40,026 bases of DNA from Acidobacteriota bacterium (lineage in GTDB: Bacteria; Acidobacteriota; Terriglobia; 20CM-2-55-15). A program made the position numbers and the translations under genes. This document shows positions 1 through 40,026 of the stretch, in pieces. The stretch spans positions 1-40,026 of the forward strand of contig JAJEEE010000015.1 in the NCBI GenBank assembly GCA_022821145.1. The letters run 5' to 3'. Under the pieces are notes generated by a model, which worked only from the letters and a program-made list of their open reading frames with translations, had not been told where the DNA came from and did no database searches. Every line of letters starts with the position of its first letter. Positions within the stretch are counted from its first letter, which is position 1.

Positions 1-1
1 G

Positions 2-478
2 AGCCCGTGCTGCATGGGCGGCCGCCCGCAGGTCGACCGGCCGGCGTGGGCGCAGATCGCGGCGCTGTCGTCCGTCGACGAAGTCGCGGGCCTCGACTTC
101 GGCGCCAGCGCGATGCTGGCCTCGGCCGCGGCGTGGTCGCCTAACCCGGAGAACCCGCCGTTCTACGTCGACCTGCCGGTCCGGGACGGCGAGCTGCAGG
201 CCGACGTCGCCGCCTGATGGGCGGCCTACGATCCCATCGCGATGCTGGACCAGTACGTCGCGAACCTCGGCCGGCTCTCGGCGTTGGCCGTCGACTCCGG
301 CGACCGGGACGGAAACATCACGCGGACGTCGGGCGTTCTGAGCGGGAGGCTCGCGGCGTTCGGGGTCGACCATGACTTCGAAATCTACGACGGCGACCAC
401 GTCAACCGGATCGCCGAGAGGCTGGGGACGCACGTGCTGCCCTTCTTCACGGCCCACCTCGCTTCGAACGGTCGTTGA
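2..478 (+). pseudogene. Alpha/beta-hydrolase esterase, C-terminal part, broken by in-frame TGA
   Basis: The reading frame is open from the left edge and already inside a gene. One frame runs to 478 except for a TGA at 215-217. Before the stop the peptide reads like the middle of a putative-esterase family protein (FYVDLPVRDGELQ). After it the same frame continues with WAAYDPIAMLDQYV and ends with YDGDHVNRIAERLGTHVLPF, a typical C-terminus carrying the probable catalytic His in GDHVNRI. Both halves fit one family without a frameshift, so a single base change (for example CGA to TGA) or a sequencing error explains it. The nucleophile region lies outside the window. The stop at 476-478 abuts the MFS gene, so the two were probably co-transcribed. 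The family call is moderate; the disrupted state is directly visible. Confidence 0.7.
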
Positions 479-480
479 AA

Positions 481-1848
481 ATGCCGCCAGATCCCGGCGA
501 ACCCAACACCGGCGCTCCCCCGCCGATCGACGCGCCCGACTCCACGGACCTCGGCTATCCCTGGTACGTCGTCCTGGTGCTCACGGCCGTCTACATGCTG
601 TCGTTCGTGGACCGGACGATCCTGGGCATGCTGGTGGGACCGATCCAGGCCGATCTGGGTATCTCGGACACCCAGTTCGGCGTGCTCACCGGCTTCGCGT
701 TCACGCTGTTCTACGTGTTGATGGGCGTGCCCCTGGGGCGCCTGGCCGACACCTACAGCCGACGGAACCTGATCATCATCGGCATACTCGGCTGGAGTTT
801 CTTCACCAGCGTGTCGAGCCTCGCCGGACGCTACCTGACGCTGTCGCTCGCGCGCGTGGGCGTCGGCGTTGGGGAGGCCAGCCTGTCGCCGTCGGCCTAT
901 TCGATGATCACGGACTACTTCCCCAACCGGAAGCTCGGCGTGCCGATGTCGGTCTACAACATGGGCATCTTCCTGGGAATCGCCGCCGCGTTCCTGGTGG
1001 GCGGTACGGTCGTGGACATGGTGTCGGGCACCGAGGAAATCCTGGTGCCGCTCCTGGGCGCGATGCCGCCGTGGCGCGTCACGTTCCTCATCGTCGGCCT
1101 TCCGGGCGTCCTGTTCGCCCTGCTGATGCTCACCGTGCGCGAGCCGCGGCGCAAGAACATGCGCCGGGACGCCCTGGGCGCGCCGCCCCGGTTGAGTCCC
1201 GGACAGGTGCTCGGGGAAATCGGGCAGCGCTGGCAGTCGCTGCTGGGCATCTCGCTGGGAATGATCTTCCAGTCGAGCCAGGTCTACGCGCTGTTGACAT
1301 GGGCCACGGCCATCTTCGACCGTTCCTATGGCTGGACGCCGGGACAGACCGGCCGGCCGCTGGCGCTGCTGCTGCTGACGTTCGGTTGCCTCGGGATGTA
1401 CGTCGGCGGCGTCTGGAGCGACCGTTGGCTCAAGCAGGGCGTGCCGGAAGCGCCGCTGAAGGTGGGCGCCTACGCCGGCATGGGAACGCTGGTCTTCTTC
1501 ACGCCGGCCCTGTCGATGTCCGACCCGAACATGGCGCTGGCGCTGCTGGCGCCCAGCGTCTTCCTGACCGCGCTCCCGATGGGAATCACGATCGCCGCAC
1601 TCCAGCGCATCTTCCCCAACCAGGCCCGAGCGCAGGTGTCGGCCGTGTTCCTGTTCTTCCTGAACCTGGGAGGCTACCCCTTGGGCGCCATCCTCCCCGG
1701 ATTGCTCAACGACCGCGTCCTGGGCTCCGAGGCCATCGGGACGGCCGCATCGATGACCATCGGCGCCGCGGCGGTGATGATGATCGTCTGCTTCTCGCTC
1801 ACCGCGAAGCCCTACCGCCGCCATTACACGAAAATGCACGCCAGCTAG
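481..1848 (+). CDS. Spinster-like MFS transporter
   Basis: This is a predicted inner-membrane transporter of about 455 residues with roughly twelve hydrophobic segments. The first helix (YVVLVLTAVYMLSFVDRTI) with its FVDR motif, and the loop 2-3 motif A (GRLADTYSRRN, about residues 86-96), are typical of spinster-like major facilitator proteins, which move organic acids or lipids. I take ATG at 481; a TTG at 475 would add two residues and overlap the esterase stop. The amidohydrolase gene starts 7 bases downstream, followed by beta-oxidation enzymes. The likely role is import of the carboxylate that those enzymes degrade, although the substrate cannot be read from sequence. Confidence 0.9.
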   Translation: MPPDPGEPNTGAPPPIDAPDSTDLGYPWYVVLVLTAVYMLSFVDRTILGMLVGPIQADLGISDTQFGVLTGFAFTLFYVLMGVPLGRLADTYSRRNLIIIGILGWSFFTSVSSLAGRYLTLSLARVGVGVGEASLSPSAYSMITDYFPNRKLGVPMSVYNMGIFLGIAAAFLVGGTVVDMVSGTEEILVPLLGAMPPWRVTFLIVGLPGVLFALLMLTVREPRRKNMRRDALGAPPRLSPGQVLGEIGQRWQSLLGISLGMIFQSSQVYALLTWATAIFDRSYGWTPGQTGRPLALLLLTFGCLGMYVGGVWSDRWLKQGVPEAPLKVGAYAGMGTLVFFTPALSMSDPNMALALLAPSVFLTALPMGITIAALQRIFPNQARAQVSAVFLFFLNLGGYPLGAILPGLLNDRVLGSEAIGTAASMTIGAAAVMMIVCFSLTAKPYRRHYTKMHAS

Positions 1849-1855
1849 AAGCCCG

Positions 1856-2737
1856 ATGCCGAAACCGAAGCTAGACGTCGACCGGCTCGCCGCCATCGAT
1901 ACGCACGTGCACATCCACGACGATGCCGAAGGAGCCGGGAACGCGGCCGACGCGGCGGCCCGCCGATACTTCGGCTCCCGCGCCGCGCCCGGACCGGATG
2001 CGCTCGTCGCCTATTATCGCGAACGCCGGATCGCGTGCGTCGTCTTCTCCGTCGAGGAAACGCTGACGGGCCGGCCGCAGTTTCCCAACGAGGCGGTCCT
2101 GGCGCTGGCCGAGGCCCACGCCGACGTCCTGATCCCGTTCGCCAGCGTCAACCCGATGCGTGGACCGGGCGCCGTCGACGACGCGAAGCGCCTGATCGGG
2201 ATGGGCGTCCGCGGGTTCAAGCTGCATCCCCCGCTGCAGGAGTTCCACGCGAACGACCGGAAGGCCTACCCGTTCTACGAGGTCGTCAACGAGGCCCGAC
2301 TGCCGATCGTGTTTCACACGGGCCACAGCGGCATCGGCACGGGAATGCCCGGCGGCGGCGGGGTCCGGCTGAAGTACGGGAACCCGATGGACATCGACGA
2401 CGTCGCCGTCGACTTCCCCGACATGCCGATCATCCTGGCGCACCCGTCGTTCCCGTGGCAGGACGAGGCGCTGTCGGTCTGTCTGCACAAGCCCCAGGTG
2501 TACATCGACCTGTCGGGCTGGTCTCCGAAGTACTTCTCGCCGACCCTGATCCAGTACGCGAACACGCTGCTGAAACGCAAGATGCTGTTCGGCTCCGACT
2601 ACCCGCTGCTGACGCCCGACCGTTGGTTGGCCGACTTCGCGGGGATCGCCATTCGCGACGAGGTCCGGCCCCTGATTCTCAAGGAAAACGCCGTCCGGCT
2701 GCTGGGGCTGGACGCGGACGGTGAGACAGGCTCATGA
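1856..2737 (+). CDS. Amidohydrolase family (COG2159-type) metal-dependent hydrolase or decarboxylase
   Basis: This 293-residue cytoplasmic TIM-barrel protein has no signal peptide. The metal-site elements are visible: HxH at residues 17/19 (DTHVHIHDD), FKLHPP around K122-H124, VFHTGHSG (H154), LAHPSFPW (H196) and FGSDYP (D248). The pattern matches the ACMSD/LigJ/COG2159 group, whose members include decarboxylases, hydratases and hydrolases acting on ring-cleavage products and similar acids. The gene lies 7 bases after the MFS gene, and its TGA overlaps the ATG of the next gene by four bases (ATGA). Translational coupling to a beta-oxidation enzyme suggests that it makes or processes an acid destined for CoA-dependent breakdown. 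The exact reaction is unknown. Confidence 0.88.
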   Translation: MPKPKLDVDRLAAIDTHVHIHDDAEGAGNAADAAARRYFGSRAAPGPDALVAYYRERRIACVVFSVEETLTGRPQFPNEAVLALAEAHADVLIPFASVNPMRGPGAVDDAKRLIGMGVRGFKLHPPLQEFHANDRKAYPFYEVVNEARLPIVFHTGHSGIGTGMPGGGGVRLKYGNPMDIDDVAVDFPDMPIILAHPSFPWQDEALSVCLHKPQVYIDLSGWSPKYFSPTLIQYANTLLKRKMLFGSDYPLLTPDRWLADFAGIAIRDEVRPLILKENAVRLLGLDADGETGS

Positions 2738-4851
2738 GCGATCTTGTCCGCGTCGACCTCGACGGTGACGTCGCCGTCATCACCATCGACAATCCCCCGG
2801 TCAACGCCCTGAGCACGGCGGTGGCGGACGGGCTCCGCGCGGCTTTCGCCGCGGTGTCGGGCGACGGCCGGTCGCGCGCCGTCGTCCTGGCCTGCGCGGG
2901 CCGGACCTTCGTGGCCGGCGCCGACATCCGGGAACTGGAGGCCGTGGCCGAGGGGCGCGGACCCGCCGGAGGCCCCGACGTCCACGACTTGCTGACGGCG
3001 GTCGAGGACTGCCCGAAGCCGGTGGTCATGGCCATGCACGGGACGACGCTCGGCGGCGGACTGGAGTTGGCGATGGCCGGGCACTACCGCGTGGCCGCTC
3101 CGGACGCGTCCATGGGACAGCCCGAGGTGAACCTGGGCATCATCCCGGGGGCGGAGGGCAGTCAGCGGTTGCCGCGGCTGGTGGGCGTGGAGGCGGCCAT
3201 CGAGATGCTCGTCGGCGGGCGTCCCGTGCGGGCGGCGCAGGCGCTGGAGACCGGGCTGGTGGACCGCATCGTCGAAGGCCCGCTGCTGGACGGCGCCGTC
3301 CGGTTCGCGCGAGAGATGGCCGGACGGGGCGCGCCGCCCCGCACGCGCGACCGCAACGACCGGCTGGCCTCGCCCGACGCGCACGCCGGCGCCTTCCGCG
3401 CCGGCCGTGAGATGGCGGCGGCGACGCGCAAGAACGAAACGGCGCCCTTCTTCGCTCTGGAAGCCCTGGAAGCCGCCGTCACGCTGCCCTTCGACGCGGG
3501 CTGCCGCCGAGAGAAGGATCTCGTGGTCCGATGCCTGGCCTCGGACCAGGCCCGTGCCATGATCCACGGCTTCTTCGCCGAGCGCGCCGCCTCGAAGATC
3601 CCCGGCATTCCGGAGGACGCACCGGACGTCGGCCAGGCCGCCGTCATCGGCGCCGGCACGATGGGCGCCGGCATCGCCACCGCGCTGCTCAACGCCGGCA
3701 TTCCCGTCGGGCTCCGCGACGCGTCGGCCGAAGCCCTCGAACGCGGCGTCGAAACGATCCGAAAGAACTTCCAGCGCCGGGTCGACCGAGGGCGGATGAC
3801 GGCCGCGTCCATGGCCGAACGCCTCGCCATGATCGAGGCGGCGACCGGCCTGGACGGCGTCGGAGACGCCGACCTGGTCATCGAGGCCGTCTTCGAGGAC
3901 ATGGAACTCAAGAAGAGCGTGTTCGCCGAGCTGGACGGCGTCGCGCAGGCCGAGGCCGTCCTGGCGACGAACACGTCCACGCTCGACATCGACGCGATCG
4001 CGTCGGCCACGGCGCGGCCGGAGAGCGTCATCGGCCTGCACTTCTTCAGCCCGGCCCACGTCATGCGGCTGGTCGAGATCGTCCGAGGAGAGTCCACCGA
4101 CGCCCGCGTCGTCGCCACCGCATCCCGCCTCGTGAAGCGCCTTCGCAAGGTCGGCGTGGTGGTGGGCAACTGCCGGGGTTTCGTCGGCAACCGGATGATG
4201 CTGCCCTACATGCGCGAAGCGCAGTTCCTGGTCGAGGAGGGCGCCACCCCGGCCGGCGTCGACGCGGCGCTGCGGGAGTTCGGCATGGCGATGGGCATCT
4301 TCGCCGTCGACGACATGGGCGGTATCGACCTGGCGTGGCGCGTCCGCCAGCAATACCGGCATCTGGATGCGCCCGGCGTCCGAGCGCCGCTGGTTCTCGA
4401 CAAGCTGTACGCGATGAATCGTTGGGGCCAGAAGACCGGGCGCGGCTGGCACCGCTACGAGGACGGGGACCGGACGCCGATCCGGGATCCGGAGGTCGAG
4501 GCGCTGGTCGCGGCCACGGCGGCGGAAGCCGGAATCGCGCGCCGCGACGTCGCCGACACGGAGATCGTCGAGCGCTGCATGTACATCATGATCAACGAGG
4601 CGGCCCGGATCCTGGAGGAAGGCCATGCCGCGCGCGCCGGCGACATCGACACGATCTACCTCAGCGGCTACGGCTTCCCGCGCTACCGCGGCGGCCCCCT
4701 GTGGTATGCCGACGCGGTCGGCGTCGACCGGGTCCTGGCGCGCGTCCGGGAATTCCACGCCGCGCACGGCGAGCTCTGGACGCCGGCGCCCCTGCTGGAG
4801 CGGTTGGCCGGGGACGGCAAGGGCTTCGCCGACTTCGATCGCGGACGGTAG
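2734..4851 (+). CDS. Bifunctional enoyl-CoA hydratase / 3-hydroxyacyl-CoA dehydrogenase (FadJ/FadB-like)
   Basis: This 705-residue fusion carries out the hydration and NAD-dependent oxidation steps of beta-oxidation. The N-terminal crotonase domain (about 1-190) keeps the oxyanion segment FVAGADIREL and both catalytic glutamates, E111 in GGGLELAMAG and E131 in QPEVNLGIIPG. The dehydrogenase domain begins near residue 302 with the Rossmann motif GAGTMGAG (306-313), then NTSTLDIDAI and the catalytic His in GLHFFSPAH (H436). C-terminal dehydrogenase domains follow (GNRMMLPYM; YGFPRYRGGP). It starts at the ATGA overlap with the amidohydrolase. No thiolase lies nearby, so the last step of the cycle must be encoded elsewhere or the substrate needs only partial processing. 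Confidence 0.93.
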   Translation: MSDLVRVDLDGDVAVITIDNPPVNALSTAVADGLRAAFAAVSGDGRSRAVVLACAGRTFVAGADIRELEAVAEGRGPAGGPDVHDLLTAVEDCPKPVVMAMHGTTLGGGLELAMAGHYRVAAPDASMGQPEVNLGIIPGAEGSQRLPRLVGVEAAIEMLVGGRPVRAAQALETGLVDRIVEGPLLDGAVRFAREMAGRGAPPRTRDRNDRLASPDAHAGAFRAGREMAAATRKNETAPFFALEALEAAVTLPFDAGCRREKDLVVRCLASDQARAMIHGFFAERAASKIPGIPEDAPDVGQAAVIGAGTMGAGIATALLNAGIPVGLRDASAEALERGVETIRKNFQRRVDRGRMTAASMAERLAMIEAATGLDGVGDADLVIEAVFEDMELKKSVFAELDGVAQAEAVLATNTSTLDIDAIASATARPESVIGLHFFSPAHVMRLVEIVRGESTDARVVATASRLVKRLRKVGVVVGNCRGFVGNRMMLPYMREAQFLVEEGATPAGVDAALREFGMAMGIFAVDDMGGIDLAWRVRQQYRHLDAPGVRAPLVLDKLYAMNRWGQKTGRGWHRYEDGDRTPIRDPEVEALVAATAAEAGIARRDVADTEIVERCMYIMINEAARILEEGHAARAGDIDTIYLSGYGFPRYRGGPLWYADAVGVDRVLARVREFHAAHGELWTPAPLLERLAGDGKGFADFDRGR

Positions 4852-4878
4852 GCGCGCCGCCGGCCGCATGGCCCCACG

Positions 4879-6591
4879 ATGAGCCTGGAGCAGGACCGAC
4901 CCGGAGGCGGCGGCTTCCTCCATCGCGCGTCCCGACCGTCCGAAGTCTTCACGCCCGAAGACCTCACCGAGGAACACGCCCACATCGCCCGCACGGTCGA
5001 CGCGTTCTGGAAGAACGAGGTGACTCCGGCGCTGCCGGCCATTCGGAGGCTCGAGCCCGGCGCCGCGCGCGCGGTGATGCGGAAGGCCGCGGACCTCGGC
5101 CTGATGGGGCTGGCCATACCCGAAGAGTACGGCGGAATGGAGCTGGACCTGCCCGCCATGTTGGTCGTCGCCGAGCGCGTCGCCCGCGATGCGTCCTACA
5201 TGGTCTGGGAAGGCGGCCAAACGCTGCTCGGAACGCTGCCCATCCTCTACTTCGGCGCCGATGAACACAAACGGCGCTACCTGCCGAAGCTGGTGCGCCT
5301 GGAAATGCTGACCGCCTACGCGTTGAGCGAGACCGAGTCGGGCTCCGACGCCCTGGCCATACGGACGCGGGCGGACCTGAACGGCGCCGGAACGCACTAT
5401 GTCCTCAACGGCCAGAAGATGTGGGTGACCAACGCCGGCGAGGCCGACCTGTTCATCGTGTTCGCCCGGGCCGGTGGGGAGCGGTTCACTTGCTTCCTCG
5501 TCGAACGGGCTTCGGAGGGCCTGGCCATCGGAGCGAACGAGCGCAAGATGGGCCTCCACGGCAGTTCGACGGCCGCGCTGTACCTGGACCGTGTCCAGGT
5601 CCCGGTCGCCAACGTGCTCGGCGAGGTGGGCCGCGGGCATGTCGTCGCGTTCAACATCCTCAACCTGGGACGCCTGAAACTGGGCGCATCGACGGTCGGG
5701 GCCGCCAAGGACGTGCTGGCGACGTCGATCCGCTACGCGAAGTCGCGCCGCGCGTTCGGCTCGCCGATCGCGGAGTTCGGCGCCATCCGGCACAAGCTGG
5801 CCGAAATGGCCATCCGGATCTACGCCGCCGAATCGATCGTCTGGCGAACGGCCGGGCTGATCGAGGACGACGCGCGCACCGCGGGATGGGACGCGCCCGG
5901 CGCCGCCGCGATCAAGCTGGCCGCCGTCCGTGCCGCGGCCGCAGAATGCTCGATGGTCAAGGTGTTCGGATCCGAGATGCTGGACTACGTCGTGGACGAA
6001 GGCGTTCAGATCCACGGCGGCTACGGCTACCACCAGGACTACGCCGTCGAGCGCGCCTACCGCGACGCCCGCGTCAACCGGATATTCGAGGGCACCAACG
6101 AGATCAACCGCCTGCTGATTCCCCGCATCGTCCTCGAGGACGCGGCGGCCGCCGCGTCCGATGCGGACGCACCGCCCGGCGACGCCGAGCGCCTCGTCCA
6201 CGCGGCCAAGCGGCTGGCGGTGGACGGCCTCGCCATGGCCCGCCAAGCGTTCCCCGACACTCTCGCGTCGGAACAGGAAGTCCTGATGTGCCTGGCCGAC
6301 ATCCTGATCGATACGTACGCCATGGAATCCACGCTGCTCCGGGCGCGCAAGATCGAAGCGTCGGGCCGAGACTCCGGAGCCCCGGCGATGGCCGCCGTGT
6401 TCCTGGCCGACGCGGCGGGGCGCATCGAACGGACCGCGCGAACCGTCGCCACGCACATGGCTGGGCGCGCGAACCTGGACGCGCAGGTGGAGTCGCTGGA
6501 GCGGCTGGCGCGCCGCGCGCCCCTGGACGCGATCGCCATCCGGCGCAGGATCGCCGCCCATTTGATCGACAACGAGCGGTACTCGGTCTAG
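4879..6591 (+). CDS. Acyl-CoA dehydrogenase family protein (long, VLCAD/ACAD9-like architecture)
   Basis: This 570-residue FAD enzyme should introduce the alpha-beta double bond in an acyl-CoA. The flavin-binding segment YALSETESGSDA (about 148-159), the LNGQKMWVTNA stretch and the catalytic-base region RIFEGTNEINR are all intact; the Glu at about 404 aligns with the catalytic Glu of medium- and very-long-chain dehydrogenases. About 150 residues follow the core, as in the VLCAD/ACAD9 group, which suggests longer or bulky acyl chains. The gene starts 27 bases after the hydratase-dehydrogenase gene and ends the run. With its neighbour it covers dehydrogenation, hydration and second oxidation. 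Confidence 0.93.
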   Translation: MSLEQDRPGGGGFLHRASRPSEVFTPEDLTEEHAHIARTVDAFWKNEVTPALPAIRRLEPGAARAVMRKAADLGLMGLAIPEEYGGMELDLPAMLVVAERVARDASYMVWEGGQTLLGTLPILYFGADEHKRRYLPKLVRLEMLTAYALSETESGSDALAIRTRADLNGAGTHYVLNGQKMWVTNAGEADLFIVFARAGGERFTCFLVERASEGLAIGANERKMGLHGSSTAALYLDRVQVPVANVLGEVGRGHVVAFNILNLGRLKLGASTVGAAKDVLATSIRYAKSRRAFGSPIAEFGAIRHKLAEMAIRIYAAESIVWRTAGLIEDDARTAGWDAPGAAAIKLAAVRAAAAECSMVKVFGSEMLDYVVDEGVQIHGGYGYHQDYAVERAYRDARVNRIFEGTNEINRLLIPRIVLEDAAAAASDADAPPGDAERLVHAAKRLAVDGLAMARQAFPDTLASEQEVLMCLADILIDTYAMESTLLRARKIEASGRDSGAPAMAAVFLADAAGRIERTARTVATHMAGRANLDAQVESLERLARRAPLDAIAIRRRIAAHLIDNERYSV

Positions 6592-6704
6592 TCCAGCAAG
6601 CGAAGCCGTCCGAGTCCGGTGTCCGGGTCGGTCGGTTCGGGATGTCCGACGGTATGATCGAAAGAGCGGGTACCGGGGACCCCGATGGAACACAAGAGTC
6701 GTGT

Positions 6705-6719
6705 ACACTGGAACAGTGT
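6705..6719. promoter_or_regulatory. Palindromic operator candidate upstream of the first VapBC pair
   Basis: The arms ACACTG and CAGTGT form a perfect inverted repeat around GAA. It lies 24 bases before the antitoxin ATG and overlaps a second small palindrome, GTGTACAC, at 6701-6708. VapB-type antitoxins usually repress their own promoter through such a site. The location and symmetry support an autoregulatory operator; binding itself is inference. Confidence 0.45.
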
Positions 6720-6743
6720 TATCCGAGCATCGGGGAGGCGGCC

Positions 6744-6968
6744 ATGAAGAACATCACCTTGAGCGCCGACGAGAACCTGATCGAAGCGGCGCGCCGACGC
6801 GCCGCAGCGGAGCACACGACCTTGAACGCGCAGTTTCGATTGTGGCTCGACAACTACGTTCGGCGCGAACAGCAGGCTGCCGAAGCCATGAGAGTCATCC
6901 GTGACCTGCAAGGCGGTCTATTCACCGGCGGACGGACGTTCACCCGAGACGAAATGAATGAGCGTTGA
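6744..6968 (+). CDS. VapB-type antitoxin
   Basis: This small protein of 74 residues begins MKNITLSADENLIEAARR and continues with a charged helical region (TTLNAQFRLWLDNYVRREQ), resembling ribbon-helix-helix antitoxins paired with PIN-domain toxins. The N-terminal beta strand would bind operator DNA, and the C-terminal tail (GGRTFTRDEMNE) would wrap and inhibit the toxin. ATG at 6744 follows GGGGAGGCGGCC, which contains a Shine-Dalgarno-like GGAGG. The end overlaps the toxin start by 11 bases, the usual coupled arrangement. A palindrome at 6705-6719 probably serves for autoregulation. Confidence 0.8.
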   Translation: MKNITLSADENLIEAARRRAAAEHTTLNAQFRLWLDNYVRREQQAAEAMRVIRDLQGGLFTGGRTFTRDEMNER

Positions 6969-7377
6969 GAACTTCCTCGACACCCATGTCTTCGTCTACC
7001 TGTTCGACGAAACCGATGACGACAAACGCAAGAGAGCGGAACGTCTGGTTCAGCGGGCCCTGGAGAGCGAAACCGGTTGCATCAGTTACCAGGTTGTCCA
7101 GGAGACGATCAACGTCATCACACGAAAACTCGATGCGGCGCCGCAACAAGCTCAACAGATGTTGGACCGCGTGCTGATTCCTCTTTGGCGGGTCAACCCG
7201 ACCCGGATGCTCTATCAACGCGGCCTCGATCTGCAGACCCGCTACAGGCTCAGTTTCTACGACAGCCTGATCGTGGCCGCCGCGCTGGACGCGGGCTGCA
7301 AGACCCTCTACAGCGAAGACCTGCAACACGGACAGCGAATCGAAGGCGTGACCATCGCAAATCCTTTCAGGGCCTGA
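6958..7377 (+). CDS. VapC-type PIN-domain toxin (ribonuclease)
   Basis: This 139-residue PIN-domain protein probably acts as a Mg-dependent RNase that halts translation when free of its antitoxin. The acidic active-site residues are present: D8 in FLDTHVFVY, E49 in VVQETIN, D102 in FYDSLIVAAAL, and E120/D121 in LYSEDLQHG. The length is normal for the family. It overlaps the antitoxin by 11 bases and nothing suggests decay. RNA targets cannot be predicted from sequence. Confidence 0.88.
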   Translation: MSVENFLDTHVFVYLFDETDDDKRKRAERLVQRALESETGCISYQVVQETINVITRKLDAAPQQAQQMLDRVLIPLWRVNPTRMLYQRGLDLQTRYRLSFYDSLIVAAALDAGCKTLYSEDLQHGQRIEGVTIANPFRA

Positions 7378-7487
7378 GCAGCTCCAAGGCGAAGAAGTCA
7401 CGCCAGACGACGGTCGGCGGCACGGCGGGCTTCTCCGTCGAGAGCGGCGCGAAACTCCGACGGGAGCTTCACGGAAACGGAGTCCAT
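7367..7487 (-). pseudogene. Relic of a ribbon-helix-helix antitoxin gene
   Basis: From the ATG at 7487 the minus strand reads MDSVSVKLPSEFRAALDGEA, the classic N-terminus of a ribbon-helix-helix antitoxin, and then hits a stop near 7400. Shifting the frame after the RR pair gives VPPTVVWRDFFALELL, which resembles the continuation expected in this family (VPRSTVVRE-like), and ends at 7367 inside the 3' end of the vapC gene. I read this as a frameshifted, truncated remnant of another toxin-antitoxin locus; no toxin partner is visible. It sits in the 415-base stretch 7378-7792, which otherwise shows nothing recognisable. The call is tentative because it is so short. Confidence 0.4.
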
Positions 7488-7792
7488 GAGGCCGACGACC
7501 TGAATTTTTGCTGCAGATCGCCATGCGCTCGACGTCACGCCGCTCTCTTCGACGCGTCCGCGCCAGACCCAAGACACGGAACGAGCGCGATCGGGCGGCT
7601 TTGGAAGTCGTCCAGTTGTCGAACCACGGTGGGCGTGACGGCTGGGCCAACGGACGGCCGCCCGGACGGGCGGGAACATTTTCGACGAGTCCGTACTCAA
7701 TCGCTTGCAGTCACAGGGCGACCGGGCGAGACTGACATCGGCAGACCGCCAAGCGAGCGTGCCTGCCGGACTGAACATCGGAGGACAGTGTC

Positions 7793-8275
7793 ATGCGTGG
7801 AGCAATGCTGTTGGCGGCGGGGCTCGCCGCGGGGATGGCCGTCACCGTGGTCACGGGGCAGGACGCCGGCCGCAACGTCGTGATGATGAATCACGTGGGC
7901 ATCAACGTGCCCGACATACCGGAGGCCATCGCGTACTACACCGAGACGATGGGTTACCGCGAAGCCTTCCGGCTCGAGAACGACGACGGGCAGCCACGGC
8001 TGGTCTACATGCACATCAGCCGGAACACGTTCCTCGAGCTCCAGCAGGCGAACGCCGACCGGCCCGCGGGTTTCACGCACTACGGCCTGCACGTTGCGAA
8101 CGCGGCGGAGGCGGTGGCGGACTTCAGGAGCCGAGGCGCCACGGTCAGCGACACGAACGACAGCGCGACCAACGCGGTGCTCGCCAACATCACGGACCCC
8201 TACATGGGGCGGATCGAGTTGACCGAGCTGCCGCCCGATTCCTTGCACTACCAGGCCATCGAGAGCTGGAACTGA
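7793..8275 (+). CDS. Exported VOC-superfamily (glyoxalase-like) protein
   Basis: This 160-residue protein has a likely signal peptide (about 1-22, ending VVTGQ) followed by a vicinal-oxygen-chelate fold: MMNHVGINVPDIPEAIAYY near the start and THYGLHVANAAEAVADF in the second module, ending with DPYMGRIELTEL. The first-module His in NHVG and the Glu in RIELTEL are plausible metal ligands. Most VOC enzymes (lyases, dioxygenases) are cytoplasmic, so secretion is notable. GGAGGACAGTGTC places a good ribosome site before the ATG. The next gene follows after 13 bases and is also exported, which suggests a two-gene periplasmic unit. The substrate is unknown. Confidence 0.82.
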   Translation: MRGAMLLAAGLAAGMAVTVVTGQDAGRNVVMMNHVGINVPDIPEAIAYYTETMGYREAFRLENDDGQPRLVYMHISRNTFLELQQANADRPAGFTHYGLHVANAAEAVADFRSRGATVSDTNDSATNAVLANITDPYMGRIELTELPPDSLHYQAIESWN

Positions 8276-8288
8276 GAGGAGCACCGCC

Positions 8289-9365
8289 ATGGACGCTTCA
8301 CGCTACGCGAGATTCGCAATGACGACGGTCGGGATCGCCCTCCTGGCGACGACCGCTCTGCCCGGGCAACGGGGCGGCACTCCGGCGAGCGACCAGATCG
8401 AGCCCGTCAACAGCGGCGACAATCCCTACCGCGTCGTCCTCGACTGGGCGCAACTCGACCGGGAAGCCCGGCCGTGGGGCGGCTCGAACGGCGTCGACGT
8501 CGACCCGGACGGGGAGTCGGTCTGGGCCGTCGACCGCTGTTCACCCGGAATGACGCCGGGATGCGTCGACAGCCCCGCCAACCCGGTCCACCACTTCGAC
8601 GCGTCGGGGAACGAGATCCGCAGCTTCGGCGGCGGGATGTTCGTCTGGCCCCACGGCATCCACGTCGACGTGGACGGGAACGTGTGGGTCGCCGACGCCC
8701 GCGCCGACGGCGGCAAGGGCAGCGTGGTCGTCAAGTTCAGCCCCATGGGCGAAACGCTGCTGACGTTGGGAACGCCCGGCGTGCGCGGCGACCCGCCCGC
8801 GGCGCTGACGGATCCGACCGACGTCGTGACCGATCCGGACAACGGCGACGTCTACGTGGCGGAGAGCCATACCAACGTCGCCGATCCGGACCTGATCGGC
8901 CGCGTTTCCGTGTTCGATGCGGACGGAAACTTTCTCAGGGTGATCGGCAACACCGGCACCGGGCCCGGAGAGTTCCGCACGCCGCACGCGATCGAGTTCG
9001 ACTCCCAGGGGCGGCTCGTCGTCGCCGACCGCCACAACCATCGCATCCAGGTGCTGACCCGGGAGGGCGCCTTCATCCGGGAGTATCTGAACTTCGGGCG
9101 CGTCAGCGGCCTGGCCATCGACGCGAACGACGTCGTCTACGCCGCCGACTCGGAATCGAACGAACGCGTGCATCCCGGCTGGCAGCGGGGCATCCGGATC
9201 GGAAGCCTCGAGGACGGCGAAGTGACGGTGTTCATCCCCGCGCACGCGTCGAATTCTCCGGACGGTGCGATGGGCGAGGGCATCGCGATCGATCCCGCCG
9301 GCAACCTCTATACGGCGGAGGCGCAACTCCGCGGCGTCACCAAGTACGTTCGAAACGCGGACTGA
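8289..9365 (+). CDS. Exported NHL-repeat / peptidyl-alpha-hydroxyglycine lyase-like six-bladed beta-propeller
   Basis: This 358-residue protein has a signal peptide (residues 1 to about 27, ending TALPGQ). Repeated blades carry the NHL pattern: GVDVDPDGESVWAVDR, GIHVDVDGNVWVADAR, DVVTDPDNGDVYVAE, AIEFDSQGRLVVADRHNHR, GLAIDANDVVYAADS and GIAIDPAGNLYTAEA. This layout is shared with the lyase domain of peptidylglycine alpha-amidating enzymes and with bacterial propellers of unknown activity. The start has a clear GAGAGGAG ribosome site. It lies 13 bases after the VOC gene. Whether it is a lyase, lactonase or binding scaffold cannot be decided from the sequence. Confidence 0.82.
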   Translation: MDASRYARFAMTTVGIALLATTALPGQRGGTPASDQIEPVNSGDNPYRVVLDWAQLDREARPWGGSNGVDVDPDGESVWAVDRCSPGMTPGCVDSPANPVHHFDASGNEIRSFGGGMFVWPHGIHVDVDGNVWVADARADGGKGSVVVKFSPMGETLLTLGTPGVRGDPPAALTDPTDVVTDPDNGDVYVAESHTNVADPDLIGRVSVFDADGNFLRVIGNTGTGPGEFRTPHAIEFDSQGRLVVADRHNHRIQVLTREGAFIREYLNFGRVSGLAIDANDVVYAADSESNERVHPGWQRGIRIGSLEDGEVTVFIPAHASNSPDGAMGEGIAIDPAGNLYTAEAQLRGVTKYVRNAD

Positions 9366-9422
9366 TACCGGCGGATTACCCCGGCCCGATCGGCGATCGA
9401 ACGAGCGGCCCGTGCGCCCGGC

Positions 9423-10379
9423 TCACTCCAGGCCCAGGAAGCGGGCCGGGTTGCGCTTGGTCATGATGTCGATCTCTTCCTGGGTGAACCCGGCGTCCAC
9501 CAGGACTTCCAGGGCCATCTCGAAAGAGCGGGCGTGGTGCACCCGGTTGGGCTGTCCGAGATCGGACGTCAGCACGATGTTCTCGGGTCCGAGCTCCCGC
9601 ATGTCGTGCAGTTTCTGCGGCCCGAAATCCGCGACCGGGTTCTCGGTATCGACGTCGGCCGGACCGCCGCCCGTGAGCCCGTCGCCGCTGAGCACGACCT
9701 CGATCAGGGCGCCCATCTCGATCATCTCCCTCATCTGGGCAATGGACAGCGGAAGCCCCCCGTGGTTCGGGTGCTGCACGTAGATGTTCTCGACGCCGGC
9801 TTCCCGGGCCGCCTGGATCAGCAACAGGCATTCCTCCGGACTGATGTGCCCCGTGGACAGGCTCAGGTTGTTCTCCGCCATGATCTCGAGGACCTCGAGC
9901 ACTTCCGGCAGCAGCTCGCCGTTGCTCGAGACGCGGACCACGGTGGGCGAGTCCGGACGGCTGCGGTACTCCGCGTCGGTCGTCGGCATGTACACCACGC
10001 GGCCATGCCCGCCGCGCGACTTGGCCATCGCCTCGACGGCCACCGGGTTGATGCCGCCGACCGCGCGGTTCAGGACGATGCCGCCGTACAGTTCGATGCC
10101 GGGAACCATCTGGGACACCAGGTAGGCCCAGGACGCGGTCTCCACGTGGTGTTCCTTGAACACGACGCCCCTCATGCCGTAGAGCCGGGCGATCTGGGCC
10201 GCTTCGACCGCGTCGAAGGCGCGCCGGAAGTTCAGCATCGTCGTCTCCGGCGCCACGTGCAGGTGAAGGTCGATGATGCCCTCCAGGGACGGCGACTCAT
10301 CGGCTTGGGCGTTGGCCACGCCCGGCGCACCCGCCAGCGACGCCAGGACACCGCATAGGATCCATGTTCGCAATCTCAT
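9423..10379 (-). CDS. DUF6282-like exported amidohydrolase-fold protein
   Basis: This 318-residue protein has a signal peptide (about 1-24, ending VANAQA). Mature sequence begins with a metal-site motif IIDLHLHVAPET, followed by GMRGVVFKEHHVETASWAYL, STGHISPEE and VQHPNHGG, matching the histidine layout of DUF6282 and PHP/amidohydrolase TIM barrels. The ATG at 10379 is preceded by AGGAGCG, a good ribosome site. It is convergent with the NHL propeller gene (57 bases apart, no clear terminator hairpin). DUF6282 proteins have no firmly established reaction that I know of; hydrolysis of a small amide, ester or lactone is the general expectation. Confidence 0.75.
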   Translation of the reverse strand: MRLRTWILCGVLASLAGAPGVANAQADESPSLEGIIDLHLHVAPETTMLNFRRAFDAVEAAQIARLYGMRGVVFKEHHVETASWAYLVSQMVPGIELYGGIVLNRAVGGINPVAVEAMAKSRGGHGRVVYMPTTDAEYRSRPDSPTVVRVSSNGELLPEVLEVLEIMAENNLSLSTGHISPEECLLLIQAAREAGVENIYVQHPNHGGLPLSIAQMREMIEMGALIEVVLSGDGLTGGGPADVDTENPVADFGPQKLHDMRELGPENIVLTSDLGQPNRVHHARSFEMALEVLVDAGFTQEEIDIMTKRNPARFLGLE

Positions 10380-10511
10380 CGTTCGCTCCTTCGTGTGTTC
10401 GAGGCGAGATCCGCGGCAGCGCCCTTTACGTGTCCGCTCGCGCGCGCAACCCGCCGCCTGAGGCCGGGACGACCCGGACCAGAATACGAGACGAGTCCGT
10501 AAGAGGCTATA

Positions 10512-11813
10512 TTAATCTCGGCCCGAACGCGCCCGAAAGGCGTGGCGAACCACACGGACGTCGTTGACCGCCTTCAGGAGGACGGCGGCCAGCATGACGC
10601 CGGCGGCGCCCCGCAACCACGCCGGATCGGCGCGGTAGAGCGCGAACGCGAGGCCGGGCACGCCCGCCGACCAGAGCACAAGGACGGCCAACTGCAAACC
10701 TCGCGCCGGCATCCCGTACAGGGACGGCGGAAGCACCGTGTAGGCCGACCCCGCGTAGGCGTGGAGCCACGCGAACAGGGGCAGCAGCCGAGCCTGCATG
10801 CCCACGGCCATCTGCGACAGGAATCCCACCAGGGCGAAAACCCCGTAGACCGCGGCGGCATCCGTCGCCCAAGCCGCCGTCGGCGTCATCACGAGCGCCA
10901 ACCCGATCGCGGCGGCGGCGAACAGGAACACCAGCGCGGACAGGGCATGTCCCATCCCGAAGTCGGGACGCCGGAGCCGGGGCGGAGTCTTCCTCGGATG
11001 CCGGCGCATCCAGTGCATCTGCCGGAAGAATATTGCCAGTCCCGCGGCGGCCAGCACGCCCCAGACCGGCGCCGATGCGCTGCCCCACGCCAGAGCGGCG
11101 GCCAACCCCAGCGCGCCGGCTTCCAGACACGCCGCGCTGGCCCAGACCCACGACCCCGACGGCATGGCCGCGGGCAGGAACATGGGGAAAAGCCGGTAAC
11201 CCGTGCCCACGACCATCATCGTCGCCCAGCCGAGCCCGGCCAGGTGCGCGTGCGCGTACACGCTGTCGAGGACGAACCCGGGGAGGACGTGAACACCCAT
11301 CTTCTCGAGCCCGACGAGGAACCCGAGGCTGCCCGCGATCATCACGTTCAGGAAGGCCAGACCGATGTGCGCCTTCACGGGCCCGGGAATCGGCGCCGTC
11401 CTGAGTGACGCGGCCGCTTGCGCGCCCACCCAGCCGATCCCTGCCAGCAGCGTTCCGGCCGACCAGAGCATCCCGCTGTAGGAATCGATCCAGAAATGCC
11501 CCGCCATCCCCACCGTGCCGAGGGCGAAGAACGCGAACGCGGCGTAGTCCACCCGGCGGACCCGGACCTGCATTCGAAGGGCGATGGGGCCGATCATGTA
11601 GACGGCCCCGAGTATGGAGCCGGTGATCCACCCCAGCGTCACCAGGTGCACGACGGCCATCGTCGCCGGTTGATAGAAGAAGCCGGCAAGCACTCCCGGC
11701 CGCCACATGAGCATCAGGAACGCCGCGGCCAGGCACGTCTGGCCGAAACCGAAGTAGAGCAGCGGGAGAACGCGGGGAGGCAGGCGATCGGGCGTGGGGT
11801 CCGTCCGCGGCAA
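10512..11813 (-). CDS. Polytopic membrane protein related to heme-copper oxidase subunit I / NnrS-like proteins
   Basis: This protein of about 433 residues has around twelve hydrophobic helices. Conserved histidines sit in helix contexts typical of heme-copper oxidase subunit I relatives and NnrS-type proteins: VVHLVTLGWITG, GPVKAHIGLAFLN and VYAHAHLAGLGWATMM. It may bind heme or copper in the membrane, but a complete oxidase active site cannot be confirmed. The start is a TTG at 11813, 3 bases after the stop of the DUF4159 gene; no upstream ATG fits, and the first internal ATG would remove the first helix. It is probably co-transcribed with the DUF4159 gene. Confidence 0.6.
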   Translation of the reverse strand: MPRTDPTPDRLPPRVLPLLYFGFGQTCLAAAFLMLMWRPGVLAGFFYQPATMAVVHLVTLGWITGSILGAVYMIGPIALRMQVRVRRVDYAAFAFFALGTVGMAGHFWIDSYSGMLWSAGTLLAGIGWVGAQAAASLRTAPIPGPVKAHIGLAFLNVMIAGSLGFLVGLEKMGVHVLPGFVLDSVYAHAHLAGLGWATMMVVGTGYRLFPMFLPAAMPSGSWVWASAACLEAGALGLAAALAWGSASAPVWGVLAAAGLAIFFRQMHWMRRHPRKTPPRLRRPDFGMGHALSALVFLFAAAAIGLALVMTPTAAWATDAAAVYGVFALVGFLSQMAVGMQARLLPLFAWLHAYAGSAYTVLPPSLYGMPARGLQLAVLVLWSAGVPGLAFALYRADPAWLRGAAGVMLAAVLLKAVNDVRVVRHAFRARSGRD

Positions 11814-11816
11814 CGG

Positions 11817-12596
11817 TCAGTGCGTCATGGAGTAGACGATCCAGTTGATCCCGATCCGGAACGCGAAGTTCGCGAAGCGGTTCGGGTAACACGGAACGTC
11901 GGCCCACTCCCAGGCGTCGCCCACGTCGGTGTTGAAGTTGATCACCATCATCGGGCGGCGGTCGTCATCGTATATCGCCAGCGCGTAGGGCGTGTACCCG
12001 TCCGCCTGATGGGTCTGGTAACCGTCGCAGCCGTTGCGGACGTTCGGAACCTGCAGGATCTGGTCGATGTCGAAGAACGCGTGGAAGAGCGGGTGGGACA
12101 GGGGAATCTCCTCGGGCTCCTTGTCCGGGAAGATCTTCTTCAACTCCCGGTAGAAATTCTGCCACTGGTAGGTCCCCCAGAAATCGTCGATGACCAGGAA
12201 CCCGCCGCGCATCATGTACTCGCGCAATCGCTCGGCCTCTTCCGGGCTGAGCGTCATGCCGCGGCCGACTTCCAGCGCGTAGACGAACGGGTAGCTGAAC
12301 AGGTTCGGGTCCATGATCCCGATCGCGATATCCCGGTCCATGACGACGCGCACATTCGACATCCGGTCGATCGCGAAGATGAACTGCTTGTCGGCCTTGG
12401 GCCAGTCCGTGGCCCAACTGTTCCGCCCCCAGCCGCGGAAATTCTCCATTCCCTCGTTGTAGATCAGGCGGGCGAAGACGAACTCGGATCCGTCGACGCC
12501 GCCGTAGCCGCCCGATTCCTGGACCGGGAACAACTGGCCCGCCAGCAGGGGCGCCGGCAGGAGGACCAGGACGATGATTCTGGCAAACCGCGTCAT
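11817..12596 (-). CDS. DUF4159-family exported protein
   Basis: This 259-residue protein has a signal peptide (residues 1 to about 20, ending LLAGQ). The body matches the DUF4159 pattern: FVFARLIYNE near the start, a Gly-rich decision loop GGFLVIDDFWG, SHPLFHAFFDI, and a C-terminal NRFANFAFRIGINWIVYSMT. DUF4159 has a class-I glutamine-amidotransferase-like fold and often sits beside MoxR/BatA-type or other membrane genes; here it pairs with a polytopic membrane protein. No enzymatic role is established. Its promoter must lie in 12597-12766, divergent from the HTH gene. Confidence 0.82.
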   Translation of the reverse strand: MTRFARIIVLVLLPAPLLAGQLFPVQESGGYGGVDGSEFVFARLIYNEGMENFRGWGRNSWATDWPKADKQFIFAIDRMSNVRVVMDRDIAIGIMDPNLFSYPFVYALEVGRGMTLSPEEAERLREYMMRGGFLVIDDFWGTYQWQNFYRELKKIFPDKEPEEIPLSHPLFHAFFDIDQILQVPNVRNGCDGYQTHQADGYTPYALAIYDDDRRPMMVINFNTDVGDAWEWADVPCYPNRFANFAFRIGINWIVYSMTH

Positions 12597-12675
12597 GGGT
12601 ATGGCTCGCTTCCGTGCGTACGATCATCCTCCGTCCACCCGACAGATTCAAGCGGCAACGGGCCGCTTGACGTGT

Positions 12676-12693
12676 GTTACCCTACGCGGTAAC
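12676..12693. promoter_or_regulatory. Palindromic operator candidate upstream of the HTH gene
   Basis: A perfect inverted repeat, GTTACC-(6 nt)-GGTAAC, lies in the divergent interval between the DUF4159 gene (minus) and the HTH gene (plus). HigA/XRE-type antitoxins commonly bind operators of this shape next to their own promoter. It could control one or both directions. Binding is inference; the symmetry is visible. Confidence 0.45.
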
Positions 12694-12766
12694 GTTTCAT
12701 GAACGCCGAAGGTCCGGCGGGGCGGGTACGTATTCCTGACCTGGAAGGGCGATCAGGCGGCGCGCC

Positions 12767-13246
12767 GTGAAGATCCGATCCGTCAAGGCCAACAACCGCC
12801 GGAAGGCTTTCGAGGTCGGAATCGCCCGGGGAACGCTGCCGTTTCCCTATTCGAAGTCGGAGCCCGTACCCGGCGCTTCCGACCCGGTCGTTCGAATCGC
12901 CGTCGACGAGGAACTCGCACGCGAAGCGTTTACCTACGTGACGGGCTCCGGCGAGGAAGGAACGGTCCACATCGAACAGGTTCTGGAATACAACCGGGAT
13001 CCGGACCACATGCGCGATGCGCTGCTCTACAGGCTGACGATCGAGGCTCAACGACGCATCGATGCCAGTCCGCTGTCCAAACGGGAGATCATCCGTCGGC
13101 TGGGCACGTCGGCGGCGCAGTTCTACCGTCTCCTGGATCCGACGAATTTCCGGACGTCGATCGACCAACTCCTGGCCTTGCTTCACGTTCTCGATTGCGA
13201 CGTCGATCTTGTCATCCGGGACAGGAACGATTCCGAAGCGGCATGA
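12767..13246 (+). CDS. XRE/HTH-type DNA-binding protein, antitoxin-like
   Basis: The 159-residue protein has an N-terminal beta-rich part (MKIRSVKANNRRKAFEVGI, then SGEEGTVHIEQVLEYN) and a C-terminal helix-turn-helix of about 65 residues: SPLSKREIIRRLGTSAAQFY followed by LLALLHVLDCDVDLVIRDR. This layout is seen in antitoxin-type regulators paired with small toxins. The start is GTG at 12767, forming a GTGA overlap with a 23-codon reading frame (12699-12770) that begins just after the palindrome. No intact toxin gene is visible upstream, so either that short frame is a leader peptide or a partner gene has been lost. Confidence 0.7.
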   Translation: MKIRSVKANNRRKAFEVGIARGTLPFPYSKSEPVPGASDPVVRIAVDEELAREAFTYVTGSGEEGTVHIEQVLEYNRDPDHMRDALLYRLTIEAQRRIDASPLSKREIIRRLGTSAAQFYRLLDPTNFRTSIDQLLALLHVLDCDVDLVIRDRNDSEAA

Positions 13247-13295
13247 CAGTGCGGGCGCCGGGAAACGCCGCAGCGTTCAGCGGAGGTCGCTACCC

Positions 13296-15047
13296 ATGAG
13301 ACAAGGTTTCACGATGCTTCCCGCGGCGAGCCTCGCCATCGTCCTGCTCGGTTCGGCGCACGGCGCCGGCCCGCAGTCCGACCTGTCCGCCTTGGGATCG
13401 CTGTCCGGGACCGTCACGGCGCCCGCTCCCTTCCAGGCCGCCCAGGTATTGATCCGGAACACGGACAACAACGTGCTGTACGGTGTGTACACCGCCGGCG
13501 GCCGCTACCGGGCCGTGGCCCTGATTCCCGGAACCTACCGGGTCACGGTGAAAAAGACCGGGTTTGCCGCGGATGCGCGAACAGTGGACATCCGCGCGGG
13601 CGCGACGGCGGTGCTCGACTTCGAGATGGTCGAGGGTGCGCCGACTCCGGAGCAGCAACCGATCTTCGGCGCCGGAGCGCGGGAGGACCTTGTTTACGTG
13701 ACGCGAGACGCCCTGTTCCCGCCCGGTCCGGGCCAGGACGCCGTCCGGCGGCATTGCTTCACATGCCACTCCGAGAGCTTCTTCGGTCTGCGGCAGCAGG
13801 ACGAAGGGCGGTGGAACACGACCGTCGACAACATGGTCGGCGCCGGCTATCTCGACGCGATCCCCCAACCGGAACGGTCCGAGCTGGTCGGTTACCTGAC
13901 GCGGAACTACGGGCCGGACAGCGTCAGACGCGCCGTCGAACCGGACTTCCCGCTCGACGAGGACGCGCTGGGCCGGGCGATGTACGTCGAGTACTACCTG
14001 CCCCTCGGCCCGGACGCCCGTCCCCGCCGGTCCCAGGAACCCCAGATCGACTACGACGGCAACGTCTGGTTCACCGAGCGGAGCGATCCCAACATGGTCG
14101 GCGTGGTCGATCCTCGAACCGGGGCGGTGACCGACTATCCCCTTCCGGACCCCGAAGGCGACCCCCACGGGCTGACCGTGGACGCGGACGGCCACGTGTG
14201 GTGGGCCGAGACCGACGGGTGGCACCTGGGACGGCTCGACCCGGCAACGGGCGAGATGACGCGCTACAGCCTGACGCCGGACGACGACCCGGAACTGTTG
14301 GGCCGAGGGCACACGCCCGTGCTGGATTCGGAAGACAACGTCTGGGTCTCGGTCCGGGACATGGTCCGGGGCGGGACCGGGGTCACCGGCGTGTTCGGCC
14401 GCGGCGGCACCGGGGGCGGCGTCGACGAACCCCGGGACGGCATCGCCAAGTGGGACCGCGCCACGGAAACGGTCTCGGTCTACTTCCATCCCACGCCCGG
14501 CTCGCGCCCCTACGGCATGCTCGTCGATGGGAACGACCACGTCTGGACGGCATTGAGCCAGGGTTGCGGCGTCGCCCGTTTCGAGCCGGCCACCGAGACG
14601 TGGACGGACTTCCTCTCGCCGACGGGCAACAACTGCCAGGTGCGGCGCCTGGGCGTCGATTCCTCCGGCGCCACCGTCTGGTACGGCATCTGGTCGGGGG
14701 GCGGACGGCTGGGCAAGGTCGACGTGGCGACCGGGGACATCGTCGAGTACGACGTCCCGATGCCGGACGCCCAACCGTACGACACGTGGGTCGACGGCGA
14801 GGATCGGGTCTGGATTTCCGACGGGGGACAGGGCGGCGCGCTCATCCGGTTCGATCCCGAAACGGAAGATTGGACGTACTACCCGAGTCCCCAGATCACC
14901 GACATGCCGAAGCTCGCGATCGGCGGCAACGGCGCCGTCTGGTATTGTCCGCGATCCTCGGCCAACGCCGCGGTCGGGGTCCTGTACCCGGACATGTCCC
15001 GGATCACGTCGCTGGAGGCCGTGCGGCCCCTGGAAGACTGGCGTTAG
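13296..15047 (+). CDS. Exported carboxypeptidase-regulatory / cytochrome c-motif / virginiamycin B lyase-like propeller protein
   Basis: This protein of about 583 residues has a signal peptide (1 to about 24). Three modules follow: a carboxypeptidase-regulatory-like beta-sandwich (about 32-115; SGTVTAPAPF, GTYRVTVKKTGFA); a short region with one c-type heme motif CFTCH (about residues 155-159); and a seven-bladed Vgb-like propeller with repeats such as IDYDGNVWFTERSDPNMVG and LTVDADGHVWWAET. I chose ATG 13296 because it gives the signal peptide; the frame itself stays open further upstream over the HTH gene. It may be an electron-accepting periplasmic lyase or sensor; no distal heme ligand can be assigned. 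Confidence 0.8.
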   Translation: MRQGFTMLPAASLAIVLLGSAHGAGPQSDLSALGSLSGTVTAPAPFQAAQVLIRNTDNNVLYGVYTAGGRYRAVALIPGTYRVTVKKTGFAADARTVDIRAGATAVLDFEMVEGAPTPEQQPIFGAGAREDLVYVTRDALFPPGPGQDAVRRHCFTCHSESFFGLRQQDEGRWNTTVDNMVGAGYLDAIPQPERSELVGYLTRNYGPDSVRRAVEPDFPLDEDALGRAMYVEYYLPLGPDARPRRSQEPQIDYDGNVWFTERSDPNMVGVVDPRTGAVTDYPLPDPEGDPHGLTVDADGHVWWAETDGWHLGRLDPATGEMTRYSLTPDDDPELLGRGHTPVLDSEDNVWVSVRDMVRGGTGVTGVFGRGGTGGGVDEPRDGIAKWDRATETVSVYFHPTPGSRPYGMLVDGNDHVWTALSQGCGVARFEPATETWTDFLSPTGNNCQVRRLGVDSSGATVWYGIWSGGGRLGKVDVATGDIVEYDVPMPDAQPYDTWVDGEDRVWISDGGQGGALIRFDPETEDWTYYPSPQITDMPKLAIGGNGAVWYCPRSSANAAVGVLYPDMSRITSLEAVRPLEDWR

Positions 15048-15124
15048 CGGAACCGCCGGGACCGGCGGTGGCGCCGGTGTGTTTGCCTGTGACAACCGCG
15101 CCGTTCCACGGTATAAGGCGTTTC

Positions 15125-15946
15125 ATGCGACACTCGATTCGACCCAAGAACGTCCGCGCCGCGTGTGCGGCGCTTGTCCTGGCTCTCTTCGCGGCGACGC
15201 CCGCCACGGCGCAGCGCGGCGATTTCACGGCGCAGACGCGCGACGCGTTCCGGATCTTCGACAACCTGTACTACATCGGCGTCGACCTGGTCAGCGCCTA
15301 CCTAGTGACCACCAGCGAGGGACTCATCGTCATCGACACGCTGTTCGCAGCGTCGTCCGACACGCTGCTGGACAACATCCGCGCCGTCGGCTTCGACCCG
15401 GACGACGTCGAGTACGTCTTCGTCTCGCACGGCCACGGCGACCACGCCGAGGGCGCGCCGCTCCTGAAGGCGGCCACCGGGGCGCGCGTGGGCATGACGG
15501 GCCCGGACTGGGACATGACCGGCCAGGAGCGGGACATGGTGATCGCCGACGGCGAGACCGTCACGCTCGGGGACACCACGTTCACCTTCCACGTCACGCC
15601 GGGTCACACGTTGGGCGTCCTGTCGATGGCGTTCCCGGTGCGGGACGGCGAAAGCACGCACAACGCGTTCATGTTCGGCGGCATGGGCCTGAACTTCAGC
15701 GGCGTGGACCGCACGGAGATGTACATCGACAGCGTGCGGCGCGTCCAGGCGATGGAGGGGATCGAGGTGAACGTCACCAACCACGAGGGCGCGGGGCAGG
15801 TCTTCGCGCGCGCCGACAGGCTCGCGGACCGGGCGACGGGCGATCCGCATCCGTTCGTCGATCCCGACGGCTTCTACGCCTGGCTGGATACGCTGGAAGC
15901 GAACGCGCAAGTCAAGCTCGAGGAAGAGCGCGCGGCCGCGAACTAG
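15125..15946 (+). CDS. Exported MBL-fold (metallo-beta-lactamase superfamily) hydrolase
   Basis: This 273-residue protein starts at ATG 15125 with a signal peptide (about 1-29, ending ATPATAQ). The zinc motif HGHGDHAEG is intact, followed by TPGHTLGVLS, which supplies the next metal His; the region MFGGMGLNF and the later NHEGAG can complete the site. The sequence order resembles subclass-B3-like exported hydrolases, which include beta-lactamases but also many lactonases and esterases. It stands 77 bases after the Vgb-like gene. Actual beta-lactam hydrolysis is not implied. Confidence 0.87.
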   Translation: MRHSIRPKNVRAACAALVLALFAATPATAQRGDFTAQTRDAFRIFDNLYYIGVDLVSAYLVTTSEGLIVIDTLFAASSDTLLDNIRAVGFDPDDVEYVFVSHGHGDHAEGAPLLKAATGARVGMTGPDWDMTGQERDMVIADGETVTLGDTTFTFHVTPGHTLGVLSMAFPVRDGESTHNAFMFGGMGLNFSGVDRTEMYIDSVRRVQAMEGIEVNVTNHEGAGQVFARADRLADRATGDPHPFVDPDGFYAWLDTLEANAQVKLEEERAAAN

Positions 15947-15994
15947 GCGCCGCCCTCGTCGAATTCACGCCGGGCCTGCTAGAATTTTCCGGCT

Positions 15995-17335
15995 ATGAGC
16001 GAATCGTCCGGATCCAGCCCGGCGGGCGTGGCCGAACCGACCGGCGTCGGCAGCTACTTCGTCGCCAACTACCCGCCGTTCTCGGTCTGGACGAAGGAAC
16101 GCGTCGAAACCGAAGCTCTGCCGGCGCTCCACGCGCCGCCGTCGGACGGCGTCCCGCTGGGCGTCTACCTGCACGTTCCCTTCTGCCGGAAGCGCTGCCA
16201 CTTCTGTTACTTCCGAGTCTACACGGACAAGAACGCCGACGAGATCAACGGTTACCTCGACACGCTGGTCCGCGAGATGGAGATGTACTCCCGCCTGGAA
16301 GCCGTCGGCGGCCGGGAGCTGGATTTCGTGTACTTCGGCGGCGGGACGCCGTCGTTCCTTTCGTCGCGCCAGCTCGACGGCCTGGTCGCGCGGTTGCGCG
16401 CCATCATGCCGTGGGACGCGGCCCGGGAGATCACGTTCGAGTGCGAGCCGGGCACGTTGACCGCCGGCAAGCTGTCCGTCATCCGCGACCTCGGGGTCAC
16501 GCGGCTGAGCCTGGGGATCGAGAACTTCGACGACCGGATCCTCGACCTCAACGGAAGGGCCCACCGGAGCCCGGAAATCCATGCGGCCTATGACCGGGCG
16601 CGCGCGCTTGATTTCCCCACAATCAACGTCGACCTGATCGCCGGAATGCTGGGCGAGACCGACGACACCTGGCAGAAGTCGGTGGACGCGGTCGTGAAGC
16701 TGGCTCCGGACAGCGTCACGATCTACCAGATGGAGCTGCCGTTCAACACGACGATCAGCAGCGACATCCTTAACGGGAGCGGCCGATTCGCCGAACCGGT
16801 GGCGGACTGGGCGACAAAACGCCGCTGGGTGGGTGAGGCCTTCGACGCGCTCGAAAGCGCGGGCTACGCGGTGCGCACGGCATACGCGGCCGTGCGCGAC
16901 CCCGTCACGAGCTTCCTCTACACGGACCGCCTCTGGCAGGGCGCCGACATGGCGGGCCTGGGAGTCGCCTCGTTCGGCCACATCAGCGGCGTGCATGTCC
17001 AGAACTTCGACCGCTGGGAGACTTACAGCGGCGCCGTCGAGGGCGGCGAGCTGCCGCTCGCCCGCGCCTATGGTCAGTCCGACGAGGAGCGCATGATTCG
17101 CGAATTCATTTTGCAACTGAAGCGCGGCGCGGTGCGCTCGGAGTACTTCCGGACGAAGCACGGCGTCGATCCCGGGCAGCGTTTCACCGGACAGTTGGCC
17201 TCGCTGCGGTCCGCGGGGTACGTGTCGACGCTCAACGACGAGGAAATCGTGCTCTCGCGCGACGGGCTCCTGCGCGTCGATACCCTGTTGCCCGGCTTCT
17301 TCCTGCCCGAGCATTCGGGCGTCCGATACACCTGA
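15995..17335 (+). CDS. HemW-like radical SAM protein (coproporphyrinogen-oxidase family)
   Basis: This 446-residue cytoplasmic protein has the radical SAM cluster motif CRKRCHFC (C64, C68, C71) preceded by YLHVPF, and the glycine motif FGGGTPSFLS. Further conserved parts include ECEPGTLT, RLSLGIENF and NVDLIAGMLGET. The residue two after the third Cys is Phe, as in HemW, rather than the fourth Cys of true HemN. HemW relatives are heme chaperones, and related class C enzymes methylate or cyclopropanate substrates. The gene starts an operon with a hot-dog thioesterase and a CoA-ligase-like gene, which argues against a housekeeping heme role and for modification of an activated acid. Confidence 0.85.
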   Translation: MSESSGSSPAGVAEPTGVGSYFVANYPPFSVWTKERVETEALPALHAPPSDGVPLGVYLHVPFCRKRCHFCYFRVYTDKNADEINGYLDTLVREMEMYSRLEAVGGRELDFVYFGGGTPSFLSSRQLDGLVARLRAIMPWDAAREITFECEPGTLTAGKLSVIRDLGVTRLSLGIENFDDRILDLNGRAHRSPEIHAAYDRARALDFPTINVDLIAGMLGETDDTWQKSVDAVVKLAPDSVTIYQMELPFNTTISSDILNGSGRFAEPVADWATKRRWVGEAFDALESAGYAVRTAYAAVRDPVTSFLYTDRLWQGADMAGLGVASFGHISGVHVQNFDRWETYSGAVEGGELPLARAYGQSDEERMIREFILQLKRGAVRSEYFRTKHGVDPGQRFTGQLASLRSAGYVSTLNDEEIVLSRDGLLRVDTLLPGFFLPEHSGVRYT

Positions 17336-17355
17336 CCCGACGATCGGAATCCACG

Positions 17356-17787
17356 TTGATCAGCAAGCATCGACTGAAGCGCACCGTCAAGTTCTACGAG
17401 ACCGACGCGGCCGGGATCGTGCACTTCAGTTGGTTCAACCGGTACATGGAGGAGGCCGAGCACGCGCTTTGGCGAGCGGCCGGCGTGAGCATCGCCGGCG
17501 GCGCGAGCCGGAACATCGGCTGGCCGCGCGTCGCGGCCGCCTTCGAGTTCCACAAGCCCCTGCGCTTCGAGGACGAGTTCGAGGTCCGGATACGCATCGA
17601 CGCGATCGGCGACAAGTCGATCACCTATGCCTGCGTTCTCGTCAAGGACGGCGCGCGCGTGGCCAACGGATCGATGACGATCGCGTGCGTCGAAAGACTC
17701 CCCGACGGGACGATCCGTTCGCGCCCGATCCCCGCCGAAATCGCCGAGCTCTTCGAGGCGGCTCCCCCGTCGGACGACGAGCCGTAA
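17356..17787 (+). CDS. Acyl-CoA thioesterase, hot-dog fold (4-hydroxybenzoyl-CoA thioesterase/YbgC-like)
   Basis: This 143-residue protein carries the family motif FYETDAAGIVHFSWFNRYM with the catalytic Asp at residue 17, the following Gly-rich turn, and an EHALWR helix. The start is TTG at 17356; no earlier start fits, and the first internal ATG lies after the catalytic motif. It ends at 17787 with TAA, and the next gene's ATG follows at once, so the two are coupled. Members hydrolyse aromatic or acyl CoA thioesters. Here it probably releases or edits the thioester formed by the downstream ligase. Confidence 0.85.
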   Translation: MISKHRLKRTVKFYETDAAGIVHFSWFNRYMEEAEHALWRAAGVSIAGGASRNIGWPRVAAAFEFHKPLRFEDEFEVRIRIDAIGDKSITYACVLVKDGARVANGSMTIACVERLPDGTIRSRPIPAEIAELFEAAPPSDDEP

Positions 17788-19110
17788 ATGAAACCGGCAC
17801 TCGAGCTGCCCGCGCTGGAATGCGCCGGTCGAACGGCGCTGGACGCGTATCAGCAACAGCTTCTCCAGGAACTGATCCAGCACACCTACGGCCGGAACCC
17901 CTTCTATACACGGAAGCTTGACGCGGCCGGGATCGACCCCGAGGCGCTCAGGGCCATGCCGGACCTGCGCGCAAGCTTGGAGGCGCTGCCCTTCACCACG
18001 AAGGAGGATCTCGTCCGGGACCAGGCGTCGGCACCCCCCTGGGGCACGGCGCGCAGCGAGCCGCTCAAGGACTACACCCGCTATTGCCAGACGTCGTCCA
18101 CGAGTGGCAACCCCTTGCGCTGGTGCGATACGGACCGGAACTGGCAGTGGTTGCTCGACTGCTGGAAGACGGTCTTTCGCGCCGCGCACGTCGGCCCGGG
18201 CGACCGCATTTTCTTCCCGTTCTCGTTCGGCCCGTTCCTCGGCTTCTGGCTCGCGTTCGAGGCCGGATCGCGCATCGGGGCGCAGTGCGTGCCCGGCGGC
18301 GGCATGTCGAGCCTCCTCCGGCTGCGCCTGATCGAGACGATCGAGGCCTCCGTCGTCTGCTGCACGCCGACGTACGCGCTGTGGCTGGCCGAGGTCGCGG
18401 CCTCGCACGGCGACCTGAAACCGTTGACGGAGAGCACGGTGCACACGCTGATCGTCGCCGGCGAGCCCGGAGGCAGCATTCCGGCGACGCGGAACCGGAT
18501 CGAGAGCAGTTGGTCCGCGCGGGTCATGGACCATCACGGCTTGAGCGAAACCGGCCCGATCAGCTTCGAATGCCAGGAAAGCCCCGGCGCCCTGCACCTC
18601 AACGAGGGCGCCTTCATCTGCGAAGTCGTGGACCCGGCGACCGCGCGGACGGTCCCGGACGGGGAGCGCGGCGAGCTGGTCGTCACCAATCTGGGCCGCG
18701 TCGACGCGCCGGCCATCCGGTACCGCACCGGCGACATCGTGGCGCGGCGGACCGGACCGTGCGCCTGCGGCCGGACATGGTCGCGGCTCGAAGGCGGCAT
18801 CCTCGCCCGCGCGGACGACATGATCAACATCCGGGGCGTCAACGTCTATCCGTCCGCGATCGAGTCGGTCGTCCGGCGATTCGACGAGATCGTGGAGTTC
18901 CGCGCCACGGCGTCGCGGTCCGGACCGATGGGGTCGCTGACGGTCGAGGTGGAGCCCGTCCGCGGCGCCGCCGACATCGCGGCGATCCCGTCGCGCGTGT
19001 CGCACCAGTTGCGCGAGGCGCTGGGCCTGACGGTGCCCGTCCATCTCGTCGAGCCCGAGGGCCTGCCGCGATTCGAGATGAAGGCCCGCCGGTTCGTCAT
19101 CAAGCCGTGA
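17788..19110 (+). CDS. Phenylacetate-CoA ligase-like adenylate-forming enzyme
   Basis: This 440-residue enzyme of the PaaK family should activate a carboxylic acid as acyl-AMP and then as a CoA thioester. Visible motifs are the phosphate-binding loop TSSTSGNPLRW, the DHHGLSETGP segment, the YRTGDIVARR hinge with a Cys-rich CACGRTW patch typical of PaaK, and the C-terminal lid ADDMINIRGVNVYPSAIES. Length is normal. It follows the thioesterase without a gap and closes the HemW-like/thioesterase/ligase operon. An aryl-acetic or benzoic-type acid is the family expectation, not something the sequence proves. Confidence 0.87.
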   Translation: MKPALELPALECAGRTALDAYQQQLLQELIQHTYGRNPFYTRKLDAAGIDPEALRAMPDLRASLEALPFTTKEDLVRDQASAPPWGTARSEPLKDYTRYCQTSSTSGNPLRWCDTDRNWQWLLDCWKTVFRAAHVGPGDRIFFPFSFGPFLGFWLAFEAGSRIGAQCVPGGGMSSLLRLRLIETIEASVVCCTPTYALWLAEVAASHGDLKPLTESTVHTLIVAGEPGGSIPATRNRIESSWSARVMDHHGLSETGPISFECQESPGALHLNEGAFICEVVDPATARTVPDGERGELVVTNLGRVDAPAIRYRTGDIVARRTGPCACGRTWSRLEGGILARADDMINIRGVNVYPSAIESVVRRFDEIVEFRATASRSGPMGSLTVEVEPVRGAADIAAIPSRVSHQLREALGLTVPVHLVEPEGLPRFEMKARRFVIKP

Positions 19111-19409
19111 ACCCGGTGAAGTCTCCGGATCGCGAAGCCCAACTTCTGCGATGGACCCACCCTGTCCCGCCCACAGCCGATTCTTGTAAACGCCCTTGGT
19201 TTTCCGCATACCGTTTCGATGCGAGACTCCGGTCATGAAGAACGAGCGTCGCCCAGGGCAGTCTTCCTCGACTTCCCGACCCTGGTTCGCGTGGCGCCAA
19301 AACTGACGGTCGCGACACGCGCTGGCAATCCCGCAGGGGAACGGCGCTCTCTCACGCGCCCTGTGATCGGGGAGCGGAGTTGATCCGGTAGTGCGATTGG
19401 AACGAACCC
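19111..19409. other. Intergenic region before the restriction-modification gene
   Basis: About 300 bases without a gene I can support. Short frames exist on both strands but resemble no family. It must hold the promoter for the R-M fusion gene; no convincing -35/-10 pair, palindrome or terminator stands out. Confidence 0.4.
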
Positions 19410-21968
19410 ATGGGCACAGACAGTGGACAACTCGTCAGCGGTGACCTTCGTTCGGAGGTCACGGCCGCAACGCTTCTGGATCGTCTCGACTTGGCACGAT
19501 TGGAGACGTCATGCCGCATCGCGACTGACCCCGAGCGCCGCGCCAATCTCGGTCAGTTCTTTACCCCATCCCACGTGGCCCGTTTCATGGCGGCCATGTT
19601 GCGAAATCCCAGCCCACCGAACGAATTCCGCCTGCTCGACGCGGGCGCCGGAAACGGAATACTCACCGCCGCAGTCGCCACGGAACTCTCCACGCGACCT
19701 CCGGCATCGCGTCCGAATGCCTTGAACGCAACGGTTTGGGAGATCGACGAACGGCTTGTTCCCGACCTCAACGGCACGTTGAAACATTGCCGTACTGTCT
19801 GTGAGACTGCGGGAATCCGGTTCACGGCATCCATACGCCGGGAGAACTTCGTCCTCGCGGCCACAGGTCTGGTCGACAACGGCGAACTCTTTCCGGACCA
19901 TGAGAGTCCTCGTTTCGACGCCGCCATTCTGAACCCGCCATACCGCAAGCTCTCCAGCGAAAGCATCGAACGCGGAGTCCTGCGTTCAGTCGGAATCGAA
20001 ACCAGCAACCTCTACTCCGCATTCGTTTGGCTGGCAATGAAGCTGTTGGACGACGGTGGCGAGCTCGTGGCGATCACGCCGCGCAGCTTCATGAACGGGA
20101 CGTACTTTCGCCGATTCCGCCGCGCGCTGACCCGCGAATTGTCGTTACGCCGCATTCACGTCTATGACGCCCGCGACGCGGCTTTCGCCGGCGACTCGGT
20201 GCTCCAGGAGAACGTCATCTATCACGGGGTCCGGAGGGGAACGCAAGAGCAGGTGAGAATCACCACTTCGTTCGGTCCCACCGACGCGGGACTCGCGGAA
20301 CGCACTGTCGATCGGACCGAACTGACTCTCCCCGACGATCCAGCCTGCATGCTGCATGTCGTACCCGACGGGCTAGACGCGCGTATAGCAGAGCGGATGC
20401 GATCGTTGCCCCAGACGCTAGCGAGCCTTGGCGTTCGCGTCTCCACGGGCCGCGTCGTCTGTTTCCGGGTTCGGGAGCGACTGCGTGCAAAGGCCGGCGA
20501 GGGAGACGCCCCACTGATCATGCCCCGTCATTTCGCCCAGGGATTCGTGTCGTGGCCCGACGGGTCCGGCTCGAAACCGAACGCATTGGCGGTATCGGAT
20601 CCTTGTGACGACCTTCTGTTGCCGGCCGGTTGGTATGTCCTGATCCGCCGCTTCAGCGCGAAGGAAGAAAGGCGGCGCGTCGTCGCCGCTATCTACGATC
20701 CGACGCGCGTGGATGCAAGCGCGGTTGCCTTCGACAACAAGCTGAATGTGTTGCACGGCGGCGAGGCCGGCCTGTCGGAAGAGTTGGCCAGGGGGCTTGC
20801 GGTCTTTCTGAACAGTACGGTGATCGACGCGTACTTCCGGCAGTTCAGCGGCCACACGCAAGTCAACGCCGAAGACTTGCGGTCGCTCCGCTTTCCGACT
20901 TCAAGCGACCTCGCGCGCCTCGGGCACCGAATCATGCAGTCGATGCCCACTCAGGACGAAATCGACCGACTCGTCCGAGAGGAGATTCCCGAAATGAAGG
21001 AAGGTGATGACCCGGCCGCCGCGAAACGACGGGTCCAAGCCGCCCAAACGATCTTGCAAGAGCTGGGAGCACCGAAGGAACAGTCCAATGAGCGGTCGGC
21101 CCTGACCCTGCTCGCACTGCTCGACCTTGCCCCAACGGCGCCCTGGTCCGAAGCCCAAGCGCCACTCCGCGGCGTCACGGAACTCATGGGCTGGATCGCC
21201 GACAACTATCTCAAGCAATACGCGCCCAATACCCGGGAGACGATTCGCCGTTTCACGCTCCATCAGTTCATCCAGATGGGTCTGGTCGTCCTCAATCCGG
21301 ATGAGCCCGAACGGCCGCCGAACAGCCCGAGAAACGTCTATCAGATCGAAGCCTCCGTGTTAGAACTCTTGCGGAGCGTCGAAACGGAGGCGTGGAAGCG
21401 CAACCTCGCGACCTATCTCATAGAGATGAAAGGGGTAAACCGGCTTCGCGAAACGCTGCGCCGAACGGAATACATCCCTGTGAATCTCCCGGACGGTGAG
21501 TCGATCGAACTCACAGCCGGCGGCCAGAACGTGCTTGTCAAGGAGATTGTCGAGCAGTTCGCGCCACGCTTCACGCCCGACGGTTACGTGATCTATGTTG
21601 GCGACACGGGTGAGAAGCACCTGTTCTTCGACGACCAATACCTGCGTCGCTTGGGCGTCGAAATCGACCGACATGGCAAAATGCCGGATGTCGTCATCCA
21701 CCACGTCGAGCACGACTGGCTCGTGCTCATCGAGGCCGTCACCTCGCACGGGCCCGTAAACCGTCTGCGTCATAACCAACTCATGGACCTCTTCGCCGGC
21801 TCGACTTCCGGGCTGGTTTTCGTGACGGCGTTCCTCGATCGGACAGCGATGCGCGAATACCTGCCCGAGATCGCGTGGGAAACCGAAGTATGGGTCGCCG
21901 ATGCTCCCGATCACCTCATCCATTTCAACGGCGAACGCTTCCTCGGTCCGCACGGGGGCGACGAGTAG
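19410..21968 (+). CDS. Fused adenine-N6 methyltransferase and BsuBI/PstI-type restriction endonuclease
   Basis: This 852-residue single-chain restriction-modification protein has two parts. The N-terminal half is a gamma-class N6-adenine methyltransferase: motif X GQFFTPSHVARFM (49-61), SAM motif I LLDAGAGNG (75-83) and catalytic motif IV NPPY (175-178), with target-recognition sequence to about 520. The C-terminal part matches the BsuBI/PstI endonuclease: the helical N-domain from about residue 560 (NERSALTLLALLDLAPTAPW, then NTRETIRRFTLHQFI), and the nuclease domain with PDVVIHH (D760) and LVLIEAVTSHG (E775). In the BsuBI and PstI systems I know, these are separate proteins. The linker (EEIPEMKEGDDPAAAKRRV) is smooth and has no stop. 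Both active sites look intact. Confidence 0.88.
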   Translation: MGTDSGQLVSGDLRSEVTAATLLDRLDLARLETSCRIATDPERRANLGQFFTPSHVARFMAAMLRNPSPPNEFRLLDAGAGNGILTAAVATELSTRPPASRPNALNATVWEIDERLVPDLNGTLKHCRTVCETAGIRFTASIRRENFVLAATGLVDNGELFPDHESPRFDAAILNPPYRKLSSESIERGVLRSVGIETSNLYSAFVWLAMKLLDDGGELVAITPRSFMNGTYFRRFRRALTRELSLRRIHVYDARDAAFAGDSVLQENVIYHGVRRGTQEQVRITTSFGPTDAGLAERTVDRTELTLPDDPACMLHVVPDGLDARIAERMRSLPQTLASLGVRVSTGRVVCFRVRERLRAKAGEGDAPLIMPRHFAQGFVSWPDGSGSKPNALAVSDPCDDLLLPAGWYVLIRRFSAKEERRRVVAAIYDPTRVDASAVAFDNKLNVLHGGEAGLSEELARGLAVFLNSTVIDAYFRQFSGHTQVNAEDLRSLRFPTSSDLARLGHRIMQSMPTQDEIDRLVREEIPEMKEGDDPAAAKRRVQAAQTILQELGAPKEQSNERSALTLLALLDLAPTAPWSEAQAPLRGVTELMGWIADNYLKQYAPNTRETIRRFTLHQFIQMGLVVLNPDEPERPPNSPRNVYQIEASVLELLRSVETEAWKRNLATYLIEMKGVNRLRETLRRTEYIPVNLPDGESIELTAGGQNVLVKEIVEQFAPRFTPDGYVIYVGDTGEKHLFFDDQYLRRLGVEIDRHGKMPDVVIHHVEHDWLVLIEAVTSHGPVNRLRHNQLMDLFAGSTSGLVFVTAFLDRTAMREYLPEIAWETEVWVADAPDHLIHFNGERFLGPHGGDE

Positions 21969-22057
21969 GACGCCACGATGATCGCGACCGCGACGAAGCG
22001 TATTGACAGAAGTGGTCCGGTTTCCGGGATGTGGTTCGACGAGAACAATAACGGCTA

Positions 22058-22627
22058 ATGCCCACTCGGCAACGAAGCTCACGAGAAACCATCACGCTGT
22101 CGTGGGAAATGCGAGATGATGCATGGAGCCATTGGACGCAAGGCCGCGGCCCACAATCAGTCAGAGACGTCATCCTCGAACGGGTTCGTCAGGTTTCAAA
22201 GAATGCTGACGCGGCTAAGGCCGCTAGAGAACGCTGCAACGCCGTGGTGCAAGCAGCCCACGCTGAACAAGGCACGGTTGTTGTCCCGAGCCACAAGATC
22301 GAGATTCAACTCCCCTCGCATGAATGGGCCAATGCATGCGAACGAGTTGGACGAATCGACGGCAACGCAGTCGGAACTAGCCAGCTTCTCGCAGCCTTGA
22401 TTCTTGAGAGCGAGAGTTGGCGACAACACGGAGACGACGCGTCCAAGTACGACGCCGGATGGAACGAAGATTCGCTTGTTTCATCCCTAAATTCGCTTAC
22501 CGCCACTACTGCGGGACTCAGTCTGGCAAGGACGGAAAAGAGACTGGCTTGGGTCGTCGCTGTTGCTGCCGCGGTTTCCGCGGCATCCACCGTCGCTATC
22601 GCAATCGCCACATGGTGTAAGCCTTGA
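22058..22627 (+). CDS. Unknown protein with C-terminal membrane anchor, in the R-M island
   Basis: This 189-residue protein matches no family I recognise. The first 150 residues are hydrophilic and mostly helical (SVRDVILERVRQVSKNADAA), with possible coiled-coil segments. A single transmembrane helix lies near the C-terminus (WVVAVAAAVSAASTVAIAIA, about 165-184), followed by WCKP. The predicted topology is a tail-anchored protein facing the cytoplasm. It lies 89 bases after the R-M fusion and 88 bases before the DUF4238 gene, on the same strand. Base composition here is visibly less GC-rich than the flanks. A membrane-linked accessory or effector of the defence island is speculation. Confidence 0.6.
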   Translation: MPTRQRSSRETITLSWEMRDDAWSHWTQGRGPQSVRDVILERVRQVSKNADAAKAARERCNAVVQAAHAEQGTVVVPSHKIEIQLPSHEWANACERVGRIDGNAVGTSQLLAALILESESWRQHGDDASKYDAGWNEDSLVSSLNSLTATTAGLSLARTEKRLAWVVAVAAAVSAASTVAIAIATWCKP

Positions 22628-22715
22628 ATGGAAGTTAATTCTCGGGCCGAAGCGGTGCGTGTGGTGTTTAATCGGAACTTGATGTTATGCGCGGCTCGAA
22701 TCAACGCGTGACGTC

Positions 22716-23654
22716 ATGAGTATCGCCAGAAGACACCATTATGTTCCGAAAGGCTATCTCGCAGGATTCACCGATGACGGCACGCGAAACGGTAAGCTCA
22801 CCGTGTTTGACCTCAAGTCACGGAAAATCTTTAGGACAAGCCCTGCAAACGTAGCGTCGATGCGCGACTTCAATCGAGTCGATCTCGATGGCCTCCCCCC
22901 CGACTTTGTAGAGCGAGAACTAGGTGACTTCGAGGGCAAGGCGATTTCATCTATTCGCCAGATTCAGGCGCGAGGGGAACCGATGACGGACGACGAACGG
23001 TCAGACATCGTCACCCTGATCACGCTACTGATCGTTCGCAATCCGCGGCGCCGTCGAGAGATCAGTGACTTTCGTAGACGGGCGGTCCGTGGCATCCTTG
23101 ATCCTCTTGCCTCGGATCGGGACCTGTACGAACATCACTTCGCGAATGCCAAACGCGACGGTTCTCTTCCTGAAGACGCGGAACTGAAATTTGAAGACGC
23201 AGCCGAGTTTATCGAATCGGATAGCTACGATGTCGAGGTCAGTACGACTGAGAGCATCTCGTTGGAACTCGGTGGCTTCGACAACATTTTTGAGACCCTT
23301 GCTTCCCGCTGGTGGTCACTGGCCGTCGCCGACACGGGGGCTCCAGAGTTTGTCACCAGCGATCACCCGGTTGCGGTTGTGTACAAGGACCCGACCAAGC
23401 GTGGGCCCATCGGATTTGGTCTGCCTTATACCGAGGTGTCGTTTCCGTTGGGTCCGAGGCACGCTGTGATCGGAGTTCTCGAAAAACCATTACCACCGCG
23501 ATTCACGGTGCTCGTTAACGGAGTAGCGGTCCTGAACAGCCGCACCGTGTATTGGGCGGACCGCCAAGTTTACTCCACGTCCCGGCGTGTTTCGATTCTC
23601 AAGTCAGACGGCGTCGTCGAATTCGATGTACGTCGTTATCGACAAGATCAGTAG
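22716..23654 (+). CDS. DUF4238-family protein
   Basis: This 312-residue cytoplasmic protein begins with the DUF4238 signature RRHHYVPKGYLAGF and continues with FDLKSRKIFRTSPANVASM and DFNRVDLDGLPPDFVERELG. The later motif FVTSDHPVAVV, with a conserved Asp-His, is also typical. DUF4238 has no established reaction that I know of; members are often scattered in accessory regions and some have been placed in or near defence islands. The conserved HHYVP start and SDHP loop could form a metal or catalytic site. AT-richer composition and its position after an R-M gene suggest horizontal transfer. Confidence 0.85.
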   Translation: MSIARRHHYVPKGYLAGFTDDGTRNGKLTVFDLKSRKIFRTSPANVASMRDFNRVDLDGLPPDFVERELGDFEGKAISSIRQIQARGEPMTDDERSDIVTLITLLIVRNPRRRREISDFRRRAVRGILDPLASDRDLYEHHFANAKRDGSLPEDAELKFEDAAEFIESDSYDVEVSTTESISLELGGFDNIFETLASRWWSLAVADTGAPEFVTSDHPVAVVYKDPTKRGPIGFGLPYTEVSFPLGPRHAVIGVLEKPLPPRFTVLVNGVAVLNSRTVYWADRQVYSTSRRVSILKSDGVVEFDVRRYRQDQ

Positions 23655-23881
23655 CGTCCCTTCTCCACGGGACAAGACCGTCGGATTCCTTCAGAGGGGC
23701 GACGCGTGCTTCGCGTTGAATGGCGGTCGGCAAATAGTGTTGAAGTGACGCGAAACACGACGATGGCTCCGGCGCCAGAGCGTCTCTCAGCAAGTCTGTG
23801 GCATGGTTGTCTCCGGATCAACCCGCGATCCCGACTCGCTCAGATGGTTTCGACGCAGTCGAAGTCCGCTACACTCCCGTG

Positions 23882-24547
23882 ATGTCTACATATCTGATCA
23901 CCGGTTGCGGGCGCGGCATCGGCCTCGCCCTCGCGCGGCAGCTTCTGGAACGGGGCGACGATGTCATTGGCTCCGTGCGAGACGGCGAGCCGCCGATCCG
24001 CCACGAACGATTGCGCACCGTACGGTTCGACGTGCGCAATCCCGAAGCGATCGACGCCGCCCGTGACAGCATCGACGGCCCCGTGGACGTTCTCGTCAAC
24101 AACGCCGGCATCGCGGGCGAACGGACCGACCGTGCCCACGCGGCCGGCGTGGACGACTTCGCTGAGGTGCTCGACGTCAACGTCCTCGGACCGCTCCGCG
24201 TCACGCGCGCGTTCCTGCCGCTGCTCGGGCGCTCGGACCAACCCAAGGTGATGGCCGTCTCCAGCCAGCTCGGCGGCATGACGTTCCCGCCCACCGGCCA
24301 TGTCGCGTATTGCGCGTCCAAGGCCGCGCTGAACAAGCTGATGCAGGCGATGGCCCACGACCTCCGGCAGGACGGCATTCCCCTCGTCATCGCCCATCCC
24401 GGGTGGGTCCGAACCGACATGGGCGGCCCGTCGGCCTCGATCGCTCCCGAGGAGAGCGCCGCCGGACTGGTGAACCTGCTGGACGATCTCACGCTCGCGA
24501 CCACCGGGCGCTTCATGAACTGGGACGGTTCCGAGAGGGCGTGGTAG
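23882..24547 (+). CDS. Short-chain dehydrogenase/reductase (SDR), C-factor-like
   Basis: This 221-residue NAD(P)-dependent oxidoreductase shows the cofactor motif TGCGRGIG (residues 7-14), the NNAG motif (VDVLVNNAGIAG), the catalytic Ser in AVSSQLGG and the YCASK pair that supplies Tyr and Lys, followed by HPGWVRTDMGG. I start it at ATG 23882, which gives the usual MSTYLITG N-terminus; the frame is open further upstream without sense. It is preceded by 227 bases with no gene and ends 14 bases from a convergent gene. The substrate is unknown. Confidence 0.9.
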   Translation: MSTYLITGCGRGIGLALARQLLERGDDVIGSVRDGEPPIRHERLRTVRFDVRNPEAIDAARDSIDGPVDVLVNNAGIAGERTDRAHAAGVDDFAEVLDVNVLGPLRVTRAFLPLLGRSDQPKVMAVSSQLGGMTFPPTGHVAYCASKAALNKLMQAMAHDLRQDGIPLVIAHPGWVRTDMGGPSASIAPEESAAGLVNLLDDLTLATTGRFMNWDGSERAW

Positions 24548-24561
24548 CTGCGGCCGACGGA

Positions 24562-25113
24562 TCAGGACGCGGGCCGCGCCCCGATCCAGTCGACGCCGAC
24601 ATCGCGGGCTTGGCGCAGACGGTCGGCGAGTTGCGCCGTATGGTGCTGGATGTGCCGGATCGCGATGAACTGGTGCTCGAGCTTCGACACGCCGGGGTAC
24701 CAGGGGAAACCGCAGTCGGGAGACGTCAGGTCGAAACCGTCTATGGCGTCGTCGACCATGGCGTCGCAGATGGCGCACAGCTCCAGGACCTGATCGCGCG
24801 TATACGGCTCGGGCAGGTCGGCGAGCACGCTGTCGGGGTCCCGGGGCGGCCGCAGCGCGTCGGGACGCCGCACCTCCGCCCTGTGGCCCGGCCAGGGCCG
24901 AAACGACGCCCAATCCCGATGCAGGTACATGTGGCCGTAGAAGAGCGTGTGGTAGGCGATCTGCCAGAACGCGCTGGGGCGCGCGTCGTCGAGCCACACC
25001 GCGTCGGTCGACTGCCGGACCGCGTCGGCGAACATCGCCAGCGTCGCGTGCAGTTGGCTCTTGATGATCGGCCTGAGGCCGTCGGCCGGAATCGCATCGT
25101 CGCGAACCGTCAT
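24562..25113 (-). CDS. DinB-like four-helix-bundle protein
   Basis: This protein of about 183 residues has the helix-bundle His pattern of the DinB/YfiT group: FWQIAYHTLFYGHMYL (H55 and H61 region) and HIQHHTAQLADRLRQ near the C-terminus, able to bind a divalent metal. Members include thiol transferases and damage-inducible proteins of unknown role. ATG at 25113 overlaps the TGA of the upstream vapC by four bases (ATGA); a TTG at 25122 would lengthen it by three residues. Coupling to a toxin gene is unusual and may be accidental. Confidence 0.8.
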   Translation of the reverse strand: MTVRDDAIPADGLRPIIKSQLHATLAMFADAVRQSTDAVWLDDARPSAFWQIAYHTLFYGHMYLHRDWASFRPWPGHRAEVRRPDALRPPRDPDSVLADLPEPYTRDQVLELCAICDAMVDDAIDGFDLTSPDCGFPWYPGVSKLEHQFIAIRHIQHHTAQLADRLRQARDVGVDWIGARPAS

Positions 25114-25502
25114 GCCTGCCAATCCTCGAAGTCCAGGCCCGTCACCCGTGCAAACTCGCTGACGTTGTGCGTGATCAACGTCAGGGAACGTGCGGCGGCC
25201 TGCCCTGCGATCAACACGTCATACGGACCGATCGGCCGGCCCTCGGCCTGCAGCGCCGCGCGGAGTCGTCCCGCCTGTTCGGCGTCGGTTTTCGAGATTG
25301 GCAGCAACTCGAATCGCAGCGCGCGAATACGTTGCAAGTTCGCTTCGACCCGCCGGCTCTTGTACGCCCCGAAGCACAACTCGTGATGCGTGATCGAGGA
25401 CACGCCGAAGTCGGACGGTCGATAGGCGCACATGCGACGGACGAACGCGGAATCGTTCCTGAACAGGGAAATGACGGCGTTCGTGTCCAGCAGAAACCTC
25501 AT
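25110..25502 (-). CDS. VapC-type PIN-domain toxin (second locus)
   Basis: This 130-residue PIN-domain ribonuclease has its acidic sites in place: D6 in FLLDTNAVI, E41 in THHELCFGA, D95 in IGPYDVLIAG, and the late THNVSEF segment. Length and motif spacing match plasmid-type VapC/FitB toxins, which may cleave initiator tRNA. It overlaps the vapB-like gene by four bases upstream and the DinB-like gene by four bases downstream. No sign of decay. Confidence 0.9.
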   Translation of the reverse strand: MRFLLDTNAVISLFRNDSAFVRRMCAYRPSDFGVSSITHHELCFGAYKSRRVEANLQRIRALRFELLPISKTDAEQAGRLRAALQAEGRPIGPYDVLIAGQAAARSLTLITHNVSEFARVTGLDFEDWQA

Positions 25503-25744
25503 TCGAAGATATTCAGGTCCGGTCGTTCCTGAGCGATCGGTCTCTCAGCCACGGCCTCGAGAAAATCCCCATCGACCGGGCGCTCGATGTCGTCGAGCCA
25601 AGCCCAATCCTCCGCCACGGGTTCGAGGATGACCGCGTTGCCCTCTTTCCGGATCCCGACCTCACCGGAATCGAAACGGAACTCTTTCGGCAAACGAACG
25701 GCCTGGGAGCGGCCATTCATGAAGATCTTGGCTCTTCTCCTCAC
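25499..25744 (-). CDS. VapB-type antitoxin, AbrB/MazE-like (second locus)
   Basis: This 81-residue antitoxin has the swapped-hairpin AbrB-type DNA-binding N-terminus IFMNGRSQAVRLPKEFRF followed by VGIRKEGNAVILEP, then a toxin-binding tail (WAWLDDIERPVDGDFLEAV). The start is GTG at 25744, preceded by a strong ribosome site (GAGGAGGCATGCC). It overlaps the toxin by four bases. An AT-rich inverted repeat just upstream (25765-25789) is the probable autoregulatory site. Confidence 0.9.
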   Translation of the reverse strand: MRRRAKIFMNGRSQAVRLPKEFRFDSGEVGIRKEGNAVILEPVAEDWAWLDDIERPVDGDFLEAVAERPIAQERPDLNIFE

Positions 25745-25764
25745 GGCATGCCTCCTCGATAGCT

Positions 25765-25789
25765 CTCATTGGTATATATCATTGATGAG
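25765..25789. promoter_or_regulatory. AT-rich inverted repeat upstream of the second VapBC pair
   Basis: CTCAT and ATGAG arms flank a TATATA-containing centre, read as a promoter plus operator for the minus-strand antitoxin gene. It stands out as the most AT-rich spot in this part of the window. Arms are only five bases, so the call rests mostly on position. Confidence 0.4.
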
Positions 25790-25884
25790 GCGGCTTGTCC
25801 ACGGTGCGGTGAGTACGCCCCCCAGTCCTCTGAGTCCAGAGCCGGCCCGGACCCTCGGATCGAGGACCGGATCGTCATGGCGGT

Positions 25885-26991
25885 TTACTCGAACGCGTAG
25901 ATCACGCCGTCGGTGGCGCCGATGACGAGGCGGCCGCCGGCGATGGCCGGGGAGGCGGTCAGGGCGGCGCCGGCGTTGAACTCCCATCCGGCCTCGCCCG
26001 TCCTCGTGTCCAGGGCATAGAGCCGGCCGTCGCTGGAGCCGACGAAGACGCGGTCTCCGGCGACCACGGGCGAGGAATCCACGCGCGCGCGGGTCTCGAA
26101 CCGCCAGCGCGCCTCGCCCGTACCGGCGTCGATGCCGTGGACGAACTTGTCCCGGCCGCCCAGGACGACCATGCCGTCGACGTGCGCGGCCGAGGAGAGG
26201 AAAGGAAACTCGCGGCCGGGATTGCTGTAGCGCCAGGCGACGTTCCGCTCCGTCAGGTCCAGGGCAAGGACCTCGTACTCGTACGTGCCGAAGTAGGCCC
26301 GGTCGCCGACCAGGAGCGTCGAGGCTCCGGTATAGGCGCCGATCACGATGCTGTAGGCCTCGGCGCCGTCCGTCACGTCGATGGCCCGGAACACGCCGTC
26401 GCATCCGGCCACGAAGGCCAGGCCGTCGCGTACGGCAGGCGTGGCGTGGAGCTGGCCGTCGGTCGCGACCGTCCAACGGAGCTCGCCGGTCGCTTCCTCC
26501 AACGCGTAGAGCTGCGCGTCGTAGGACCCGATCAGCACGACGCCGTCGGTCACCACGGCAGACGACTTGATCTCGGCGCCCGTCTCGAACGTCCAGACGC
26601 GTTCGCCGGAGCCCGCATCCACCGCGTGGAGCACGCCGTCCAGGTCGCCGACATAGACCGTGCCGTTGGCCACGGCCGGCGACGATTCGCCGATGAAGCG
26701 GCCCGTGGCGTACGACCACTGAAGCTCGCCGGTGTCGAAGTCCAGCGCGATCAGGTCGCCGTTGCCGACGCCGACATAGACGACGCCGCCCACGATCGCG
26801 GCCGACGAGTCGATCGCGTCCCCGGTGTCGTAGGTCCATCGGAGCTCGAGGTCCTCGGCGAGCGGCGCGCCCGCCGCGCCCCGCAGCTCGGGACCACCCC
26901 TGAACTGGGGCCATGCGGCGTCCGGCGCCTGTGCGGACGCGGTCAGGGCCGCGGCGATCGATACGGCGAACGCGTGCTCGATGGGGCGCAC
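25885..26991 (-). CDS. Exported PQQ-like beta-propeller protein (short form)
   Basis: This 368-residue protein has a signal peptide (about 1-20, ending LTASAQ) and the AAWPQFRGG start typical of its group. About seven blades repeat a pattern such as GELQWSYATGRFIGESSPAV, GERVWTFETGAEIKSSAVV and GEARWRFETRARVDSSPVV, each with the Trp and the A/S-SPxV turn of PQQ-like domains. It lacks the Cys pair and catalytic Asp layout of true methanol dehydrogenases, so it is probably an outer-surface or periplasmic scaffold. The start is GTG at 26991, eight bases after the preceding gene and behind GGAG. It is the last of three coupled propeller genes. Confidence 0.85.
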   Translation of the reverse strand: MRPIEHAFAVSIAAALTASAQAPDAAWPQFRGGPELRGAAGAPLAEDLELRWTYDTGDAIDSSAAIVGGVVYVGVGNGDLIALDFDTGELQWSYATGRFIGESSPAVANGTVYVGDLDGVLHAVDAGSGERVWTFETGAEIKSSAVVTDGVVLIGSYDAQLYALEEATGELRWTVATDGQLHATPAVRDGLAFVAGCDGVFRAIDVTDGAEAYSIVIGAYTGASTLLVGDRAYFGTYEYEVLALDLTERNVAWRYSNPGREFPFLSSAAHVDGMVVLGGRDKFVHGIDAGTGEARWRFETRARVDSSPVVAGDRVFVGSSDGRLYALDTRTGEAGWEFNAGAALTASPAIAGGRLVIGATDGVIYAFE

Positions 26992-26999
26992 GGCGACAA

Positions 27000-28439
27000 C
27001 TACTCCAGGGCGAGCGAGAACAGCTCGTTCCGGTTGTTCAGGATCAGGGCGCCGTTGGCGGGGACGACGGTGGCGTAGACGGCGCTCCCCATGTTCATTT
27101 CGGCCAGCACTTCCATTTCCCGTCCGTGCTCGAGGACGACAATGTCGCCGTCCTCGTCGCCGAGGTATACCTTGCCGTCGACGACGAACGGGGAACCCCA
27201 CACGGCGGCGAACGTGTCGTACACCCACAGCGGCTCGCCCGTCTCGGCGTCGAGGCAGTGCAGGTAGCCGCTGAAATCGGCGATGTAGACCAGCCCGTCG
27301 GCGACCGCGGCCGTCGAGATCGAGCGCCGGATGTCCTGGTAGTGCCAGATCATGCCGCTCTCGGTGATGTCGCCGCGCGCGGTCCCGTCGATGGCGTAGA
27401 AGTGACCCACGCCTTCTCCGTGCTCGGGATCCTGGCCGTTGGCCAGGTAGACCACGTCGTCCACGATCACCGGCGTCGAGATCAGCTCGTTGCGCGTCCG
27501 CGGCCACTCCGAGTCCTTCGGGTTGGTGTCGAACTCCCAGAGCTTCTCGCCCGTCTCGGCGACGTATCCCCGCACCCAGCCGTCTCCCTGCGCCGAGACC
27601 ACTTGCGCGACGCCGCCGATCTCGCCGACCGTGGGCGTGGACCATTGGCCGTGCAGTATGCGGTCCTCCACGGAGTTGTCTTCCCAGACGTATTCGCCGG
27701 TGTCCTTGTTCAGGGCCACGATCGAAGGCGCCAGCGGGGAGGGCACGTTGACGTGGCTCTCGTCGTGGCCGTTGGAGGTGCTGACGAAGATCAGGTCGCC
27801 CCACAGGACCGGAGACGAGTTCGACAGGTTGTGGGGATAGGCCCCCACCTCCTCCAGCATGTCGAACTCCCAGATCACGTCGGCGTCGAACTCGCCGGTG
27901 AGTTCCTCGTCGGTGATCGGCCCGTCGTTCTCCCCGTCCCGGAAGCCATGAACGTCCAACGCGATCACCACGCCGCGGTTCGACGTGTAGTACAGGATCT
28001 CGCCGTCGACGAGCGGCGAGGACGCCACGCCCTGGAACGGCCAGTCGTTCGCGCGCCCCGCCTCCAGCTTGGTATGCGTCTGCTGCCAAAGGAATTCGCC
28101 GTCGGACTCCCGGAACGCCATCAGCACGCCCCGGTCGCCCGGCTGGTTCGGATCGCGCTCCAACTCGTTGTTGGTGCCGACGAAGACCATCCCGCCCGCC
28201 ACCACGGGATTGCCATAGCTCTGCGAGCCCAGATCGGCCACCCACTTGACGTTCGTCCCGGCGTCGACGTCCCACGCCATGGGCAGGCCCGTCATTTCCG
28301 AGACCATGTTTCGTTCGGGCGCGCCGCCCCACATCGGCCAATCGCCAACGCCGGGGCCGCCCCCCGGACTCTGTGCGTGCGCGGCGGCAGCTGCGGTCAC
28401 GCCCGCCGCCAGCAATTGGAACAACCTTGTTGTGATCAC
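27000..28439 (-). CDS. Exported PQQ-like beta-propeller protein (middle gene)
   Basis: This 479-residue protein has a signal peptide (about 1-24, ending AAHAQ) and then GDWPMWGGAPERNMVSEM. The blades are long and carry acidic loops: VKWVADLGSQSYGNPVVAGG, ISTPVIVDDVVYLANGQDPE and GEPLWVYDTFAAVWGSPF. The start is GTG at 28439, in a GTGA overlap with the stop of the gene before it, so translation is coupled. No heme or Cys-pair motif is present. Its role with its neighbours is unknown; redox use of PQQ is not shown by the sequence. Confidence 0.85.
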   Translation of the reverse strand: MITTRLFQLLAAGVTAAAAAHAQSPGGGPGVGDWPMWGGAPERNMVSEMTGLPMAWDVDAGTNVKWVADLGSQSYGNPVVAGGMVFVGTNNELERDPNQPGDRGVLMAFRESDGEFLWQQTHTKLEAGRANDWPFQGVASSPLVDGEILYYTSNRGVVIALDVHGFRDGENDGPITDEELTGEFDADVIWEFDMLEEVGAYPHNLSNSSPVLWGDLIFVSTSNGHDESHVNVPSPLAPSIVALNKDTGEYVWEDNSVEDRILHGQWSTPTVGEIGGVAQVVSAQGDGWVRGYVAETGEKLWEFDTNPKDSEWPRTRNELISTPVIVDDVVYLANGQDPEHGEGVGHFYAIDGTARGDITESGMIWHYQDIRRSISTAAVADGLVYIADFSGYLHCLDAETGEPLWVYDTFAAVWGSPFVVDGKVYLGDEDGDIVVLEHGREMEVLAEMNMGSAVYATVVPANGALILNNRNELFSLALE

Positions 28440-30679
28440 GGGTTCGACCCTTCCTCGGCGTTGTTGGTCAAGATGAAGTTGTCCAGGTATGCGCCGTTCT
28501 CCGCGTCCAGGAACAGACCCGGAGACCCGCTGCGGTTGCCGATCGGATCGACGCGGTCGATCATCCACGCCTCCGGTTCCGGATCGGCGACGGCCCACGC
28601 CTTGCCGCGCGCGCGGACCTGGCCGTCGGGCAGGTTGTCGACGCGCAGCTTCACGCGGTACCAGGTGTCCGGGTCCCAGGTGAACGGAACCGTCACGGTC
28701 CGCTCAATCTCGGGCTCCCACGGCTCGAGCTTGAGCCGGCGCGTGGTCCCGTACAGAACCAGCGAGTAGGTCTGCGCCGTGATGCCGACATCGGCCTGCT
28801 GGCGCCGCCGGAGCGGCGCCCGGATGTCGGCCTGGAACGTGTAGTCGGACATGTCCGGCGAGCCGAAAAAGAGCCGCGCGCGGCCGAAGATCGTGTTGTC
28901 GGGCGGCTTCTCGAAGACCGTGTTGCCCTCGAGCGTCGAGATGGTGAACCGGCCGGCCTGGGCGTTGATCCAGCCGGGCGGCAGGTCGCCGTCGGCGTAG
29001 GACTCGAAGTCCTCCTCGATCGGGAACGGATGGACCACGCGCGCCCGCGACTCCCCGGTCAACCCCTCGGCCGCGGCGCGAATCGCGCCGGCCTCGAACC
29101 GGGCGCCGCCCGACAGGGTCAGGACGCCGTCGCCGGAGACGTCGCCGGAAAGCCCGTCCAGCGACCAGTCGGCGTCGACCTCGCGGAGAAACCGGCCCGA
29201 CGCGTCGAAGAGGCGCGCCGAGAGCTCGACGGTGTCCCCAGGTTCGAGGACCATCTCCGTCGGAACCACCTGCAGGTGGACCGGGGCGCCCTCGCCGCGG
29301 ACGGCGGGCTCATCGACGGCGAAACCCGGGAGGTTGCGCGCCTCGGCGGACCCGATGGCGTATACGGCGTCGCTGGTAACGAAGAACACGCGTCCCCGGG
29401 AGACGGCGGCGCCGGCGACGATCTGCTCGGCCGTGCCCTCGGAACCGCAGCAGCTCTCCACCGACACGGGCAGTGTCACCTGGCTGAGGATCTCACCGCC
29501 GGTCTCGCCGGGCCGGATGATGAAGAACGCCCCGCCGTTGGTGCCGACGTAGATCTTCCCATCGGCCAGGACGGGGTTGGCCCGTTGCGCGTTGCCCAGG
29601 GGCAGTTCCCAGAGGCGCTCGCCCGAATCGGCGTCGAAGGCATGCAGCGTGGAGCCCGTGTCGATCTGGTAGAGACGGTTTCCGTCCAGGACCGGGGACG
29701 CGTACCCGAACTCCAGTCCCTGGATCCCCCAGATCGTTTCGGTCAGATCCCCGGTCCGGTTGCCGGCGATCGCCGCGATCATTCCCATCTGGTTGCCTTC
29801 CAGGTTCTCGTCGCCATGCGACATGAACACGCGATCGCCGGAGACGACGACGCCGGTGTTGATCGCCCGCTGCGCGGCCGGAAAGCTCCACACGACGGCG
29901 CCCGTCTGCGGCTGGATGGCGTGGACGCCGCCGTTGCCCAAGCCCTGGATCAACAGGCGCTGGCCCCCGACGGTCGCGATCGTCGGAGGCGCGTAGGCCG
30001 TGTCGTAGGGGCGCGTGCCCGGCGCCGTGACGTAGACGATGTCGCCGGTACGCTTGTCGAGCGCCATCAGGCGGTGCGCCCGGTTCCAGTTGGACCCCCA
30101 GCTCGAGACGGCCGCGGCCACGATGACCAGGTCGCCGTCGATCAGCGGCGAACCGGTGCGGCCGCCGTGCGTCGTGAAGGCGGCCCACTCCTCGCCGAAG
30201 GACCGGCGCCACAGTTCCCGCCCGTCGGGATCGAGCGCGATCGCCATGGCGCCGCCGCTCATCACGTAGACGTTCCCGGTATCGGGATCGACCGCCGGCG
30301 AGGCCCAGCCGACGCGGTGCGAAGGCACGTCGCTCTGGAACAGGTTGAACGTGAATTCCCAGATGACGTCGCCGGTATCGGCGTCCAGCGCCATGACCCG
30401 CTCCTGCAGCTCGGCGCCCCGCCCCGAGGGGTTCTGGACGTAGACCCGGTCGCCCAGGACGACCGGCGTGGAGCGTCCGCCGTACGGCGCGCGCCACAGG
30501 AAGTTCTCGCCGTCGAGCTCCCAGGTGTCGGGCAGATCGGTTTCCAGCGAGGTCCCGTCGCGATGCGGCCCCCGCAACTCGGGCCAATCGCCCAGCGCGA
30601 CCTGACGCGGGCCCTGCCCGGCGGCCATACCGGCGGCGCCCAGCCAGAACCCCAGGAAGAGAGATGTTCGTTTCGACAT
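28436..30679 (-). CDS. Exported PQQ-like propeller fused to a C-terminal LamG/DUF1080-like lectin-type domain
   Basis: This protein of about 747 residues starts at ATG 30679 with a signal peptide (ending GMAAGQ) and GDWPELRGPHRDGTSLETDL. The propeller occupies about 25-430 (repeats such as STPVVLGDRVYVQNP and ANPVLADGKIYVGTNGGAFF). A linker with an Ig-like stretch (LEPGDTVELSARLFDASGRF) follows, then a jelly-roll domain from about 560 (EEDFESYADGDLPPGW, YTFQADIRAP, TWYRVKLRVDN, LFLDAENGAYLDNF) like DUF1080/concanavalin-type sugar-binding modules. The fusion suggests binding of a glycan or polymer at the cell surface. It leads a coupled three-gene minus-strand run. Confidence 0.87.
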   Translation of the reverse strand: MSKRTSLFLGFWLGAAGMAAGQGPRQVALGDWPELRGPHRDGTSLETDLPDTWELDGENFLWRAPYGGRSTPVVLGDRVYVQNPSGRGAELQERVMALDADTGDVIWEFTFNLFQSDVPSHRVGWASPAVDPDTGNVYVMSGGAMAIALDPDGRELWRRSFGEEWAAFTTHGGRTGSPLIDGDLVIVAAAVSSWGSNWNRAHRLMALDKRTGDIVYVTAPGTRPYDTAYAPPTIATVGGQRLLIQGLGNGGVHAIQPQTGAVVWSFPAAQRAINTGVVVSGDRVFMSHGDENLEGNQMGMIAAIAGNRTGDLTETIWGIQGLEFGYASPVLDGNRLYQIDTGSTLHAFDADSGERLWELPLGNAQRANPVLADGKIYVGTNGGAFFIIRPGETGGEILSQVTLPVSVESCCGSEGTAEQIVAGAAVSRGRVFFVTSDAVYAIGSAEARNLPGFAVDEPAVRGEGAPVHLQVVPTEMVLEPGDTVELSARLFDASGRFLREVDADWSLDGLSGDVSGDGVLTLSGGARFEAGAIRAAAEGLTGESRARVVHPFPIEEDFESYADGDLPPGWINAQAGRFTISTLEGNTVFEKPPDNTIFGRARLFFGSPDMSDYTFQADIRAPLRRRQQADVGITAQTYSLVLYGTTRRLKLEPWEPEIERTVTVPFTWDPDTWYRVKLRVDNLPDGQVRARGKAWAVADPEPEAWMIDRVDPIGNRSGSPGLFLDAENGAYLDNFILTNNAEEGSNP

Positions 30680-30802
30680 AGGAACGCGATCCTTGGTCAA
30701 CGGAAGATTCCGGAAAACAACCGACTTCAGGAATATATAGACGCGCTTCGACGAGTGTCAACGACGGCGCGCCGCCGTGATTCATCGTTCGTGCTGATCG
30801 AA

Positions 30803-31049
30803 CTGAAGAGATCTCTCGCTTGGACTGACGCCGCGGCGACAACTGGGAGTCCCGCAGGATCGCGGCGGAACACGCCGGGTCGGTCACGGCGTCGGAGGAT
30901 CCAGGGCGATGCCGCGATGCGAAGGACAAGCGAAACGTTACCGCAAGCCCCATCGGACCCGCGGCGTTCCTCGCCGCGGGTGGACGCCTCCATGGCATAG
31001 CCATGGAGGCGGCGAAGCGAGGCGTCAGTTCAATAGATTATCTCTTCGA
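30803..31049 (-). repeat. Palindromic repeat element, copy 1 (divergent, internally deleted)
   Basis: This 247-bp element occupies most of the gap between the propeller operon and the SGNH gene. The ends are imperfect inverted repeats sharing ACTGACGCC (30824-30832) and its complement (31021-31029), with GAAGAGAT-like outer parts. Inside are a 9-bp-arm hairpin (CCCGCGGCG, loop TTCCT; 30958-30980) and a second perfect 12-bp-arm hairpin (30985-31011, CGCCTCCATGGC arms, loop ATA). Compared with copies 2 and 3 it is inverted and lacks about 45 bases including one hairpin. The core GCGGCGTTCCTCGCCGC is identical in all three. Confidence 0.7.
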
Positions 31050-31073
31050 TCTCTTCCCCCGCCCCCCCGCGAC

Positions 31074-31787
31074 CTATCGTTCGTGCCGGGCTTCCATCGG
31101 CATCAACGCCGCCTTGATCGTCGCGCCCCAGATCGCGTTGCCCAGGTCGTTGAAGTGGAGGTCGTCCTCGACGAAGACGTCGGTCATGACGGTCCCGTCG
31201 TTGTTGAGAAACGGCGTGGCGACATCCACGTAGTACACCCGCGGATCGTTGTCGGCGATCTCCTTGTACCCGGCGCTCACACGCTGCGCGACGGGCCACA
31301 CGCCCCAGCGCAGGACGCTCGGCTTGACCGACAGGACGTAGATGCGCGTGTCGGGCAGTGCTTCGTGAACACGATCGATGATCTGCCGGAGCTGGTCGAG
31401 AATCATGTCCTCGGGAATCGGGTTGTTGCTCCCCGTATCGTTGTCGCCCTCGTAGATCAGGATCGCGCGCGGCCTGTATTTCAGGGCGACCCGGTCCAGG
31501 TAGTGCAGGACGTCGTTCATGACGCTGCCGCCGAACCCGCGCGGGATGACGGTCAGCGGCGCCAGCGCCGCCGGGGCCTGGTCGTTCCAGCGCGCGATGC
31601 TGGAGCTGCCGGTCAGAACGATCGCGCCCTCGGGCGGCGGGTTCAGGCGATCCTGCTCTTCGAACCGTTGGATCGCGTCCTCGAACCGTTCGGGACCGGG
31701 AAGCTGGCGGGCGTGGACCTCGACGGCGAACAGGACCAGCGCAATGGCGAATACGCGCCCGACGCATCGGGCAGTCTTTCTTGGCAT
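31074..31787 (-). CDS. Exported SGNH/GDSL-type esterase or acylhydrolase
   Basis: This 237-residue protein has a signal peptide (about 1-26, ending VEVHA). The SGNH blocks are visible: GSSSIARWN with the nucleophile Ser, the oxyanion Gly in IPRGFGGS, the Asn in YEGDNDTG, and the catalytic Asp-His pair in EDDLHFNDLG. It matches GDSL-family lipases and esterases. AGGGAG precedes the ATG. It starts 28 bases after the stop of the upstream propeller gene, so the two are probably co-transcribed. The likely substrate is an acylated or esterified periplasmic compound. Confidence 0.87.
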   Translation of the reverse strand: MPRKTARCVGRVFAIALVLFAVEVHARQLPGPERFEDAIQRFEEQDRLNPPPEGAIVLTGSSSIARWNDQAPAALAPLTVIPRGFGGSVMNDVLHYLDRVALKYRPRAILIYEGDNDTGSNNPIPEDMILDQLRQIIDRVHEALPDTRIYVLSVKPSVLRWGVWPVAQRVSAGYKEIADNDPRVYYVDVATPFLNNDGTVMTDVFVEDDLHFNDLGNAIWGATIKAALMPMEARHER

Positions 31788-31815
31788 CGTGAACTCCCTG
31801 TCGGGGCGGCGGCCC

Positions 31816-33090
31816 TCAACGCGCGCGAATGTCGTAGGCGGCGACCGTCCCCTGGTTTCGGATATAGAGCGTTCCGTGGCTCACGACCGGATGCGCCCAA
31901 CTGGACAGGCCCCGATCCTCGATCTCGAACCGGCCCTTTTCGACGTAACCCTCGGGCGAGGCCTCGACCAGCGCCACCTCGTTGTCCTCGCTCAGCACGT
32001 AGAGATGGCCATCCGCGTAGATCACCGATCCCTTGCCCACGCTCCTGTTCCGCCAGATCCGCTCGCCCGTGTCGAAGTCCAGGCACGTCAGGATCGAGTT
32101 GTGGAAACCGTACAGGTAGCCGTCGACGTAGACCAGTCCGCCGTGATGGTTCTCCATGGCGCGCGTGCGGTAAACCTCCTCGGCCCGCACGACGCCGCCT
32201 TCGTTGACCATTCGCACGAGCGCCCCGCCGCCGCCGTAGCTGGACGAAAAGAATACCCGGTCGTCGTGGAACACCGGGGTCGCGATGTTGGCGGTCCGGT
32301 TGGCCGCGCCGTCGTAGCGCCACATGATATGGCCATCCGCGGCCCGGACTCCGACGCCGGCACGCGACGTCATCGTCATCAGCGTCGGGACGCCGCCGAC
32401 ATCCTCGAGGATCAACGAGGCGTAGCCGGCCCGATCGCTCAACCCGGCCGCGGCCCACACGGTCTCGCCCGTCGCCTTGTCCAGGGCGACGATCCCCGCA
32501 TCCCGGCCTCCCGGAGTGACGTAGACCCGGCTTTCGTCGACGAGCGGCGATTCGCTGATCAACCAGTCGATGTTACGGCCGCCGAAATCCTCCAGGATGT
32601 TTCGCGACCAGATGATGGCCCCGTCGGCCGTCGCCAACGCAACCAGATCGCCGTTCTCGGTCAGCGCATAGACGCGGTCGCCGTCGACGGTCGGTGTGCC
32701 CCGGGGCCCGGGACCGCGGTCGTTGTTCCGCATCGGACCCAACGCCCGGGACCAGAGCAACCGGCCTCCGGCCATGTCCAGGGCGCCGACGGCGCTCCGA
32801 TTGCCCACCCGATACTGCAGAAACACTCGATCGCGCGCGACGGCGAGCGAACCGAATCCGGCTCCGAGCCCCTCGGTTCGCCAGTTCAGCTCCGGGCCGC
32901 CGTCCGGCCAGGCATCCAGCAGGTCCGTCTCGATCGAGCGGCCGGATCGGTCCGGCCCGCGCCATTGCGGCCAGTCGGCGCCGTCGGGGGCTTGCCCGCG
33001 CGCCAGGCCGCCCGCGGCCAGCGCGAGTGACAACGCGAGGATCCAACGTTGTTGGCTCCATACGCGTCCGGTTCCTGTAGGCTTATTCAT
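31816..33090 (-). CDS. Exported PQQ-like beta-propeller protein (divergent from the TonB receptor)
   Basis: This 424-residue protein starts at ATG 33090 with a signal peptide (residues 1 to about 31, ending GGLARGQ) and the group hallmark DWPQWRGPDRSGRSIETDLL. Blades include GTPTVDGDRVYALTENGDL, SPLVDESRVYVTPGGRD and SVIYADGHLYVLSEDNEVA. The frame stays open far upstream through the receptor gene on the opposite strand, but that part is an antisense shadow. The 78-base gap to the receptor's ATG must hold both promoters. It is likely co-transcribed with the SGNH hydrolase. Confidence 0.87.
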   Translation of the reverse strand: MNKPTGTGRVWSQQRWILALSLALAAGGLARGQAPDGADWPQWRGPDRSGRSIETDLLDAWPDGGPELNWRTEGLGAGFGSLAVARDRVFLQYRVGNRSAVGALDMAGGRLLWSRALGPMRNNDRGPGPRGTPTVDGDRVYALTENGDLVALATADGAIIWSRNILEDFGGRNIDWLISESPLVDESRVYVTPGGRDAGIVALDKATGETVWAAAGLSDRAGYASLILEDVGGVPTLMTMTSRAGVGVRAADGHIMWRYDGAANRTANIATPVFHDDRVFFSSSYGGGGALVRMVNEGGVVRAEEVYRTRAMENHHGGLVYVDGYLYGFHNSILTCLDFDTGERIWRNRSVGKGSVIYADGHLYVLSEDNEVALVEASPEGYVEKGRFEIEDRGLSSWAHPVVSHGTLYIRNQGTVAAYDIRAR

Positions 33091-33168
33091 TCGAATCGGG
33101 ACAGCGTCCGGGACTGTGGCCAGAGTAGCACGGGCGTCCCCGTTCCGATGCAGAGGAGGCCGCAAGAC

Positions 33169-36100
33169 ATGCGCATGCCGAAACTCGCTCCGATGACCGT
33201 GGCGATCCTGTTCGCCGCCATACCGGCGGGAGCCCAGTCGCTGGGAACCGTGCGCGGGCTCGTCCTGGACCCGGACGGCGCGCCGATCCCGGGCGCGGCG
33301 CTCAGGCTCACGAACGAGTCCACCGGCGGTGAACGGTCCGTCGAGGGCGCCGCGACGGGCGCGTTCGCGTTCTCGACCCTGCCGCCCGGGACCTACCGCC
33401 TGGACATCGAGCAGAGCGGCTATGCCCCCTACGCCGCCCGCCTCGAGCTGCGGGTCGGCCAGGAACTCTGGATCGACGTCGCGTTGTCGATCGGCCCGGT
33501 GCAGGACGCCATAGAGGTCACCGCCTCGGCCGTGCCCGTCGACCGGCAGTCGGCGGCGCTGGGGACCGTGATCGACACGGCGCAGCTCGAGGGGCTGCCC
33601 CTGGACGGCCGCAACTTCCTGGAGCTGTCGCTTCTTGCGCCGGGAACGGCGGCCGCCGCCCAGGGCTCGGCCAGCTCGCAGCGCGGAGACTTCGCCTTCA
33701 CGGTCAACGGCGGACGCGAGGACGCGCAGTCGTTCATCCTCGACGGCGTCTACAACGTGGACCCCAAGCTCAACACGCCGGGCGTGCGCCCGCCCATCGA
33801 CGCCATCCGGGAGTTCGAGGTCACGACCGGCAACTACGACGCCTCGTTCGGACGGAACGCGGCCGGACAGGTCAACGTCGTCACGCAGTCGGGAACCAAT
33901 GCCGTCCACGGCACCGCCTACGCATTCGTCCGGACCGAGGCGCTGGGCGCGCGCAACTTCTTCGCGCCCCCCGGCGAGGCGGACCCGGAGTTCGATCGCG
34001 GACAGTACGGCTTCTCCATCGGGGGCCCCATCGCACGCGATCGGACGTTCTACTTCGCCGACTACGAGCGGACGCGGCTTCGGGAGGGGGTCACGCGGCT
34101 GGCACGCGTGCCGACGGCGGCCGAACGCGCCGGCGATTTCTCGGAGAGCCTCCTGCCGGCCCCGCGGAACTTCCTGACCGGGCAGCCGTTTCCCGGCAAC
34201 GTCATCCCCGGTTTCTTCGTTGACCCCATCGGTGTGGCGATCGCCAACCTCTACCCGCTGCCCAACCGGGCGGACCCGCGCGCCAACTACGTGTCGTCGC
34301 CCATCGTCGCCGACGACGTCGACCATTTCGACGTCCGCCTTGATCACGGCTTCGGCGGCGGCTCCACGGTCTCGGCCCGGTACAGCTTCGGCGACCGGCG
34401 TCTGTTCGAGCCGTTCCCGATGTCGTCGCAGGTGAGCGTCCCCGGATACGGGGTCGACGTCGCCCGGCGCGGGCAGAACCTGGCCGCGAGCCTGACGTCG
34501 CCCATCGGCGCGGCGATGGTCAACGAGTTGCGCTTCGGCTACACGCGCGTGGGCATCGGCGTGTTTCAGGAGAACCAGGGGACGAGCATCAACCAGGCCG
34601 TCGGCCTCCCCGAGCTGTCGTCGGCGGCGCGCGACTTCGGCCTGAGCCAGATCAGCGTCGTCGGCTTCAGCCCGCTGGGCGACGAGTTCACCTCGCCGCA
34701 GGAAAGCGCGGCCGAGACTTTCCAGGTTCTCGACAACGCGAGTTGGTCCCGGGGCGCGCACCTGATCGAGACCGGGTTCGACGTCCGCCTGGTCCGGCAG
34801 AACGGCTATCGCCACGTCCAGTCTCGCGGCTTCCTGAACTTCTCGGACCGGTACGTCACCGGCAACGCGCTGGCGGACCTGCTGCTGGGCCTGCCGCTGG
34901 TGACCGGCGGCGCCCGGCTCGACAACCCGCAGCGGCTCCGCTCCACGTCCTGGAGCGCGTTCATACAGGACAGCTACAAGGTCACGCCCCGGCTGACACT
35001 GACCGCGGGCCTGCGCTACGAGCACGTGGGTCCCGGCGTGGACGCCGACGACCGCGCCAGTCTGTACGATCCGGCCACGGGCGGCCTGCTCCCGGTCGGA
35101 ACCGGCGGCATGCCGCGCGGCGGATACACCGCGGACGCCAACAACTTCGGGCCCCGGATCGGAGCGGCATGGACGCCCGCCGCGTCCGGACGCACCGTCG
35201 TGCGCGCCGGATACGGCGTCTACTACAACCAGGGCGCGCTGGCCACCGGCGAGGGGCTCTACTTCAACCACCCCTACTTCGACTTCAACCTGTACTTCCC
35301 CCTGGGGCCGGGGCTGCCGGCGCCCAGCCTCACCGACCCGTTCCCCGCGGCCTTCCCGCTGCCCACGCCGCCCTCGGCCACGGCGTACCAGCGCGATCTC
35401 CGGACGCCCTGGCAGGAACACTGGAGTGTGAGCGTCCAGCAGCAACTGGGACCGACGCGGTTCCTCGAAATCGCGTACGCGGCCTCGCGGGGGCATGACC
35501 TGATCGCCGCGCGCGACGTCAACCAACCGGAGCCGACGGCCCTGCGGTTCCCCAACCTCCGGCCGAATCCCCTGTTCGACGACGTGACGCTGATCGAATC
35601 GCGGGGCCGGTCCGACTACGATGCGCTCCAGGTCGAGTTCCAGCAACGGTTGGACCGGGGCTTGTCGATCCTGGCGGCCTACACGCTCGGACAATCCATG
35701 GACGACGCGTCGGGCTTCTTCGCCAGCGCGGGCGATCCCAACTTCCCGCAGGACAGCCGCAACCCGGAGCTCGAGTACGCGCGTTCCGGCTTCGACGTCC
35801 GGCACGGCTTCTCGACGAGCTTCGCCTGGGAACTGCCCTTCGGCTCGGGCCGGGCCTGGCTGAACGGCGGCGGGGCGGCGGCGGCGATCCTCGGAAACTG
35901 GGACCTCCAGGGCATCGTCACGCTCTCCTCGGGCCGGCCGTTCACCGTGGCGCTGCTTCCCGAGGTGGACAACTCCAACACGGGCCGGTCGACCCTGGGC
36001 TTCGGGGCCAACGACCGGCCGAACCGCATCGGCAACCCGGAGCTTCCGAACCCGACGCACGAAGCGTGGTTCGACACGGCCGCGTTCCAGACGCCGCCCT

Positions 36101-36351
36101 ACGGGACCTTCGGCGACGCGGGACGCAACATCCTGGAGGGCCCCGGGTACGCGAACGTCAACCTGGGCGTCCACAAGAACGTTCCGCTGGGCGAGTCCGC
36201 GACGTTCCAGTTGCGCGTCGAGGCGTTCAATCTGTTCGACCGCGTGAACCTGGACCTGCCGGACGCGTTCGTGGGATCGCCGACGTTCGGCCGGATCGTC
36301 TCGGCGGGCAGCCCGCGCCGGTGCCAGTTCGGTTTCAAGCTGTTGTTCTGA
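33169..36351 (+). CDS. TonB-dependent outer-membrane receptor with carboxypeptidase-regulatory N-domain
   Basis: This protein of about 1060 residues imports a bulky substrate across the outer membrane using TonB energy. A signal peptide (1 to about 22, ending PAGAQS) is followed by a carboxypeptidase-regulatory beta-sandwich (GTVRGLVLDPDGAPIPGAAL), the plug domain (LEGLPLDGRNFLELSLLAPG, IREFEVTTGNYDASFGRNA) and a long barrel (QEHWSVSVQQQLGPTRFLEI; FQLRVEAFNLFDRVNL). It ends in QFGFKLLF with a terminal Phe, as outer-membrane barrels do. ATG 33169 follows AGGAGG. Its stop overlaps the ATG of the dehydrogenase gene by one base. The architecture is common in Acidobacteriota. Confidence 0.93.
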   Translation: MRMPKLAPMTVAILFAAIPAGAQSLGTVRGLVLDPDGAPIPGAALRLTNESTGGERSVEGAATGAFAFSTLPPGTYRLDIEQSGYAPYAARLELRVGQELWIDVALSIGPVQDAIEVTASAVPVDRQSAALGTVIDTAQLEGLPLDGRNFLELSLLAPGTAAAAQGSASSQRGDFAFTVNGGREDAQSFILDGVYNVDPKLNTPGVRPPIDAIREFEVTTGNYDASFGRNAAGQVNVVTQSGTNAVHGTAYAFVRTEALGARNFFAPPGEADPEFDRGQYGFSIGGPIARDRTFYFADYERTRLREGVTRLARVPTAAERAGDFSESLLPAPRNFLTGQPFPGNVIPGFFVDPIGVAIANLYPLPNRADPRANYVSSPIVADDVDHFDVRLDHGFGGGSTVSARYSFGDRRLFEPFPMSSQVSVPGYGVDVARRGQNLAASLTSPIGAAMVNELRFGYTRVGIGVFQENQGTSINQAVGLPELSSAARDFGLSQISVVGFSPLGDEFTSPQESAAETFQVLDNASWSRGAHLIETGFDVRLVRQNGYRHVQSRGFLNFSDRYVTGNALADLLLGLPLVTGGARLDNPQRLRSTSWSAFIQDSYKVTPRLTLTAGLRYEHVGPGVDADDRASLYDPATGGLLPVGTGGMPRGGYTADANNFGPRIGAAWTPAASGRTVVRAGYGVYYNQGALATGEGLYFNHPYFDFNLYFPLGPGLPAPSLTDPFPAAFPLPTPPSATAYQRDLRTPWQEHWSVSVQQQLGPTRFLEIAYAASRGHDLIAARDVNQPEPTALRFPNLRPNPLFDDVTLIESRGRSDYDALQVEFQQRLDRGLSILAAYTLGQSMDDASGFFASAGDPNFPQDSRNPELEYARSGFDVRHGFSTSFAWELPFGSGRAWLNGGGAAAAILGNWDLQGIVTLSSGRPFTVALLPEVDNSNTGRSTLGFGANDRPNRIGNPELPNPTHEAWFDTAAFQTPPYGTFGDAGRNILEGPGYANVNLGVHKNVPLGESATFQLRVEAFNLFDRVNLDLPDAFVGSPTFGRIVSAGSPRRCQFGFKLLF

Positions 36352-37496
36352 TGCGGCCGTTCGACTTTCATCCGCCCGTGCGCGCCGTTTTCGGCGAGGG
36401 CGCCATCGACCGTTTGGGCGGCATCGCGAGCGAGCTGGGTTTCCGGCGGACGCTGATCGTATCGGACCCGCCGATCGTCGAGACGGGGATGGTCGCCACC
36501 GCGGGCCAACGGCTCGAAGAGGCCGGCATCGAATGGACGGCCTTCAGCGATCTGGCGCCCAATCCGGATTCGCGCATGGTGGAAGACGGCCGGACGGCCG
36601 CCGCCGCCGCGGACGTCGACTCGATCGTCGGATTGGGCGGCGGCAGCGCCATGGACTGCGCCAAGGGGATCAACTTCGTCCTGACCAACGGCGGACATAT
36701 CCGCGACTACTGGGGCCAGGACAAGGCTCAACGGCCCATGCTTCCGAGCATCGGCATACCCACCACGGCCGGAACCGGCAGCGAAGCCCAACCCACGGCG
36801 CTGATTTCCGACGCCGAGACGCACGCCAAGATGGCCTGCACCGATCCGAAGGCCGCGTTCCGGGCGGCGATCCTGGATCCGCTGCTGACGCTGACCCAAC
36901 CGCCGCCGGTGACCGCCACGGCCGGCTTCGACGCGGTTTCGCACGCCGTCGAGGCTTTCGTCACCGCCGCCCACACGCCGGTATCGGAGATGTTCGCCCG
37001 CGACGCCTGGCGGCTCCTGGAAGGCAACTTCGAGACGGTCCTCGCCGAACCCGGGAACACCGCCGCGCGCGGGGCCATGCTGTTCGGATCGCACGCGGCC
37101 GGCATTGCAATCGCGCAGTCCATGCTGGGCGCCACGCACGCCTGCGCCAACCCGCTGACGATGACCTACGGGACCACGCACGCGGTCGCCATCGCGGTGA
37201 TGCTGCCGCACGTCGTGCGCTGGAACGCCGATGCTGTCGGCGAACGCTACGCGGAGCTTCTGAACGTGTCGGGCCGGCGCTCGACGGCCATCACGGCCGG
37301 GGATCAACTGGCCGCCCGGCTCGAGGATCTGGCCCGCGCCGCCGGCCTGCCGCTCTCACTCGAGGACATCGGCGCGCGCGAGGCGGACGTACCGGAACTG
37401 GCCGCCAACGCCGCCACGCAGTGGACGGGCACGTTCAATCCCCGGCCCTTCGACGCCGGCGCCGCCGAGGCGCTCTACCGGGGCGCATTCTCCTGA
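36351..37496 (+). CDS. Iron-containing (group III) alcohol dehydrogenase
   Basis: This 381-residue NAD(P)-dependent dehydrogenase has the nucleotide motif GLGGGSAMD (95-102), IPTTAGTGSEAQ, and the metal ligands D194 and H198 (GFDAVSHAVEAF), H263 (GATHACANPL) and H277 (TTHAVAIAVMLPHV). Members reduce or oxidise primary alcohols, aldehydes, 4-hydroxybutyrate or maleylacetate. It starts at a TGATG overlap with the receptor stop, so coupling is clear. In this context it may oxidise an alcohol or aldehyde formed from the imported compound; the substrate is not readable. Confidence 0.92.
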   Translation: MRPFDFHPPVRAVFGEGAIDRLGGIASELGFRRTLIVSDPPIVETGMVATAGQRLEEAGIEWTAFSDLAPNPDSRMVEDGRTAAAAADVDSIVGLGGGSAMDCAKGINFVLTNGGHIRDYWGQDKAQRPMLPSIGIPTTAGTGSEAQPTALISDAETHAKMACTDPKAAFRAAILDPLLTLTQPPPVTATAGFDAVSHAVEAFVTAAHTPVSEMFARDAWRLLEGNFETVLAEPGNTAARGAMLFGSHAAGIAIAQSMLGATHACANPLTMTYGTTHAVAIAVMLPHVVRWNADAVGERYAELLNVSGRRSTAITAGDQLAARLEDLARAAGLPLSLEDIGAREADVPELAANAATQWTGTFNPRPFDAGAAEALYRGAFS

Positions 37497-37499
37497 TCG

Positions 37500-37934
37500 A
37501 TGCGTCCCGACCGCGTCATCTACACGCCGCCGGGCGGGCCGCCGCCAGGGCCCGGCCCCAGCCGGGAGATCTACGGCCTGATGGGCGAGGCGAACGTCTT
37601 CAGGATGATTGCGGACTTCTACCGGGAGCTGGAGGCCTCGGAAATTCGGCCCCTGTTCCCATCCGACATGGAAGCGTCGTCGCGAAAGACGGCCCTGTTC
37701 TTCGTGATGCTGCTCGGGGGGCCGCCCGAGTACGTCCGACGCTACGGACCGCCGCGGATGCGCGCCCGCCACCTCCCGTTCGAAATCGACGAACGGGCGC
37801 GTCAGGTCTGGCTGGCGTGCTTCGAGAAGACGCTGGAGGACGCCGAGTCGAAGTACGACTTCCCCGCCCGGCACCTGGAAGGGTTCCGGGAGTTCCTGCG
37901 AAGCTTCTCGGCGTGGATGGTCAACAAGCGCTGA
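37500..37934 (+). CDS. Group II truncated hemoglobin
   Basis: This 144-residue protein matches bacterial-type truncated globins: ANVFRMIADFYRELEASEIR with the B-helix Tyr, the proximal His in PRMRARHLPFEID (about H91), and the conserved Trp at about 104 (RQVWLACFEKTL). An N-terminal Pro/Gly-rich extension (about 20 residues) precedes the fold. It starts 3 bases after the dehydrogenase stop. Group II globins bind O2, NO or sulfide; alongside an O-demethylase it may supply or sense oxygen or protect a redox step. That link is inference. Confidence 0.9.
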   Translation: MRPDRVIYTPPGGPPPGPGPSREIYGLMGEANVFRMIADFYRELEASEIRPLFPSDMEASSRKTALFFVMLLGGPPEYVRRYGPPRMRARHLPFEIDERARQVWLACFEKTLEDAESKYDFPARHLEGFREFLRSFSAWMVNKR

Positions 37935-39443
<1,509 letters not shown>

Positions 39444-39482
39444 CGGGGAAGGCGCCGGGGCTGATTGACCTTAGGTATTACG

Positions 39483-39752
39483 CTGAAGAGACAGGTTATC
39501 GGACTGACGCCTCGCTCCGCTCGTTGTCCAACCGCGGCGAGGAACGCCGCGGTTACGATGGGGAATGCGGCAACGTGTTGCGCATCCCCCGCAACGTGGC
39601 CATGGCCCTCCGTCCCCCAACGCCATGACGTCCCCACGCGTTCCGCCGCCAACTCGCGGAACTCCCAGTCGTAGCCGCGGGGTTCCTCCCCGCGGCTGGA
39701 CAACGAGGCGGAGCCGAGGCGTCAGTTCAAGAAAAAAGATCTATTCGTTCTC
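39483..39752 (+). repeat. Palindromic repeat element, copy 2
   Basis: Starting 40 bases after the LigM-like gene, this 270-bp element has ends related as inverted repeats of about 36 bp (CTGACGCCTCG through TTGTCCA to CCGCGG, 39504-39537, and its complement 39692-39725) with weaker outer parts. Two GC hairpins sit just inside: CCGCGGCG arms with loop AGGAA (39532-39552), and AGCCGCGGGG arms with loop TTCCT (39673-39697); the loops are mutually complementary. A third hairpin pairs GGGGAATGCGGCAAC with GTTGCGCATCCCC (39560-39589). It holds no supported gene. Confidence 0.8.
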
Positions 39753-39765
39753 GGTGCAGGCCCCT

Positions 39766-40026
39766 GGCAAGATCGCGTCTTGCTGACGCGGCGGCCCGGA
39801 GGCCGCCTTGTCCACCCGCGGCGAGGAACGCCGCGGGTACGATGGGGAATGCGGCAACGTGTTGCGCATCCCCCGCAACGTGGCCATGGCCCTCCGGCCC
39901 CCAACGCCATGACGTCCCCACGCGTTCCGCCGCCAACTCGCGGAACTCCCAGTCGTAGCCGCGGGGTTCCTCCCCGCGGCTGGACAACGAGGCGGAGCCG
40001 AGGCGTCAGTTCAAGAAAAAAGATCT
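39766..40026 (+). repeat. Palindromic repeat element, copy 3 (cut by window end)
   Basis: Positions 39808-40026 repeat 39524-39742 with three mismatches that I can count, at an offset of exactly 284 bases, so copies 2 and 3 form a recent tandem duplication. The left arm differs: between CTGACGC and TTGTCCA it carries a new hairpin (GGCGGCC/GGCCGCC, loop CGGA, 39790-39807) where copy 2 has 13 unrelated bases. The outer right end runs to the window edge. Confidence 0.78.

Follow-up and report, generated by a model that had tools for sequence, protein, structure and literature searches.

A predicted methyltransferase-endonuclease fusion of the PstI/BsuBI family with a conserved candidate internal start for the endonuclease

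In a restriction system protection has to be in place before cutting begins, and the known ways of balancing the endonuclease (R) against the methyltransferase (M) include C proteins, MTase repressors, promoters and antisense RNA. How might this balance be set at a locus where the two enzymes lie in a single reading frame? We address this question for one gene in a 40,026-nt stretch of DNA from an Acidobacteriota bacterium (contig JAJEEE010000015.1; hereafter the window), in which an earlier note had described a PstI/BsuBI-type endonuclease fused to its MTase and had reasoned, rightly, that such a fusion must alter the balance between R and M. That note missed a conserved internal Shine-Dalgarno (SD) sequence and start codon at the seam of the two halves, which predict a separate endonuclease chain. 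This conserved internal start is the new part of the present analysis and suggests a separate cutter.

A Pfam search of the stop-free ORF (Table 1) identified the Eco57I MTase domain PF07669 (residues 155-253, 5e-13) and both domains of BsuBI/PstI endonucleases, PF17728 (1.7e-47) and PF06616 (5.9e-63), the two profiles with which the earlier note had proposed to check the fusion. The motifs that it had read from the translation are also in place, namely motif X (in the region LGQFFTP), LLDAGAGNG (motif I), NPPY (motif IV), NERSALTLLALLDL and PDVVI...LIEAVTSHG. In the alignment the M half has the order X-I-IV(NPPY)-TRD of gamma-class N6-adenine MTases, and its motif columns are invariant across 17 fused relatives. 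The R half (residues ~529-852) contains PF17728 followed by PF06616, both at full length, as expected of the BsuBI/PstI family, and its residues 540-848 align end to end and across both domains with residues 12-321 of SdaI (PDB 2IXS; E 1e-79, about 43% identity), although SdaI is a separate protein whereas R is here fused behind M. Judged by conservation alone, candidate catalytic residues of the nuclease include PD760 and E775, which are invariant in the 17 fused relatives, and the third motif position, usually Lys, is Val throughout (E-A-V or E-S-V). In an AlphaFold model of the fused protein built from 38 sequences (mean pLDDT 85), the C-terminal part matches the fold of SdaI and the N-terminal part those of CamA, M.BseCI and M.TaqI; a model built from 3 sequences (pLDDT 33) was set aside. 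By sequence and modelled fold, then, the gene is a gamma-class N6-adenine MTase continuous with a full-length SdaI/PstI-type endonuclease.

Table 1. Features of the fused gene and its seam (window coordinates)
Feature	Position	Strand	Remarks
Fused M-R gene	19410..21968	+	852 aa, stop codon included; stop-free over 852 codons
Methyltransferase half, residues ~18-530	19461..20999	+	PADLOC PDLC03227 match 26-530
NPPY catalytic motif, residues 175-178	19932..19943	+	invariant in 17 fused proteins
BsuBI/PstI REase N-terminal helix-turn-helix domain PF17728, residues 540-674	21027..21431	+	Pfam
BsuBI/PstI REase catalytic domain PF06616, residues 689-842, with PD760 ... E775	21474..21935	+	Pfam
Putative internal Shine-Dalgarno GAGAGGAG, core AGGAG 20980-20984	20977..20984	+	anti-SD energy -8.4
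Putative internal in-frame start codon ATG (M529), 9 nt past SD	20994..20996	+	aligns to SdaI residue 1
Predicted free restriction endonuclease, 324 aa (SdaI chain 323 aa)	20994..21968	+	inferred from internal start; domain content

Plasmids normally carry two-gene forms of this family with M and R separate, as the earlier note said of the systems known to it, and the fused frame might be an artefactual merge of two genes through an assembly or frameshift error, for instance at 20.9-21.1 kb, where that note had placed its refutation. The relatives speak against such a join. A sister genome from a separate assembly (L003/L005, 99.5% identity) has the same uninterrupted frame, as have other Acidobacteriota species at 72-73% identity (L002, L004/L019, L072) and, at 43-54% identity, about 15 further lineages (L006-L009, L020-L022, L047-L052, L085). 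Three more fused lineages come from IMG/VR contigs (L086, L087, L128; G+C 33-44%). The relatives are mostly metagenome-assembled genomes, and outside the window's phylum the search covered plasmid, phage and IMG/VR collections; among viral contigs a single-protein query returned no relative and an alignment query returned 43. These independent genomes and many lineages refute an artefact, whose probability we regard as practically nil.

Two observations on individual relatives may be added. Genome G224 carries two diverged fused R-M copies (L022 and L085), possibly of different specificities. A 69% identical copy (L046, in G715, contig C15) has an in-frame TAG in its R part, downstream of the internal start, and its N-terminal ~110 residues are not recognisable; it was excluded as a decayed copy.

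The fused architecture is already represented in two profile collections. PADLOC model PDLC03359 (840 aa) extends over residues 18-848 and is matched by 17/17 aligned fused proteins, and phrog_1639 of PHROGs (838 aa) covers residues 44-848. Both span the two halves, but their labels say no more than 'Type II methyltransferase' or 'restriction endonuclease', with no remark on the fusion or on an internal start. Automatic annotation therefore hides the fusion, because one profile labels the whole protein a methyltransferase. In the open-access literature we found no description of a naturally occurring M-R fusion in the BsuBI/PstI family.

By reading frame, REase and MTase would share one polypeptide, which would place the protein among combined (type IIC) enzymes; there is no stop between M and R as in a classical two-gene type IIP system, although the R start is kept. 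The earlier note had further suggested that the fusion could act like a type IIG enzyme, with the nuclease using the recognition domain of the methyltransferase and cutting at a distance. A nuclease and a gamma-class MTase do share one chain here, as MTase and REase domains do in the type IIG/IIC enzymes Eco57I, MmeI and BpuSI, but those enzymes have an N-terminal nuclease, a TRD shared with the methyltransferase and remote cleavage (PMC4081073). Here the domain order is the opposite: the nuclease is C-terminal, of full length and, like SdaI, equipped with its own winged-helix domain, while the M half has a TRD of its own. Moreover, the generic MTase core is all that any IIG model matches (PDLC03600, E 1.8e-4). 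A type IIG-like mode of action is consequently very improbable, and this part of the earlier proposal was not borne out.

What, then, is kept at the seam? The ATG at this point corresponds in position to the start of the separate R gene in two-gene relatives, with residue 540 aligned to SdaI residue 12, and most fused relatives likewise have an in-frame start there with AGGAG or AGGAGG about 9 nt upstream. We ranked all in-frame internal ATG, GTG and TTG codons of each fused ORF by anti-SD energy. The seam start ranked first in 14/19 fused ORFs, among 24-55 candidates each, and in the window it is the first of 46; energies of -7 or below occur at only 5.3% of 850 in-frame internal starts. Elsewhere it ranked third (L051), sixth (L007) or ninth (L052, with a weak SD), ranked poorly in L006, which has an ATG but lacks an SD, and was absent from L009, which has no internal start. 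Combining the seam ranks of 13 representatives by Fisher's method gives 4e-5, a figure to be taken only as a guide because the representatives share ancestry. The SD-start region of the window is also fairly accessible (rank 5 of 46). At the seam the three IMG/VR lineages have retained ATG or TTG behind an SD of the AGGA/GGAG type, and AT-rich fused relatives have moderate SDs only. A promoter and terminator scan gave no signal at the seam and detected no internal promoter of the sigma-70-like kind.

TTG is a usual bacterial start codon. In seven fused genes the start position encodes Leu, and the codon is TTG in 7/7, whereas at 55 other Leu columns common to these genes TTG is used in at most 3/7; the product of the TTG usages is about 1e-5. 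The seven genes form one clade, so TTG here amounts to a single choice preserved over a long time and does not count seven times. Nevertheless, as the control columns show, a Leu codon free of selection would be expected to vary at the genes' mutual divergence.

These patterns bear on whether the protein might simply be a natural type IIC fusion that is made only as full-length M-R, with the SD and start at the seam being a relic or a by-product of the Glu-Glu and Met/Leu residues encoded there. Consistent with such a by-product, shuffling of synonymous codons gave only a modest result for the SD, weak per gene given the amino acids (combined p about 0.01, 0.011), because conserved Glu-Glu codons yield GAGGAG for free. 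L006 and L009 manage without an internal start signal, and an engineered R-M fusion of Eco29kI is fully functional as one chain (PMC3039593). However, the start codon survives the Met/Leu change and is accompanied by varied SD residues (EE, KE, QE, RR and GR): in L022 the SD is formed by two Arg codons (AGG AGG; synonymous null p=0.013) and in L085 by Gly-Arg codons (GGG AGG), so that the residues change and the SD stays. Together with the constancy of TTG and the first rank of the seam start in 14 of the 19 genes, this makes a plain full-length fusion quite unlikely, and the TTG control led us to drop a mere relic as the main reading. SD and start thus appear conserved beyond what the protein demands, by the TTG control and the ranking, with the SD null at p about 0.01. 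We regard this as good evidence for selection on seam initiation in most fused lineages.

The two-gene BsuBI/PstI-type homologues on plasmids and prophages are homologous to M and R over their full lengths and have the same order, M first and then R, often with a four-base overlap (e.g. ATGA). They differ from the fused genes in that R and M lie in different frames at the split loci examined and in that the SDs of R are mostly weak (median -3.9; -7 or below in 7/27), compared with one frame and a strong internal SD here. Weak SDs at split R genes would fit a start by termination coupling. In four hand-read split loci (L023, L053, L025, L054) the spacer between SD and start is 10 or 8 nt as against 9 (or 12) in fused genes, and because this difference is of one base, gain or loss of a single nucleotide there would switch a locus between fused and split.

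Trees of the concatenated M and R sequences, obtained by quick searches, place all fused genes among 78 loci inside one supported 58-row clade. A single clade of fused genes was rejected (AU p 2.4e-5, 75-row set), and four fused/split changes are needed within the 58-row clade, for example one old fusion followed by three re-splits, one of which would found a 31-row clade that includes proteobacterial plasmid systems. The alignment of the fused linkers reveals a common motif, xPVxAKKKI, which favours one fusion; repeated fusion is a possible alternative.

Might the working nuclease then be only the free REase from the internal start, with the fusion a tolerated by-product of a shared frame in which M activity alone matters? 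That the fused or split state can hang on a 1-nt indel, that it has changed repeatedly, as a near-neutral switch would, and that the R start with its SD is the part that stays all speak for this. However, the R domain is intact in both L009, from which the internal start has been lost, and L006, where it probably has been, so that the fusion must carry R there, and the linker motif is shared by fused proteins across deep divergence. We therefore consider a by-product rather unlikely, and prefer a reading in which both the fusion and the free endonuclease have a role.

Upstream of the fused gene lies a phenylacetate-CoA-ligase-like gene and downstream a 189-aa ORF followed by a DUF4238 gene; no C-protein-like gene was seen beside the fused R-M gene. 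The 189-aa ORF (22058-22627) has no family match and a hydrophobic C-terminus that is possibly a membrane anchor. The DUF4238 gene, two genes downstream of the fusion (22716-23654; PF14022, PADLOC 'DUF4238-Pers', phrog_29785), belongs to an uncharacterised family that is among the listed defence candidates. In one relative a GmrSD-type restriction gene (L004:9682-12213) lies near the fused gene and in another (L002) a ParA-like gene at 8906-9547 takes its place, so the surroundings are not conserved. Farther off in the window, 13062-15047 encodes a 661-aa protein with carboxypeptidase-regulatory and Vgb-lyase-like beta-propeller repeats.

We consider it moderately probable that this one gene, a solitary type II R-M gene of the SdaI/PstI family, gives two products, an M-R fusion and a free REase, and that the R:M ratio is set by translation starts and by dimerisation of R. 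Translation from 19410 would yield a ~95-kDa fusion able to methylate the site, with the endonuclease tethered to it, and translation from the internal ATG behind its SD would yield a free ~37-kDa SdaI-like endonuclease. In the window the SD of the annotated M start (-3.3) is weaker than the seam SD, and free R may thus be produced efficiently; the two lineages that lack an internal start signal imply that the fusion alone can be enough in their case. Gamma-class MTases act as monomers, and most palindrome cutters act as dimers. The fusion would thus protect the host as a monomeric MTase, and on palindromes that lack methylation, probably CTGCAG or CCTGCAGG, free R and the R-bearing fusion would assemble into dimers that cleave. 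Because a monomeric MTase is paired with a dimeric cutter, low amounts would favour methylation, and cutting would follow as R-containing chains accumulate and dimerise. With two initiation rates on one gene and dimerisation of R, setting the R:M ratio would require neither a C protein nor separate promoters. CTGCAG occurs 9 times in the window against 6.55 expected and is thus not depleted there, a comparison to which 40 kb lends little power. Control by assembly has been argued for combined enzymes (PMC12707154). In this scheme the single frame, the two complete predicted domains and the conserved putative SD and start are established by the comparison of the genes, and from them we infer that both proteins are made, that both activities are present, and the specificity and regulation by dimer assembly.

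As a precedent, the two-gene type IIP system Eco29kI has been engineered into one functional chain, and retaining the start codon of the downstream gene gave that gene's enzyme in free form instead of the fusion (PMC3039593). Like the present gene, RM.Eco29kI unites a two-gene palindrome-cutting system in one chain (type IIC/P); unlike it, RM.Eco29kI is man-made, has the order R-M, a GIY-YIG nuclease and an m5C MTase, and had its seam start codon removed. Internal initiation also produces McrBS (PMC12707154) and Cas11b (PMC11899642), in which, as proposed here, the C-terminal part of a defence protein is made from an internal start as well, except that those short forms are a modulator or a structural subunit, whereas here the short form would be the nuclease itself.

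It is also possible, though we propose it only tentatively, that such a nested R-M gene, giving an M-R fusion and free R from a selected internal site, is an old arrangement from which the widespread two-gene PstI-type systems on proteobacterial plasmids were re-split, with one-base spacer indels toggling between the two states. The Eco29kI authors predicted natural equivalents of their fusion and had BsuBI among the candidate gene layouts (PMC3039593); if our reading is true, the gene described here would be a natural counterpart of the kind they predicted. Two translation starts within one gene would then encode the balance of R and M, and the gene for the nuclease would lie nested within that of its antidote.
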